From Undibacterium hunanense (GTDB lineage: Bacteria > Pseudomonadota > Gammaproteobacteria > Burkholderiales > Burkholderiaceae_D): 64,000 nucleotides of DNA. Shown here piece by piece: positions 1 through 64,000 of this stretch. Within the stretch, counting starts at the first letter, position 1; each line of letters starts with the position of its first letter. The notes beneath the pieces are model-generated. The model ran no database searches. It had not been told where the DNA came from and saw only the letters and a program-made list of their open reading frames with translations. The stretch is from contig NZ_JACOGF010000001.1 of NCBI RefSeq assembly GCF_014284335.1, positions 186,001-250,000 of the forward strand, given 5' to 3'. Position numbers and translations under genes: made by a program.

Positions 1-1940
1 ACGTGTACAACAAGTATGGCAAAAACCGCGCCGCGCTAGCCGCTGCGGTGCATACTTACCGCCCCCGTGGCGCTCTGCGTGAAGTAGGTAAAGCGCTGGG
101 GGTTGATCTGGATATTGTCGATGCAGTGGCCAAATCGCATCGCTGGTTTGACAGCAAGCAGGAATTATTGAATCGCTTTGCCGAATGCGGTCTGGATGTC
201 CAGTCTGTACTCGCACAGCAATGGGCAACACTGGCAACGCAGTTATTGGGCTTTCCGCGCCACCTGTCACAGCACAGCGGCGGTTTTGTGATTACCCGTG
301 GCAAGCTGTCACGCCTGGTCCCGATAGAAAATGCAGCCATGGAAAACCGCAGTGTCATTCAGTGGGACAAGGATGACCTGGAATCGCTGGGCCTGCTGAA
401 AGTGGATATTCTGGCGCTGGGTATGCTGTCAGCCCTGAAACGGGCACTGGATATGATGAGCAATTTCCCAGGCAAACCGGCCAGCATGCAGGACATCCCC
501 CGGGAAGATTCCGTCACTTATGACATGATCTGCAAGGCCGATACCATCGGGGTATTCCAGATTGAATCGCGGGCACAGATGAGCATGCTGCCACGCTTGC
601 GTCCACGTCAGTTTTATGACCTGGTGGTGCAGGTGGCAATAGTACGGCCCGGGCCAATACAGGGCGGCATGGTCCATCCTTACCTGCGTCGCCGCCAGGG
701 CAAGGAAGCCATAGAAGAACACAAAGATCCGGCCATGCGCGCCGCCCTGAGCAGAACCCTGGGTGTACCGATTTTCCAGGAACAGGTCATGCAGATTGCC
801 ATGCTGGCCGCCGACTTTACTGCTGGCGAAGCAGATGGCCTGCGACGCGCCATGGCAGCATGGAAACGCAAAGGCGGACTGGAAGGCTATCACGACAGAA
901 TCGTCAACACCATGGTCAAAAACAAATACGACAAAGCCTTTGCCGAAGCCATTTTTGAACAGATGAAAGGTTTTGGCGAATATGGTTTTCCTGAAAGTCA
1001 TTCATCCAGCTTTGCCATACTGGCCTATATCAGCAGTTGGATCAAATGCCATGAGCCGGCCATCTTCCTGTGTTCATTATTGAACTCGCAACCCATGGGC
1101 TTTTATTCGCCATCACAACTGATACAGGATGCGCGCCGTCATGACGTCAAAGTCAGGGCGGCCGATGTGATACATAGCAACTGGGATTCTTCACTGGAAG
1201 AAATGGCACATAATCGCTACACCAGCACCCTGCAGCCTGCCGTTCGCCTGGGGTTTTCCCTATTGCAGGGCATGTCTGAAAGTACGGCCCTGCGCATACA
1301 GCAAGCGCGTAAGGAACAGGCTTTTACCGATGTACAGGATCTCGCCCGACGTGCCGGGCTGAACCGTCACGATCTGCATGTACTGGCGGCGGGCAATGCC
1401 CTGTTGGCCCTGAGTGGCCACCGGCGCCAGGCCTTGTGGGAAGCCATCGGTGCATTGCCGGACCGGGATTTGCTGCGCCCGACCAGCATACAGGAACAGA
1501 CACCTGTACTGAAAGCACCAAGCGAGGCGCAGGAAATCCGTAGTGACTACCATGCCATGGGCCTGAGCCTGCAACGTCATCCCGTTGCCCTGTTGCGTCC
1601 GCAATTACTGGAAAAGCGTTTCCTGCCGGCAGACATGCTTAATACCTTCCAGCAGGGGCAGTTTGCCCGTGGCTGCGGGCTGGTGACAGTCAGGCAGCGG
1701 CCCGGTACGGCCAAGGGTGTACTGTTCATCACGATAGAAGATGAAACTGGTCCGGTGAATGTGATTATCTGGCCTTCACTGGTGGAAAAACAAAGGCGTG
1801 AAGTCTTGAACGCCCAGTTGCTGGGCGTCTATGGTATCTGGCAATGTGAAGCTGAAGTCCGCCACCTGGTCGCCAAACGTCTGGTCGACATGTCACATCT
1901 GCTGGGGCAACTGACAGCAGGCAGCAGGGACTTCTGTTAA
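1..1940 (+). CDS. dnaE2: Error-prone DNA polymerase III alpha subunit DnaE2 (ImuC), 3' part
   Basis: C-terminal 645 residues of a C-family polymerase; the gene begins before the window, so the GTG at position 3 is not the real start. The visible part covers the end of the palm and fingers (the stretch LGLLKVDILALGML, then IVRPGPIQGGMVHPYLRR), the helix-hairpin-helix region and a C-terminal OB-fold (GLVTVRQRPGTAKGVLFITIEDETG). The PGPIQGG motif and the short tail after the OB fold fit DnaE2 rather than replicative DnaE. DnaE2 carries out translesion synthesis in SOS mutagenesis together with ImuA/ImuB, which would be expected just upstream. The stop is followed 18 bp later by the convergent ABC transporter ATPase. 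Confidence 0.93.
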   Translation, partial: VYNKYGKNRAALAAAVHTYRPRGALREVGKALGVDLDIVDAVAKSHRWFDSKQELLNRFAECGLDVQSVLAQQWATLATQLLGFPRHLSQHSGGFVITRGKLSRLVPIENAAMENRSVIQWDKDDLESLGLLKVDILALGMLSALKRALDMMSNFPGKPASMQDIPREDSVTYDMICKADTIGVFQIESRAQMSMLPRLRPRQFYDLVVQVAIVRPGPIQGGMVHPYLRRRQGKEAIEEHKDPAMRAALSRTLGVPIFQEQVMQIAMLAADFTAGEADGLRRAMAAWKRKGGLEGYHDRIVNTMVKNKYDKAFAEAIFEQMKGFGEYGFPESHSSSFAILAYISSWIKCHEPAIFLCSLLNSQPMGFYSPSQLIQDARRHDVKVRAADVIHSNWDSSLEEMAHNRYTSTLQPAVRLGFSLLQGMSESTALRIQQARKEQAFTDVQDLARRAGLNRHDLHVLAAGNALLALSGHRRQALWEAIGALPDRDLLRPTSIQEQTPVLKAPSEAQEIRSDYHAMGLSLQRHPVALLRPQLLEKRFLPADMLNTFQQGQFARGCGLVTVRQRPGTAKGVLFITIEDETGPVNVIIWPSLVEKQRREVLNAQLLGVYGIWQCEAEVRHLVAKRLVDMSHLLGQLTAGSRDFC

Positions 1941-1958
1941 GCCAGGCAGAGGATGCGC

Positions 1959-3260
1959 TTATTCATCATTCGTTTCCGGCAAAGTCAGGCGACCGGTATG
2001 GTAATCATACTCATAGACTTCACCATAACGGCCCCATTCGATGGCAACTTCCAGGACTCGCTTTGCTTCATCGGTTTTGAGGAACTCTTCCAGCAAATCA
2101 ATCAAGGGCTGCTCGGACAGACTGCCGCTGGTTTCAGCTTCCAGCTTACGCCGTATATGGGCAGCTAGCGGCACATGGCTCAACAGCTGCTGACCAAACA
2201 ATTCCTGCTTCTGCGCCTGATCGACTTCCGCATATTTCTTGCCCAAAGGCGTCAGCATGATGTCGCCTTTTTCCAGGATGGCAAAACCCAGCAAGCTCAG
2301 TGCTTCATAGGTGGGGAATAATTCTTCATCCGACAGTTCGGCCTCTTCACCCAGTTGTGGCAAGTCGGCGCGGCCATTGAATGGTGCCTCGGCCAACAAA
2401 TCCAGCACCCCTTCGATACGGCTGACATCGGTTTCGGGCAGACGATAACCCAGATGCCGTGTCAGGGATGCTTCTGCGGTAGCTTCGTGGGTAGCACGCA
2501 TGGTCATCAAACCATACACTTCATCGATCAGTGCCCTGACTTCGGCCGAATCCACATCGCGCGGCCTTGGCAAATCAATCTTGATTTCACAGCGTACCGT
2601 GCCAGGGTCACTGGACAGAATGATAATGCGATCTGCCATCATCACTGCCTCTTCGATATTGTGCGATACGATGAGTATGCCCTTGGTGGAAATGCGGTCT
2701 TCTTCCCACAATTCCAGCATGTCATTGCGCAGGGTTTCACCGGTCAGCACATCAAGTGCAGAAAAGGCTTCATCCATCAGCAATACATCAGGATTGGTCA
2801 CCAGTGCCCGTGCGATACCGACACGCTGCTTCATGCCACCCGACAATTCACGTGGCAAGGCACCACCAAAGCCCGCCAGGCCTATCAGTTCCAGTACGGC
2901 ATCGGCCCTGGCTTCACGCTCTGCGGCCGGGACACCCTGAGCTTCCAGCCCCAGTTCCACATTTTGCTGCACCGTCAGCCAGGGGAACAGGGCAAACGAC
3001 TGAAACACCATCGCAATACCGGCAACCGGGCCAAAAATGGATTTATCGCGGTAGGCTACCTTGCCTGCATCGGCAGAAATCAGGCCGGCCATGATACGCA
3101 GTAAAGTCGATTTTCCAGAGCCGGATTTACCCAGCAGCGCAACGATCTCACCCTCTTTAAGTTGAAAATCAACCTTGTCGAGGATCAGGCGCGATTTGCC
3201 GTCAGCGGCTTTGAATGATTTGGCGACCTGGTTAAGGTCCAATAATAAGTTTTGATTCAT
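1959..3260 (-). CDS. ABC transporter ATP-binding protein, NitT/TauT type, with AAA-associated C-terminal domain
   Basis: 433 residues. The first ~250 form a nucleotide-binding domain of the nitrate/sulfonate/taurine importer class: Walker A GKSGSGKST at about residues 44-52, signature LSGGMKQRVGIARALV, Walker B LLMDEAF. Residues ~260-430 are an acidic extension of the AAA-associated type found on some of these ATPases; it probably has a regulatory role. It lies 22 bp downstream of the fused permease gene, so the two form an operon and should build one importer. No periplasmic binding protein is encoded nearby, so the substrate cannot be inferred. Confidence 0.88.
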   Translation of the reverse strand: MNQNLLLDLNQVAKSFKAADGKSRLILDKVDFQLKEGEIVALLGKSGSGKSTLLRIMAGLISADAGKVAYRDKSIFGPVAGIAMVFQSFALFPWLTVQQNVELGLEAQGVPAAEREARADAVLELIGLAGFGGALPRELSGGMKQRVGIARALVTNPDVLLMDEAFSALDVLTGETLRNDMLELWEEDRISTKGILIVSHNIEEAVMMADRIIILSSDPGTVRCEIKIDLPRPRDVDSAEVRALIDEVYGLMTMRATHEATAEASLTRHLGYRLPETDVSRIEGVLDLLAEAPFNGRADLPQLGEEAELSDEELFPTYEALSLLGFAILEKGDIMLTPLGKKYAEVDQAQKQELFGQQLLSHVPLAAHIRRKLEAETSGSLSEQPLIDLLEEFLKTDEAKRVLEVAIEWGRYGEVYEYDYHTGRLTLPETNDE

Positions 3261-3282
3261 CTTGAATTCCTCAGTACCAGGC

Positions 3283-5016
3283 TTAACGTAGATGATCTTC
3301 TGCCAGCAAATACAGTTTGCGCCAGAAAAAACGATTCAATAACATAACAAATACGCACATCACCCCTATGCCCAGAGCGATGCGGTGAAAATCACCGGTT
3401 TCCGTCATTTGCTTGATATAACTGCCCAGGCCATCGGCAACCAGCGTGGTTTTACCCCATGTCACATATTCGGCCACGATACTGGCATTCCATGAGCCAC
3501 CACTGGCGGTAATTGCCCCGGTGATATAGCTGGGGAAAATGGCGGGTAAATAGACCCGTTTCCATTTCAGCCAGCCTTTCAGACCCAGGTTATCAGCCGC
3601 CAGACGCAACTCATTCGGGATGGTTGCAGCCCCTGCCACGACATTGAACAGGATGTACCACTGGGTACCAAACACCATCAGCGGACTGAGCCAGATATTC
3701 GGGCTCAGGTGAAAGGTCACCATGGCAAACACCACCAGCGGAAACATCAGATTGACCGGGAAGGCTGCCAGAAACTGTGCCATGGCCTGTACTTTTTGCG
3801 AATACTGAGGGCGCAGGCCTATCCATACCGCGATCGGCACCCAGACCAGCGACGCCAGCGCAATCAGCAACATGACACGCACCAGGGTGATCATGCCCAG
3901 GCCCATGACGTGCAATACTTCTGCCCAGCCCACATTGCTATGGATAAAACTGATCAGGCTGTACATCGCCAGCAAGGAGATGATGATCAGGCAGACATCC
4001 CACACCTTGGACCAGGCTGGATGCAATGCCCGCTTGCGTACCTGTTCCGACGTACCATCATGACTGACACTGAACCATGCCAGGCCGCGACCCAGAAAAA
4101 CCTGAAACCTGGCAGCCCATTCGCGGAACCAGAAACTGTTGCGCATCCAGTCCAGCAACCAGGATTGCTGTGCCGTATCGCCCTGCGACTCTTCAAAACG
4201 GAACTTGTCTGCCCAGGCCAGCAAGGGACGGAAAAACAATTGGTCATACAACAGGATACCGATCAGCATGGATGCAATGGCCCAGGCGATGGCAGTGCCA
4301 TCTCTGGCTTCAATCGCTACCGCGATATACGAACCTATGCCAGGCAATTTGATATCCTGGCCAGCCACCGAAATTGCTTCTGCGGCCACCAGGAAAAACC
4401 AGCCGCCCGACATCGACATCATCATGTTCCACAACAGACCAGGCATGGCAAATGGCAATTCCAGGCGCCAGAAGCGCTGCCAGCCAGACAATCTGAAGAT
4501 CATGGCAGCTTCCTGCAATTCGGCAGGTACATTACGTATCGACTGGTACAGACTGAAAGCCATATTCCAGGCTTGCGAGGTAAAAATCGCAAAAATCGCT
4601 GCGCATTCCACGCCCAGCAAATTACCGGGAAACAGCGCAATAAAAGGAGCAATCGCAATCGCCTGGAACCCAAGTATGGGTACCGACTGCAAGATATCCA
4701 GCGCCGGTATCATGATTTTTTCAGCAGCAGCATATTTCGCTGCAATCGCCGCGAATACCAGGCTAAACAATAAAGAAAAAGCCAGGGCAGTAAACATGCG
4801 CAGGATGGTGCGCAATAAATAGTAAGGCAGATAAGCCGGGTCCAGAGAAATCTGCAAGGCTTCGCCGACGGCAAAGGGACGGCTCATTTGCATGGCCGCA
4901 AAAGCAAAAATACCCAGAACAGCCAGAACCAGCGGCAACAGGGCCCAGTCCCAGCGATTGGGACCTTTGTTTTCGCTGACGGTTTCACGGTGCTGATAAC
5001 GGAACAATTCAAACAT
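3283..5016 (-). CDS. ABC transporter permease, two fused transmembrane domains
   Basis: 577 residues from the chosen ATG at 5016. An in-frame GTG at 5031 would add five residues, but a GGAGCG ribosome-binding site sits just before the ATG and overlaps that extension. Two homologous BPD_transp_1 permease domains lie in tandem, roughly residues 70-280 and 360-570, joined by a charged linker. Each domain carries the conserved cytoplasmic loop region (for example ELQEAAMIFRLSGWQRFWRLELP and ELRLAADNLGLKGWLKWKRVYLP). One polypeptide therefore supplies both membrane halves of the importer, working with the ATPase directly downstream. Substrate unknown. Confidence 0.87.
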   Translation of the reverse strand: MFELFRYQHRETVSENKGPNRWDWALLPLVLAVLGIFAFAAMQMSRPFAVGEALQISLDPAYLPYYLLRTILRMFTALAFSLLFSLVFAAIAAKYAAAEKIMIPALDILQSVPILGFQAIAIAPFIALFPGNLLGVECAAIFAIFTSQAWNMAFSLYQSIRNVPAELQEAAMIFRLSGWQRFWRLELPFAMPGLLWNMMMSMSGGWFFLVAAEAISVAGQDIKLPGIGSYIAVAIEARDGTAIAWAIASMLIGILLYDQLFFRPLLAWADKFRFEESQGDTAQQSWLLDWMRNSFWFREWAARFQVFLGRGLAWFSVSHDGTSEQVRKRALHPAWSKVWDVCLIIISLLAMYSLISFIHSNVGWAEVLHVMGLGMITLVRVMLLIALASLVWVPIAVWIGLRPQYSQKVQAMAQFLAAFPVNLMFPLVVFAMVTFHLSPNIWLSPLMVFGTQWYILFNVVAGAATIPNELRLAADNLGLKGWLKWKRVYLPAIFPSYITGAITASGGSWNASIVAEYVTWGKTTLVADGLGSYIKQMTETGDFHRIALGIGVMCVFVMLLNRFFWRKLYLLAEDHLR

Positions 5017-5394
5017 GAACGCTCCTGCCACCAGTTACGATAAAAAAGCAGAACATACCACTCCTCCTGTCGCATGCATGTCAGGCATGAACAAAGATAA
5101 GTTACGTGACAACGACAGCCGCCAAATGCACTTACTGGGTCCGCAAGAAACCAGTGACATTGCAGGGGTCACACGTACATTAAAAAATTGGGTAAGTAGA
5201 AGGAACAGCTCAGGAGCTGAGAGAGACCACTACCCGCCATAATGGCAAGGTAGCAAGAGAAAATCTGTGCTTACATTGCCAAGTTGAATGAAGATCGACA
5301 ACTATAACTGTCCACAGATCGTGCTCCGAAAATGAGATGCGCGAACTTTAACATAGAGTCCATTTGGCAGGCAAGATATTGCAGTGCAAAAAAC
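5017..5394 (-). promoter_or_regulatory. 378-bp leader/promoter region of the ABC importer operon with two hairpins
   Basis: No convincing gene lies between the permease start and the ankyrin gene stop. Two strong inverted repeats are visible: 5206-5219 (CAGCTC, 2-nt loop, GAGCTG) and 5230-5253 (outer CTACC/GGTAG, inner GCCAT/ATGGC). On the minus strand both would lie in a long 5' leader of the permease mRNA. I could not match them to a known riboswitch class, so a regulatory role is inference. Confidence 0.35.
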
Positions 5395-6090
5395 TTATTT
5401 TTTAAGCGCCTGCATTCTTTCTTTCAGAAAGGCAGCGATTTCTCTTTGTTCCACTTCATTGGCAAAATCGAGCGCTGTCAGGCCGAGGTCGTTTTTCAAT
5501 AAGGGATCTGCGCCCTCCTCCAGCAGCAGGGCAACCGCGTCCATCTTACCGGTGCGGGCAGCCATCATCAGAGGTGTGGTTTTGTTCGCGGATTCGGTAT
5601 CGATGTAGGCAGAATGTTCAAGCAACAGGGCAATGATTTCCTTGCTGCCGTTTGCTGCTGCATAGTGCAATGCAGTCCATCCCGGCTGATTGATTTCTGC
5701 ACCGCGTTCTATCAAGGCTTTGACCGCCGGCACATTACCCAGATAACAGGCCAGCATGAGCACCGTATCCCCATTCATCGCCCGTGCTTCCAGCTTGATA
5801 TCTGGACGTGCCAGCAGTACCGGGAATACCTTCATCGATTTTTCACGCAAGGTAATCATCAGGACGCTTTCACCACGGATGGCTTCGACAGAATTGACAT
5901 CCATCCCTTTTTGCAAAAGTTCTCTGACAGGATTGACCTGATCAAAGCGCACGGCAAACAGGAAATCATCATACGCATCCGCCCGCGCCGGTGCTGACGC
6001 CATGAACGATAATGCCAGCAAGCCCAATACAATAATCAACTGACGTGACAGGCGAGCAAGCAAGCGATGGATCAGCAGATGAGCAGTCAT
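5395..6090 (-). CDS. Exported ankyrin-repeat protein
   Basis: 231 residues from ATG at 6090. A longer reading frame reaches 6156 but would overlap the end of the TatD gene and push the signal peptide inside the protein. Residues ~1-38 are a typical signal peptide (hydrophobic core LIIVLGLLALSFMASAPARA, cleavage after ARA), so the protein should be periplasmic. About five ankyrin repeats follow, for example GWTALHYAAANGSKEIIALLLE and KTTPLMMAARTGKMDAVALLLE. Ankyrin repeats mediate protein-protein contact; the partner is unknown. The start lies 7 bp after the tatD stop, suggesting co-transcription. Confidence 0.85.
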   Translation of the reverse strand: MTAHLLIHRLLARLSRQLIIVLGLLALSFMASAPARADAYDDFLFAVRFDQVNPVRELLQKGMDVNSVEAIRGESVLMITLREKSMKVFPVLLARPDIKLEARAMNGDTVLMLACYLGNVPAVKALIERGAEINQPGWTALHYAAANGSKEIIALLLEHSAYIDTESANKTTPLMMAARTGKMDAVALLLEEGADPLLKNDLGLTALDFANEVEQREIAAFLKERMQALKK

Positions 6091-6097
6091 AGGGAAA

Positions 6098-6877
6098 TCA
6101 GTGGGCGAATTGAAACAGTTGAAAGAAATTCTCTGTAGTGGCTTTTTGTACATCAAGAACTGAGACGCCTTTTAAATCCGCCAGAAATTCGCCAACATGA
6201 CGTACAAAGCCGGGTTCATTCATTTTGCCACGATGTGGTGCCGGCGCCAGATAGGGAGAATCAGTTTCTATCAGTATGCGTTCCAGCGGCAAGGCTCTGG
6301 CTACGGCCTGCAAGTCTTTGGCGCTCTTGAAGGTCAGTATGCCAGAAAAAGAAATATAAAACCCCAGATCAACCGCCGCCAATGCCACATCCAGCGACTC
6401 GGTAAAGCAATGCATGACACCGGCAACACCGCCCTGTGCCACACCGGCACCCTCTTCCTTCAGTATGCGTATGGTGTCTTCAGCGGCAGCCCTGGTGTGG
6501 ATGATCAAAGGCTTGCGGCAGATACGTGAAGCACGGATATGCTGCCTGAAACGTTCCCGCTGCCATTCCAAATCGCCCTTCAAGCGAAAGTAATCCAGGC
6601 CGGTTTCACCGATGGCGATGATTTTGTCGTGATCGGCCAGTTTGACCAGTTGTTCTGCGGTCGGCTCCTGGGTTTCTTCGTAATCGGGATGCACACCTAC
6701 GGACGCATAGATATGCGGGTATTGCTCGGCCAATGCCAGCACCTGCGGGAAATCAGGTAAATCGACCGACACACAGAGTGCGTGGGTGACGCCATTTTCC
6801 TGCATCTTGCCGAGGATTTCCGGCATACGCACGGCCAGCTCGGGGAAATTGATATGACAATGGGAATCAACGTACAT
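6098..6877 (-). CDS. TatD-family metal-dependent hydrolase
   Basis: 259 residues, the normal length for the family. The N-terminal metal site DSHCHINF, the central IGETGLDYF and the C-terminal LIETDSPYLAP are all present, as expected for a TIM-barrel DNase/hydrolase of the TatD/YcfH group. TatD-type enzymes are 3'-5' exonucleases or deoxyribonucleases linked to DNA repair and turnover. In many betaproteobacteria a gene of this type precedes an ankyrin gene, as here. I cannot tell TatD from YcfH with certainty. Confidence 0.92.
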   Translation of the reverse strand: MYVDSHCHINFPELAVRMPEILGKMQENGVTHALCVSVDLPDFPQVLALAEQYPHIYASVGVHPDYEETQEPTAEQLVKLADHDKIIAIGETGLDYFRLKGDLEWQRERFRQHIRASRICRKPLIIHTRAAAEDTIRILKEEGAGVAQGGVAGVMHCFTESLDVALAAVDLGFYISFSGILTFKSAKDLQAVARALPLERILIETDSPYLAPAPHRGKMNEPGFVRHVGEFLADLKGVSVLDVQKATTENFFQLFQFAH

Positions 6878-6936
6878 GCTAGTCCAGCTTTATCAGAGAA
6901 TAGACCCGATTAAACCGGGCCAAAGACGATTTTAGC

Positions 6937-8097
6937 TCAGGAAGCTGAAATCAATTGTAATACGGCTTGCGCCGAGACGTTGGCGGTATCGCGCAACAGG
7001 GAATGGTGCATGTCGACAAAACGCTGCTTCAGACGTTCCTGCAAGGCGCTATCGCTCAATTGCTGCCATATTGCATCGGCCATCGCTTCTGGTCTGGCCG
7101 CAGATTGCAGAAATTCAGGCACAAGAAACTCACGCGCCAGGATATTCGGCAAGCCTATCCAGGGCTGGTAACCCATATGCCGCAATATTTGCCACGAAGC
7201 TTCCATCATCTTGTAGGCAATCACCATCGGCTTCTTGAACAAAGCCACTTCCAGTGAAGCTGTTCCAGACGCCACCAGCACGGCATCTGCCGCTGCAATG
7301 GCCGTATGCGAACGGCCATCAATCAGCAATACAGGTACATTATCAAGCTTGGCATCAACCACCAGCTTGATGTAATAGCTGCGCTGTTTTTCGCCGACCA
7401 TGGGCACCACGATCTGCAGATGCGGATCGCGTTCACACAGAATTTTGGCAGTACGGATAAAAGCTTCGGTATTGTATTTGATCTCGGACATGCGACTGCC
7501 CGGCAAGATGGTGACGACCCTTGCATTCTTGTCCAGGCCCAGTTCATCCCTGGCTGCCGCCATATCGATTTCCATGGGAATGACCTGCGCCAGCGGATGG
7601 CCGACATAGGTCACCGGTATGCCTGCATTGCGGTATATCTCTTCTTCAAACGGAAATACCACCAGCATGTGGGATACGGCTTCGGCAATCTTTTTGATGC
7701 GCCCGCCACGCCATGCCCAGATCGATGGGCTGATGTAATGCATGGTAGGAATACCGGCCTGTTTTAACTGAATTTCCAGATCCAGATTAAAGTCAGGTGC
7801 ATCCACACCGATGAATACATCGGGTTTTTCATCAAGTAATCTTTGCCTGAGCTGATTGCGTATCCCGCTAATTTCCCGATAATGGACCAGCACTTCAAAC
7901 AGGCCACGCACAGACAATTTATCCATGGGCCAATCATTGACGAAGCCATATTCAGCCATGCAAGGGCCACCAATGCCATGCATCAATGCATCTGGCAAGC
8001 GTGGACGCAAGCCGGACAGCATACGCGCAGCCAACATATCGCCGGAGGTTTCTCCGGCCACCATGGAAATGATGGGACGATTGGAAGACGAGGACAC
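6937..8097 (-). CDS. lpxB: Lipid-A-disaccharide synthase LpxB
   Basis: 386 residues, GTG start at 8097 preceded by AGGATAG. LpxB joins UDP-2,3-diacylglucosamine and lipid X to make the lipid A disaccharide at the inner membrane (glycosyltransferase family 19). Seen motifs: MVAGETSGDMLAA near the N terminus, YYISPSIWAWRGGRIKKI in the middle and VLVASGTASLEVAL in the nucleotide-sugar region. It is the last gene of the bamA-ompH-lpxD-fabZ-lpxA-lpxB run, 8 bp after the lpxA stop. The rnhB gene that often follows lpxB is absent here. Confidence 0.97.
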   Translation of the reverse strand: MSSSSNRPIISMVAGETSGDMLAARMLSGLRPRLPDALMHGIGGPCMAEYGFVNDWPMDKLSVRGLFEVLVHYREISGIRNQLRQRLLDEKPDVFIGVDAPDFNLDLEIQLKQAGIPTMHYISPSIWAWRGGRIKKIAEAVSHMLVVFPFEEEIYRNAGIPVTYVGHPLAQVIPMEIDMAAARDELGLDKNARVVTILPGSRMSEIKYNTEAFIRTAKILCERDPHLQIVVPMVGEKQRSYYIKLVVDAKLDNVPVLLIDGRSHTAIAAADAVLVASGTASLEVALFKKPMVIAYKMMEASWQILRHMGYQPWIGLPNILAREFLVPEFLQSAARPEAMADAIWQQLSDSALQERLKQRFVDMHHSLLRDTANVSAQAVLQLISAS

Positions 8098-8105
8098 GCG
8101 CTATC

Positions 8106-8894
8106 CTAACGGGCTATGCCGCGTGTCGATGCATCCAGGAAATCGCGCATCGCCTGAACCTGTGAAGCAGCATCTGCCTCAAGACTTGCTACTTGCTGCT
8201 CGAGGGCTGCCTTTGACTCTTCGAGAGTCAGGCCGGACTTATAAATCAACTTGTAAGACTGGCGTATGGCATTCAACTGATCACGGCTAAACCCGCGACG
8301 CTTCAAGCCTTCAAGATTTGCGCCATGCGCCTGTGCCGGATTACCGGACACCAGCACGAATGGAGGCACGTCCTGGGTCAGACTGGTATTCATACCAACA
8401 AAAGCATGGGCACCAATCTTGCAGAATTGGTGAACGGCAGAAAAACCGCTCATAATCACCCAGTCACCCACTTCCACATGCCCTGCCAACGCGGCATTAT
8501 TGGAAAACACGGTATGGTTGCCGACCGTGCAGTCATGGGCAATGTGTACGTAAGCCAGGAACCAGTTATCACTGCCAATACGTGTCACGCCCCGGTCTTG
8601 CACCGTACCGCAGTTGAAAGTGCAAAATTCGCGGATCAGGTTACGGTCACCGATTTCAAGATACGTCACCTCACCACCGTATTTCTTATCCTGGGGTGGG
8701 CCACCTATGGAAGAAAACGCATGAAAATGATTGTCACGCCCGATCCTGGTATGCCCCTGTATCACTACATGAGAACCCATTTTCGTGCCTGCATCGATGG
8801 AGACATCCGGGCCGATGACGCAATAAGCACCTACCTCAACCGTACTATCCAGTTGGGCATTGGAATCAATCAGCGCTGTTGGATGAATGAGCAT
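8106..8894 (-). CDS. lpxA: UDP-N-acetylglucosamine acyltransferase LpxA
   Basis: 262 residues, full length. First step of lipid A synthesis: transfer of a 3-hydroxyacyl chain from ACP to UDP-GlcNAc, in the cytoplasm. The protein is a left-handed beta helix of hexapeptide repeats beginning at the N terminus (IHPTALIDSNAQL). The catalytic histidine is in LAYVHIAHDCTVGN, and SGNPAQAHGANLEGLKRRGFS starts the helical C-terminal domain. The ATG at 8894 has a strong GGGAGAG ribosome-binding site. It sits between fabZ and lpxB, the conserved order. Confidence 0.97.
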   Translation of the reverse strand: MLIHPTALIDSNAQLDSTVEVGAYCVIGPDVSIDAGTKMGSHVVIQGHTRIGRDNHFHAFSSIGGPPQDKKYGGEVTYLEIGDRNLIREFCTFNCGTVQDRGVTRIGSDNWFLAYVHIAHDCTVGNHTVFSNNAALAGHVEVGDWVIMSGFSAVHQFCKIGAHAFVGMNTSLTQDVPPFVLVSGNPAQAHGANLEGLKRRGFSRDQLNAIRQSYKLIYKSGLTLEESKAALEQQVASLEADAASQVQAMRDFLDASTRGIAR

Positions 8895-8909
8895 TCTTTC
8901 TCTCCCGTG

Positions 8910-9362
8910 CTAGGCTTCGTCTTTCGTGCGCATGGTGCACATCAATTCGCCTTCTACAGCCAATTGACCATCTACCGTGGCCCTGGCCTTGTACTTCCAG
9001 ATACCACGTGCGACCTTGATGATCTCTACTTCCATCTTCAACTGATCGCCTGGTTCTACCGGGCGCTTGAAGCGTGCACCATCGATACCAAGGAAATACA
9101 CGATGGTATTTTCATCCGGCTTTTGCCCCATCGTCAAAAATGACAGCAAGGCCGCAGTCTGCGCCATGGCTTCTATCATCAGGACGCCAGGCATGACAGG
9201 CTTGTTCGGGAAATGGCCGTTAAAAAACTCTTCATTTGCCGTGACATTTTTGATGGCGGTGATGGTCTTGCCATTTTCCCAGCTCAGTACGCGATCCACC
9301 AATAACATGGGATAACGATGTGGCAGGTATTCTTTGATTTGATTGATGTCCAGGCTATTCAT
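8910..9362 (-). CDS. fabZ: 3-hydroxyacyl-ACP dehydratase FabZ
   Basis: 150 residues, hotdog fold. The active-site histidine and the neighbouring signature are in [21 protein letters not shown], and [13 protein letters not shown] is the usual N-terminal block. FabZ dehydrates 3-hydroxyacyl-ACP in fatty acid elongation and competes with LpxA and LpxD for the same pool, which explains its place between them. Its start overlaps the end of lpxD by 8 bp, so translation is probably coupled. Confidence 0.97.
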
Positions 9363-10416
9363 GATCTTTTTCAGTCAGTGTTTTCATTGTTTTTTCCAGG
9401 TAGCGCATTTTTTCACGCATACCCGATAAATTGCGCACGATGGCTGCAGTTTTTTCCCAGTCGGCATTCTTGGCCAAAGGATAAAAGCCGGTATATTGCC
9501 CGGCTTCAAGTATCGAACGCGATACCATGCTGGCGGAAGAAATATGCACATTGTCGACGATGGTCAGATGTCCCAGCACCATGGCGGCACCACCAAACGT
9601 GCAGTATTTGCCTATCTTTGCACTACCCGCTACACCAACACACCCTGCCATGGCAGTATGCGCGCCTATATGGCAGTTGTGGCCTATCTGTATCTGGTTA
9701 TCTAGCTTGACGCCTTCTTCAATGACGGTATCAGCCAGGGCACCACGGTCTATGCTGGTATTGGCACCAACTTCCACGTCGTCACCAATCAGCACCCTGC
9801 CCGTTTGCGGAATCTTGATCCATTGTCCTTTTTCGTTGGCAAAGCCAAAACCGTCGGCACCGATCACTGCACCCGAATGAATAATGCAACGCTGGCCAAT
9901 CACGCAATAATCGTAGATGCTGGCATTGGCATGGATCAGGCTATGATCACCTATGCTGACGCCACGTCCGATAACAGCCCCTGCCTTGACCACTACATGC
10001 TCACCAATGACTGCTTCAGCATCGATACTGACATTGGGGCCTATGCTGGCAGTCGCCGCCACGATCGCTTGCGGGCTGACCCAGGCAGCCGGGTGTATGC
10101 CGGTGACAGCCGGTATCGCGTTCAAAGCCGCGAAATACTGGGCCGCTCGGGCAAAATACACATAAGGATTGGGGACAATCAGGCACGCCCCCTGATATTC
10201 CGACCCCAACTGATCAAAATCAGCCTGCGTCACGATCAGTGCCGCAGCCTTGGTAGCTGCAGCCTGATGACGTAGTTTGGGATTGGACAGGAAGGTGATG
10301 TGCTGCTCACCTGCCTCGCTCAGAGGCGCAATTGCAGCAACAGATATATCCGGCGAACCGATCAATTGACCACCGAAGCGATCGACCAATTCACCCAGCC
10401 GAATGCTCGTGGTCAT
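9355..10416 (-). CDS. lpxD: UDP-3-O-(3-hydroxyacyl)glucosamine N-acyltransferase LpxD
   Basis: 353 residues. Third step of lipid A synthesis. An N-terminal uridine-binding domain (~1-100, with [13 protein letters not shown]) is followed by hexapeptide-repeat beta helix, including the catalytic-site region [16 protein letters not shown], and a C-terminal helix ending [17 protein letters not shown]. The start is 5 bp from the ompH stop and the 3' end overlaps fabZ. Confidence 0.97.
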
Positions 10417-10421
10417 AGGAA

Positions 10422-10940
10422 TTATTTGGAAAGTGCCTTCAGAACTTTATCAGTAATGTCAATACGCGGATTGGAATACACCACGTCTTGCAGAACAACA
10501 TCAATCTTCTCGGCTTCGGCGATTTGCTTGATGGCTCTTTGCGCACGTTCCACCAGCGAAGCGATTTCTTCATTCTGGCGCTGGTTCAGGTCTTCATTGT
10601 AAATACGTTGTTTGCGATTGAAGTCCTGATCCAGTTCAGTGATTTCACGCTGACGCTTGATACGGTCTGTCTCTGGCAGGACGGGCGCATCCTTGTCCAG
10701 TTTTTCTGCCATGGCCTTGATTTTCTTTGCCAGGCCTTCCAGTTCTTCGCGCCGCTTGGAGAATTCAACTTTCAGCTTGGCTTCGGCTGCTTTCGCCGGC
10801 ACCGATTCGCGTATCACCCTTTGAGAATCAAAGATGGCGATTCTGGAATCTTGTGCCTGCGCCTGGGCCATGCTGAAAACGCAAGCCACGCCAAGCAACA
10901 TGCGCTGCAGCAATTGGGCCGGGGTAATATGTTGACTCAA
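10422..10940 (-). CDS. OmpH/Skp-family periplasmic chaperone
   Basis: 172 residues if translation starts at TTG 10940, which is preceded by a GGAGAT ribosome-binding site at about 10945-10950. A longer frame opens at 11045, but it would run into bamA and bury the signal peptide. The N terminus is a signal peptide ending MAQAQAQ. The mature part (starting DSRIAIFDSQRVIRES) is the Skp pattern: a short beta body and a long charged coiled coil (~60-130), then DVVLQDVVYSNPRIDITDKVL. Skp/OmpH holds unfolded outer-membrane proteins on the way to BamA, encoded immediately upstream. Confidence 0.92.
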   Translation of the reverse strand: MSQHITPAQLLQRMLLGVACVFSMAQAQAQDSRIAIFDSQRVIRESVPAKAAEAKLKVEFSKRREELEGLAKKIKAMAEKLDKDAPVLPETDRIKRQREITELDQDFNRKQRIYNEDLNQRQNEEIASLVERAQRAIKQIAEAEKIDVVLQDVVYSNPRIDITDKVLKALSK

Positions 10941-10986
10941 AATAATCTCCGTAACACGTACTAAAACAAATATGGCAATGCCTTTA

Positions 10987-13335
10987 TCAGAACCCGGTAC
11001 CCATCTGGAACTGGAATGACTGTTTCTTGTCATCAGGTTTGGCATTCAGTGCCTTACCAAAACTCAGTTTCAATGGACCAACCGGCGATATCCAGCTTAT
11101 ACCTATACCTGCGGAAAAGCGCAAATCCTTCGCACGGATTTTTTGTCCTTCATCAAAGACGTTACCGCCGTCAAGGAAGGTAAACCAGCGCAGGGACTTA
11201 TCCGCACCAGGGAATGGAATCTGCAATTCTACATTAGCCAGCAACCTCGTTGCACCACCCAGTGCATCGCCATTCGGATCCTTGGTACCCAGAGTAGACG
11301 GTTCATAACCACGGACCGAACCAATACCACCTGCATAGAAGTTCTTAAACAAAGGATAAGGCTTGCCACCCAAACCATGACCATAGTCAAATTCACCGTT
11401 CAAAGCCAGAACCACTGAACGATAAACCGGCTGGAACAACTGTGCATTATAGATCGCACGATAGTACTTGAAGCTACCGACTGCTGACAATTCAAGATTG
11501 GCACGCTGATAGCGACCGATGGTCGGCGTCAATACGCTATCACGGCTATCACGTTGCCATGCCGCAGTCAGCGGGAAAGAGTTGGTCACAGCCTCACCCA
11601 CACCATAATCCACACTGGCAGTGTCTTTCGCGCCATTGCCATAGTCGGCAACATATTTCAGGTAACGATACGGGCTACCATAATAGGTTTCCACCTTGGT
11701 GCGTTCAAAACCCAGGCCAAAGAAGACAGTATCAACTTCAGAGAATGGTACACCAAAGCGCAAGGCACCACCGGTAGTCTGGATTTTGTAATCGCCGACG
11801 CTACCGATAATAGGACGCGTAGTACGTACGTAAGCCTCGATATTGCGGCTGACACCATCATCCGTAAAATACGGATCTGTGTGAGAAACAGCAATCGTGC
11901 GGTTCTGGCTGCTGGTATTGATATCCAGGCCTATCGTGTCACCACTACCAAAGGCATTGGCTTGCTGGATAGAACCAGTCAAAGTCAGTCGTTCAGCGCT
12001 GGAATAACCAGCACCGAACAACAGGTTACCGGTCGGTTTTTCGGTCACGGACAGATTCACGTCAACCTGATCAACACTGGTAGGCACTTCAGGTGTTTCT
12101 ATCGTCACGTCCTTGAAGTAACCCAGGCGCTCTACGCGGTCACGCGATGTCTTGATTTTTTCACCATCATACCAGGAGCTTTCAAACTGACGGAATTCGC
12201 GGCGTATGACTTCATCACGGGTACGGGTATTACCAGCCAGGTTGATACGACGCACATAAACGCGCTTGCCCGGATCAACAAAGATCGTGAATGCAACTTC
12301 TTTCTTTTCCTTGTCGAGGATAGGGTTGGCATTAACGTTAGCAAATGCGTAACCAAAGTTACCCATACGCTCGGAAATACGCTTGGTACTCTCGGTCAGG
12401 CGGGCTGCATTGTAAATATTGCCTTTTTTCAGCAATAACAGGGAAGCGAGTTCTTCTTCACGTCCCATGGTGTCGCCTTCAAGCTTGATATCGGAAACAG
12501 TGTACTTGTCGCCTTCATCGAGATTGATGGTGATGTAGATGTCTTTTTTGTCCGGGGTGATGGAAATCTGGGTAGACAGGATTTGCATCTCCAGATAGCC
12601 GCGGTTTTGATAGAACGAGCGCAAGGTCTCGATATCACCCGACAGTTTCTGTTTGGAATACTGGTCGGCCTTGGTGTACCAGCTAAACCAGCCTGGTGTA
12701 GACAGTGCCATCAACTCGCGCAGCTCACCATCCGAAAAAGCCTTGTTACCGATGATATTGATCTGGGCAATTTTTGCCACATCGCCCTCATCCACAGCAA
12801 AGGTCACGTTCACACGGTTACGTTCTATCGGTGTGATGGTGGTGGTGATTTGCATGCCATACAAGCCCTTGGACAGGTATTGGCGTTTTAATTCCTGTTC
12901 GGCACGGTCAACCGTTGCCTTATCGAAGATGCGTGATTCGCCGACGCCGATATCTTTCAGCGCCTTGACCAGTGCATCTTTCTCAAATTCCTTGGTACCG
13001 GTAAATTCTACGCCGGCGATGGTAGGACGTTCCTCCAGCAACACGACCAGAACCCCGTCCTGCACTTCTATCTGAACATCCTTAAAGAAACCCGTGGCAT
13101 ACAGGGATTTGATCGCAGTCGTACTTTTAGCGTCATCAAACACTTCGCCAACCTTGACAGGCAAATAGCTGAATACAGTACCGGCCTCCGTCCGTTGCAA
13201 TCCTTCTACCCGTATATCCTTGACGGTAAAGGGTTCAATCGCGAGTGCGTTTCCAGTGCAGAGTGCAAATGCGGCCAGAGACAAGGCATGACGACGAAAA
13301 TGGGCTAAAGTGAACTGCTCGATATGTAATTTCAT
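10987..13335 (-). CDS. bamA: Outer membrane protein assembly factor BamA
   Basis: 782 residues. Signal peptide (to about residue 32, ending TGNALA), five POTRA domains (beginning FTVKDIRVEGLQRTEAGTVF), then a 16-strand beta barrel (Bac_surface_Ag) starting near residue 440 and ending with aromatic F at the C terminus (FQFQMGTGF). Conserved barrel/loop-6 motif seen: the VRGYEPSTLG stretch in GGIGSVRGYEPSTLG. BamA is the core of the machine that folds and inserts outer-membrane barrels. Located between rseP and ompH as in most proteobacteria. Confidence 0.98.
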   Translation of the reverse strand: MKLHIEQFTLAHFRRHALSLAAFALCTGNALAIEPFTVKDIRVEGLQRTEAGTVFSYLPVKVGEVFDDAKSTTAIKSLYATGFFKDVQIEVQDGVLVVLLEERPTIAGVEFTGTKEFEKDALVKALKDIGVGESRIFDKATVDRAEQELKRQYLSKGLYGMQITTTITPIERNRVNVTFAVDEGDVAKIAQINIIGNKAFSDGELRELMALSTPGWFSWYTKADQYSKQKLSGDIETLRSFYQNRGYLEMQILSTQISITPDKKDIYITINLDEGDKYTVSDIKLEGDTMGREEELASLLLLKKGNIYNAARLTESTKRISERMGNFGYAFANVNANPILDKEKKEVAFTIFVDPGKRVYVRRINLAGNTRTRDEVIRREFRQFESSWYDGEKIKTSRDRVERLGYFKDVTIETPEVPTSVDQVDVNLSVTEKPTGNLLFGAGYSSAERLTLTGSIQQANAFGSGDTIGLDINTSSQNRTIAVSHTDPYFTDDGVSRNIEAYVRTTRPIIGSVGDYKIQTTGGALRFGVPFSEVDTVFFGLGFERTKVETYYGSPYRYLKYVADYGNGAKDTASVDYGVGEAVTNSFPLTAAWQRDSRDSVLTPTIGRYQRANLELSAVGSFKYYRAIYNAQLFQPVYRSVVLALNGEFDYGHGLGGKPYPLFKNFYAGGIGSVRGYEPSTLGTKDPNGDALGGATRLLANVELQIPFPGADKSLRWFTFLDGGNVFDEGQKIRAKDLRFSAGIGISWISPVGPLKLSFGKALNAKPDDKKQSFQFQMGTGF

Positions 13336-13404
13336 TGGGTATAAAGTTCTTTCAATACTCTCAATATTGCTATCTGAAATGAGTTTCTGTCATCAAGCCG
13401 ACTA

Positions 13405-14778
13405 TTATGACACTAGTCGGACGATGTCATTAAAAAAAGCTATTGCCATCATGGTCAACAGCAAAAAAAACCCGGCACGCTGTCCCATTTCCATATAACG
13501 TTCTGGCAAAGGTTTCCCTCTCAAAACTTCCAGCGAATAATACAACAAATACCCCCCATCCAAAACCGGTATGGGTAGCAAATTCATCACGCCCAGACTA
13601 ATACTGATCAAAGCGATAAAAGCCAGATAACTAATTGCACTGACTCTTGAGGTCTGACCGGCATAGTCGGCGATCGTCAATGGGCCAGTTATGTGCTTCA
13701 GAGAAACTTTTCCTGTCAGCATTTTACCCAGCATCTTGAAGCTGAACAGGCTGGTATCCCAGGTTTTTTCCGCCGCCCGGCTCAAGGCCGCAAAACCAGA
13801 TGCCTGCACTACCGCCATTTCCGGCGGCAGGCCTTTCAATTTGACCTTCAGCAAGCCAACTTTCTGCTTACTCACCTCTTGCACTGTGGGTGTAACGTCA
13901 GCCTCAAACTGTTCCTGCTCTCTTTGCACCAATAACTTCAACGGCTTTCCAGGATTCGCGTTGACCACTTGCCTGAATTCAATCACATCCAGCAAAGGCT
14001 TACGATCGATTTCCAGGATGCGGTCACCAGCTTTCAAGCCCGCCTGCAGGGCCGGGCTAGCAGGTAAAAGCTCTTCAAATATCACTTCCTTGTTACTGAC
14101 CAGGTTCAAGCCCAGTTGCCCGAGGAAATCGCCATCGACCTCATTGGCATTCAAACTCTGCAAAGGCAACTCTATCGTCATCGTAACGGTGGCGGAAGCC
14201 CGGTCCGGATTGGCACGCCGGATTTCCAATGCAGGATTAGTGCCAGCCAGCCTGGCCTGCATCAGCCGCCAGCGCAACTCCGACCAGGTTTGTATAGCCT
14301 CATTATCAATGCCAGTAACCAGATCACCATAACGCAAACCAGCCTGGTAAGCGATGGATGCCGATGCCACGCGCACCTTTGCAGCCTGTTCGGAAAAGCC
14401 ATGCATGAACAATACCGAGTACAAAGCAATTGCCAGCAAGAAATTTGCTATCGGTCCGGCGGCAACAATGGCGATACGCTTCCAGACCGATTGCTGGCAA
14501 AACTCCCGGGGAAGCTCTTTCGGCGAAATATTCTCAGCGCCCTGCTCACGGGCGTCCAGCATCTTTACATATCCCCCCAGAGGCAGTATGGAAATTGCCC
14601 ATTCGGTCTGATCCCTGCCAAAACGCCGGGAATAGATCACCTTGCCCATGCCAAGCGAAAATCGCAATACCTTGACACCACACCAGCGTGCGACCAGATA
14701 ATGACCAAGCTCATGTATGGTGACGAGAATGCCCAATGTCACTAGGAAAGCCAGCGCGTTTTGCAGCCAGGTGATCAC
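13405..14778 (-). CDS. rseP: Site-2 protease RseP
   Basis: 457 residues, GTG start at 14778 overlapping the dxr stop by 4 bp (GTGA). Intramembrane zinc protease: HELGH at residues 22-26 in the first membrane segment, PDZ domains in the periplasmic middle part, and the LDG-type second metal site ([14 protein letters not shown]) near residue 400 followed by the last membrane segment. RseP performs the second cut of the anti-sigma factor in the sigma-E envelope stress response, a fitting neighbour of bamA. Confidence 0.97.
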
Positions 14779-15971
14779 GGAATCATTGCCCCTGTCAGTG
14801 CGCGCGCCTCGGCATCGCTGGCCAGGATGCTATCCAGATCCGGGGTATCGGTCACTGCCATTTTCTCCAGCGTGCGCTGTATGAGCTCATTGATCATGCG
14901 GAAGCCGATCTTTTTATCCAAAAACGCTTGGACAGCGACTTCATTACTTGCGTTCAATATGATTGCGGCCGACTTTCCGGTGCGCAAGGCATCATAGGCC
15001 AGTTGCAGACAAGGGAAACGCGTCATATCCGGTGCCTGAAAATGCAGACTGGCCACCTTCAGCAAATCCAGAGGTGCGACACCTGAAGCTATTCGTTCAG
15101 GATAAGCCATGCCATAGGCAATAGGAATGCGCATATCCGGGTTACCCATCTGTGCCAGCACGGTACCATCGGTATACGACACCATGGAGTGAATCACGCT
15201 TTGCGGATGAATGACGACTTCGATCTGTTCTGCCGGCGTCGCAAACAGCCAGTGGGCTTCAATTACTTCCAGCCCCTTGTTCATCATGGTCGCTGAATCA
15301 ACCGAGATTTTGCGTCCCATGACCCAGTTCGGATGGGCAACTGCCTGTTCTGGCGTGACATCGGTCAGTGTCGCCACGTCCCGGTTCAGGAAGGGGCCGC
15401 CCGAAGCGGTCAACAGAATCTTGTGGATGCCATGAAGTCCGGGCCGGCGGTCATAATTGCCCGGCAGGCACTGGAATATGGCATTGTGTTCACTATCGAT
15501 GGGCAAGAGTGCCGCGCCGCTGTGTTTGATCGCGTCGATAAACAACTGCCCCGACATGACCAGCGCTTCCTTATTGGCCAGCAAGACCTTCTTGCCGGCA
15601 CGCGCCGCCGCCAGTGAGGCTGGCAAGCCGGCAGCACCGACAATGGCGGCCATGACGCTATCGCATTCAGGCGCAGTGGCAACATCACACAGAGCCTGTG
15701 GACCGTGTTGTACCTGGATATGTGTCAATTTCATTTCCCGCAGACGACTTGCCAGCTCATCTGCTGCCCTGGCCGTACCAACCACTGCAACCTTGGGCAA
15801 AAATGCCTGACATTGCTGCGCCAGCTTTTCCACCTGCGTATGTGCAGTCAGGGCAAACACGCCGTAGCGATCAGGGTGTCTGGCCACGACATCCAGCGTA
15901 GACACGCCGATCGACCCGGTTGCCCCCAAAATACATAACTGCTGTTTTTTCTGCATACTGTCTATCGCCAT
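14775..15971 (-). CDS. dxr: 1-deoxy-D-xylulose 5-phosphate reductoisomerase Dxr (IspC)
   Basis: 398 residues. NADPH-binding motif LGATGSIG near the N terminus, substrate/metal region [12 protein letters not shown], and [15 protein letters not shown]; active loop [23 protein letters not shown] follows. Converts DXP to MEP, the committed step of non-mevalonate isoprenoid synthesis. The pathway feeds undecaprenyl diphosphate made by UppS, encoded two genes upstream. Overlaps cdsA at its start (10 bp) and rseP at its end (4 bp). Confidence 0.98.
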
Positions 15972-16780
15972 AAATCCAGCAAAGCTGCCAGCGGAAGGAC
16001 TGGTATCAACGCATCTATCCGGTCCAGCACACCACCATGGCCTGGCAACAGATTACTGCTGTCTTTCATGCCGACACGGCGTTTCAGTGATGATTCAAAC
16101 AGATCACCGACAACACTGGCCGCAGTCAATACTGTCATGGCAAGCACGAAGATCAGCCAGCCTTTTCTGGCCAGCAAATGCGCAGTAAAGGTATTTTCCA
16201 GACTAGGGATAAAAGCCGTCGCTGTTGCCAGCGCCAACACGCATACCCAGCCACCAATAGCACCTTCCCAGGATTTCCCCGGAGAAATCGTGGGTGCCAG
16301 CTTGTGTTTCCCCAAGGCTTTCCCCGAAAAATAAGCACCGATATCCGCAATCCAGACAATGGCCATGACGGAAAACAGATACATCGGCGAATATTTGAAG
16401 AACACCGCAATGGCCACGAAACAGGCAAAAATACTGATGCCATACAAGGCACTCATCAGGCCACTGGTAAAGCCACGTACGTCGGGCAAACCACGGGCGA
16501 GCGTCGGCAGCAGACGGAAAATCCAGAATGCAGTAGCAAAGGCAAACAGCAGCAGTTGCGAAAAACTCTCAAGATGGAAATAAAAATACCCCAACATACC
16601 AGTCCAGATTGCCGCCATGACCAGCGGTGCCGGCTTGGCAAACAAACGCTGGCATTCCCAGATGGCGGCAGCAAAGAACACCAGCGCAAGCACGGAAAAA
16701 GCGATAAACGAGGCCGAATACAGGACTGGCAGCAAGATGGCCAGCAAAACCAGGGCAGTCGCTACACGGGTTTTTAGCAT
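15962..16780 (-). CDS. cdsA: Phosphatidate cytidylyltransferase CdsA
   Basis: 272 residues from ATG at 16780, which overlaps the uppS TGA by one base (TGATG); a TTG one codon earlier is also in frame. Polytopic membrane enzyme making CDP-diacylglycerol for phospholipid synthesis. Hydrophobic segments fill the first 200 residues. The family signature is visible as [29 protein letters not shown] near the C terminus, with the conserved acidic residues in place. Confidence 0.97.
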
Positions 16781-17559
16781 CAATTGCTTTCTTGTGCGGG
16801 GGATTGTTCGGACACCTGTGCGCTGGTGCGACCAAAGCGACGCTCACGATGCTGATAAGAAGCGATGGCCAGATCCAGTGCCGCCGCATCAAAATCAGGC
16901 CAGAAGGTATCCGTGAAATAGAATTCACTATAGGCCAATTGCCATAAAAGGAAATTGGAAATGCGGGTTTCGCCGCCTGTACGGACAAACAGGTCAGGCT
17001 CAGGCGCATAGGCCATGGACAGGTACCCGGACAGTTGATCTTCATCTATCGCCTGCCCTGCCTTGCCAGCGGCACTCAGATCCTGTTGCAGACGATTGGC
17101 CGCCTGCACGATATCCCAGCGCCCGCCATAATTGGCACAGACAGTGACAGTCAGCCCCTTGTTCAGGGCAGTTTTTTCTTCCGCAGCCTGTATCATGGCT
17201 TGCAGTTTGGCATCAAAACGCGTCAGATCGCCGACTACTTTCAGGCGAATGTCATTGGCGTGCATTTTTGCCACTTCTTTTTCCAGCGCAGTGACGAACA
17301 GACGCATCAGCAGAGACACTTCTTCTGCCGGACGACGCCAGTTTTCAGAACTGAAGGCAAACAGGGTCAGGTAAGACACGCCACGCCGGGCGCAAGCCTC
17401 AACCACACCCCTGACTGCCTCCACGCCCTTGACATGGCCAGCGACGCGCGGCAAGAAACGCTTGGTTGCCCAGCGTCCGTTGCCGTCCATGATGATTGCA
17501 ATATGCTTAGGAATCGCGCCAACTGCAGGAACTTCCTTGGTGGAACTTGTATGGCTCAT
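16780..17559 (-). CDS. uppS: Undecaprenyl diphosphate synthase UppS
   Basis: 259 residues, cis-prenyltransferase. Diphosphate-binding motif [16 protein letters not shown] at residues ~19-34, [13 protein letters not shown] in the middle and the C-terminal [27 protein letters not shown] signature. Makes the C55 lipid carrier for peptidoglycan and O-antigen. Its stop overlaps the cdsA start by one base. The ribosome-binding site is weak. Confidence 0.98.
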
Positions 17560-17594
17560 GTAAATCCAGAATGTGTTGGTACGCGGGCAAGGGC

Positions 17595-18155
17595 TTAAAC
17601 TGTCAACACTTCTTTCTCTTTTTCGGCCAGAAGCTTGTCCACTTCGGCAACGAATTTATCAGTCAGCTTCTGGACTTCATCTTGCGCACGACGCTCATCA
17701 TCTTCCGAGCACTCTTTATCTTTCAACATCTTTTTCAATGTTTCATTGGCGTCGCGGCGAATATTGCGGACGGCAATCTTGGCGCCCTCACCTTCGGTCT
17801 TGACCAGCTTGACCATCTCTTTACGACGCTCTTCTGTCAGCGGCGGTGTAGGCACACGTATCAATTCACCCTGAGATGAAGGATTCAGACCCAGATCAGC
17901 ATCACGGATGGCTTTTTCAATCGCGTTAAGCATCTTCTTTTCCCAAGGCTGCACGCCGATGGTACGCGCATCAATCAGCGTCACATTGGCAACCTGGGTA
18001 ATATGGGTAGGTGTTCCGTAGTAATCAACCTGGACATGGTCCAGAATGCCGGTATGGGCACGGCCTGTACGCACTTTGGCCAAATCGTTTTTCAAAGTCT
18101 CGATTGACTTTTGCATGCGCTGGTCGGAATTTTTTTTAATATCTGCTACGCTCAT
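17595..18155 (-). CDS. frr: Ribosome recycling factor Frr
   Basis: 186 residues, the standard length. Family blocks seen: [51 protein letters not shown] and [18 protein letters not shown]. Works with EF-G to split post-termination ribosomes. ATG at 18155 has a GGAGAG ribosome-binding site. Lies 84 bp after pyrH and 35 bp before uppS. Confidence 0.98.
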
Positions 18156-18239
18156 GGCGCTCTCCTGTACATCATGGCAAGGATAACGCCCGTGGCGACA
18201 TCCCTTGCCGAATTAATATGAAACATCCAAAGTGCAGGA

Positions 18240-18956
18240 TTATACGTGCACTAATGTGCCTTCGTCTGCCCCCAGGATGACATTCTTCAATGCACCCGGT
18301 TTAATAATGGAAAATACCTTGATGGGCAATTTCTGATCACGGCAAAGGGCAAATGCGGTCGCATCCATGACTTGCAAGTGACGGGCGATTGCCTCATCAA
18401 AAGAAATCGTCGTATAACGGGTTGCTGTCGCATCCTTTTTAGGGTCGGCGGTATAGACGCCATCCACCTTGGTCGCCTTCAGCACGATTTCAGCACCGAT
18501 CTCGGAACCACGCAAGGCAGCAGCCGTGTCGGTCGTAAAGAAAGGATTACCGGTGCCGGCTGCAAAGACGATGACCTTGCCTTCTTCCAGGTATTGCAGG
18601 GCTTTCGGGCGGACATACGGCTCGACCACCTGGTCAATGGCAATGGCTGACATCACGCGCGATGTCAGGCCAACCTGACGCATGGCATCAGACAATGCCA
18701 GCGCATTCATGACGGTGGCCAGCATGCCCATGTAATCGGCAGTAGCCCGGTCCATGCCCTGAGCACCCGGGGCCACACCACGGAAGATGTTGCCACCGCC
18801 GATAACAATCGCCAGCTCCACACCCATTCTTGATACTTCTGCCACATCGGCCACCATACGTTCTATGGTGGCACGGTTAATGCCAAACGGATCATCGCCC
18901 ATCAGGGCTTCGCCAGAGAGCTTCAAGAGCACACGCTTGTAAGCAGGTTTTGTCAT
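18240..18956 (-). CDS. pyrH: Uridylate kinase PyrH
   Basis: 238 residues, amino-acid-kinase fold. Motifs: [13 protein letters not shown] at the N terminus, [11 protein letters not shown], and [30 protein letters not shown]. Phosphorylates UMP to UDP; the bacterial enzyme is hexameric and regulated by GTP and UTP. Strong AAGGAG ribosome-binding site before ATG 18956. The 249-bp gap upstream holds the tsf terminator and an inverted repeat, so pyrH probably has its own promoter. Confidence 0.98.
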
Positions 18957-19040
18957 GATAGGACTCCTTCTGGTAAGTTGATTAGTCTAAAAGATTTCAT
19001 GCGAAATGAGATGACTTTGATAAAGTCTCTCTTGTTTTCT

Positions 19041-19085
19041 ATTTGGTTTGCCAACGCAAGCCTGGCAACCATGGGCAAACCAAAT
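19041..19085. repeat. 12-bp perfect inverted repeat upstream of pyrH
   Basis: ATTTGGTTTGCC at 19041-19052 and its exact complement GGCAAACCAAAT at 19074-19085, separated by 21 bp. It sits between the tsf terminator and the pyrH start, so it could be an operator or a leader hairpin. No known binding site is recognised. Confidence 0.6.
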
Positions 19086-19163
19086 AAAACGCCAGTACTG
19101 GATATTCACATCTGAACGCACAAACTTAAAGAGCCGGAAACAAATACTTACAATCGCAAGGTT

Positions 19164-19195
19164 TAAAAAAACGGGCCTTTCGGCCCGTTTTTTTG
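19164..19195 (-). terminator. Rho-independent terminator of tsf
   Basis: GC-rich stem ACGGGCC/GGCCCGT (19171-19177 with 19182-19188), loop TTTC, flanked by A and T runs. On the minus strand a T7 tract follows the stem, 10-40 bp after the tsf stop. Confidence 0.9.
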
Positions 19196-19205
19196 ATTCG
19201 CCAGA

Positions 19206-20087
19206 TTACGCCTGTTTTGCTGCAGCCACTTGCGCGGCCACCTCTGCGGCGAAATCGTCCTGCTTCTTCTCGATACCTTCACCAACAACAAACATCGTGA
19301 ACGCTTTCACTGTTGTATTAACAGATTTCAACATCTGTTCAACAGTTTGCTTGTCGTTCTTGACGAAAGTCTGGTTCAGCAAAGAAACTTCTTTCAGAAA
19401 TTTCTGTACGGAACCTTCTACCATTTTTTCAACGATATCTGCTGGCTTGCCAGATTCAGCCGCTTTCAGAGCAGCTACAGAGCGCTCTTTTTCGATCAAA
19501 TCAGCAGGAACCTGGTCAGAAGACAAAGAAACTGGTTTCATCGCAGCAATGTGCATTGCCACGTCTTTACCAACTTGCTCGTCAGCGCCGTCGAATTCAA
19601 CGACTACACCGATACGTGTGCCGTGCAGGTAAGAAACCAGCTTGGCGCTGGTGTCAAAACGCACAAAACGACGGAAGGACATGTTTTCGCCGATTTTACC
19701 AACCAGGGCTGCACGTACTTCTTCTACTGTCTTGCCATCCAGTGGCAAGGCGCCCAGTGCTGCGATATCAGCAGGGTTATGTTCAGCGATCAGTTTTGCG
19801 CAAGTGTTAGCCAATGCCAGGAAATCATCATTCTTGGTGACGAAGTCTGTTTCGCAGTTAACTTCGATCAGGGAACCAACGTTACCAGCGATGTGAGATG
19901 CGACAACGCCTTCTGCAGTGATGCGGGAAGATGCCTTGGAAGCTTTGCTACCCAATTTCACACGCAGAATTTCTTCCGCACGGTCCATGTCGCCTTCTGC
20001 TTCTGTCAGGGCTTTTTTACATTCCATCATCGGCGCGTCTGTCTTCGCGCGCAGTGCACCTACCAAAGCTGCTGTAATTGCCGCCAT
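19206..20087 (-). CDS. tsf: Translation elongation factor Ts
   Basis: 293 residues. N-terminal UBA-like domain ([26 protein letters not shown]), core domain with [28 protein letters not shown], and a C-terminal dimer/helical region. EF-Ts regenerates EF-Tu-GTP. Strong AGGAGA ribosome-binding site. Downstream of rpsB in the usual order, with an intercistronic hairpin between them. The TDAP in place of the common TGAG/TDVP is minor variation. Confidence 0.98.
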
Positions 20088-20141
20088 GTCATTCTCCTAG
20101 TTCAATGGTGCCACGCAGGCACCGATCATCAAATTTTGTTT

Positions 20142-20168
20142 AAAAAAAAGGGCGAACGATTGTTGCCC
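20142..20168 (-). terminator. Intercistronic terminator/attenuator between rpsB and tsf
   Basis: Minus-strand hairpin GGGC…GCCC (20150-20168) followed directly by eight T residues (plus-strand A run 20142-20149). Placed 60-80 bp after the rpsB stop and before tsf, so it may lower tsf expression relative to rpsB. Confidence 0.6.
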
Positions 20169-20176
20169 ATTTTTTT

Positions 20177-20204
20177 GCTTCAGGTTGTCATGACAACCTG
20201 AAGC
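20177..20204. repeat. 28-bp perfect palindrome in the rpsB-tsf gap
   Basis: GCTTCAGGTTGTCA at 20177-20190 is followed with no loop by its exact complement TGACAACCTGAAGC. In RNA it would form a strong hairpin just after rpsB. Together with the neighbouring terminator it probably acts in mRNA processing or partial termination. Confidence 0.75.
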
Positions 20205-20223
20205 CATGTGCCTGAACAGGCAA

Positions 20224-20970
20224 TTATGCTTGTTCTACTTCTACGAACTCATCGGAACCTGGTTTAACAGCTTCCAAAACTTCGTTGACTGCATTTGCAC
20301 GGCCTTCGAGGATTGCGTCAGCAACACCACGAGCATACAAAGCAATCGCTTTGGAGGAGTCATCATTACCAGGGATGATGTAAGCAACACCTTCTGGAGA
20401 GTGGTTAGTATCAACCACACCGATAACAGGGATACCCAGTTTTGCAGCTTCAGTGATCGCGCCTTTGTGGTAGCCAACGTCGACTACGAAAATTGCGTCA
20501 GGAATGCCACCCATATCCTTGATACCACCGATGGATTTTTGCAGCTTGATCATTTCACGCTGGAACATCAGCGCTTCTTTTTTGGACAGTTTCTCAACGG
20601 AACCGTCTTCAATGGAAGCTTCCATGTCTTTCAAACGCTTGATCGATGTTTTGACTGTTTTGAAGTTAGTCAACATACCACCCAACCAGCGTTGATCAAC
20701 GAAAGGCATGCCAGCGCGATTTGCTTCAGCAGCAATGATGTCACGGGATTGACGTTTGGTACCAACCAGCAATACTGTGCCGCGGTTTGCAGACAGTTGA
20801 CGAATATACTTCATCGCATCCTGGTACATAGCCAGGGTTTTTTCCAGGTTGACGATATGAATCTTGTTGCGATGGCCGAAGATGTACGGTGCCATTTTTG
20901 GATTCCAAAAACGGGTTTGGTGACCAAAGTGCACACCGGCTTCCAGCATTTCACGCATTGTTACAGACAT
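20224..20970 (-). CDS. rpsB: 30S ribosomal protein S2
   Basis: 248 residues from ATG at 20970, which has GGAGTTATT in front. The reading frame is open to 21012, but the extra 14 residues are not S2-like and lack a ribosome-binding site. S2 signatures: [24 protein letters not shown] and [36 protein letters not shown]. Head of the translation/envelope gene block. Confidence 0.98.
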
Positions 20971-21292
20971 AATAACTCCAGGGTTAGGTCTTGAATCCAG
21001 CCAGTGATCCAAGCAGCTTTATGATCAATCCTGAGGATTATCATATAAGCGCCGAAGACACCCTTTTCGACCGGATTCGATTAATAAAAAATTAATTAAC
21101 TCATGCCGTATTTGAATACATCCACAAGCTAACCATCAATTGTACTATGAAAATGGGGTTTTCCTCAAGTGCCGCGTTTTATTGCGGGAATGCGGTAGTC
21201 GCCTTCCTGGACTATAATTCCGGTTCTGCAACATTCTCGCAATTTTACCTGCTGCCATCATACTGATCGCAGCAACAGACAGAAGAAAACGT
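20971..21292. promoter_or_regulatory. Divergent promoter region between rpsB and map
   Basis: 322 bp without a gene. A TATAAT at 21213-21218 in the plus direction is a likely -10 box for map, 75 bp before its ATG, with a poor -35. The part from 21040 to 21120 is AT-rich and should hold the rpsB promoter and leader; no clear rpsB boxes are assigned. Confidence 0.45.
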
Positions 21293-22111
21293 ATGGAAGC
21301 TATTACTATCAAAACGCCGGAAGATATCGCCGGCATGCGCATTGCCGGAAGATTGGCTTCCGAAGTCCTCGATTACATCACACCCTTTGTTAAAGTTGGT
21401 GTCACAACGGGTGAACTGGACAGGCTGTGCCACGAGTACATGACGAATGTACAAGGCACCATCCCTGCCCCGCTGAATTACTGCCCGCCAGGCTACACGC
21501 CTTATCCAAAAGCCATCTGCACCTCCATCAACGACGTGATCTGCCACGGCATACCGGGCGACAAAGTCCTGAAAGATGGTGACTCTGTAAACCTGGACAT
21601 TACCGTCATCAAAAATGGTTACCACGGCGATACCAGCCGCATGTTTTTGCTGGGCGAAGCATCCATACTGGCCAGACGCTTAAGCGCCATCACCTATGAC
21701 TGCATGTGGCTGGGCATCGCCAAAATCAAACCGGGTGCGCATCTGGGCGATATCGGCCACGTCATACAGCAATATGCAGAAAAAGCCGGTTACAGCGTGG
21801 TGCGTGAGTTCTGTGGCCATGGCATAGGCAAGATTTTCCACGAAGCACCACAGGTCATGCACTACGGCAAACCGGGTACCATGGAAAAACTGTTGCCAGG
21901 CATGATTTTCACCGTAGAACCGATGATCAATGCCGGTCGCCGTGAAATCAAGGAAATGCAGGATGGCTGGACCATCAAGACCAAGGATCGCAGCCTGTCC
22001 GCCCAATGGGAACATACCGTGCTGGTGACAGAAACCGGCTACGAAGTACTGACCCTGTCGGATGGTTATCCACCCATTCCGGAATTCATTACTGGCGCAA
22101 GCAAAGCCTGA
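21293..22111 (+). CDS. map: Methionine aminopeptidase, type I
   Basis: 272 residues. Removes the initiator methionine from new proteins. Metal ligands are seen in VNLDITVIKNGYHGDTSRMF (two Asp), HGIGKIFHEAPQVMHYG (His), FTVEPMIN (Glu) and AQWEHTVLVT (Glu). Divergent from rpsB as in many proteobacteria, and followed after 13 bp by glnD. Confidence 0.98.
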   Translation: MEAITIKTPEDIAGMRIAGRLASEVLDYITPFVKVGVTTGELDRLCHEYMTNVQGTIPAPLNYCPPGYTPYPKAICTSINDVICHGIPGDKVLKDGDSVNLDITVIKNGYHGDTSRMFLLGEASILARRLSAITYDCMWLGIAKIKPGAHLGDIGHVIQQYAEKAGYSVVREFCGHGIGKIFHEAPQVMHYGKPGTMEKLLPGMIFTVEPMINAGRREIKEMQDGWTIKTKDRSLSAQWEHTVLVTETGYEVLTLSDGYPPIPEFITGASKA

Positions 22112-22124
22112 GGCCCACTGGCAC

Positions 22125-24677
22125 ATGCAGACCCCGGCACTCACATTCAAGGAAGAATTAAAGGCAGCACAACTGCTCGTCATTAATGCATTCAAGGAAA
22201 ATCACAAGGCAGAGCAATTGCTGCACGATCTGTGCCGCAATGTCGATCACCTGCTGAGCAAGATCTGGCGTGATTTTGATTTTCCCAAGGAAGCCGCATT
22301 GGTGGCAGTAGGCGGCTATGGTCGCGGTGAACTCTTCCCCTATTCGGATGTGGATGTACTGATACTGTTGCAGCAAAGGCCGGATGCCGCATTGCGTGAG
22401 AAGCTGGAAAAGCTGGTGCAGCTCTTCTGGGATATCGGCCTTGATATCGGTCACAGCATACGTACCATAGAAGAATGCCTGCAAGAATCGGCCGCCGACA
22501 TCACCGTGCAAACCAGCCTGCTGGAAGCGCGCCTGGTGACTGGCAGCCGCAAGTCATTCCGCGATATGCAACAGCATTATGCGGAAGCCATGAATCCGCA
22601 AAATTTTTTCCAGGAAAAATTGCTGGAACTACAGCAGCGCCACGTCAAGTACGAAGACACACCCTACAGCCTGGAACCAAACTGCAAGGAAAGCCCCGGC
22701 GGCCTGCGTGATCTGCAGGTGATACTATGGGTCGCCAAGGCGGCCAACCTGGGCAACTCCTGGCGTGAACTGGCAGAACGTGGCCTGATTACCGATGTTG
22801 AAGCGCGGCAGTTGAAACGCAATGAACGCGCCTTCAAGGATATCCGCATACGTCTGCATATTTATGCCGGCCGACGCGAAGACCGCCTGATTTTTGATGT
22901 ACAAACACCGATCGCAGAAACCTTCGGCTTCAAGACCACCGACTCCCGCCGTGCCAGCGAATACCTGATGCAGCGCTATTACTGGGCCGCCAAGGCGGTT
23001 ACCCAGTTGAATACTGTACTGCTACAAAATATTGAAGCAGTCCTGTTTCCACAGCCATCGGTACCGCGCCCCATCAACGAGCATTTCAATGAAGTAAACG
23101 GCTTTATTGATATCGCCCGCGATGACACCTTTGAAGCATCACCATCCACCATCCTCGAAGTCTTTCTGGTCATGGCCAGGCAAAGTGAACTCAAGGGCAT
23201 GACAGCCAGGACCCTGCGTGCGCTGTGGCATGCACGCCTGTTGATCGATGCTGAATTCAGGCATGATATTTTCAACCGCTCACTGTTCCTGCAGATATTG
23301 CAATCTCCGCAAGGCATCACCCACGCCCTGCGCCGCATGAACCAGATGAGCATACTCGGGCGTTATCTGCCCAATTTCCGTCGCATCATCGGGCAGATGC
23401 AGCACGACCTGTTTCACGCTTACACAGTGGACCAGCATATCCTGATGGTGGTACGCAATCTGCGTCGCTTCACCATGCCGGAACATGCGCACGAATACCC
23501 GTTCTGCAGTCAATTGATGGCCAATTTCAATCAGCCATGGATACTGTATATTGCCGCCCTGTTCCACGATATTGCCAAAGGACGTGGTGGTGATCATTCC
23601 ATCTTGGGTATGACGGATGCCAAAAAATTCTGCTATGACCATGGCCTGACCAGAGCCAATACCGAGCTCATCGTTTTCCTGGTGCAGAATCACCTGACGA
23701 TGTCGCATGTGGCACAAAAACAGGATCTGTCTGATCCGGATGTCGTGCAGAATTTCGCCAGCCTGGTCAAGGACGAGCGCCATCTGACAGCCCTGTATTT
23801 GCTGACGGTATCCGACATCCGTGGCACCAGCCCCAAGGTCTGGAACGCCTGGAAAGGCAAGCTACTCGAAGACCTGTACCGCATGACCCTGCGCGTACTG
23901 GGCGGCGAAGCGCCGAGCAAAGACCGGGAACTGAAAAACCGCCAGGAAGAAGCCCTGAAGGCACTGCGCCTGTATGGTCTGGCACCGGATGCCCATGAGA
24001 AATTCTGGCAACAACTGGATGTGGCCTATTTTTTACGCCATGATGCGTCCGACATCGCCTGGCAGACGCGCGCCCTGCACGACCGCATAGACAGTGCCAC
24101 ACCAGTCGTGAAATGCCGCCTGTCGCCGATAGGCGAAGGCTTGCAGATCACCGTCTACGTCAAGGACCAGCCGGATTTATTCGCCCGCATCTGCAATTAT
24201 TTCGACGGCAAGAACTTTGGCATCCTGGATGCCAAGATTCACACCAGCAAAGGTGGCTATGCACTGGATACCTTCCTCGTGATTGAACCGGCCTTTGCCA
24301 ATAATTATCGCGACATCATCAATCTGCTGGAACATGAGCTGACCGAAGTACTGACTCGCCAGACCCCCCTGTCACCGCCGAATCGCGGACGCCTGTCACG
24401 TCTTTCCCGCACTTTCCCTATCGTGCCTACCGTGGATTTGCGCCCGGATGATCGTGGCCAGTATTATTTACTGTCGATTTCGGCAAATGACCGCAATGGC
24501 TTGCTGTATGCTATTGCGAATATCCTGACCAAGCACAAGATCAATTTGCATACGGCAAAAATCATGACTCTGGGGGAAAGGGTCGAAGACGTCTTCATCG
24601 TTGACGGCCCGGCCTTGCAAGGCGCCCGCAGCCAGATTCAGTTTGAAACCGATTTACTGGATGCCTTACGTATCTGA
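22125..24677 (+). CDS. glnD: Bifunctional [PII] uridylyltransferase / uridylyl-removing enzyme GlnD
   Basis: 850 residues from ATG 22125; the frame is open from 22062, inside map, but those residues are not part of the family. Nitrogen sensor that adds or removes UMP on PII proteins in response to glutamine. Domains in order: nucleotidyltransferase (GGYGRGELFPYSDVDVLIL, ~65-83), helical GlnD-type domain, HD hydrolase domain (AALFHDIAKGRGGDHS, with HAYTVDQHIL before it), and two C-terminal ACT domains that sense glutamine (ITVYVKDQPDLFARICNYFDG and LLSISANDRNGLLYAIANIL). All key residues appear intact. Confidence 0.97.
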   Translation: MQTPALTFKEELKAAQLLVINAFKENHKAEQLLHDLCRNVDHLLSKIWRDFDFPKEAALVAVGGYGRGELFPYSDVDVLILLQQRPDAALREKLEKLVQLFWDIGLDIGHSIRTIEECLQESAADITVQTSLLEARLVTGSRKSFRDMQQHYAEAMNPQNFFQEKLLELQQRHVKYEDTPYSLEPNCKESPGGLRDLQVILWVAKAANLGNSWRELAERGLITDVEARQLKRNERAFKDIRIRLHIYAGRREDRLIFDVQTPIAETFGFKTTDSRRASEYLMQRYYWAAKAVTQLNTVLLQNIEAVLFPQPSVPRPINEHFNEVNGFIDIARDDTFEASPSTILEVFLVMARQSELKGMTARTLRALWHARLLIDAEFRHDIFNRSLFLQILQSPQGITHALRRMNQMSILGRYLPNFRRIIGQMQHDLFHAYTVDQHILMVVRNLRRFTMPEHAHEYPFCSQLMANFNQPWILYIAALFHDIAKGRGGDHSILGMTDAKKFCYDHGLTRANTELIVFLVQNHLTMSHVAQKQDLSDPDVVQNFASLVKDERHLTALYLLTVSDIRGTSPKVWNAWKGKLLEDLYRMTLRVLGGEAPSKDRELKNRQEEALKALRLYGLAPDAHEKFWQQLDVAYFLRHDASDIAWQTRALHDRIDSATPVVKCRLSPIGEGLQITVYVKDQPDLFARICNYFDGKNFGILDAKIHTSKGGYALDTFLVIEPAFANNYRDIINLLEHELTEVLTRQTPLSPPNRGRLSRLSRTFPIVPTVDLRPDDRGQYYLLSISANDRNGLLYAIANILTKHKINLHTAKIMTLGERVEDVFIVDGPALQGARSQIQFETDLLDALRI

Positions 24678-24757
24678 AACCAATTTACTCCAGATACAGC
24701 GCACTCTATATAAAACTACAATAACATCACATTAACACCACATTAACACTACATGTC

Positions 24758-24774
24758 GCGGCCTTGTTGGCCGC
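24758..24774 (+). other. GC-rich hairpin between glnD and the rluF-like gene
   Basis: GCGGCC, 5-nt loop TTGTT, GGCCGC. It is preceded by three short direct repeats of ACATTAACAC type at 24725-24750. There is no T tract, so it is a weak terminator at best; it lies in the leader of the next gene. Confidence 0.4.
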
Positions 24775-24806
24775 TGACACCTCCGCAATTTTTATTTGAT
24801 AGCATC

Positions 24807-25553
24807 ATGACTGAACTTGTAAGACTCTCGAAACGTATGTCCGAACTAGGCCTTTGCTCACGACGCGAGGCCGATGAATGGATCGCCCGTGGCTGGGTAA
24901 GAGTGGATGGCAAAGTCATTTCCGAACTGGGCAGCAAAGTGCTGCCACACCAGCAGGTGACAGTGGAAAGACAGGCCGCCGCCGAACAATCAAAGCGCGT
25001 CACCGTCCTCATCAACAAACCGGTAGGTTTTGTCAGTGGCCAGGCAGAAGATGGCTACACGCCTGCCATCGCTCTCATCAAACCAGAAAATCGCTGGGCA
25101 GAAGACGATGTCGATACGCAGTTCCACCCTACCCAGCTACGCAGCCTGGTGCCTGCGGGCCGGCTTGATATTGATTCCGTCGGTTTACTGGTATTGACCC
25201 AGGATGGTCGTATCGCCAAGCATCTGATCGGTGAAGCTACCGTTGTTGAAAAAGAGTATCTGGTGCGCGTGCAGTACAGCAAACCGGGCCGTTTGCCGGA
25301 TGCCGATTTACGTCGCCTGAATCACGGTTTGACGCTGGATGGCAAGAAACTGCTGCCAGCAAAAGTCACCTGGCAAAATGAAGACCAGTTGAACTTCATT
25401 TTGCGCGAAGGTAAAAAGCGCCAGATCCGGCGCATGTGCGATATGGTGGGTCTACAGGTATTAGGCCTGAAACGCGTGCGCATAGGCAAGGTCAAGCTGG
25501 GTAAACTGCCCGAAGGACAATGGCGCTATCTGCGCGAAGACGAACAGTTCTGA
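24807..25553 (+). CDS. RluF/RsuA-family 23S rRNA pseudouridine synthase
   Basis: 248 residues from ATG 24807. An S4 RNA-binding domain (VRLSKRMSELGLCSRREADEWIARGWVRVDG) precedes the catalytic domain. The catalytic Asp is in PAGRLDIDSVGLLVLTQDG and the C-terminal GKKRQIRRMCDMVGLQVLGLKRVRIG signature is present. The linker and the ending (LPEGQWRYLREDE) match RluF, which modifies U2604 of 23S rRNA, better than RluB or RsuA; the exact target is inference. Confidence 0.88.
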   Translation: MTELVRLSKRMSELGLCSRREADEWIARGWVRVDGKVISELGSKVLPHQQVTVERQAAAEQSKRVTVLINKPVGFVSGQAEDGYTPAIALIKPENRWAEDDVDTQFHPTQLRSLVPAGRLDIDSVGLLVLTQDGRIAKHLIGEATVVEKEYLVRVQYSKPGRLPDADLRRLNHGLTLDGKKLLPAKVTWQNEDQLNFILREGKKRQIRRMCDMVGLQVLGLKRVRIGKVKLGKLPEGQWRYLREDEQF

Positions 25554-25557
25554 TCTG

Positions 25558-25576
25558 GCTGGTCAGTTTGACCAGC
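25558..25576 (+). terminator. Hairpin after the rluF-like gene
   Basis: GCTGGTCA, loop GTT, TGACCAGC, directly after the TGA stop. No T tract follows, so termination strength is uncertain. Confidence 0.5.
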
Positions 25577-25587
25577 TAACAACTTAG

Positions 25588-25747
25588 AACCTGTTTACGA
25601 TCTGTAGCGAGCGGGCGTCAGCGGGGTCAGGGTAACTAAGCGCAGCGCAAAAAGCGGAATGTACTTCTAGTACATGAGCATTTTGAGCAGCACATGAGCC
25701 CCGCGTTGACGATAATTGCGCACGCGCAGTAAGATCGCAAACAGGTT
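25588..25747. repeat. 160-bp MITE-like palindromic element between convergent genes
   Basis: Terminal inverted repeats of 16 bp, AACCTGTTTACGATCT at 25588-25603 and AGATCGCAAACAGGTT at 25732-25747, match at 15 of 16 positions. Inside is a hairpin ATGTAC-TTCTA-GTACAT (25659-25675) and further imperfect complementarity, so the whole unit folds back on itself. It ends right at the def stop codon and may serve as a two-way terminator. No coding capacity. Confidence 0.75.
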
Positions 25748-25748
25748 T

Positions 25749-26282
25749 TCAATCATCGTCATTTGGGTCCATCTCTGGAAACAATACTTCGGTAAAGCCG
25801 AATTGCGTCAGGTCACGGATACGCATCGGGTACAAAATGCCATTCAGGTGATCACACTCATGCTGCACTACCCGTGCATGAAAACCGTCCACTTCACGTG
25901 AAATGACTTTACCGAACTGGTCAAAGCCCTCATACCGCAAAGCACTCCAGCGCGGCACTAGGCCACGCATACCCGGCACCGACAGGCAACCTTCCCAGGC
26001 ATCATCGGTAGCATCAGACAAAGGTGTCAACACCGGATTGATGAGCACAGTTTCGGGCACCACCGGTGCATCCGGATAACGTGGATTGGTTTTAAAGCCA
26101 AAGATCACCAGTTGCAGATTAATACCAATCTGTGGCGCTGCCAGCCCTGCCCCATTTGCCGCCACCATGGTTTCAAACATGTCCCTGATCAACTGATGCA
26201 GCTCAGGCGTATCAAACTCAGTCACCTGATCAGCAACTCTCAACAGACGGGCATCGCCCATTTTAAGGATAGGATGGATCAT
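25749..26282 (-). CDS. def: Peptide deformylase
   Basis: 177 residues. All three family motifs are present: [23 protein letters not shown] (Cys metal ligand) and [12 protein letters not shown] (two His ligands and catalytic Glu). Removes the formyl group from new proteins; functionally upstream of methionine aminopeptidase encoded 4 kb away. Here it stands alone rather than beside fmt. Confidence 0.97.
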
Positions 26283-26309
26283 GATGCACCACTCTTATTT
26301 CATCGATAT

Positions 26310-26343
26310 AAAAAATGCGGTCAGTCTGTGAAAACCTGACCGC
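26310..26343 (-). terminator. Terminator of galU
   Basis: GCGGTCAG (26317-26324) pairs with CTGACCGC (26336-26343) across an 11-nt loop. On the minus strand the stem is followed by ATTTTTTAT. It lies 40 bp after the galU stop. Confidence 0.8.
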
Positions 26344-26382
26344 AACATTACTGCATGACCACAGCAGGTCTATCAGGTCTGA

Positions 26383-27258
26383 TTATTTCAAGGACTGCAG
26401 GTACTCGGTAAATTCAGCACTGGTTTCCTTGTGTTTCAATCCCAGGGCGACACTGGCCTTCAGGTAGCCGAGCTTGGAACCGCAGTCATAACGGGTAGCC
26501 TGTGGGCGGAAAGCATACACCGGGAAATCCTTGAGCATGGCAGCAATACCATCCGTCAGTTGAATTTCACCACCAGATCCCTTGCCCTGGGTTTCCAGGT
26601 AAGAAAATATGCGGCCCGACAAGATATAGCGACCTACCACAGCCAGGGTCGACGGTGCGACATCCGGCATCGGTTTTTCCACGATACCCTGTACGCGTTC
26701 CAGATGTTCGGTATACGGTGTGCCGCTGACGATACCGTATTGACGGGTAAATTCACGCGGGACGTTTTGCACGGCGACAATGCTGCCGCCTTCTGCTTCA
26801 TATTGACGCGCCATCTGTGCCATGACGGATGGCTGACCGATATCGGCATCCATCAAATCGTCGGCCAGCAATACGGCAAAGGGATCATCACCAATCACTG
26901 GGCGTGCGCACAAGACGGCATGGCCCAGACCCAGTGCTGCGGTCTGGCGGATATAGATGCAGTTGATGTTTTTAGGAATAACGTTTCTGACCAGATCAAG
27001 CAAAGCTTCCTTGCCGGCGGCTTCGAGTTCACTTTCCAGCTCATACGCTTTGTCGAAGTGATCTTCAATCGCACGTTTGTTTCTACCGGTGATGAATACC
27101 ATCTCGGTAATGCCAGCTTCCACCGCTTCTTCAACCGCATACTGAATCAAAGGCTTGTCGACGATAGGCAACATCTCTTTTGGTTGTGCCTTGGTAGCAG
27201 GCAAAAAGCGACTACCCAAACCGGCGACCGGGAATACGGCTTTTGTAATTTTTCTCAT
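26383..27258 (-). CDS. galU: UTP-glucose-1-phosphate uridylyltransferase GalU
   Basis: 291 residues. Nucleotidyltransferase motif [30 protein letters not shown] at the N terminus, ILLADDLMD-type metal site ([14 protein letters not shown]), and IVEKPMPD in the middle. Makes UDP-glucose for surface polysaccharides and osmoprotectants. One base after the ligA stop, last in the smc-zipA-ligA-galU operon, with its own terminator behind it. Confidence 0.97.
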
Positions 27259-27259
27259 T

Positions 27260-29320
<2,061 letters not shown>

Positions 29321-29324
29321 TTAT

Positions 29325-30404
29325 TCAGCTAAATAGTCGTTGCGCCCGCAAGGAACCTGCCGGTATCTGTGCTTCTGCCATGGCAGCATAAAACTCATTA
29401 ACCTGCCCTGCAATTTCGTCGAGGGCCAGTTTGGAAATAGGCTGATTGCCATCATCCACCACGGTACCACCAAGACGGGTAGACAATGAACGTGCGCAGG
29501 CAGCCATGGCACCAAAACCATCCCGCGCCGGCGACACGCAAGGCACATCCAGTAACAGGGTCAGGCGGGAAGTCATGGTTTCGCTGACGCTGACATTGGT
29601 CGACAGGGTGAACAGGCTGCCGCCATCGCCATCAGGCATCATCAGACGGCCATCAGGACGCTGGTCAAAGCCCATTTTCTCCAGTGCTGCCAGCAAGGTA
29701 TTCAAGGCCCACGGTGCGCCATTGGCCGCAATATTGACGCTCAGTTGTGCATCATGCTCGGCAACAAATTGATGCAGTTCACGTGCGTTTATCATGACCT
29801 TGTTCATGTCAGGAATATCCGAATGGGCACTCAGATTGTCTGCAATGGCACGCAGTTTCATGATGAACTCTGAATATTCGAGTTCATTCAGTGGACCGCT
29901 GCGACTAACCATCTGCACACCGGCAAACAGGCAGGTATAGGCGCCGCCGACGGCAATCACATCTCTTTCGCCGCTATGGCTCTGGCCGATGAAATGCACA
30001 GGCTTTTTACCTACGTATTTCAGGTCAGCGATTTCTGCCAGGATTTTTTCGCCACGTACCGGCGTTTCAAATTCCAGCGGAATGACGCAATCGATCAGTT
30101 CATCGACCGGCAATTCTTTTTCCTGCGCTGCCTGCACATGGGCGGCACTGCCATCGTCATCATGGGATGACATGTCTGGCGCAGTGAAAGATTCTTCCAC
30201 GCCGACATCACCGTCCATCACGGGTTCGTGCCGGACTATGCTGTCTGTCGGTGCATCGGGATTCATGAGGACATCATCATGCCCATTGCCGAAAGCATTT
30301 TCGACGGTTTTTTTGGCCTTATATTCTTGCCACTTGTTAAAAATAATGACGCCGACGACCAGCGTCCCACCGATTGCCAATAAACTGATTTGTAGATCTG
30401 TCAT
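29325..30404 (-). CDS. zipA: Cell division protein ZipA-like
   Basis: 359 residues. A single N-terminal membrane segment (~4-24, ISLLAIGGTLVVGVIIFNKW) is followed by an acidic linker rich in Asp/Glu and a C-terminal FtsZ-binding domain (~220-355, with GSLFTLSTNVSVSETMTSRLTLLLDVP). ZipA anchors FtsZ to the membrane. Overlaps the smc stop by 4 bp and precedes ligA. Betaproteobacterial ZipA is divergent, so the assignment leans on domain layout and location. Confidence 0.88.
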   Translation of the reverse strand: MTDLQISLLAIGGTLVVGVIIFNKWQEYKAKKTVENAFGNGHDDVLMNPDAPTDSIVRHEPVMDGDVGVEESFTAPDMSSHDDDGSAAHVQAAQEKELPVDELIDCVIPLEFETPVRGEKILAEIADLKYVGKKPVHFIGQSHSGERDVIAVGGAYTCLFAGVQMVSRSGPLNELEYSEFIMKLRAIADNLSAHSDIPDMNKVMINARELHQFVAEHDAQLSVNIAANGAPWALNTLLAALEKMGFDQRPDGRLMMPDGDGGSLFTLSTNVSVSETMTSRLTLLLDVPCVSPARDGFGAMAACARSLSTRLGGTVVDDGNQPISKLALDEIAGQVNEFYAAMAEAQIPAGSLRAQRLFS

Positions 30405-33400
30405 GCTGCTTGAACCTCAGTAGCAAAATTGACGGCAGATTCCATATCCACCGCCACGATTCGTGAAACCCCCTGTTCCTGCATGGTGACACCAATCAAT
30501 TGTTGTGCCATTTCCATCGCAATCTTGTTGTGGGAGATAAATAAAAACTGTGTGTTTGAAGACATGCGTTTCACCATATTACAGAAACGCTCGGTATTTG
30601 AATCGTCCAGCGGCGCATCCACCTCATCGAGCAGGCAGAAAGGTGCAGGGTTGAGCTGGAACATGGAAAACACCAGGGCCGTTGCCGTCAGCGCTTTTTC
30701 ACCGCCAGACAACAAATGGATGGTTGCATTCTTTTTGCCAGGCGGCTGTGCCATGACCTGCACGCCAGAATCCAGAATTTCATCGCCTGTCATGATCAAC
30801 TTGGCCTGGCCACCACCGAACAGTATCGGGAAAAGCTCTGCGAAATGATGATTCACCTTATCAAAGGTATCTTGCAACAAGTCGCGTGTTTCAATATCAA
30901 TCTTGTGGATCGCATCCTGCAAGGTCGTGATTGCCTCGGTCAGATCAGCATGCTGGGCATCGAGGAAGGTCTTGCGTTCGGTCGCCTGCGCCAGTTCATC
31001 CAGCGCTGCCATGTTAACCGCACCCAAGGCGGCAATTGCATTGGTGAGGCGGGTAACTTCACCCTGCAAATACGATGGTTTGAGATCATCGTGCAGTTTT
31101 TGCGCCAGGGCTTCTTCATCGACTTCGAAATTGCGTAACTGTTCCGAAAATTGTTCCTGGCTCAGGCGGGCAGCCTGTTCTTTCAACTGCAGTTCAACGA
31201 TGCGGTCGCGTTGTGGTTGCAGACTGCGTTCTACCTGCATCTTGGCTTCTTCATGATGGCGCAATTGCTGTGTCAGTTGATCCAGTTCATGGCGCGCATT
31301 GGCCAGCGCTCTTTCCTGTTCACTGCGACGATCCAGCAAGTCTTGCAAGCCAGCCTGGGCAGTCTGGTCATCCATGGATTCCAGTTCCAGTTGCCCTTGC
31401 TGCATGCTCGCAAACAATTGTGCAGACTGTTCCAGTGCGGTGGCGATATTGCGGCGTAATTCTTCCATCTTGCTGCGATGGGATTTTTCGGCAAATGCAG
31501 CTTCTTGCGCAGCCAGTTCAAGGTCACGCAAACGCTGCCTGGCCTCATTTAACTGCTGTTCTTTTTCCAGGTAAGCAGTCTGGCCTTCTTCATGGGTTTC
31601 TTGCAGTTCCGCCAGATCCATGTCCAGTTGTTCAAATTTTTGCTCTGATTCGGCACGGATTTGCTGCTGTTCGGCCTCTTGCGCGGCGATCTCTGCCAGG
31701 TCACTGCCTATCTGTGTGCTGCGCTGGTTAAAGCGCTCCTGCACTTCAGACAATTTCATGAATTCAATCTGCAAGCTGTGCGTAGTCTGGGTCAGGCCAC
31801 CTACGCGTTGGCGCAAGTCTTGTAGCTGCTGGGTTGCCTGGGTATACGCAGATTCGGCACGTACGGCGCGCGTTTTGGATTCGTCCGCCAGCATGTGCTT
31901 GGCGCGACATTGCTTGGTGATATTTTCTATCTCTTGCTGACGGGCCAGCACACCATCCTGCTCGGAATCCGATGCATAAAAACGCACGCTGGAACGCGCA
32001 ATCACATGGCCCTGCTTGGTGATAAAGCAGGCACCCGCTGGCAATTTAACCCTGCCCATAAAGGCAGAAGTAATATCATCAGCGATGTAGACCTGATGTA
32101 ACCAGTCCTGCATCAGACCACGCACACCTGCATCATTGAGTTGCAATAAATCAATGAAGGGTTTGAGGCCGGCAACAGGCGCAACCGTATCCGCCATGAC
32201 GGTAGGCGCGCAAACGGCCAGCTTGGCAGGCGGCGCGTCACCAAAAAATGCCTTGGCCCAATCCAGATTCGACATTTCCAGCGCGGCAGTACGCTCACGC
32301 AGTATGGATTCCAGCGCAGTTTCCCAGCCAGCTTCAATATGCAGTTTTTGCCAGATCTTGGGCAGGCTGCTTAATTCGTGTTTTTCCAGCCATGGCTGTA
32401 CCTTGCCCTGGGTCTGGACTTTTTCCTGCAATTGTCTGAGTGCCAGCAGGCGTGCTTCCAGTTGCGCATATTCGGCCGCATCCTGGTTCACCTGCTGCTG
32501 CGCCTGCTTGCGCTCGTCTTCCAGCACGGGCAAGCGCTCTTGCGCTTCTTCCAGTTGCATGCTGAGTTCTTCCAGCACCTGTTTTTTCTCTTCCAGCTGC
32601 ATGGACAGATTGTCCAGATGCGTGGTATCCGGCAACACCAGGCCCTGCTTTTCCTGCATCAGGCGCTCACGCCTGGATGCCAGGGTATTCAGAATATTTG
32701 AAGCATTGCGCTGATGAGCAGATTCCAGCTCTATCTGCTGCTGCATCTGCATGATACGGGCACGTGACTCGGTGGTTTTTAACTGCGATTCACGCCACAC
32801 CTGCTCCATTGCAGGTAATTTATCCTGTTGTTGCTGGCTGACTTCCAGCGCCTGTTCGGCGCGCATCGCCAGTTCTTCAACATGGATTTCACCTTCAGAC
32901 AAATCATCCTGGAATTGCCGGCTCTGGTTTTGCCATTGGTCACGCTGCGCTGTCAGGGACTGCAATTGCGATTGCAAACGGCTGCGCGATTCGATGACGA
33001 ACTTGATTTGCGCTTCCAGGCTGCCTATCTCGGCATTGGTCTGGTACAGATGGCCTTGCGCCTGGTGCATGCGGTCACCAACTGCATAATGGGTCTGGCG
33101 CATCTGCTCCAGTTCCAGTTCGACGTGACGCAATTTAGCGGTTTGTTCTTCCAGGTCCAGCTGGGTTTTTTCTATTTCGGCGAAATGCTTTTTCTGCTCG
33201 TTTTCGGCTTCTTTTTTACGCAGCAGCCACAGCAGTTTCTGTTTTTCTTCCTGATCGGTCTGCAATTCGCGGAATTTATTCGCCACCACGGCCTGCGCGC
33301 CTAATCTGTCCAGATTGTTATTCAATTCACGCAGGATGTCATCGACACGTACCAGATTTTCATGGGTATCGTGGATACGGTTTTCAGTCTCGCGACGGCG

Positions 33401-33925
33401 TTCTTTATAGCGGGAAACACCGGCTGCCTCTTCCAGGAAAATCCGCAACTCTTCAGGACGCGCTTCAATAATGCGCGAAATCATGCCCTGACCGATAATC
33501 GCATAGGCACGCGGGCCCAGGCCGGTACCGAGGAAAATATCCTGGATATCGCGGCGGCGCACCGGTTGACCATTGATGTAATAGGTGGAAGTCCCGTCGC
33601 GTGTCAGCGTACGCTTGACAGCAATTTCACCATACTGACTCCATTGCCCGGCAGCTTTGCCCATGCTGTTGTCAAAAACCAGCTCTACCGAAGAACGACC
33701 GGCGGGTTTACGATGGGTGGAACCATTGAAAATAACGTCCTGCATGGATTCACCACGCAATTCTGACGCCTTTGATTCACCCAAAACCCAGCGTACGGCA
33801 TCGATAATATTCGACTTGCCGCAACCATTCGGGCCGACTACCCCCACCAACTGGCCAGGAACCTGAAAATGAGTGGGATCGACAAAAGATTTAAATCCCG
33901 ACAATTTAATAGAAGTTAATCGCAC
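30401..33925 (-). CDS. smc: Chromosome segregation protein SMC
   Basis: 1174 residues, GTG start at 33925. ATP-binding head parts at both ends: Walker A VGPNGCGKSNIIDAVRWVLGE near residues 30-50, C-terminal signature HLLSGGEKALTATALVFSMF and Walker B FCLLDEVDAPLDDSN. Two long coiled coils flank a hinge at about residues 520-640. Condensin ATPase that organises the chromosome. First gene of the smc-zipA-ligA-galU operon, divergent from dapC. Confidence 0.98.
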   Translation of the reverse strand: MRLTSIKLSGFKSFVDPTHFQVPGQLVGVVGPNGCGKSNIIDAVRWVLGESKASELRGESMQDVIFNGSTHRKPAGRSSVELVFDNSMGKAAGQWSQYGEIAVKRTLTRDGTSTYYINGQPVRRRDIQDIFLGTGLGPRAYAIIGQGMISRIIEARPEELRIFLEEAAGVSRYKERRRETENRIHDTHENLVRVDDILRELNNNLDRLGAQAVVANKFRELQTDQEEKQKLLWLLRKKEAENEQKKHFAEIEKTQLDLEEQTAKLRHVELELEQMRQTHYAVGDRMHQAQGHLYQTNAEIGSLEAQIKFVIESRSRLQSQLQSLTAQRDQWQNQSRQFQDDLSEGEIHVEELAMRAEQALEVSQQQQDKLPAMEQVWRESQLKTTESRARIMQMQQQIELESAHQRNASNILNTLASRRERLMQEKQGLVLPDTTHLDNLSMQLEEKKQVLEELSMQLEEAQERLPVLEDERKQAQQQVNQDAAEYAQLEARLLALRQLQEKVQTQGKVQPWLEKHELSSLPKIWQKLHIEAGWETALESILRERTAALEMSNLDWAKAFFGDAPPAKLAVCAPTVMADTVAPVAGLKPFIDLLQLNDAGVRGLMQDWLHQVYIADDITSAFMGRVKLPAGACFITKQGHVIARSSVRFYASDSEQDGVLARQQEIENITKQCRAKHMLADESKTRAVRAESAYTQATQQLQDLRQRVGGLTQTTHSLQIEFMKLSEVQERFNQRSTQIGSDLAEIAAQEAEQQQIRAESEQKFEQLDMDLAELQETHEEGQTAYLEKEQQLNEARQRLRDLELAAQEAAFAEKSHRSKMEELRRNIATALEQSAQLFASMQQGQLELESMDDQTAQAGLQDLLDRRSEQERALANARHELDQLTQQLRHHEEAKMQVERSLQPQRDRIVELQLKEQAARLSQEQFSEQLRNFEVDEEALAQKLHDDLKPSYLQGEVTRLTNAIAALGAVNMAALDELAQATERKTFLDAQHADLTEAITTLQDAIHKIDIETRDLLQDTFDKVNHHFAELFPILFGGGQAKLIMTGDEILDSGVQVMAQPPGKKNATIHLLSGGEKALTATALVFSMFQLNPAPFCLLDEVDAPLDDSNTERFCNMVKRMSSNTQFLFISHNKIAMEMAQQLIGVTMQEQGVSRIVAVDMESAVNFATEVQAA

Positions 33926-34344
33926 TTTGTTTAATTTTATTATCTTTTGCAGTCAAATCTACCGCGTATCCTATGTTTCCAAAGGCTGTATACACAAGCC
34001 AGTCCTGTTATCAATGCATCATACCATCGTAAAGGCAAAATTTTTAGTTTTCAAACTTATTACACAATTAGCTGGCTCGCGCCACCTGATTCGCCATGCA
34101 TAACAGGCTGGCTGGCAGATTATTCAGGTTTTCATCAAAACCACGTGTGAAAGCCTTACTCTGAAGAATGCACTGGAGGCTATAATACGGATTGCATGTT
34201 ATCCAGGCAAAACCAAATAAAATACCGGAATCCAATGAGCAAGCCAAATATGTAAGCCAAATAAGTGGCCAAATAAATGGCAGCAATAGCCAAAATAGCA
34301 GAACCAGCCCGATCATCGCCATCAAGTTGCCAAGAATTAAAAAA
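33926..34344. promoter_or_regulatory. Divergent smc/dapC intergenic region with repeats
   Basis: 419 bp without a convincing gene. A TATAAT at 34181-34186 is a probable -10 for dapC. It leaves a leader of about 150 nt that contains GCCAAATA at 34243-34250, 34256-34263 and 34268-34275 and a near copy at 34289-34297. The smc-proximal part is AT-rich and presumably holds the smc promoter. Confidence 0.45.
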
Positions 34345-35565
34345 ATGACCTTCAATCCTTACCTGAGCAAGTTGCAACCGTATCCGTTCGAAAAACTGAA
34401 GCGACTGTTTGCCGATGTCAAGCCGGCCCCTGCTTACCCTGCCATCAGCCTGGGTATAGGCGAACCCAAGCATCCGACACCGAAACTGATCACGGATGCG
34501 CTGATCGCCAATTTGGGCGGGCTGGCCAGCTATCCGTCCACCGCCGGATCGGACACATTGCGCAATGCCATTTCAGGCTGGATAGCCCGCCGCTACGGCA
34601 TCCCGGCACCAGATGCCGTGACGCAGATATTGCCCGTCAACGGCTCGCGCGAAGCCCTGTTTGCGCTGGCACAGACCGTCATCAACCCAGCCGCTTGCGA
34701 AGATGGTCTGCCTTTGGTGCTGTGCCCCAACCCGTTTTACCAGATTTATGAAGGTGCCGCCTATCTGGCCGGTGCTGAACCGTATTTTGCCAATGCCGAC
34801 CCGGCGCGCAACTTTGCCCCTGACTATAAAAGCATTCCTGACAGCATCTGGAAACGGGTACAACTGCTGTATATCTGCTCACCCGGCAACCCGACCGGTG
34901 CCGTGCTGAACCTGGATGACTGGGCCGAACTGTTTGCCCTGTCAGACAAATATGATTTTGTCATCGCTGCCGATGAATGCTATTCAGAAATTTATTTCAA
35001 GGCTGAAGCTCCGCTGGGCAGCCTGCAGGCAGCACGCGCCCTGGGCCGGGATGACTATCGCCGCCTGATCACGCTTTCCAGCCTGTCAAAACGCTCGAAT
35101 GTGCCAGGCATGCGCTCCGGCTTCGTTGCAGGCGATGCAGAACTGATCAGGCAGTTCCTGCTATACCGGACTTACCACGGTAGCGCCATGAGCCCCAGCA
35201 TACAGGCAGCGTCAGTGGTCGCCTGGAATGATGAAACCCATGTCCAGGAAAATCGCGACAAGTACATCCGCAAATTTGCCCAAATTACCCCGGTATTGCA
35301 GGAGGTGCTGGAAGTCAGCCTGCCCGACGCCGCCTTTTACCTGTGGGCCAGGGTGCCAGATAAACTGGAGATGTCAGACACAGAATTCGCCCGTCGCCTG
35401 TACGAGGAATATAATGTGACAGTTTTGCCGGGCAGTTACCTGGCACGTGAAGCACATGGCATTAACCCGGGACAGAACCGCATACGCATGGCACTGGTGG
35501 CCGAACCAGAAGAATGCCTGGAAGCAGCGCAAAGAATCGTCAGCTTTTGCAAGAAATATACTTGA
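34345..35565 (+). CDS. dapC: Succinyldiaminopimelate transaminase DapC
   Basis: 406 residues from ATG 34345; an in-frame upstream extension to 34192 is repetitive low-complexity sequence. Fold-type I PLP aminotransferase: ISLGIGEPKHPTP, YICSPGNPTGAVL, ADECYSEIY and the PLP-lysine region TLSSLSKRSNVPGMRSGF. In this family it makes N-succinyl-L,L-diaminopimelate, consistent with dapD and dapE just downstream. Confidence 0.94.
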   Translation: MTFNPYLSKLQPYPFEKLKRLFADVKPAPAYPAISLGIGEPKHPTPKLITDALIANLGGLASYPSTAGSDTLRNAISGWIARRYGIPAPDAVTQILPVNGSREALFALAQTVINPAACEDGLPLVLCPNPFYQIYEGAAYLAGAEPYFANADPARNFAPDYKSIPDSIWKRVQLLYICSPGNPTGAVLNLDDWAELFALSDKYDFVIAADECYSEIYFKAEAPLGSLQAARALGRDDYRRLITLSSLSKRSNVPGMRSGFVAGDAELIRQFLLYRTYHGSAMSPSIQAASVVAWNDETHVQENRDKYIRKFAQITPVLQEVLEVSLPDAAFYLWARVPDKLEMSDTEFARRLYEEYNVTVLPGSYLAREAHGINPGQNRIRMALVAEPEECLEAAQRIVSFCKKYT

Positions 35566-35611
35566 GTAAAACTGGCTCTCGTTCTCTCTATCAATTGCAT
35601 CACTTAATTGA

Positions 35612-35650
35612 CTTATTTAATTACCTTATTTCATTGCCTTATTTAATTGC
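35612..35650 (+). repeat. Three tandem 13-bp repeats between dapC and dapD
   Basis: CTTATTTAATTAC, CTTATTTCATTGC and CTTATTTAATTGC in direct succession, with degenerate copies on both sides (35590-35610 and 35651-35672). AT-rich leader of dapD; role unknown. Confidence 0.75.
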
Positions 35651-35686
35651 ATCATTTCGTTTATTTAATCATCTGAAGATATCAAT

Positions 35687-36514
35687 ATGACTCAACAATT
35701 ACAGCAAATCATCGATCAGGCCTGGGAAGACCGTACCAATTTTTCTCCTAAATCCGCTCCAGCAGAAATTCGTGAAGCAGTTGCCCATGTATTGAGCGAA
35801 CTGGATGCCGGCACCCTGCGCGTAGCGCAAAAAATTGATGGTAGCTGGAACGTCAATCAATGGATTAAAAAAGCGGTATTGCTGTCTTTCCGTCTGGAAG
35901 ACAATATCTGCATGCCTTCCGGCGACCATATGCAGTTCTTCGACAAGGTACCAACCAAATTTGCCAATTACACGGCTGAAGACTTCGTCAAAGGCGGTTT
36001 CCGCGTAGTACCACCGGCAGTTGCACGTCGCGGCAGCTTCATCGCCAAAAACGTCGTGCTGATGCCTTCCTATGTCAATATCGGTGCTTATGTCGATGAA
36101 GGTGCAATGGTTGATACCTGGGCCACAGTAGGTTCTTGTGCGCAAATCGGTAAAAACGTGCATTTGTCCGGCGGCGTCGGTATTGGTGGTGTGCTGGAAC
36201 CCATGCAAGCCAACCCTACCATCATTGAAGACAATTGCTTCATTGGCGCCCGTTCTGAAATCGTCGAAGGCGTCATCGTGGAAGAAAACTCTGTCATTTC
36301 CATGGGCGTGTACATCGGTCAGTCCACCAAGATTTATGACCGCGCCACGGGCGAAGTCAGCTATGGCCGCGTGCCTGCCGGTTCTGTCGTGGTATCTGGC
36401 AATCTGCCATCTGCTGACGGCAAATACAGCCTGTATTGTGCAGTAATCGTGAAACGTGTTGATGCACAGACACGCTCCAAAACCAGCATCAACGAATTGC
36501 TGCGCGGCGCCTGA
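35687..36514 (+). CDS. dapD: 2,3,4,5-tetrahydropyridine-2,6-dicarboxylate N-succinyltransferase DapD
   Basis: 275 residues, the usual length. Helical N-terminal domain, then left-handed beta helix of hexapeptide repeats ([44 protein letters not shown] region), C-terminal [19 protein letters not shown]. First committed step of the succinylase branch to diaminopimelate and lysine. Confidence 0.98.
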
Positions 36515-36556
36515 TTGCGTCTTTGATCAATTTATAGTTCAGAATAGGGAAACATC

Positions 36557-37699
36557 ATGGCGGCGATGGAGAGATTATTTCAACTGATGAAAGAGAAACA
36601 TGCATCCGACATGTTTTTTGCGATGAATTCGCCCATTCATCTGAAGATCAATGGCAATCTGCTCCCCATCAATCAGCAAAAAATGGATCAGGCGAATATT
36701 CTCTCGCTGCTGAGTGAAGTTGTAGCATCTGATCACATGGAAGAACTGGAAGAAAAAAACGAACTGAATATCGGTATCGGCGCACCAGGCATAGGCCGTT
36801 TCCGTCTGTCGGCCTTCCGCCAGCGCGGGTCGATTTCAGCCGTCTTCCGTTTTGTCCCCGGTGATATCCCTGTCTTAAACACGCTGCATTTGCCGCCCGT
36901 GCTGTCTGAGCTGATCATGGAAAAACGTGGACTGATCCTGGTTGTCGGTGCAACCGGATCAGGCAAATCCACCACCATTGCCTCCATGCTTGATCACCGG
37001 AATGAAGTCAGGACTGGCCATATCCTGACACTGGAAGACCCGATCGAATATCTGTTCCGCAGTAAGAAATCCATCGTCAACCAGCGTGAAATCGGCAGCG
37101 ATTCCGAAAGCCTGAAAACCGCACTGAAGAATTCCCTGCGCCAGGCACCCGATTGCATCCTGATTGGTGAGATTCGTGATCTCGACACCATGATGTCAGC
37201 CATTGCCTATGCACAATCCGGCCATCTGGTGCTGGCAACCCTGCATGCCAATAACAGTTATCAGGCACTGAACCGTATCATCAGCTTCTTCCCCATGGAA
37301 ACCAGGAATGCCTTGCTGCTGGATCTGTCGTCATCCATACGGGCCATTATTTCGCAGCGCCTGATACGGGCCAAAGACGGTGGCCGCTGCCCAGCGGTAG
37401 AAATCATGCTCAACACGCGCTATGTGGCTGAACTGATAGAAAAGGGAGATATCTTCCAGATCAAGGAAGCCATCGAGAAAAGTCTGTCGCCTGGCTCTCA
37501 GACATTCGAGCGCGCACTGATGTACCTGATCAAGGAAGGTCTGATCACTCAGGAAGAAGGCTTGGCCAATTCCGACTCGGCCAATAACCTGTTGTGGCTG
37601 CTGAACAATGAAGCATCCAGCAGCGCAGCACCGCCACCTGAGCCCGAACCGGAAACCAAGGACGAAGCATCGTTCACAGAATTCACCCTCAACGTGTAA
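36557..37699 (+). CDS. pilU: Type IV pilus twitching ATPase PilU (PilT/PilU family)
   Basis: 380 residues. N-terminal PAS-like domain (LFQLMKEKHASDMFFAMNSPIHLKING) and a RecA-like ATPase: Walker A GATGSGKST at 131-139, Asp box LEDPIEY, Walker B CILIGEIRD, His box LATLHANNSYQALNRI. The length and the acidic, proline-rich C-terminal tail fit the accessory retraction motor PilU more than PilT. No pilT is next to it; the position between dapD and dapE is shared with related Burkholderiales as I recall. Confidence 0.87.
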   Translation: MAAMERLFQLMKEKHASDMFFAMNSPIHLKINGNLLPINQQKMDQANILSLLSEVVASDHMEELEEKNELNIGIGAPGIGRFRLSAFRQRGSISAVFRFVPGDIPVLNTLHLPPVLSELIMEKRGLILVVGATGSGKSTTIASMLDHRNEVRTGHILTLEDPIEYLFRSKKSIVNQREIGSDSESLKTALKNSLRQAPDCILIGEIRDLDTMMSAIAYAQSGHLVLATLHANNSYQALNRIISFFPMETRNALLLDLSSSIRAIISQRLIRAKDGGRCPAVEIMLNTRYVAELIEKGDIFQIKEAIEKSLSPGSQTFERALMYLIKEGLITQEEGLANSDSANNLLWLLNNEASSSAAPPPEPEPETKDEASFTEFTLNV

Positions 37700-37724
37700 A
37701 CCATAAAGTAGCGACTAAAGACGT

Positions 37725-39226
<1,502 letters not shown>

Positions 39227-39265
39227 GCTTTATGTCAGCTCACCACTGGCCGATACGGAAACAAT

Positions 39266-40168
39266 ATGACTACACCCGCCACCACCTTTCTGACCCTGCG
39301 CGATCTGTTGCGTTATGCGGTCACACGCTTCAATAAAGAAAAACTGTTCTTTGGCCATGGCAGCGCCAATGCACTGGATGAAGCCGCTTATCTGCTGCTG
39401 CATACCCTGCACCTGCCGCTGGACAAGATAGAACCTTTTCTGGATGCACATTTGCTGCCATCAGAAATAGATGCCGTATTGCGCGTGATAGACAGACGCG
39501 CAGTTGACCGCGTGCCTGCTTCCTACATTACGAATGAAGCCTGGCTCGGCACTTATAATTTCTACGTAGATGAACGTGTCATCGTGCCGCGCTCTTTCAT
39601 CGCGGAACTGATACCAGAACATTTTTCACCATGGGTAAGCGATCCTGAAGCAATCAGCAACATCCTTGAACTGTGTACCGGCTCTGCCTGCCTGCCTATC
39701 ATGCTGGCCGACATGTTCTCTGAAGCACACGTGGACGCAGTCGACATTTCCAAAGATGCACTGGAAGTGGCCAGGCGCAATGTAGCAACCTATGAACTGC
39801 AGGGCCGCATTACCCTGATCGAGTCAGATTTGTACAGCAATGTCCCGGACAAGAAATATGACCTGATCATCACCAACCCGCCATACGTCAATTCGGGTTC
39901 CATGGCCAAGCTACCCAAGGAATACATGCATGAACCGCAAATTGCCCTGGCTGGCGGTGATGATGGCATGGACCTGGTGCGCAAGATCGTAGCCGGTGCG
40001 GCACAAAGACTGACCGAGGACGGTTTGCTGATGGTGGAAATTGGCAATGAACGTGCCTTCGCCGAAGCCGCCTTCCCTGAACTGAACCTGACCTGGTTAA
40101 GTACCAGTGCCGGTGACGATATGGTATTTTTGGTGGAAGCCAGCCAACTGACCAGTTTCACTGCATAA
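39266..40168 (+). CDS. prmB: 50S ribosomal protein L3 glutamine methyltransferase PrmB
   Basis: 300 residues. Helical N-terminal domain, then class I SAM-dependent methyltransferase: ILELCTGSACLPIMLA (SAM site) and the substrate-binding NPPYVNSGSM. Methylates a glutamine side chain of L3 during ribosome assembly. NPPYVN plus the N-terminal architecture separates it from HemK/PrmC, which has NPPY in a different context. Followed by a clear terminator. Confidence 0.95.
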   Translation: MTTPATTFLTLRDLLRYAVTRFNKEKLFFGHGSANALDEAAYLLLHTLHLPLDKIEPFLDAHLLPSEIDAVLRVIDRRAVDRVPASYITNEAWLGTYNFYVDERVIVPRSFIAELIPEHFSPWVSDPEAISNILELCTGSACLPIMLADMFSEAHVDAVDISKDALEVARRNVATYELQGRITLIESDLYSNVPDKKYDLIITNPPYVNSGSMAKLPKEYMHEPQIALAGGDDGMDLVRKIVAGAAQRLTEDGLLMVEIGNERAFAEAAFPELNLTWLSTSAGDDMVFLVEASQLTSFTA

Positions 40169-40202
40169 ATCAGTGTAGCGCAGTGCAATAAATACAATGT
40201 AG

Positions 40203-40230
40203 ACGGGCAAAACCAGTTTTGCCCGTTTTT
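40203..40230 (+). terminator. Terminator of prmB
   Basis: ACGGGCAAAA, loop CCAG, TTTTGCCCGT, followed by TTTT. 35 bp after the prmB stop; closes the dap-prmB run. Confidence 0.92.
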
Positions 40231-40277
40231 CCATTTTTTACATCAACAAAACAGCATTACCCATTAATTAAGTTTAT

Positions 40278-42263
40278 ATGATACGTCTTCAACAAGTCGT
40301 CCTGGCGCGCGGCATCAAACCTTTATTTGACAGCGTCGATGTGACGCTCAATCCCGGCGACAAGATAGGCTTGATCGGCTCCAACGGCGCAGGCAAATCC
40401 AGTCTGTTTGCCATGTTGCGCGGTGAATTGCATCCAGACCAGGGCAGCATCGATTTCCCGGCCAAATGGCAGTTGGCCCACGTCGCGCAGGAAACCCCAC
40501 CGCTGGAGCGCAGCGCCATCGATTACGCCATAGACGGCGATGTCGCCTTGCGCAAACTGGAAGCCCAACTGGCCGAACTGGAAGCCCAGCCAGAAAGCTA
40601 CGACAACGGTATTGCCATCGGCAATATGTATGGTGCACTGGCCGATGCTGATGCCTATACCGTGCGCCCGCGTGCAGAACAATTGCTGCTGGGCCTGGGC
40701 TTCAAGATCAATGAACTGGAACAATCAGTTGCCAGTTTTTCTGGTGGCTGGCGCATGCGCCTGAACCTGGCACAGGCACTGATGTGCAAATCCGATTTGC
40801 TGCTGCTTGATGAACCAACCAATCACTTGGATCTGGATGCCATCATCTGGCTGGAAGACTGGCTGAAACGTTATGAAGGCACACTGATCATCATTTCCCA
40901 TGACCGCGATTTCCTCGACGGCGTGGTGAATGTCATCGTCCATATTGATGAACGCAAACTCAAGCGTTATGGCGGCAACTATTCCGGTTTTGAACGCCAG
41001 CGCGCAGCCCAACTGGAACTGGCACAGGGCATGCTGGAGAAACAAAACCGCAAGCGCGCCCACCTGCAATCCTTTATTGACCGCTTCAAGGCCAAGGCAT
41101 CCAAAGCCAAGCAGGCACAGAGCCGTATCAAGGCTCTGGCACGTATGGAAGAAATGGCGCCATTGCGCGCTGCCGCCGAATTCTCTTTTGAATTCCGCGA
41201 GCCACTCAGCGCACCGAACCCCATGCTGGTGATGGAAGATGTGGATTGCGGTTATCGCACAGAATCAGAAACCGACCATAGTTTCAGCGAGAAAAAAATC
41301 GTCGGCGATGTCAAGTTCACGCTGCAAATTGGTCAGCGTATCGGTTTGCTGGGCGTGAATGGCGCGGGTAAATCCACCCTGATCAAAACCATCGTCGGCG
41401 ATATCGCCCCCTTGAACGGCGTTATGCAAACCGGCAAGGGCCTGTCCATCGGTTACTTTGCCCAGCACCAGGTTGAAATGCTACGCCATGACGAATCCCC
41501 ACTCTGGCATCTGGCCCATATCGCGCCCGATGTACGTGAGCAGGAATTGCGTAATTTCCTCGGTGGTTTCAACTTCCCGGGCACCATGGTGAGCAGCCCG
41601 ATCAAACCATTCTCGGGCGGTGAAAAAGCCCGCCTGGCACTGGCGATGATCGTCTGGCAGCGCCCCAACCTTTTGCTGCTGGATGAACCAACCAACCATC
41701 TGGATCTGGAAACCCGCGAAGCCCTGACCGATGCGCTGGCACAGTTTGAAGGCACTCTCGTCGTCGTCTCGCATGACAGGCATTTGCTGCGCGCCACGAC
41801 TGACCAGTTCATCATCGTTGCCGATGGCAAGCTGCAACCGTTCGACGGTGATCTGGACGATTATAAAGACTGGCTGTTCAAAAACAAGCTGGAAAAAGCC
41901 GCTCCTTCCCTGCCGGAAAAAACCAAGGCACAGGAAGCTGCTTTGCCACAGGCCAAGCCGATTCCCGTTGCCAAAGTCGATGACAAGGAACAGCGCAAAC
42001 GCGATGCCGATGAACGCCTGCGCCTCACCAATCTGCGCAAGCCGATAGAAACGCGCATCAAGCGTCTTGAAGAACAGATGGCAAAGCTGAACCTGAAGAA
42101 GAAAGACATCGACGCCCAACTGGAAGACAGTGACATCTATAGCGATGCCAAGAAAGAAAAACTGAAAACCCTGTTACTTGATCAGGCTTATGTCGTCAAA
42201 GAACTGGGACAGATCGAAGCTGACTGGCTGGAACAGCAGGAATTTCTGGAAGCCGTAGAGTAA
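40278..42263 (+). CDS. ABC-F family ATPase, YheS-like
   Basis: 661 residues with two nucleotide-binding domains and no membrane segments. Walker A GSNGAGKSS and GVNGAGKST; signatures FSGGWRMRLNLAQAL and FSGGEKARLALAMI; Walker B LLLLDEPTNHLDLD twice. The linker between domains is basic (SFIDRFKAKASKAKQAQSRIKAL), and the last ~100 residues form a charged coiled coil. The segments align closely with E. coli YheS by eye. ABC-F proteins bind the ribosomal E site and rescue or tune translation. Confidence 0.93.
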   Translation: MIRLQQVVLARGIKPLFDSVDVTLNPGDKIGLIGSNGAGKSSLFAMLRGELHPDQGSIDFPAKWQLAHVAQETPPLERSAIDYAIDGDVALRKLEAQLAELEAQPESYDNGIAIGNMYGALADADAYTVRPRAEQLLLGLGFKINELEQSVASFSGGWRMRLNLAQALMCKSDLLLLDEPTNHLDLDAIIWLEDWLKRYEGTLIIISHDRDFLDGVVNVIVHIDERKLKRYGGNYSGFERQRAAQLELAQGMLEKQNRKRAHLQSFIDRFKAKASKAKQAQSRIKALARMEEMAPLRAAAEFSFEFREPLSAPNPMLVMEDVDCGYRTESETDHSFSEKKIVGDVKFTLQIGQRIGLLGVNGAGKSTLIKTIVGDIAPLNGVMQTGKGLSIGYFAQHQVEMLRHDESPLWHLAHIAPDVREQELRNFLGGFNFPGTMVSSPIKPFSGGEKARLALAMIVWQRPNLLLLDEPTNHLDLETREALTDALAQFEGTLVVVSHDRHLLRATTDQFIIVADGKLQPFDGDLDDYKDWLFKNKLEKAAPSLPEKTKAQEAALPQAKPIPVAKVDDKEQRKRDADERLRLTNLRKPIETRIKRLEEQMAKLNLKKKDIDAQLEDSDIYSDAKKEKLKTLLLDQAYVVKELGQIEADWLEQQEFLEAVE

Positions 42264-42275
42264 TGAGTAATGGCA

Positions 42276-42300
42276 AGGGGCGCAGAATGCGCCCCTTTCT
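42276..42300. terminator. Terminator between the ABC-F gene and mtfA
   Basis: AGGGGCGC, loop AGAAT, GCGCCCCT, then TTCTTCTT on the plus strand. Sits between convergent genes and may serve both. Confidence 0.85.
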
Positions 42301-42315
42301 TCTTACCTATGCAAA

Positions 42316-43122
42316 TTAAATCCAGTCACAAGGATCAACCTGATAATAATTGCGTAATTGCGTGTACAGGGCCGGATGGTAATGAGCAAGGTCCTGGCTT
42401 TTCTTGAAAAAGGCCTCGGTCACCACCGCAAAAAACTCTGCCGGATTAGTTGCACCATAGGGGTCAATAATCGTTGGCATGTCATTCTCTATTGCATGCA
42501 GCAATTGCGAAAACTCTCGTTCCATGACTTGCGACCATGCCTTGTAAGCTGCTGCCGTCTTCAGATCAGGAGCACCGTTGGTAGAGCCGGTTTCACTATC
42601 GAGCTGATGCGCAAATTCATGCAATACCACATCCTGACCACGCGCCTCATTCTCAGGATTATGCGCAGCCTGGTCCCAGGCCAGAATCACCCGGCCATCA
42701 CTCCAGGATTCACCACTCAGCCCCTGATTGGTATGGGTGACCACACCGCCCGTGTTCATCTGCGTTCTGGGTGCCACAAATGCTGACGGATACACCAGAA
42801 CATGGGTAAGCTGCGGGTATACATCCGATTCGCGATTCAACAGCAAGAGGCAAGCCTTGCCAGCTATGGTTACCCTGATTTCATCAGTGATAGTCAGGCC
42901 ACCACAACCGACAAAGGTTTTCTGGTACAGAAACTGACGTATGCGACGCTTTAACTGCATTTGCAAATCAGTAGGCATGCGCGAATAGCCTGGCAGGTTT
43001 TTCCTCAGGATTTTTGAATAATTCAGAGGAAAAGCCTGCGACAGCACATAGCGCAAACGCGCCCGGGGCAGCACAAACACGCCCAGTCCCAGCAAGACCA
43101 ATACAGCAAGTAGCCATTCCAT
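42316..43122 (-). CDS. mtfA: MtfA-like zinc-dependent peptidase (M90 family)
   Basis: 268 residues from ATG 43122, matching the ~265 of E. coli MtfA; an in-frame ATG at 43170 would add 16 hydrophobic residues and cannot be excluded. N-terminal hydrophobic segment (WLLAVLVLLGLGVFVLP), zinc motif VLHEFAHQLDSETGSTNGAP and the downstream AEFFAVVTEAFF glutamate. In E. coli MtfA binds and inactivates the glucose-PTS repressor Mlc; whether that holds in a bacterium of this kind is unknown. Confidence 0.9.
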   Translation of the reverse strand: MEWLLAVLVLLGLGVFVLPRARLRYVLSQAFPLNYSKILRKNLPGYSRMPTDLQMQLKRRIRQFLYQKTFVGCGGLTITDEIRVTIAGKACLLLLNRESDVYPQLTHVLVYPSAFVAPRTQMNTGGVVTHTNQGLSGESWSDGRVILAWDQAAHNPENEARGQDVVLHEFAHQLDSETGSTNGAPDLKTAAAYKAWSQVMEREFSQLLHAIENDMPTIIDPYGATNPAEFFAVVTEAFFKKSQDLAHYHPALYTQLRNYYQVDPCDWI

Positions 43123-43312
43123 GTTAATGCCAATCAAAGTTGCCGATGCTATAACAAAGATAGCATCCATTTACGTAAAGCAAATGGGCGCAACAAAGGC
43201 AAAATCAATAGCAAAGGCAAAAAATCCGGATTTACAAGATACATGCTGGTACAACAAGACAGAATATCAACAGTATTACCGTCCGCAAAAAAGCAGGATT
43301 CCCATTTTCTCG

Positions 43313-44635
43313 CTAGCTTGCAGAACCAGACAGATACGGCCCAAATTTCAGCTTGATACGATCTTCTTCATCGGCATTATCGGTAATCAGAATAGTGAAG
43401 GTCTTACCACCAGGAGCGACACGAACAATCACATGCCCGTCGCGGCTACTGAGCCGGCTGATCAAACGCCGGTTGGCGAGGAAATTTTCATGCATGATAG
43501 AGGTTGCAAACACCTCACGCTTCCCTGGATAGAGACGCTCACTAAACATGCGTTCCAGTTGAAGCTGATCAGGATGGGAAATATGCCAACTGGGAATAAT
43601 CCAGGCTTTTGGCCTCAGGATGCGAACGGAATCTGCGCTGATACCGTCAAACATGCCATGATGATCGGCGGTTGAAACATCAACAGGCCCCGATGCACGG
43701 GCAGCAGCAGTCAGTACATCACGCCAGGGCGCATCACCATCAAAGGTATAACTGGTCAAATCACCGGCAGTAAAATAAGCGAAATTTCCATACCCAATAC
43801 GGATGGCTGTGGAACAGACGTTCTCATTCGGATAATCCTTGAGCGTCAGGGTATTCAGGGCCGGGAATAACATCCTGGTTTGCTCCCCCTTTCCGGTCCA
43901 GACCTGTCCATTCGCTGCAAGATTGCGAATATCAAAACCTGCCTGGTGCCCGGAACCATTTTCAGCAGTCTTATTGCGGGAAGTGAATTGATCGTTTCTT
44001 CCCACCATGAAACGCTCCACCTTTTGCCCGGTTTGTATGCGTGACTGAACAAAGGCGAGATAGTTGGAAGCAAATCGCCCATTGGGAGCGACGGGGTAAT
44101 CATAGCCAGGGTAAGCGCGGTCAATCAGGGTAGCAACCGGCACAATTTCAGCAACGTCGGTAATGCCTGACAATTGGTATGCCCCCTTGGCAGATCGAGG
44201 GGACGTCTCATCAACATCACCGGTATGATCGGGGTGCAAGTGCGTCACCAGCACATAGTCAAGCCCGGCTCTTTTGGTGGCACGTAAGTGACGCTGTACG
44301 TAACGACCTATCCATTCACCAGGCCGGCGCTGGGCACTCGGTCTTGGTGCGGCAGACGTATCAAGCCCATCTGCCGTGGCACCTGCGTCTATCAGCAAAC
44401 TGGTTCCGTCTGGCATGATGACGAAAGTCGCATTGCCTCGCCCCGTGGCAATATGATGTATGTCGAGGAAGCCTGGTGCCCAGGCGAACATGCTGCTACC
44501 GACTGCATCCGCGCCCGCACTTTGCAACGCTTCTCCAGCCACACCTTCAGCCACATCCCTGGCCACAGCAATCGTGGATAAGGGTGCTGTCAGCATGCCA
44601 AGAATAAATTGACGCCGATTAATTGTCGTATCCAT
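43313..44635 (-). CDS. Exported metallo-beta-lactamase-fold hydrolase
   Basis: 440 residues from ATG 44635 (a GAGAT box lies 7 bp before; ATG 44638 is one codon earlier). A twin-arginine-like leader (TTINRRQFILGMLTAPLSTIAVA) suggests export. MBL metal motif THLHPDHTGD (HxHxDH), an earlier VIMPDGTSLLIDAG beta strand pair, FTAGDLTSY and VSTADHHGMFDG carry further ligands. The enclosed substrate is not known; ComEC-type MBL domains are the nearest look-alikes. It starts 15 bp after the TonB-receptor gene, so it belongs to the ECF-controlled operon. Confidence 0.85.
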   Translation of the reverse strand: MDTTINRRQFILGMLTAPLSTIAVARDVAEGVAGEALQSAGADAVGSSMFAWAPGFLDIHHIATGRGNATFVIMPDGTSLLIDAGATADGLDTSAAPRPSAQRRPGEWIGRYVQRHLRATKRAGLDYVLVTHLHPDHTGDVDETSPRSAKGAYQLSGITDVAEIVPVATLIDRAYPGYDYPVAPNGRFASNYLAFVQSRIQTGQKVERFMVGRNDQFTSRNKTAENGSGHQAGFDIRNLAANGQVWTGKGEQTRMLFPALNTLTLKDYPNENVCSTAIRIGYGNFAYFTAGDLTSYTFDGDAPWRDVLTAAARASGPVDVSTADHHGMFDGISADSVRILRPKAWIIPSWHISHPDQLQLERMFSERLYPGKREVFATSIMHENFLANRRLISRLSSRDGHVIVRVAPGGKTFTILITDNADEEDRIKLKFGPYLSGSAS

Positions 44636-44650
44636 CATCGATCTCAACAA

Positions 44651-47227
44651 TCAGAATTTGGCCGTCAGCGTCAGTCCGAAAGTACGTGGTTCACCCACAT
44701 ATTCGGCCCGCACAACTTGTGTGGAACGCGTCAACAGATACGTAGTGTTGTTCGCATTTTTCACCCACGCAATGATGCGCCAGCCACGGTCGGCAGATTC
44801 ATAACCAAAACTCAGGTTGCTTAAGCCATAGCCTGGAATCTGTAAGTTTGGGTCATTGGCCGCCCCTGTGTTATAGCCGTCACGCCAGGAATAATTGGCC
44901 GATCCCACCAGATAGCCTGTTGACTCAAGAGGAATAATGACATTTGCAGCAGCAGAAAATTGATTACGCGGTGCAGAGGCAATCGGGTTGCCGCTATTGT
45001 TGACGGTGCCCACCACAAAACTATCGTAAGTACCGTCAATCCTGCTATAGCTGGTCGATAAATCCAGCCAGTTTACTGGCTTGTAGGTGATTTCGACTTC
45101 ACCACCTTTGACCGTTGCCTTGCTCGCGTTGACGATAGTCAGAATGCCTGTCAATGAGTTATTCACCAGTTCTTGCTTGTCTTTATATTCCAACTTGTAG
45201 AGTGAGGCATTCACCCGCAAGCGATTCTGTAACCATTGTGTTTTAAGACCGGCTTCATAGTTAGTGACTTTTTCAGGATTGAAAGGTGTTTTAAAAACAC
45301 TGAAGGATGAGGCATCGCCATTAAAGCCACCGGCAGTGAAGCCACGTGTGACGCTGGCATAGGCCATCAGATTGCGTTCTGGCTGCCAGCTCAGCACCAG
45401 GCGAGGTGTTATCTCGCTCCATTTGGCCTTGACGTCACCACTGCTAAAATTATTAACTGGGCGTATGAAGTCAGACCGTATCAGGCTGGCGGTCTTTTCG
45501 TCTTGTGTGTAGCGTATACCTGCCGTCAGATCAAACGCTGAAGCCAGATGTACGACACCATCTGCGAATACTGCATAGCTTGTTGTATCTACATGCTGAT
45601 TGGCCAAAGTCGCACTGGCAAGAATTCCTGTCTTTGCCGCCAGGCCGCGCGTATCCAACTGTCTGTAACCATTTTCGCTCATGTAATACAGGCCGGTCAC
45701 GAAATCACCATAAGCCCATTTCGGACTGGCGTAACGCAGCTCTTGTGAAAATGTACCTATCTGATCAGCATCTCGCACCAGACTCTGACTACCTGTACTC
45801 AGAAAACTATAATTCGCACCGACGCCGGAATAGTCTTCACCGGATTGCGACTTCCGGTAAGCAGTGACTGACGTGACTTCACCTGCATCAGATTTCCAGT
45901 TGATTTTCGCCGATGTACCAGCAATGGTTCGCTTGAATCCTTGAATCACACCCAATTCTGACGTACGTACATCGCCATCATTTCCCAGCGTATCGGAGGA
46001 TAGTGTACGGCCACCATTCCAGTCTTCACTATAGTCTGCACTTAACATGGTTTCGATACCACTACCAGGCTTAAAAAATAATTGTGCACGCGAATTACGG
46101 CTGTTGATATCGTCTTGCTGCTTGCCTGTAAGACGGTCAACACCGTAGCCGTCACGGCCTCGCACAGAAGCAGAAAGCTTGAATGCAGTACTATCATTTA
46201 GTGGCGTGCTGATCAGACCATTGAACTGGCGGGCATTCAAATTACCCAAAGTTAATTGTGTTTCCAATACCCGTTCATCCAGAGATGGTGGGCGCGTGGT
46301 GAGTACGATCGCACCACCCGTCACATTACGTCCAAACAGTGTCCCTTGCGGGCCTTTCAAAACGGTCAGCGAATCAAGGTCAAACAATTCAAAATTGGCG
46401 GCACTGTTGCGCGGTATGAACACATCATCAAGCACGACCGCTACCGGTTTGCTGACACCTATCTGCGAAAAGGTATTGCTGATGCCACGAATTGCAATCG
46501 TGGGATTGTTCTGACTGAAAGCAGACACCAGCAATCCGGGAGTCAGACGCGCTACGTCCTGCAAGCTTTGAATGCGATTGACTTCCAGTGCCTTGGCCGA
46601 AAATGTCGTCATGGAAATAGGCACGGCCTGGGCCAATTGCGGGCGCTTTTGCGCAGTGACGGTTACCGTGCTGAGCGAGATTTCCGCCTGACGCCTAAGA
46701 AAGATGGTAGTACCATCATCGCTCGCCAGTTCCAGCCCACTGTCGAGAATGAGCTGGCGCAAAGCGTCTCTTGCCTCGAATGCACCTTTCAGGGGGTTGC
46801 TGCGCAACCCCTTTGCCTCGGCAGGCACAGCGATGTGCAAACCGGTTTTAGCTGACAATGCAGCCAGCGCCTCAGTCATATCCTGCGCTGGCAGATCGAG
46901 CACCGTGCCGCGAAAAATGACAATCGCATTTCCCCCGTCACGCTTCACCAATAAACCACTGTTACCCAGCAGCGAAGTCAGTGCCTGTTCCTGTGACACC
47001 AGACCTTTGATTCCCTTGGTAGAAATTCCACTAATGTCGCCCGGCTTGTACAGTAACTGGATGCCATATTGGGTGGCATAGGTGTCGAGCGCGGTCTTCA
47101 AATCGCCGCCCGGTATATTGATCTCGCTTGCCTGGGCCCGAGCTTGGGATTGCGCCTGTACTTGAGCTGATATGCAGGTTGTCATTATGCATAGTGCACC
47201 GACAAGTTGATGACGAACCATTTTCAT
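44651..47227 (-). CDS. TonB-dependent outer-membrane receptor with two STN signalling domains
   Basis: 858 residues. Signal peptide (to ~25, ending SAQVQAQ), then two consecutive secretin/TonB N-terminal (STN) domains at ~36-105 (LKTALDTYATQYGIQLLYKPG…) and ~109-178 (MTEALAALSAKTGLHIAVPAE…). A TonB-box-like TVTVTAQKR (187-195) follows, then the plug (SLQDVARLTPGLLV, RGISNTFSQIG, KGPQGTLFGRNVTGGAI) and a 22-strand barrel ending RTFGLTLTAKF. STN domains pass the ligand signal to FecR, encoded just upstream. The plug resembles receptors for carbohydrates or other organics (IleA-like FG N-V-GGA) rather than classic siderophores; ligand unknown. Confidence 0.92.
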   Translation of the reverse strand: MKMVRHQLVGALCIMTTCISAQVQAQSQARAQASEINIPGGDLKTALDTYATQYGIQLLYKPGDISGISTKGIKGLVSQEQALTSLLGNSGLLVKRDGGNAIVIFRGTVLDLPAQDMTEALAALSAKTGLHIAVPAEAKGLRSNPLKGAFEARDALRQLILDSGLELASDDGTTIFLRRQAEISLSTVTVTAQKRPQLAQAVPISMTTFSAKALEVNRIQSLQDVARLTPGLLVSAFSQNNPTIAIRGISNTFSQIGVSKPVAVVLDDVFIPRNSAANFELFDLDSLTVLKGPQGTLFGRNVTGGAIVLTTRPPSLDERVLETQLTLGNLNARQFNGLISTPLNDSTAFKLSASVRGRDGYGVDRLTGKQQDDINSRNSRAQLFFKPGSGIETMLSADYSEDWNGGRTLSSDTLGNDGDVRTSELGVIQGFKRTIAGTSAKINWKSDAGEVTSVTAYRKSQSGEDYSGVGANYSFLSTGSQSLVRDADQIGTFSQELRYASPKWAYGDFVTGLYYMSENGYRQLDTRGLAAKTGILASATLANQHVDTTSYAVFADGVVHLASAFDLTAGIRYTQDEKTASLIRSDFIRPVNNFSSGDVKAKWSEITPRLVLSWQPERNLMAYASVTRGFTAGGFNGDASSFSVFKTPFNPEKVTNYEAGLKTQWLQNRLRVNASLYKLEYKDKQELVNNSLTGILTIVNASKATVKGGEVEITYKPVNWLDLSTSYSRIDGTYDSFVVGTVNNSGNPIASAPRNQFSAAANVIIPLESTGYLVGSANYSWRDGYNTGAANDPNLQIPGYGLSNLSFGYESADRGWRIIAWVKNANNTTYLLTRSTQVVRAEYVGEPRTFGLTLTAKF

Positions 47228-47265
47228 TCCTTTGAAATAAGTGAATTTTTTTTGCTACCCACTTA

Positions 47266-47294
47266 CTTAGACGAGTCCATTTCGAAAATCCGGC
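47266..47294 (-). promoter_or_regulatory. ECF-sigma promoter of the TonB receptor gene
   Basis: Minus strand: -35 GCCGGA followed by TTT (47294 downward), 15-nt spacing, -10 CGTCTAAG (47273-47266), then 38 bp to the ATG. The same boxes at the same spacing precede the sigma factor gene, which makes dependence on that sigma factor likely. Confidence 0.75.
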
Positions 47295-47299
47295 ATGTC

Positions 47300-48274
47300 T
47301 CAGCGAAGGATTTTTATCTCATCCTTTCCAATCTCAATTTTCAGACCAAAACCCTGATGCAACAGCCGGGCAAAACCATCAACGTTATCGACATTAAAGC
47401 TGCCAGCGATTTTAATCTGCCCAGCAGAAGCGTCAAGAATCACCAGCTTTTTTTGGTTATAGCGATTAAATTCTGATACCGCCTGGGCCAGTGTCATGTC
47501 ATCGAGTACCAGCTTACCCTGGCGCCAGTCAAGCTGCCTCATGATCTGTTCAGTGGTTTTATGATTGACAACAAGCTGACCATTGCCGGTTTCCAGCGTT
47601 TCGTTTTTGGTCATCACCACGGCGTTTTCTGGTAGCGGCTGGCTGGGGGATTTCGCATCACTATTGCTGACCTGTACCCGTCCGTCGACAACATTTACTT
47701 TAATTTGATCGCCATCCCTGCGTACTGAAAATTTGGTGCCAAGGACAGTGACCCGACTTTTTCCTGCCTCAATGACAAAGGGGCGTTTTGTATCATGGGC
47801 GACCTCAAAATAAGCTTCCCCGCTATCCAGCCACACCAGACGCTTTTCGGAAGATATCTGTGTCCGGATATGGGTGTTGGTATTGAGTGCCAATCTGGAA
47901 CCATCAGGCAAGGCCAGCGTCTTGCTTTCACCAAGCACGGTGCCATATCTTGTTGCCGGGGTGAGGATGTCAGACGAAACCACCAGTGTGCCGGCACCCA
48001 CGATGACCAGTACGCCTGCCGCGATTCTCCACCCGGTCAGCAGTGAAAATGCAGCCCTTGGTTTAGGCACGGAATATTGTTGAGGCATTTTCAATGAGCT
48101 GAGACGATTGGCCCGCTGCCACACACTCTTCAGCCTTAGATAAGCAATCCGGTGTGCCGTTGCTTCATTAATCCAGGCCTGCATTGCCGTTTCCTGCTCA
48201 TCAGACCAGTTGCCACTGTCGCGGCGTGCTAACCAATTGGCTGCCTGCTCTTCAATTTCAGACGCGCTTTTCAT
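47300..48274 (-). CDS. FecR-family anti-sigma factor / signal transducer
   Basis: 324 residues. Cytoplasmic N-terminal FecR_N domain (EEQAANWLARRDSGNWSDEQE) that holds the sigma factor, one membrane segment (~82-102, WRIAAGVLVIVGAGTLVVSS), periplasmic FecR domain (YGTVLGESKTLALPDGSRLALNT, SGEAYFEVAHD) and a C-terminal domain contacting the receptor STN. Overlaps the sigma gene by 4 bp, so the two are translationally coupled. Confidence 0.94.
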   Translation of the reverse strand: MKSASEIEEQAANWLARRDSGNWSDEQETAMQAWINEATAHRIAYLRLKSVWQRANRLSSLKMPQQYSVPKPRAAFSLLTGWRIAAGVLVIVGAGTLVVSSDILTPATRYGTVLGESKTLALPDGSRLALNTNTHIRTQISSEKRLVWLDSGEAYFEVAHDTKRPFVIEAGKSRVTVLGTKFSVRRDGDQIKVNVVDGRVQVSNSDAKSPSQPLPENAVVMTKNETLETGNGQLVVNHKTTEQIMRQLDWRQGKLVLDDMTLAQAVSEFNRYNQKKLVILDASAGQIKIAGSFNVDNVDGFARLLHQGFGLKIEIGKDEIKILR

Positions 48275-48843
48275 ACCGAGTCGTCCTTTTTGCGAATTTT
48301 TAATGATAATTTAGTTACTCCTACGGTTACTCCATTGACAAGGAGAGAGCTGGCCAGAACACGCATTCCCTTGGATATCTGTTTTTCTACCGTGTCTTCG
48401 GTAATGCCCATGTATAGCGCGACATCTCGCTGCGACATATCGTCAATTTTTCTTAATTGCACGACTTCACGGCAGCGCGCCGGCAACATGTCCATCGCCT
48501 GTTGCAGCAAACGTAGTTCCTGGTGCCCGGTTGCGTGCCGCTCGGGCGTGAGCTCATCGCTGGATACATCCAGGATATCCAGATCAGCGTAGGCTTCAAT
48601 TGACACCACTTGCGCGCGGCGTGCCAGATCGATCAACAGGTTACGCGCCGTCGCGAAGACAAATGGCTTGACCATGTCTGGCATGCGTTTCGCAGCAGAC
48701 TCATACAGACGCACGTACACTTCTTGCAATAAATCGGCAACATCGTCCTCTTGCCTGCGATTACGGCGCAAAAAGCGGATCAGCGCGGCTTCCAGCGGCA
48801 ACACCTCGAATTCAAACCATTCATCCAGCTTATTGGATTCCAT
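48271..48843 (-). CDS. ECF RNA polymerase sigma factor, FecI-like
   Basis: 190 residues. Sigma region 2 (DVADLLQEVYVRLYESAAKRMPD, FVFATARNLLIDLARR) and region 4 (LPARCREVVQLRKIDDMSQRDVALYMGITEDTVEKQISKGMRVL). Domain layout and the sigma/FecR/TonB-receptor order give cell-surface signalling. Controlled by FecR, and probably self-activating through the promoter at 48893-48921. Confidence 0.94.
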   Translation of the reverse strand: MESNKLDEWFEFEVLPLEAALIRFLRRNRRQEDDVADLLQEVYVRLYESAAKRMPDMVKPFVFATARNLLIDLARRAQVVSIEAYADLDILDVSSDELTPERHATGHQELRLLQQAMDMLPARCREVVQLRKIDDMSQRDVALYMGITEDTVEKQISKGMRVLASSLLVNGVTVGVTKLSLKIRKKDDSV

Positions 48844-48892
48844 GAATCACACTTTCTTAACCAGATTGAACGAAAATACACCCTTACTCTAA

Positions 48893-48921
48893 CTTAGACG
48901 AAGATGAAAAAGAAATCCGCC
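48893..48921 (-). promoter_or_regulatory. ECF-sigma promoter of the sigma/FecR genes
   Basis: Minus strand: -35 GGCGGA followed by TTT (48921 downward), 15-nt spacing, -10 CGTCTAAG (48900-48893), about 50 bp before the sigma start. It matches the receptor promoter at 47266-47294 in both boxes and spacing. Confidence 0.75.
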
Positions 48922-49105
48922 ATATCTTGAAGAGATATATATTAAAGCGATATATATTGAAGCAATTAATCACGTTATTATTGTCGCCTCCAACGACATG
49001 CTTAGCGTACTGCGCAGGATTTGTCATCGGGCGACATGCCAGGTTTATTGACAATTGAACCTTGCTCAGACCTTCCTTCACCTCAGTAAATAAAACTATT
49101 TCCCT

Positions 49106-49333
49106 ATGCAAGATGTATTAAGAAAAAAAATCATTGCCGTATGCGACAACAAAATCAAGCAAAAGGGCACAGATGTCGGCCTGTCCTTTTATGCCTTCTT
49201 CGCCAATAAAAATGATGACCCGGAATTGCTGATGGAAGCAGCTACCTGGTGGATCATGGAAAACAAATTCGACCATTTTGAAAAAGCAGTCAAAATCAGG
49301 CAGTTGGTCACGGCCATGGATATGAAGGATTGA
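49106..49333 (+). CDS. Small protein of unknown function
   Basis: 75 residues, not recognised. The sequence is mixed helical and charged with a WWIMENKFDHFEKA middle part and no signal peptide or membrane segment; codon use looks like that of neighbouring genes. A weak point is the lack of a clear ribosome-binding site before the ATG. It is divergent from the sigma gene and ends 66 bp before a MITE-like element. Confidence 0.5.
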   Translation: MQDVLRKKIIAVCDNKIKQKGTDVGLSFYAFFANKNDDPELLMEAATWWIMENKFDHFEKAVKIRQLVTAMDMKD

Positions 49334-49717
49334 CACCACCGGGCAGGCACCGGCAGCCTGCGGGCAACAAATGGAAACTGCGGGCATAATGTATAGATGC
49401 TAGAACTCATTTCATAAATAGGGGTGAGATGCGTTTGCCTCATAACGTGGGCTGGCAAGACGGACGAGGAAGTCAATAGCGGTGCTATTGATAACGAGTC
49501 CAACGCAGTCCAGCACGCGTTATGAGGCAAACCCTCCGGGAGCTGGCGATTCGGGCGCATTGCAGCGTTGTGCCGCTTGCTAAGGCACCAGCCTTAGCTG
49601 CGCGTCACGCCTTGCACTGCATCCCGAATCGCCTTGCTCGCACTCATCCCTATTTATGAAATGAGTTCTAGTCTTCCCTTCCCCATCTATTGATCTCTAC
49701 AGCAGGTTTGCAAAACT
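49334..49717. other. 384-bp gap filled mostly by a palindromic element
   Basis: No gene is seen. 49400-49671 is the MITE-like unit described separately; the rest is short flanking sequence leading to the oxidoreductase gene, whose promoter is not obvious. Confidence 0.6.
49400..49671. mobile_element. 272-bp MITE-like element with 29-bp terminal inverted repeats
   Basis: Terminal repeats 49400-49428 and 49643-49671 match at 28 of 29 positions and both begin/end with CTAG, which may be a 4-bp target duplication as made by IS5-group elements. Nested inside are: a 15-bp perfect inverted pair (GTTTGCCTCATAACG, 49433-49447 with 49518-49532); hairpin CAATAGC-GGT-GCTATTG (49474-49490); GATTCGGG/CCCGAATC (49548-49555 with 49623-49630); and GCTAAGGC-ACCA-GCCTTAGC (49579-49598). 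No transposase is encoded, so it would need one in trans. Confidence 0.85.
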
Positions 49718-50833
49718 ATGAGCGCCCTCTTTTCTCCACTACGCCTTGGATCACTGAATCTGACAAACCGCATCATCATTGCGCCCATGTGTCAGTATTC
49801 TGCCGACCATGGCAAAGCCACTGACTGGCATCTTATCCATCTGGGTGGGCTGGCCCTGTCGGGTGCAGGCTTGTTGATACTGGAAGCGACCGCGGTGGAA
49901 GACATAGGCCGCATTTCTCCCGGCGATTTGGGTTTGTGGTCAGACGAAACCGAGGCTGCACTTGGCACAGTTTTGCAATCCATACGCAGGCATTCAAACA
50001 TGCCGGTTGCCATACAGCTTGGTCATGCGGGCCGCAAAGCGTCCAGCCAGGTACCCTGGCATGGTGGCCAGCTTATCGCAATAGAAGATGGTGGCTGGCA
50101 GACAGTTGCGCCTTCCGCAGTGGCACATGCCAAAGGCGAGCACCCTCCTCTGGCGCTGGATGAAGCTGGCTTGCAGCGAGTAAAAAATGCCTTTGTTAAT
50201 GCCGCCGTACGTGCCCACAGACTGGGCATCAATGCCATAGAAATACATGCTGCACACGGTTATCTGTTACACCAGTTCCTGTCACCGATTGCCAATCAGC
50301 GCACGGATCAGTATGGCGGTTCAGTTGAAAACCGCCTGCGTTTTCCGCTGGAGGTATTTGATGCCGTGCGGGCCGCAGTTCCCGGCGACAGTATGGCAGT
50401 CGGCCTGCGTTTGTCGGCAACAGACTGGGTAGATGGCGGCCTGGATATCTCGCAAAGCAAACTCTTCGTGCAAGCCCTGCAAGAGCGCGGCTGTGACTTT
50501 ATCCATGTATCCAGCGGTGGGGTTTCGCCAGAACAGAAAATTCCTTTGGGGCCTGGCTATCAGGTTCATTTGGCGGAGGAAATCAAGCAGCATTGCAGCA
50601 TCCCCGTCATCGCGGTAGGCCTGATCACAGATGCACAGCAGGCGGAAGATATTATTACGACATCCAAGGCAGATGCGATAGCGATTGCCCGTGGAATTTT
50701 GTACGACCCGCACTGGCCATGGCATGCAGCTGCAAAATTGGGGGCTACGGTGGAAGCACCCAAGCAGTACTGGCGCTCGCAACCACGTGATCAGAAAAAC
50801 TTGTTTGGCGACACCCGTATAGGGCAAAGATAA
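49718..50833 (+). CDS. Old yellow enzyme, NADH:flavin oxidoreductase (YqjM/NamA type)
   Basis: 371 residues, FMN TIM barrel. Seen: N-terminal LTNRIIIAPMCQYSADHGKATDWHLIHLG with the Cys typical of the YqjM class, QLGHAGRKAS, HAAHGYLLHQFLSPIANQRTDQYGGSVENRLRFPLEV (substrate His pair is HAAH here) and the phosphate site near IAIARGILYDPHWPWHAA. These enzymes reduce activated C=C bonds with NAD(P)H; natural substrate unknown. It stands alone between a MITE and a terminator. Confidence 0.93.
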   Translation: MSALFSPLRLGSLNLTNRIIIAPMCQYSADHGKATDWHLIHLGGLALSGAGLLILEATAVEDIGRISPGDLGLWSDETEAALGTVLQSIRRHSNMPVAIQLGHAGRKASSQVPWHGGQLIAIEDGGWQTVAPSAVAHAKGEHPPLALDEAGLQRVKNAFVNAAVRAHRLGINAIEIHAAHGYLLHQFLSPIANQRTDQYGGSVENRLRFPLEVFDAVRAAVPGDSMAVGLRLSATDWVDGGLDISQSKLFVQALQERGCDFIHVSSGGVSPEQKIPLGPGYQVHLAEEIKQHCSIPVIAVGLITDAQQAEDIITTSKADAIAIARGILYDPHWPWHAAAKLGATVEAPKQYWRSQPRDQKNLFGDTRIGQR

Positions 50834-50847
50834 TCAGCGTTCATTGC

Positions 50848-50871
50848 AAGGCTGTGTCACCACACAGCCTT
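50848..50871. terminator. Terminator between convergent genes
   Basis: AAGGCTGTGT, loop CACC, ACACAGCCTT. Lies 15 bp after the oxidoreductase stop and 19 bp before the stop of the opposing gene, so it probably works both ways. Confidence 0.8.
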
Positions 50872-50889
50872 GGCTTTCAATTTCTGATT

Positions 50890-51369
50890 TTAATTCTGCG
50901 GTAGCCGTACCTGCTCTGCCGCCCACTGATTGCGCATGGAGTCGCTGTCTGTACGTCGGCCCAACCAGTTTTCATAAGCAGCCGCATCAAACTGCACAAT
51001 ATTGCAGTTTTCTACCGAAATCAGATGGGCTATCACTGACTGCTGTGGTCGCCACATGATTGATTCACGATACGGCAAAGTACACCAGTCTTCAAAATTG
51101 TCATACCACACCAGTGCTATCGGCTTTTTATCCGCATTGGCGGGCATTTGCTGGTAATAGGTTTTTATTGCTGTCTGCGTATCTGCAATCGCCTTCTTGC
51201 GGCACACCATCAGGTAATTAATCATCGATATCACGTCTTGCGGTATCTTTTGTGCGCCCGCTTCCCAGCTACTCCAGTTGCGTAGCGTGACACCACCGAT
51301 CAACTCTGCCGCTTCGTTTTGACTGAAATGCAGCAAACTGCGGATTGCCTTCAATGTGACACCGTTCAT
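50890..51369 (-). CDS. HTH protein of the YdiL/Aca2 (DUF1870) type
   Basis: 159 residues. The first ~60 form a helix-turn-helix with the family pattern LKAIRSLLHFSQNEAAELIGGVTLRNWSSWEAGAQKIP. A C-terminal ~90-residue domain (IALVWYDNFEDWCTLPYRESIMWRPQQSVIAHLI) is also typical of YdiL-like proteins, where it was first seen in Aca2, the anti-CRISPR-associated repressor. Here no anti-CRISPR or phage gene is near; it lies 51 bp downstream of the caspase-fusion gene on the same strand and may share its transcript. Confidence 0.75.
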   Translation of the reverse strand: MNGVTLKAIRSLLHFSQNEAAELIGGVTLRNWSSWEAGAQKIPQDVISMINYLMVCRKKAIADTQTAIKTYYQQMPANADKKPIALVWYDNFEDWCTLPYRESIMWRPQQSVIAHLISVENCNIVQFDAAAYENWLGRRTDSDSMRNQWAAEQVRLPQN

Positions 51370-51420
51370 TCTTTATCCTTTACACCATTTGCATTGTCTG
51401 TGAGCACTCGTAAAGCAGTA

Positions 51421-54099
51421 TCAATCCAGTTTTTTGAGGGCTTCTTTGACATAACTGGCATTCGGGCTATTCGGCGACAGTTCCAGGAAACTGGTGTACG
51501 CTTTTTTAGCTTTTTCATTTTCATTCAGCATGGCTCTGGCATCCCCCAGATTCAGATAAGCAATGGCGCGGGATGGATCAATCTGCAAGGTGTTTTCAAA
51601 CCAGCGCGCTGCCTCTGCATATTTTTGCTGCTTGAAATAGACAAAGCCCAGATTGTTGGCTGCCAGACCAAAATCAGGCCGGTATTTCAAGGCTTCGGTA
51701 AATGCCGCTTCAGCCTGGGCATACTGTTTTTCTCTATACAGTTGCAAACCACTGTCATTGGCTCTTTGTGCCAACTGGCGTGATGGTGCATCCACCATTT
51801 TGGGGGCGGCAATTTTCTGCTCGCCACCATTCAGATTTTTAATGACAATAGGTGTCTCGCTGCCGGCCTTGGCGGTTGCGCCGTCTATTTTGTTGTTGAG
51901 CGCAATCGCATCGGCAGATAACTGATTGGTTTTTGCACTCAAGAACTCACCTTCGCTGCGCATCTCAAATACAAACTCGCCACCTTCAGAACCCGGCAAA
52001 CTGCCAAATGCCGGCGTCTGCTGCGACATGCTCGACACTGCCGGGGCAATATAGGCAGCCAGTTCGGTCGCAGTAATCATGCCGTCGCCATTCAGATCCG
52101 CCTTGCCGCTTAATGCCTGCAGCAGAGTCCAGGTAAATACGGAATGGCCATTGGGCCCGCCGTCTGCCACCAGTTGATCGGCACCACCAGCCGTCAGCAT
52201 CTGCCGGCCCATGCGACGTGCATTTTCACGCAGGAAGGCACTGCTGCCACCGCCGCGTGTCAAGCCCAGACCACTGTAACAGGCATCCATCACAAACAGG
52301 ATATGTTTGGCATTCAGGCTTTCGGCAATATTTTGCAGATCTGTCATGGGAATGGCATCGACTGACAATTGTTCAGGGTCAGAATCTACCGGGATGATAT
52401 AGCCCAGATTGCGACCAGAACTCAGCTTTCTGGTGGCACCGTGACCGGCAAAGAAGACGAACACCCTGTCATCCTTTTTCAATTGTCCGTGCCCCAGTTT
52501 TTCATGGAACAGGGCCAGGATATTATTTCTGGTGGCATCACCATTGGTCAGTGTCAATACCTTGTCACCCGGGAAGCCCAGTTTACTGACCAGGGTATCG
52601 CGAATGGCATTAGCATCCTGCACGGCATATTGCAACTTGGGCCATTTGGCATAATCATTGATACCGATCACGATAGCCCAGCTATTTTGATAATCGGTAC
52701 TGATACTGACTTTTTCCGGAGTCGCCTTGCCGCCCTTGACGACCTTGAAATCTGTCCCATCCCAGGATGCAAAGCTATAGCCATCGGCGATCAGTTTATC
52801 CAGCACCAGAGGCAGGGCCTTGACCGTGCGTTCGTGGATATCATGGAAAAGAATGATGCCGCGCTGTTCTTTTTCCAGCGTACCCAGGACGCGGCCCGCA
52901 ATCGAGTTCGGCACCGGATCAGCCCAGTCCAGAGAGTCAATGTTCCACATCACAGAACGCAGACCAAGCCTGCCCAGGATTTGCATGCCCTCCTTGCTCT
53001 TGGCTCCATACGGGAAGCGGAACAGGGCCGAACGCGCTGGATCAATCGCTTTCAGCAATTTGTCGGTCTGCTCGATTTCTGCATTAAGGCTGTCGCCACT
53101 TTGCTTTGACAGCAAGGCATGACTGAAACTGTGATTCGCCAGCACATGACCGGCACTCAGCAACTTCCTGCTGGTTTCGGCATTTTTATTCAGCAGTTCT
53201 TTGCCTTTGCCGTCTATGCTACCAACGTTTTTGCCGACCTGGAAAAATACACCGGGCACATTGTATTGCTTCAATATCGCCGCGATTTCATCGGTATATG
53301 TGGCATGGGGACCATCGTCAAAGGTCAGCACCACGGTCTTGGCTGGCAAGCCCTGGCCGAAAATGTCTTTTTCCTTTTCGCTTAGTGGTTCCGGCTTTTC
53401 TGGATACGGCAGGATAATGCCGTAATCTTTCAGGATTTGTTCGCGGTTATATAATTTGCGCAGTTTGGCGAGATAGTCATCCCAGCGTTCACGTTTCAAC
53501 TCTATCGAACGCGATTCAAAGCGAGAGAATATTTCCTTAAGCTCTTTGTCGTATTCTTTTTCAATTTCGCTCAAGGCATTCAAATCATCGCTGACGCGTT
53601 TGTGCAATTTAATCGAAGGCAGGGTCTGCTCGGTAGCGATCAGCTTTTGCATCCTGACCAATACTTCCCTGAATGCCAGACGGTCGGCGTCATACAGGTC
53701 TTCGCCAGATTCTATATACGTCAGTATGTTGTCAAAGCTGGCTTCACGCTGAACAGCACGGCGCGTTTTGAGCTTGTCGAAATAGGCATCGAGATTATTC
53801 AACCTGACCAGGTTTTCATGAAACAGGGCCTGTCCTATGCGATTGGCTTCATTGCGCTCTTTGGGCCCCTGTTTATTTTCATCTGCCAACAAAACAATGA
53901 TCTTGCGGTAGGCGACCAGCAAGCCATTCAAGTCATCCGGAATTTTACTGGCATCAAAACCATCTTTGGGATCAATCAGTGCAGATTCAGCACTGGCACC
54001 ACCTCCTTCAGCAGGGGTACTTTTATGAATGACAAAATAGGCAGCAACAGCCAGACAAACTGCCGCTAAGGCAGGCACAATAATCTTGAGTGGTTTCAT
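51421..54099 (-). CDS. Membrane-anchored NodB deacetylase / caspase / EF-hand / TPR fusion protein
   Basis: 892 residues. N-terminal signal-anchor (7-24, IVPALAAVCLAVAAYFVIHK), helical region to ~235, then polysaccharide deacetylase: TFDDGPH (259-265), HSFSH metal pair (H323, H327), RFPYG (361-365), LFHD (417-420). A caspase-like peptidase (C14) follows: WAIVIGINDYAKWPKLQYAVQDA start, catalytic His in FFAGHG (H553) and Cys in DACYSG (C607). Next comes a canonical EF-hand loop, D668-E679 (DxNxDGxIxxxE), then TPRs (~783-880). The catalytic residues of both enzymes look intact. The protein most likely faces the periplasm. Function is inference: cell-wall or glycan editing coupled to a calcium-linked protease. 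Confidence 0.85.
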   Translation of the reverse strand: MKPLKIIVPALAAVCLAVAAYFVIHKSTPAEGGGASAESALIDPKDGFDASKIPDDLNGLLVAYRKIIVLLADENKQGPKERNEANRIGQALFHENLVRLNNLDAYFDKLKTRRAVQREASFDNILTYIESGEDLYDADRLAFREVLVRMQKLIATEQTLPSIKLHKRVSDDLNALSEIEKEYDKELKEIFSRFESRSIELKRERWDDYLAKLRKLYNREQILKDYGIILPYPEKPEPLSEKEKDIFGQGLPAKTVVLTFDDGPHATYTDEIAAILKQYNVPGVFFQVGKNVGSIDGKGKELLNKNAETSRKLLSAGHVLANHSFSHALLSKQSGDSLNAEIEQTDKLLKAIDPARSALFRFPYGAKSKEGMQILGRLGLRSVMWNIDSLDWADPVPNSIAGRVLGTLEKEQRGIILFHDIHERTVKALPLVLDKLIADGYSFASWDGTDFKVVKGGKATPEKVSISTDYQNSWAIVIGINDYAKWPKLQYAVQDANAIRDTLVSKLGFPGDKVLTLTNGDATRNNILALFHEKLGHGQLKKDDRVFVFFAGHGATRKLSSGRNLGYIIPVDSDPEQLSVDAIPMTDLQNIAESLNAKHILFVMDACYSGLGLTRGGGSSAFLRENARRMGRQMLTAGGADQLVADGGPNGHSVFTWTLLQALSGKADLNGDGMITATELAAYIAPAVSSMSQQTPAFGSLPGSEGGEFVFEMRSEGEFLSAKTNQLSADAIALNNKIDGATAKAGSETPIVIKNLNGGEQKIAAPKMVDAPSRQLAQRANDSGLQLYREKQYAQAEAAFTEALKYRPDFGLAANNLGFVYFKQQKYAEAARWFENTLQIDPSRAIAYLNLGDARAMLNENEKAKKAYTSFLELSPNSPNASYVKEALKKLD

Positions 54100-54217
54100 T
54101 GAAAAAATCGGTATAACAAAACGATAAGCAAACTAAAAATAAGCAGGGGCAATCAGTCAGTTCGATATCATATTGCAAATAGGGGCTTGCATGCTCACAC
54201 GAACCGGGTTTCTTTCA

Positions 54218-54910
54218 CTAAAAGCCCAGTTTTTTCAGATTCTTGCCGGCTTCACGTTGTGTCAATGCTGAAAATTGCGCCTTATGCTGATCAAGAAAAA
54301 CACTGATCATCGCCGGGTCATGCCAGGCATAATCACGCAAAGCCCAGCCTATGGCTTTACGGATGAAAAATTCATCTTCTGCGGCCAGGGTCAGGGCATA
54401 CCGGCACAATCTGTCCACATCCGTCTTTTCACGCCAGCCCAGTTGATGCAACAAGGCGATGCGCCTGACCCAAAAATCTTCATGCAGCAAAGCCGCATCC
54501 ATGGTTTGCTGTATTTTTCTATCCTCAGTAAGATGCAGGCGCAGCAGGTCACCGAATACACCGGCCAGACCATCCACGCTGTCCCACCAGGATTTTTGCT
54601 GTACCAGTGCCAGCAAGGCTGGTACATCTTGCACGCGCAAATGCCGATAATGTTTAGCCAGGATATCGATTGCCAGGTACTGATATTCGCGCTCCCTGCA
54701 GTTCCACAAACCTGTGGCGACGGCCAGGAGTTGGTCCGCATCTGCGGTTTTCAATTGCCGGATGATATCCACACATGCCTTGCGCCTTTCAGGGGCGGGG
54801 ATGCCCAGAAATTCAAAGCGGTTTTTCATATAGGCACTCATCCCCTGCGCCCGCACGGGGTCCGCAAGTGGTGACAGGTCAAGCCTGCATTGTCTGATGA
54901 TTTCTTTCAT
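54218..54910 (-). CDS. AlkD-like DNA alkylation repair glycosylase
   Basis: 230 residues from ATG 54910; upstream in-frame residues to 55024 lack family similarity. Tandem HEAT-like helices with the AlkD active-site block SWWDSVDGLAG (catalytic Asp next to Trp) and VRRIALLHQLGWREKTD. Excises N3- and N7-alkylpurines without base flipping. Divergent from the MNIO operon with 222 bp between, where no gene is seen. Confidence 0.92.
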   Translation of the reverse strand: MKEIIRQCRLDLSPLADPVRAQGMSAYMKNRFEFLGIPAPERRKACVDIIRQLKTADADQLLAVATGLWNCREREYQYLAIDILAKHYRHLRVQDVPALLALVQQKSWWDSVDGLAGVFGDLLRLHLTEDRKIQQTMDAALLHEDFWVRRIALLHQLGWREKTDVDRLCRYALTLAAEDEFFIRKAIGWALRDYAWHDPAMISVFLDQHKAQFSALTQREAGKNLKKLGF

Positions 54911-55132
54911 ATTGGCTGTTCCCAAACAGTAAAACCCCTGACGCAACCGCGCATTAACAAAACACGCAAAGTATGGGCAAACCAGGCCATCGTGAACGAG
55001 TCTGGCTTGCTCAAATATTTCCAAGTGAGCATTTTTTTATGTTAAAGTCATTATGTTTTTATCCATAGTTTACTGCACTACCCACCGCCCATACATCCCC
55101 CGATCATACCAAGCCAGCGCAGGAGCCGTCTC

Positions 55133-57199
55133 ATGTTCGCAGCCATACCTGAAACACCGCAGCACGCTATCAAGAATCGCCCACTGTCAGAATTCAACAC
55201 CGATGCTGCTGCCGTGAGGGCAATTGCCCAGGCGACTGTCAGTGTCGAGTTATTTACGATACCGCTGTACATGAATTCCATGTATTCGATCTATGGCACG
55301 CACCAGATCAATTCCAAGGGTAACAACTATTATAAGGGTCGCCAATGGCCGGGCATGGCTACCACGGCAAACGCCGTTACAGCCAACGAACGTGCCTTCA
55401 ATGTCATATTCAGTGTATTCATTCAGGAAATGCTGCATTTGCAAATGGCCGCCAATATCGCTACGGCAATTGGTGTCGATCCCAGCTTTACTGAAAATTC
55501 AGGTCTGCAAAACACTGAGCGTGGCTGGATTTGCTATGGCCCCGACAAGCACACCATACCTTGCATTGTTGATCTCAGGGACACCAACAGCTATAAGGAT
55601 GTCAGGGTCAATCTGGAGTCATTGAATCAAAACCAGATTGACCTGTTTTTGGCAATCGAGCAGCCAGAAAAGCAGGCACGCGAAGAACTGCGCCACAATG
55701 CCGATAAATACTTCCCCGCAGTGCCGCTGGCTGACTGGAATCCTGACAAGGGATTTGCTGATCTGCCGCTGTTCGGCACTATCGGCTATATGTATGAATG
55801 CTATGCAAAATACATCAGCATGGAATATACGGATGGTCAGACACTATGGCAAAAACTGTTTGATAACGAGTCTGTGCAAAAAGACATGTTCAATGTCCAT
55901 AGCACACCCAAACAGCCCAACGACAGTCATCCCAAAAAAGAATATCCGCATTTTGAGACTTTGTTCGGCCCTGACGATCTTGATGGCGGCATGGCCCGTT
56001 CGCAAAACAAGGCGATTGACATGATGTGTGCCATTACCGATCAGGGCGAAGGTAATTCCGCAGGAATCAAACACTATCGCCGCACGCATTTACTGCGTGC
56101 CGTACAGCCTGACTATCGCGAATCAGACGAAGCTTTGAAGGTCGATTACCCTGCGTATGACGGTGATGGCGAGTTAGCAGAATCGAGAGATGCTTCCGCA
56201 CGTTTTCATAGCGCGGCATTTGATCACTATGAACGCTTTCAGGATATCCAAAAAGAGATGGCGCATCCCGGAGAGACCGCCGCAAATCATTTGCTGACCT
56301 GGGAACAATGGCATGCCGTTGTAGGCAATCAGTGGACGGCTGCCATGTTGACCAATAAGGATTACGATGCTGCGTCAGCGCCACAAAATATCCCTACACC
56401 TGACGAAGTTGCCGGTGCACTGAATCGCCTGAAAAGCGAAGGTGCAAAAACCGTACAGATGTTAAGCAGCGTATCTGCGGGGGCAATTTATGGCATTACC
56501 TCGGTACTGGACGAATACTGGGCAAATAAGGATACCAACTTCCCTTATCCATCTATGGTCGGTTCAGGTGACCGCATGTCAATTTGCTGGGCGATCACAG
56601 GTTGCTCGCCCGATTTATCCGTCAGCGTTCCACTACCAGACAAGAATGTTTTATACCATTCGTGTCAGGGTCTGGATTTTAACGCCAGCAAGGGATCAGA
56701 AACCGGACAGGAAGACAATCAATGCGCAGCCATTGCGGTGTATCACAGTTGCCGTGGCTCAAATGGTTGTGAAGCCCAGGGTGGCTGTGGTTTTGTCCAG
56801 GTAGACATGGTCGTTGATCCAGAAAAGAAACCCGTTCTGGGCGCAACGGCAGACCGTGGCTCACACGGTATTTGTGGCGCGCCAGGCCCTGCACCTACCG
56901 GCACCCTGTATAGTTCGCCTAGCGATAACCGCTGCAAGACCTATGGCGGCTGTGCCGTGCCTATCTCGGCATCACAACTGTTTCCAGTGAATGGCACAAT
57001 GACACTGTACACTTTTGATGCTGAGCCACCCCATGAAGCACAATTATTGAAAAACAAGAACATTGATTTCAAACAAGGTGATGCCGTGTTTGACACGGCC
57101 TGGGCAGCGTATAGCAAGGTCATGATCGCTCGCCATAAAAACCCGGGGGAAATGCCGAAGCCAAATGACTTACGCCTGGCTTTGCCACCTTCAACCTGA
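55133..57199 (+). CDS. VioB-like ferritin-fold protein with cysteine-rich C-terminal domain
   Basis: 688 residues, no signal peptide. Residues ~25-230 form a ferritin-like (PF12902/VioB-type) diiron helix bundle: E39 in SVELFTIPLY and E99/H102 in IQEMLHLQM fit metal ligands. Residues ~485-610 hold ten cysteines (C485, C491, C511, C531, C540, C546, C552, C581, C601, C607), four of them in C-x4-G-C repeats and two in YHSC[QR]G motifs (508-513, 537-542). The HSCxG core recalls the HSCAG of DUF2282 bufferin precursors. GGAG ribosome-binding site before the ATG. First gene of a tight operon with the MNIO enzyme and its partner, so the tail is the likely substrate. Confidence 0.85.
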   Translation: MFAAIPETPQHAIKNRPLSEFNTDAAAVRAIAQATVSVELFTIPLYMNSMYSIYGTHQINSKGNNYYKGRQWPGMATTANAVTANERAFNVIFSVFIQEMLHLQMAANIATAIGVDPSFTENSGLQNTERGWICYGPDKHTIPCIVDLRDTNSYKDVRVNLESLNQNQIDLFLAIEQPEKQAREELRHNADKYFPAVPLADWNPDKGFADLPLFGTIGYMYECYAKYISMEYTDGQTLWQKLFDNESVQKDMFNVHSTPKQPNDSHPKKEYPHFETLFGPDDLDGGMARSQNKAIDMMCAITDQGEGNSAGIKHYRRTHLLRAVQPDYRESDEALKVDYPAYDGDGELAESRDASARFHSAAFDHYERFQDIQKEMAHPGETAANHLLTWEQWHAVVGNQWTAAMLTNKDYDAASAPQNIPTPDEVAGALNRLKSEGAKTVQMLSSVSAGAIYGITSVLDEYWANKDTNFPYPSMVGSGDRMSICWAITGCSPDLSVSVPLPDKNVLYHSCQGLDFNASKGSETGQEDNQCAAIAVYHSCRGSNGCEAQGGCGFVQVDMVVDPEKKPVLGATADRGSHGICGAPGPAPTGTLYSSPSDNRCKTYGGCAVPISASQLFPVNGTMTLYTFDAEPPHEAQLLKNKNIDFKQGDAVFDTAWAAYSKVMIARHKNPGEMPKPNDLRLALPPST

Positions 57200-57211
57200 T
57201 GATATATAAGC

Positions 57212-58168
57212 ATGTCTGAGAAGTACGCTGCGCACACCATGCAAACTACGCAGACTATGCAGCCACGTCTGGGCCTGCCCAATCTGGGCCTGGGCGTTGG
57301 TCTGCGCAATATGCACTTTGAGCACATACTGAAATACGGTGCCGGCGTAGCCTGGTTTGAAGTGATCACAGAAAACTTCATTGATAACCATGGCTATGCG
57401 CGTCATGTGCTGGAACACATCGCGCAAACCTGCCCCATTGTCATGCATGGTGTTTCACTGTCAATAGGCAGTAGCGATGCGCTGGATTTTGACTATCTAA
57501 AAAAACTCAGGCAACTGGCGAAGGAATTACAGCCTGCCTGGGTGTCGGACCATTTGTGCTGGACTGGTGCAACAGGAATGAATACGCATGATTTACTGCC
57601 ACTCCCCTTGAACGAGGCCACGCTGGAACATGTGGCTGAACGTGTACGCATAGTGCAGGATTATCTGGAGCGTCCACTGATCATGGAAAACCCCAGCACC
57701 TATGTAGAATTTGAACAGTCAAGCATGGCTGAGGATGAATTCTTAAGTCGTTTAAGCGAAAAAACCGGCTGTGGTCTGCTGCTGGATGTCAATAATGTTT
57801 ATGTGTCGGCCTATAACCATGGCTTTGATGCTGAACGCTATATACGTAACCTGCCTGCGGATCGCATCGTGCAGATTCATCTGGCGGGGCCAAGTCATTG
57901 TGGCGACTATATGATAGATACGCATGATCAGCCAGTGCCTACGCCTGTATGGCATCTATATGCTTTGGCGCAGGAATTGACAGGAGGTGTATCAACTTTA
58001 CTGGAATGGGACGCCAACATCCCCTCTTACCCTGAATTGCTGGCAGAACTGGGCAAGGCACGACTGGTCATGGATGGTCACTTTCCAGACATGAAAATCA
58101 ATACGGCATCTGCGGCAAGCATTTCTACGCCTTTGCATTTTCAGTTGGAAGAACTCAGCACCTCATGA
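57212..58168 (+). CDS. MNIO-family (DUF692) multinuclear non-heme iron oxidase
   Basis: 318 residues, TIM barrel. Expected iron ligands are seen: E54 (ITENF), H79 (MHGVSLSIGS), D113/H114 (SDHLCW), E159 (IMENPSTY), D192/N194 (LLDVNNVY), H203, H223 (QIHLAG), D236/H238 (IDTHDQP) and E265 (LEWD). MNIO enzymes such as MbnB and those of bufferin clusters install thiazole- or oxazolone-type changes on cysteines in peptides. It starts 12 bp after the cysteine-rich protein and its last codons overlap the next start (ATGA), so all three are one operon. Confidence 0.9.
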   Translation: MSEKYAAHTMQTTQTMQPRLGLPNLGLGVGLRNMHFEHILKYGAGVAWFEVITENFIDNHGYARHVLEHIAQTCPIVMHGVSLSIGSSDALDFDYLKKLRQLAKELQPAWVSDHLCWTGATGMNTHDLLPLPLNEATLEHVAERVRIVQDYLERPLIMENPSTYVEFEQSSMAEDEFLSRLSEKTGCGLLLDVNNVYVSAYNHGFDAERYIRNLPADRIVQIHLAGPSHCGDYMIDTHDQPVPTPVWHLYALAQELTGGVSTLLEWDANIPSYPELLAELGKARLVMDGHFPDMKINTASAASISTPLHFQLEELSTS

Positions 58169-59055
58169 ATCAGCCATTACCTGATCCATTGCTATCGCAA
58201 TTGCAAAACTGGTTTTTAACAGTGATGACCGCACCCGGTGGACTGGCAAGAGGCTTATCTCTGGCGCAGGAACATCTGGGCCTGGCAGAATCAGCCGTTA
58301 TCAAGACTGCGCCAGGCAAGCAATCACGCATGCATATCTACGCCCATGGCTATATCCTGCGTTTACAGGAATGCCTGCAAGCTGACTTCCCGGTTTTACA
58401 TCGCCTGATGGGCAATGATCTGTTCAATTTTTTTGCACATAACTATATCTGGCGCCACCCATCCCGCGCACCGTCTTTGTATGATCTGGGTGCTGGTTTT
58501 GCCGATTTTCTGCAGCAAAGTCAGCCCACCAGCACAGATGGAGAAAATGCAGGTGAAGCGGACCTGCTATTGCAGTTTCCCATAGAGGTGGCAAGGCTGG
58601 AACGGGCATTTACCGAAGTTATACGGGCACTAGGACTGGAACAAGACCGCAACATCAAAACCCATCATGCATTTGACTTGCTGATGGGTGTACATGCCAA
58701 CATCCATATTCCGGCCTGCGTACGCCTGCTGAAAACCAGCTTTCCTTTACTGGCGTACTGGGAGCAGGCCAAGCATACGCCCGCTGACCAGGATTTGCCA
58801 GCACCACCAGATCCTGAAACCAGCTATCTGGCATTTACACGCCAGCATTACCGGGTACAATTGATCAACCTGCTGCCGTGGCAATATCATTTTTTACAGG
58901 CTGCGTATCACAATTCTGATCTTCATCAATGTGCAGTACAAGCCTCACAAGAAACCGGGCTGGGCATTCAGGCACTGCTGGCAGATATCTGCCTGTGGCA
59001 GCCACAAGCACAGGCGCTTGGACTGCTGACCACAGAAAAGATGACCTTGATCTGA
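58165..59055 (+). CDS. DUF2063-domain protein, MNIO partner (BufC-like)
   Basis: 296 residues. The N-terminal ~100 residues are the DUF2063 region (LSLAQEHLGL…KQSRMHIYAHGYILRLQECLQADFPVLHRLMGNDLFNFFAHNYIW). A second helical half carries HQCAVQASQETG. DUF2063 proteins are the usual partners of DUF692 enzymes in RiPP clusters and are thought to hold the substrate peptide. ATGA overlap with the MNIO gene. Confidence 0.88.
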   Translation: MNQPLPDPLLSQLQNWFLTVMTAPGGLARGLSLAQEHLGLAESAVIKTAPGKQSRMHIYAHGYILRLQECLQADFPVLHRLMGNDLFNFFAHNYIWRHPSRAPSLYDLGAGFADFLQQSQPTSTDGENAGEADLLLQFPIEVARLERAFTEVIRALGLEQDRNIKTHHAFDLLMGVHANIHIPACVRLLKTSFPLLAYWEQAKHTPADQDLPAPPDPETSYLAFTRQHYRVQLINLLPWQYHFLQAAYHNSDLHQCAVQASQETGLGIQALLADICLWQPQAQALGLLTTEKMTLI

Positions 59056-59069
59056 TCTGATCAAGGTCA
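59042..59069 (+). terminator. Hairpin at the end of the MNIO operon
   Basis: TGACCTTGATC and GATCAAGGTCA (59042-59052 with 59059-59069), six-nt loop, spanning the DUF2063 stop. No T tract on the plus strand; on the minus strand it is followed by ATCTTTTCT, so it may also end the opposing gene. Confidence 0.55.
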
Positions 59070-59085
59070 CCTCCCATATAAACGC

Positions 59086-61035
59086 TTAACCGGCATTAAT
59101 GATTGCTGCCTTGCCCTCCCCTTTGTTCAACAAGTCTTTTGCTGCCAGCGCCAGGAAGGCATCAACGGCTGAACTGCTGCCGCTGCCGCTGCCGCCGGTT
59201 TGTATGCTGGGCACCATGGCAATATGGCCTTTCTCTATCGCCTCGGCAAAACGCAACAGTACGGTTTGCTGGAATTGCAGTTCAGGGCCGCCATAGGCTT
59301 CCACATTCAACTCGGTCGCCTTCGCCTGTGCTTCACCTATCTGCTGGATCTGATAAGCCTCTGCATTGGCTAAAGTGCGCTTGGCGTCAGCCGCACCAGA
59401 AGCAACCTGACGTGCTTCTTCCGCTGCCTTGATGGCTTTTTGCACAGCAGCACTACCCTGGTTTTCTGCAATTTTAACGGCCAGCTCAGATTCGGTAATG
59501 GCGGTCTGCTGTTTGGCCTTGGCCTCTGCTTCGCGCAGGATGCGCTCTTGTACAGCAGCAGTTTCCTTGGTTTTGTAGGTTTCCAGCTGTTCCCTGGAAA
59601 CCTGACGTTCACGCAATTGTTTCAGAATCACTTCAATTTGCGTATCGCCAGTTTTTGCGCGCGGGGTACCGATCAGGACTTCATTCAGGGTCAGGTTATA
59701 ACCTTCAAAGTTCTTGCGCATCTCGGCTTTTGCACGCTCCTGGATATCCGAACGTTCCTGCAACAATTCAATCAGAGTCTTGCCCTGACCTATGTTTTTG
59801 AAATAAGCGGCCACCATGGGGTCCAGAGTCTGCTCTACCAGTTTCTGGATATCGCCAAATCGTTGTATCACCAGTGGTGCCATTTTATAGTCGATGTTGA
59901 CGACAACGGACAAAGGTAGGTCAGGCTCGAACGCATCCTTGGTAATCAGTGAGACTTCGCTCAGGTGTTTGTCCAGCTCATGCGAACCGACCTGACCAGA
60001 TTGCCATTTCAGGATGAAGTTGGTGGTGGGCACATCGATCACCCGTTTGGCATAGGGGTTCAGCGCATATTTACCCGGCAGCAGCGGGGTCACCTGCACA
60101 CCTTTTTCATCGCTGCTGACCAGTTCACCATGGCGATATGATTCACCGGTGACGTCGTTACCGGCCTTGCCAGTATAAGAGACGACCACACCGACGTAAC
60201 CGACAGGTACAACCCGCTTCTCAACGATCTCATAGGTGGCAAAGCGGGCGTTCAAATAATAGGTACCCTCGACCAGCACCTGCAACTGACGGCCTTTATA
60301 TCCACCGCCTTCGATAAATACCTCGGGGTTCTGGAAGTCGTGATGGTAACTACGGTCTTCATGCGGATCAGCACCAACCACGGGAGCCACTATCGTGCCC
60401 TCAGGCAGTGAACGACCTTCATGCGTTGTAATAACGGCCAGTTTGTCGTCACGTATCACCAGCGGCAGGAAGCCATTGCGCAAGCGCAGTTCATCCAGCA
60501 TTTCTGCCAGTTGACCAACCACCATACCTTCAGAGCTGACATTGCCATCACCCGGCAACGGCAAGGCATACACACGGTCGGCAGTCAGCACCACAAATTG
60601 CGCCAGGTTGATGGCGTAGGTACCTTCACGCAAAATCTTGCGTTGCAGACCCTTTTGACCATCACTGGTCAAAAAACTGCGCACATTGGTAAAGTCATTC
60701 GCTGCCTTGTTACAGGCCAGGTTCTGGGTAGGTGCCATGGCCTGACCATCGCGGGCAAATACATAAGCCAGGGTGCCCTGCTGTATCGTCACCAGGTCAT
60801 GCCTGTGGATAGCATATTGAAACGGGAAAAACACATGAAAACCACCGCGCAAGACTTCGGGCTGGAAACCGGCTTCACCATTCAGCGCAATAAAGCCTTG
60901 TTGTACAGAACCGCCGGTAGACCATTTCTTTTCAACGATACCGATTTTTTCATTCGAGATATACACCAGGATATTACTGGTATAAAACAGCAGAATCAGG
61001 GCAACAGCACTGACTGCCAGGATAATTTCAAACAT
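59086..61035 (-). CDS. SPFH-domain flotillin-like membrane protein
   Basis: 649 residues. One N-terminal membrane segment (3-23, ILAVSAVALILLFYTSNILVYI), then a ~300-residue SPFH region (VEKRVVPVGYVGVVVSYTGKAG, QGVQVTPLLPGKYALNPYAKRV type) and a long Ala/Glu-rich coiled coil (~440-590, with EAKAKQQTAITESELAVKIAENQ). Ends in a Gly/Ser stretch. Flotillin-like proteins organise membrane microdomains. Third gene after nfeD and the stomatin-like gene. Confidence 0.88.
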   Translation of the reverse strand: MFEIILAVSAVALILLFYTSNILVYISNEKIGIVEKKWSTGGSVQQGFIALNGEAGFQPEVLRGGFHVFFPFQYAIHRHDLVTIQQGTLAYVFARDGQAMAPTQNLACNKAANDFTNVRSFLTSDGQKGLQRKILREGTYAINLAQFVVLTADRVYALPLPGDGNVSSEGMVVGQLAEMLDELRLRNGFLPLVIRDDKLAVITTHEGRSLPEGTIVAPVVGADPHEDRSYHHDFQNPEVFIEGGGYKGRQLQVLVEGTYYLNARFATYEIVEKRVVPVGYVGVVVSYTGKAGNDVTGESYRHGELVSSDEKGVQVTPLLPGKYALNPYAKRVIDVPTTNFILKWQSGQVGSHELDKHLSEVSLITKDAFEPDLPLSVVVNIDYKMAPLVIQRFGDIQKLVEQTLDPMVAAYFKNIGQGKTLIELLQERSDIQERAKAEMRKNFEGYNLTLNEVLIGTPRAKTGDTQIEVILKQLRERQVSREQLETYKTKETAAVQERILREAEAKAKQQTAITESELAVKIAENQGSAAVQKAIKAAEEARQVASGAADAKRTLANAEAYQIQQIGEAQAKATELNVEAYGGPELQFQQTVLLRFAEAIEKGHIAMVPSIQTGGSGSGSSSAVDAFLALAAKDLLNKGEGKAAIINAG

Positions 61036-61085
61036 GAATAGCCTCTTCTTCTATATGTTCCGATGTGTGCGGAAATGCAGCGGCG

Positions 61086-61112
61086 CTACTGGCACCTGGT
61101 AGGTGCCAGTAG
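61086..61112 (-). other. 12-bp perfect hairpin between the two SPFH genes
   Basis: CTACTGGCACCT, loop GGT, AGGTGCCAGTAG in the 135-bp gap. There is no T run on either side. May act as an mRNA stabiliser or processing site. Confidence 0.6.
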
Positions 61113-61170
61113 TACAGCAATGGGAATGAAATCAGGGATTCAGGGAGACCTGTCACGCCTCCCCTTCAAT

Positions 61171-62121
61171 TTAGACGGGTCGTCGTGGCGACTCGATGAT
61201 GGCAGGCTTTTGTGACTTGGCGACTTGCATGGCGGTGGCGATCAGGCCACTCATATCACCCAGATTGGCCGGGACGATAATCGAGTTATTGGTTTTCGCC
61301 AGATTGGCAAACGCTGCTACATATTGCTCGGCCACTTTCAGGTTGGCTGCATCAGCACCACCTGGCGATTGCATCGCTGCAGCAGTCTTGCGTATCGCCT
61401 CGGCGCTGGCTTCTGCAATCGACAGAATAGCAGCAGCCTGACCTTCTGCACGGTTGATGGAAGCCTGTTTTTCACCTTCGGATTTAGCAATCGATGCTTC
61501 ACGTTCGCCGGTAGCGATATTGATTTGCTCTTGCTTGCGGCCTTCAGAAGCAGCGATCAGGGCACGTTTTTCACGTTCAGCCGTAATCTGTGCCTGCATG
61601 GCATGCAAGATTTCTTTTGGTGGCGTCAAATCCTTGATTTCATAACGCAGGACCTTGACACCCCAGTTGGCAGCAGATTCATCAATCGCATTGACGATGG
61701 TAGTGTTGATGTGATCACGCTCTTCAAAGGTTTTATCCAGTTCCATTTTACCGATGACCGAACGCAAGGTGGTTTGTGCCAGTTGCGTGATCGCCGCAAT
61801 GTAGTTGGAAGAACCATATGAGGCGCGCATGGCATCGGTGATCTGGAAATACAATATGCCATCCACCTGCAATTGCGTATTGTCTCTGGTGATACACACT
61901 TGCGGCGGTACATCCAGTGGAATTTCTTTCAGGATGTGCTTGTAGGCGATGCGGTCAACGAACGGCACCACGATATTCAAACCTGGCCCCAGCGTGGCAT
62001 GGTATTTACCCAAACGCTCGACCACCCAGGCGTGCTGCTGCGGCACGACATTGATGGTCTTGAAGATAAACACGACACCCAAGATCAGTAAAACCAGAGC
62101 GACTGTACCTATATTTTCCAT
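61171..62121 (-). CDS. Stomatin-like SPFH protein (QmcA/YbbK type)
   Basis: 316 residues. N-terminal membrane segment (VALVLLILGVVFIFKTINVV), SPFH core (QHAWVVERLGKYHATLGPGLNIVVPFVDRIAYKH, LRSVIGKMELDKTFEERDHIN) and a C-terminal coiled coil (EGRKQEQINIATGEREASIAKSEGEKQ). Usually paired with NfeD, encoded 75 bp upstream, and thought to aid membrane protein quality control. Homologous domain to the larger flotillin-like protein next door. Confidence 0.93.
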   Translation of the reverse strand: MENIGTVALVLLILGVVFIFKTINVVPQQHAWVVERLGKYHATLGPGLNIVVPFVDRIAYKHILKEIPLDVPPQVCITRDNTQLQVDGILYFQITDAMRASYGSSNYIAAITQLAQTTLRSVIGKMELDKTFEERDHINTTIVNAIDESAANWGVKVLRYEIKDLTPPKEILHAMQAQITAEREKRALIAASEGRKQEQINIATGEREASIAKSEGEKQASINRAEGQAAAILSIAEASAEAIRKTAAAMQSPGGADAANLKVAEQYVAAFANLAKTNNSIIVPANLGDMSGLIATAMQVAKSQKPAIIESPRRPV

Positions 62122-62196
62122 TTTCTTACCTTTATTGTTATTTAAATGATTTTTTATTTACGCTAAAAAACTGATGCAACTGATTTTTATTTCTTG

Positions 62197-62631
62197 TCAG
62201 CACGGCTTCACAAGCAAGCGGCTACCTTGTATTTCTTCAATCATATAAGCACCGGGATAGCCAGCCGAGTGCTGCAATTCCACATCCCACATGGCACCGC
62301 GATACATGGCGCGTGCCACAAATTTGCCATTACCCTGGTCTTTCCAGTCATTAACCTGCAGGCTTTGGCCTATATCCATGTTGACGTTGGGGTCGCGTGA
62401 TGCTTCATGGCGCTCCGTGCTGCCATACTTACTCTTGCGCAAGGCAAAGGTAGCAACAGAACCAACTACCGAGGCAATGACTGCCTGCACCAATCCACCG
62501 AACTCAAAAAAGGCTGCAATTGCGCCTGCCAACAAGCCAACTGCAATCATTAACAAGTAAAAAGTACCGGTAAAAAGCTCCAGTATTACGAGTATGACCG
62601 CCAACGAGGTCCACATCATCCATCCATTCAT
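62197..62631 (-). CDS. NfeD-family membrane protein
   Basis: 144 residues. Three membrane segments at the N terminus (WTSLAVILVILELFTGTFYLLMIAVGLLAGAIAAFF) and a C-terminal OB-like domain (NVNMDIGQSLQVNDWKDQGNGKFVARAMYRGAMWDVELQ). NfeD proteins work with stomatins. Short form without the serine protease domain. First gene of the SPFH cluster. Confidence 0.9.
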   Translation of the reverse strand: MNGWMMWTSLAVILVILELFTGTFYLLMIAVGLLAGAIAAFFEFGGLVQAVIASVVGSVATFALRKSKYGSTERHEASRDPNVNMDIGQSLQVNDWKDQGNGKFVARAMYRGAMWDVELQHSAGYPGAYMIEEIQGSRLLVKPC

Positions 62632-62742
62632 TTTATTGTTCTCCTTATCAATTTTTATACCACCAGTGACTCTGCTGCATTTGCATTCTCTACGAACTGC
62701 TTATATTTTTCATCGGTAATCGTCGTAGGAATTTACTCACAA

Positions 62743-62779
62743 AAAAGCCCTCGTTACCTACTCGGTAGCGAGGGCTTTT
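62743..62779 (-). terminator. Second terminator downstream of ppsA
   Basis: AAAAGCCCTCGTTACC (62743-62758) pairs with GGTAGCGAGGGCTTTT (62764-62779), one wobble, 5-nt loop. On the minus strand a T6 run follows. No gene lies between it and the ppsA terminator. Confidence 0.85.
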
Positions 62780-62899
62780 CCAGGAATTTTGTTGAAGTAT
62801 TGATTTTCTTTTTCTTAAGTTTCGACACCGGTAGTCTAGTCCTAATTCAAGAAAATACAAGGGTCCAAAATCATTTATGTTGCGGCGCACCAACAAGAA

Positions 62900-62934
62900 A
62901 AAACGGGAATGTCATATCAGACATTCCCGTTTTT
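62900..62934 (-). terminator. Terminator of ppsA
   Basis: AAAACGGGAATGTC and GACATTCCCGTTTT, six-nt loop, 30 bp after the ppsA stop on the minus strand; T run follows. Confidence 0.92.
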
Positions 62935-62962
62935 CCGGGTAGAAACAAATGCTCAACCAGGC

Positions 62963-64000
62963 TTATTTGGCAACCGCTGCCAGCTTCTGCCAGGTGTCGA
63001 TGACTGAATCAGGATTCAGAGAAATGGATTCGATTCCCTCTTTCATCAACCATTCGGCAAAGTCAGGATGATCCGAAGGTCCCTGGCCACAAATGCCTAC
63101 ATATTTATCCAGCTTGCGGCAGGCAGCGATAGCGCGTGACAACAGGGCGCGCACGGCAGGATCACGCTCGTCAAAGTCGGCAGCCAGCAGTTCCATGCCG
63201 GAATCGCGATCCAGGCCCAGTGTCAATTGCGTCAGGTCATTCGAACCGATAGAGAAACCGTCAAAGAATTGCAGGAATTCTTCAGCCAGTATCGCGTTCG
63301 ATGGCACTTCACACATCATGATCAGACGCAGGCCATTTTCACCACGGCGCAGGCCATTTTTTGCCAGCAGATTCACAACTTTTTCTGCCTGGCCCAGTGT
63401 ACGGACGAAAGGCACCATGATTTCCACATTGGTCAGACCCATGTCGTTACGTACGCGCTTCATTGCCTGGCATTCCATGTCGAAACATTCGGCAAAGTCT
63501 GGTGCCAGATAACGTGCTGCACCACGGAAACCCAGCATAGGGTTTTCTTCATCAGGTTCGTAGCGAGAACCACCTATGAGCTTCTTGTACTCATTGGATT
63601 TAAAATCAGACAGGCGCACGATGACTTTTTTAGGCCAGAATGCAGCAGCAATGGTCGCCACGCCTTCAGCCAGTTTGTCGACATAAAAAGCCTTGGGTGA
63701 AGCATGGCCACGGGCCACGGATTCCACTGCTTTTTTCAGATCTGCATCAATATTCGGATACTCCAGAATCGCTTTCGGATGTACGCCAATATTATTATTG
63801 ATGATGAATTCCAGACGCGCCAGGCCGACACCTTCATTCGGCACCGACTGGAAGTCAAACGCCAGTTGAGGGTTGCCAACGTTCAGCATGATCTTCAACG
63901 GCAACTTCGGCAATTCGCCACGCAACTCTTCAGTGACTTCGGTTTCCAGCAGTCCGTCGTAAATCTTGCCTTCATCACCTTCGGCGCAAGAGACGGTCAC
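62963..64000 (-). CDS. ppsA: Phosphoenolpyruvate synthase PpsA, C-terminal part
   Basis: 345 C-terminal residues; the 5' end lies past the window. PEP-utilising enzyme C-terminal TIM barrel: [81 protein letters not shown] and the catalytic Cys in [17 protein letters not shown]. Makes PEP from pyruvate and ATP (giving AMP and phosphate) for gluconeogenesis. Length and motifs fit PpsA rather than PTS enzyme I or PPDK. Confidence 0.95.

Follow-up and report, generated by a model that had tools for sequence, protein, structure and literature searches.

We describe a three-gene operon in the analysed window (a 64,000-nucleotide stretch of the Undibacterium hunanense genome) whose product is probably a protein-sized relative of the bufferins: an apparently non-exported, ferritin-like protein with a cysteine-rich segment that would be oxidised by the neighbouring MNIO enzyme, most likely for the binding or buffering of a soft metal. 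By analogy with related systems the Cys segment is the putative substrate, an assignment that is well supported because the segment, wherever the contig is long enough, always occurs with an adjacent MNIO and because the operon holds no separate Cys-rich precursor. Chance falls far short of explaining either the conservation of the segment or its pairing with MNIO.

Organization of the operon

The earlier note on this DNA had described a 688-residue protein encoded 12 bp before a DUF692 (MNIO) gene, itself overlapped over 4 bp (ATGA) by the gene for a DUF2063 partner, and its coordinates proved exact (Table 1). It had also held that the operon lacks a small precursor; the gaps of 108 bp upstream, 12 bp inside and 30 bp downstream hold no gene and leave no room for one. 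Nor did a Cys-rich precursor overlooked by that note come to light: none lies in the operon, and the genome's single BufA1 match and single BufA2 match each sit with their own MNIOs and DUF2063 partners. Promoter and terminator scans gave no clear excess over shuffles.

Table 1. Features of the three-gene locus (positions in the window).
Feature	Position	Strand	Basis
AGGAG, ribosome-binding-site-like, ATG 7 bp downstream	55121..55125	+	read from sequence
Ferritin-like (PF12902) protein with internal Cys-rich segment, 688 aa	55133-57199	+	reading frame, Pfam, AlphaFold
Ferritin-like domain, residues 33-312	55229..56068	+	PF12902 match; fold match 3hl1
Cys-rich segment, residues 509-608, inferred MNIO substrate	56657..56956	+	alignment, AlphaFold
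Folded C-terminal part, residues 611-688, ending in LRLALPPST	56963..57196	+	alignment, AlphaFold
MNIO (DUF692) enzyme, 318 aa	57212-58168	+	PF05114, NCBIfam BufB model
DUF2063 partner, PME-type 1 by PF09836 match, 296 aa	58165-59055	+	Pfam

The ferritin-like protein

An N-terminal diiron-type bundle with E39, E99 and H102 had been proposed from the sequence, and Pfam bears this out, with PF12902 matching residues 33-312 of the 688-aa protein (E 6e-22; 79 bits against a cut-off of 22.3) and all three residues present and invariant. Together with E176, E306 and H365, the last lying just past the domain, they make up six putative diiron ligands that are invariant in 66 or 67 of 67 aligned rows, that is in every row covering them, and in 18 of 18 sequences of alignment A3, which includes three tail-less PF12902 proteins. 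Because all six are kept in the rows that cover them, the ferritin domain is probably active. A Foldseek search of the PDB returned the two chains of 3hl1 (CC_0557; E 1.5e-7) as its only significant matches, and the fold search of viral structure models gave nothing significant.

By hydropathy neither a Sec signal nor a transmembrane stretch is apparent in the 688-aa protein. In 67 sequences, some with uncertain starts, 19-residue hydropathy peaks at 1.43 within the N-terminal 40 residues, a measure based on hydropathy only, and the ferritin-like protein is apparently not exported. At the C terminus R681, P685 and P686 are kept in 65 of 67 rows, the remaining two rows being gaps; a role as encapsulin cargo, suggested by the conserved C-terminal peptide, was rejected, as the genome has no PF04454 match.

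The cysteine-rich segment

The Cys-rich tail of the earlier note does contain ten cysteines in residues 485-607 (485, 491, 511, 531, 540, 546, 552, 581, 601 and 607), but the AlphaFold model places them in an internal segment between folded parts (to ~508 and ~611-688) rather than in a terminal tail, and neither Cys485, present in only 34 of 67 rows, nor Cys491 is conserved. The segment follows the pattern HxCQ..CA..HxCxxSNxCxxxGGCG..NxCxxxGGCxxPI, in which Cys 511, 531, 540, 546, 552 and 607 occur in 67/67 rows and Cys601 in 63/67; a Pseudoalteromonas copy lacks Cys 531. Cys581 is found in all 58 ungapped rows and lies within a linker that varies in both length and Cys number (0 to 6) across relatives. 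In a model of mean pLDDT 80.6 the segment is the only long stretch below 50, most of it falling under that value, although with an alignment of 28 rows this is no proof of disorder; it appears, from the model, to be a flexible stretch between two folded parts.

These features bear on an alternative in which the segment serves the ferritin-like enzyme as a conventional metal-binding or redox site, such as a zinc knuckle, an iron-sulfur cluster or a set of disulfides, and the MNIO targets something else. Invariant cysteines and GGC motifs would be compatible with a structural or Fe-S site, and AlphaFold does not model metals and had only the 28 rows to work from. However, model confidence is low at every invariant Cys of the segment, the linker ranges from 7 to 88 residues, the segment accompanies a single MNIO clade, and its profile finds no match among solved chains up to E 1, all of which make an ordinary site unlikely.

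Distribution and gene association

Of the 58 GTDB loci that contain a relative, 57 share the order ferritin-like protein, MNIO, DUF2063 partner, and the 58th stops at a contig end; the loci span Burkholderiales, Chromobacterium, Caulobacter, Sphingomonas, Vibrio, Motilimonas, Marinobacterium and others. Among 196 near genomes the protein occurs in 18 (own genome included), adjoined by an MNIO in 17 and cut by the contig in the 18th. Searching with a profile of the segment alone, with the top 10 or 13 candidates from a first look scored per genome, gave matches in 29/294 family genomes and 2/398 phylum genomes (own genome in both), each with an adjacent MNIO and, except for one broken copy, in frames of 563-761 aa; the segment on its own or in other fusions was not seen among these candidates. 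The prospect that homologs with the segment would be common away from any DUF692 gene has thus not materialised, an MNIO being adjacent wherever the contig is long enough. By comparison, no MNIO was found near tail-less PF12902 genes (0/11 loci, covering 1.0-1.2 kb of downstream and 0.3-1.4 kb of upstream sequence).

Two phage contigs also hold the ferritin-like and MNIO pair, one of them, of 71 kb, without DUF2063. The Cys segment of one relative (G466), used as a plasmid query, had no match. Neighbour families common to at least 4 of 42 loci were nearly all confined to one genus-level group (Caulobacter, Sphingomonas or Undibacterium). One family, an EAL/GGDEF protein as judged by one member (L048), crosses groups at five loci in varying place and orientation, and a second, an ABC transporter, is shared by Sphingomonas and one further locus (L066). 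Since no neighbour family holds a fixed place across distant groups in these 42 loci, genomic context gives no hint of copper.

The MNIO enzyme, its partner and their bufferin relatives

The MNIO scores 354 bits against PF05114 (cut-off 25) and 352.2 bits against NCBIfam MNIO_BufB (cut-off 310), and the BufB cut-off is also passed by 7/7 other ferritin-linked MNIOs tested, including those of G466 and phage. It has the conserved residues E50, N55, H79, H114, E159, N160, D192, N194, N195, H223, D236, H238, E265 and D267, and these 14 His, Asp, Glu and Asn positions are identical in 30/30 ferritin-linked and 46/46 bufferin-linked MNIOs. All 30 ferritin-linked MNIOs tested are monophyletic (support 0.997) and form one group with 26 BufA2-linked and 2 BufA1-linked MNIOs (0.983); a sister relation to the BufA2-linked MNIOs alone has a support of only 0.694. 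The partner matches PF09836/DUF2063 (E 1.7e-22), as do, above cut-off, 9/9 other partners scanned.

The segment itself may weakly resemble BufA2, with its CxGxNxCxxxG core, by profile comparison. With hhalign it scores 26.9 over 13 columns (probability 41%), against 100 column shuffles with a mean of 10.5, sd 2.3 and maximum 18.3. Taken singly, 22 of 33 segments exceed the 99th percentile of 990 shuffled ones and 11 fall below, the median being 6.5 bits against 2.9 for reversed segments; the window's own segment (4.0 bits) lies under the threshold of 5.3, and only five of the 33 beat the best shuffle (9.8). Closeness to BufA1 was rejected (score 17.5 against a best shuffle of 17.9; 3/33 single segments pass). 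HMMER searches of a 145-aa segment with the bufferin models of NCBIfam and Pfam (DUF2282, BufA2) gave no match up to E 10.

It could also be argued that the ferritin-like protein acts as an additional tailoring enzyme on a small precursor encoded elsewhere. PF12902 proteins are found next to oxidases in other settings, namely a GMC oxidoreductase and, in fungi, LodA-like genes (PMC4417212), and for some products of genes that precede an MNIO gene Antoine et al. (PMC12452194) favoured an enzymatic role over that of substrate. We nevertheless regard this as very unlikely: the genome's BufA1 and BufA2 matches, the only precursor types sought genome-wide, lie beside MNIOs of their own, the Cys segment is itself precursor-like with a CxxxGGC motif missing from 11/11 tail-less PF12902 proteins, the ferritin-linked MNIO clade is separate, and the 71-kb phage contig keeps the protein with an MNIO in the absence of DUF2063.

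Proposed function and significance

In the proposed mechanism, the 688-aa diiron-type protein would present the six or seven conserved Cys of its flexible segment to the MNIO, which, probably docked via the DUF2063 partner, would oxidise some of them in place. The likeliest products would be 5-thiooxazoles such as relatives make on bufferins and captophorins, and this chemistry is assigned to the segment by analogy with those relatives. The modified Cys would then act as soft-metal ligands on the ferritin-like protein, most likely to bind or buffer Cu(I), or a different soft metal, inside the cell, and the neighbouring diiron site could oxidise metal or oxygen species; copper as the metal and coupling to the diiron site are guesses. 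MNIO-PME1 relatives are associated with thiooxazoles and copper binding (PMC12668002, PMC12538549). For mmr, the MNIO-DUF2063 system of a Microbulbifer, no expression was seen in the presence or absence of copper (PMC12538549). FonBC left those tested motifs unprocessed in which Cys is followed by a charged residue, NACKG included (PMC12668002); C540, C546 and C601 of the 688-aa protein each precede a charged residue, which counts against the proposed mechanism.

The segment may instead be modified as a redox or catalytic cofactor for the diiron site rather than as a metal buffer. The retention of all six putative ligands, and with it a probably active ferritin domain, would suit such a role, as would the failure to find the segment alone among the candidates scored; against it, related MNIO products bind copper and bufferins protect against that metal (PMC12452194, PMC12668002), and the open-licence PMC literature yielded no reaction for PF12902 proteins of this kind. 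We consider a cofactor role doubtful and favour metal binding or buffering. A wider formulation, which we offer tentatively, is that the MNIO pair remodels Cys within a large diiron protein that is not exported, giving this enzyme a built-in metal site or cofactor made of thiooxazole-type ligands. RiPP chemistry would then serve enzyme maturation both in bacteria and in tailed phages, where one form would do without a DUF2063 of its own.

Characterised MNIO products in the literature covered are peptides, while here a loop within a folded diiron protein is the likely substrate; if true, MNIO chemistry would extend into enzyme maturation, and the three-gene operon would offer a genetically simple test case for protein-scale thiooxazole formation. 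Furthermore, the phage copies would make possible a phage-carried metal or redox function.

Comparison with known systems

Tail-less PF12902 proteins share the fold (CC_0557, PDB 3hl1, by Foldseek), and the three that were aligned, CC_0557 not among them, share all six putative diiron ligands, but at the 11 loci considered they have neither Cys segment nor adjacent MNIO. Captophorins (fontiphorin, oxazolin and gonophorin; PMC12668002) likewise involve an MNIO plus PME1 acting on a Cys-rich substrate, with thiooxazoles and copper; their substrates are peptides with EGKCG-type repeats, unlike the ferritin-like protein. Compared by description, adjamnio-1 of Antoine et al., which has a Massilia protein as representative, has PME-type 2 partners (PMC12452194) as opposed to PF09836 here.

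Bufferin systems built on BufA2 (NF050166) or BufA1 (DUF2282, PF10048) show the same order of substrate, MNIO and DUF2063 partner, and the MNIO described here passes the BufB cut-off and falls within the same well-supported group. Their CxGxNxC-type Cys motif may have a counterpart in the segment, a likeness seen by weak profile methods only. Bufferins, however, are of ~85 aa and carry a Sec signal, whereas the putative ferritin-like substrate is of 556-778 aa (some sequences cut short), has no apparent signal and holds the Cys motif inside it. As published PME-type 1 partners accompany signal-peptide precursors (PMC12452194) and no signal peptide is apparent here, recognition must differ, and the ferritin-like family would break the published tie of DUF2063-type partners to exported precursors.

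The earlier note's placing of the Cys segment in the position of a precursor is well supported by the MNIO association and the lack of any other precursor in the operon, but its claim to know of no described example went too far. Proteins too have been proposed as MNIO targets by Antoine et al. 2025 (PMC12452194), who list bufferin fusions (Buf1/Cytochrom_C/FGE-sulfatase, MerC/Buf1, MerC/Buf2 and Buf_EGKCG/EF-hand) in which, likewise, a bufferin-type Cys module is joined to a larger protein. The main text of that paper makes no mention of the ferritin-like type. Bufferin models recognise the modules of the published fusions, and in the MerC fusions the module is placed in the periplasm; here the carrier is a PF12902 diiron-type protein in which an export signal is not apparent. 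Bufferin-type modules borne on larger proteins are thus already in print in the form of fusions, and the ferritin-like type would be a further variant.

Results

Coordinates and domain matches agree with the arrangement that the earlier note had read from the sequence, with the ferritin-like gene placed 12 bp ahead of the DUF692 (MNIO) gene and the DUF2063 gene overlapping the latter by 4 bp. The operon likewise contains no gene for a small precursor, as had been stated, and there is no space for one in it. The source genome comprises 6.28 Mb in 108 contigs, and the closest relatives found for the 688-residue protein, from Undibacterium pigrum and one Burkholderiales MAG, share 89% protein identity with it.

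Features of the window and of phage contigs carrying the same gene pair
Feature	Position	Strand	Basis
688-aa protein, PF12902 (Ferritin-like) over residues 33-312	55133-57199	+	Pfam match
Conserved C-terminal LRLALPPST of this protein	57170-57196		Alignment
MNIO	57212-58168	+	PF05114 and NCBIfam bufferin maturase model, above cut-off
DUF2063 protein	58165-59055	+	PF09836 match
892-aa protein joining polysaccharide deacetylase and caspase-type (Peptidase_C14) domains and TPR repeats	51421-54099	-	
Phage ferritin-like protein with Cys segment and MNIO, near terminase gene	L200 3522-6515		IMG/VR
Phage ferritin-like protein with Cys segment and MNIO, near terminase gene	L202 9998-13170		IMG/VR

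A GTDB scan with one genome per species returned 58 loci encoding relatives of the 688-residue protein, and the three genes keep the same order and strand at 57 of them, the contig of the other (L051) stopping inside the first gene. Among 196 near genomes the protein was present in 18 (own genome counted), with an adjoining MNIO in 17 and a contig that ends before it in the last (G017). When the Cys segment alone served as query, as a profile of a 29-row alignment (A1), it was found in 29 of 294 family genomes and 2 of 398 genomes drawn from the phylum, own genome included in each. These matches lie in frames of 563-761 aa, bar one broken copy, and an MNIO adjoins every one, leaving no homolog in either search with the segment and without the enzyme. 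With scoring confined to the top 10 or 13 candidates of the first look in each genome, these searches make a stand-alone Cys segment elsewhere unlikely. In another genome of the same genus (G042; loci L014, L022 and L027) the ferritin-like gene is split into three frames and the DUF2063 gene into two, with the MNIO frame open, which reflects either a decaying operon copy or sequencing errors.

The PF12902 domain itself is present at 18 places in 15 of 299 phylum genomes. Eleven are proteins that lack the Cys segment: they have at most three Cys in their last 200 residues, none contains a CxxxGGC motif, and no MNIO lies within 0.98-1.16 kb downstream or 0.3-1.4 kb upstream of the frame. Three further places are weak partial matches where MNIO is absent, and the remaining four represent three proteins with the segment, those of the window, G618 and G466 (two places), all adjoined by an MNIO.

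In an alignment of 67 sequences, Cys 511, 531, 540, 546, 552 and 607 are invariant and Cys 601 is kept in 63 rows. The earlier note had described a stretch of ten cysteines; seven of them are thus kept in at least 63 of 67 rows, and Cys 485 and Cys 491 are unconserved. The motifs follow the order HxCQ, CA, HxCxxSNxCxxxGGCG and NxCxxxGGCxxPI, the last two being separated by a linker that is 7 to 88 residues long and contains from none to six Cys. Outside the 67 rows, the phage and G466 copies retain all seven Cys, and a Pseudoalteromonas copy is without 531. Relatives in Sphingomonas (L059, L061 and L063) carry variable numbers of CGxPTPxP-type repeats in the linker and C-terminal part, and one of the 67 sequences has eight Cys beyond residue 616. 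The AlphaFold2 model (mean pLDDT 80.6, pTM 0.86) falls below pLDDT 50 at residues 1-6, 317-322, 510-513, 519-553, 559-592 and 594-608, which takes in nearly the whole Cys segment. The proposed tail is therefore Cys-rich but internal, flanked in the model by a helical part and followed by another folded part. Invariant residues where the model fails to place the chain fit a substrate loop, or a region that folds only upon modification or metal binding. The C-terminal peptide is conserved to its end (R681, P685 and P686 in 65 of 67 rows, with two gaps).

Of six candidate metal ligands, E99, H102, E176, E306 and H365 are kept in every one of the 67 rows, and E39 is found in each of the 66 rows that extend over its position. 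A second alignment, which includes three proteins without the segment, retains the whole set in 18 of 18 rows. These invariant residues are compatible with a putative diiron site. The only significant PDB fold match (Foldseek) was 3hl1 (CC_0557), and no encapsulin match was found in the genome.

A divergent protein with the same plan, from G466, is 742 aa in the listed frame and 24% identical to that of the window, with the PF12902 domain, Cys segment, MNIO and DUF2063 with ATGA overlap. Its segment was first spotted by eye, the segment profile detecting the protein only at E ~1e-4, and a search for the full protein in 78 genomes of its order matched G466 alone. Two IMG/VR contigs (L200/L201, 71 kb; L202, 35 kb) encode the ferritin-like protein with its segment followed by an MNIO, next to genes for terminase, portal, head protease and the major head protein; in a third contig the copy is interrupted by the contig end. 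In the 71-kb record, which is possibly incomplete, DUF2063 is without a match at E values up to 1, and L202 has a DUF2063-like sequence only as a weak 58-aa frame (E 0.0015) lacking a Pfam match. A FAD-monooxygenase-like gene comes next after the pair in L202. No named phage records match these copies.

The genome encodes three MNIOs, the window's included. The second adjoins a BufA2 bufferin (NF050166, 101.6 bits) and the third a BufA1 bufferin (DUF2282), and both have PF09836 partners of their own; since these are the genome's single BufA2 and single DUF2282 matches, no orphan bufferin of either kind exists for the window's MNIO. In a tree of 30 ferritin-linked and 46 bufferin-linked MNIOs, all 30 ferritin-linked enzymes form one clade (support 0.997), whose earliest branch under midpoint rooting is that of G466. 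This clade groups with 26 BufA2-linked and 2 BufA1-linked MNIOs (0.983), support for a tighter pairing with the 26 BufA2-linked enzymes being just 0.694, and residues conserved across bufferin-linked MNIOs are retained. Profile comparison of the segment scored 26.9 against BufA2 (maximum 18.3 in 100 column shuffles), spanning only 13 columns, and 17.5 against BufA1 (shuffle maximum 17.9). Of 33 single segments, 22 exceeded the 99th percentile of shuffles in the BufA2 comparison and three did so in the BufA1 comparison. At 4.0, the segment of the 688-residue protein lies under the BufA2 threshold of 5.3, and only five segments exceed the best shuffle (9.8). The median BufA2 score was 6.5 for segments versus 2.9 for reversed segments.

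Discussion

Operon structure, conservation and association with the enzyme are the main grounds on which we infer that the Cys segment is the MNIO substrate. According to PMC12668002, PMC12538549 and PMC12452194, MNIO-DUF2063 pairs convert Cys to thiooxazole in bufferins and captophorins; each converted Cys loses 4 H, and the products absorb near 302-305 nm and bind copper. By analogy, the pair probably forms thiooxazoles on Cys of the ferritin-like protein. Copper as the metal is a guess, because the neighbourhood of the loci offers no pointer to it and the Microbulbifer MNIO-DUF2063 system was, in PMC12538549, not seen expressed under copper.

Recognition appears to differ from the published pattern. 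PME-type 1 partners accompany signal-peptide precursors in PMC12452194, whereas the partners of ferritin-linked MNIOs are PF09836 proteins in the window and in 9 of 9 others scanned, and hydropathy reveals no apparent Sec signal or transmembrane stretch in the ferritin-like protein. The correlation therefore fails here and another recognition element is needed, for which the conserved C-terminal peptide may, speculatively, be a candidate.

The earlier note knew of no described example. Bufferin domains fused to other domains are already described, and protein substrates for MNIOs already proposed, in PMC12452194, in whose main text "Ferritin", "PF12902" and "VioB" are absent; open-licence literature on DUF692 or MNIO with ferritin-like proteins yielded nothing relevant. 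Since the fusions and the protein-substrate idea are in print and the ferritin type was not found, we rate the operon as a variant of published bufferin fusions rather than a wholly new kind, the ferritin type itself being apparently new. By the available tests the ferritin-like protein, which matches no curated bufferin model, falls outside the bufferin families, but in its operon, its MNIO group and, weakly, its motif, the system appears to work like that of the bufferins.
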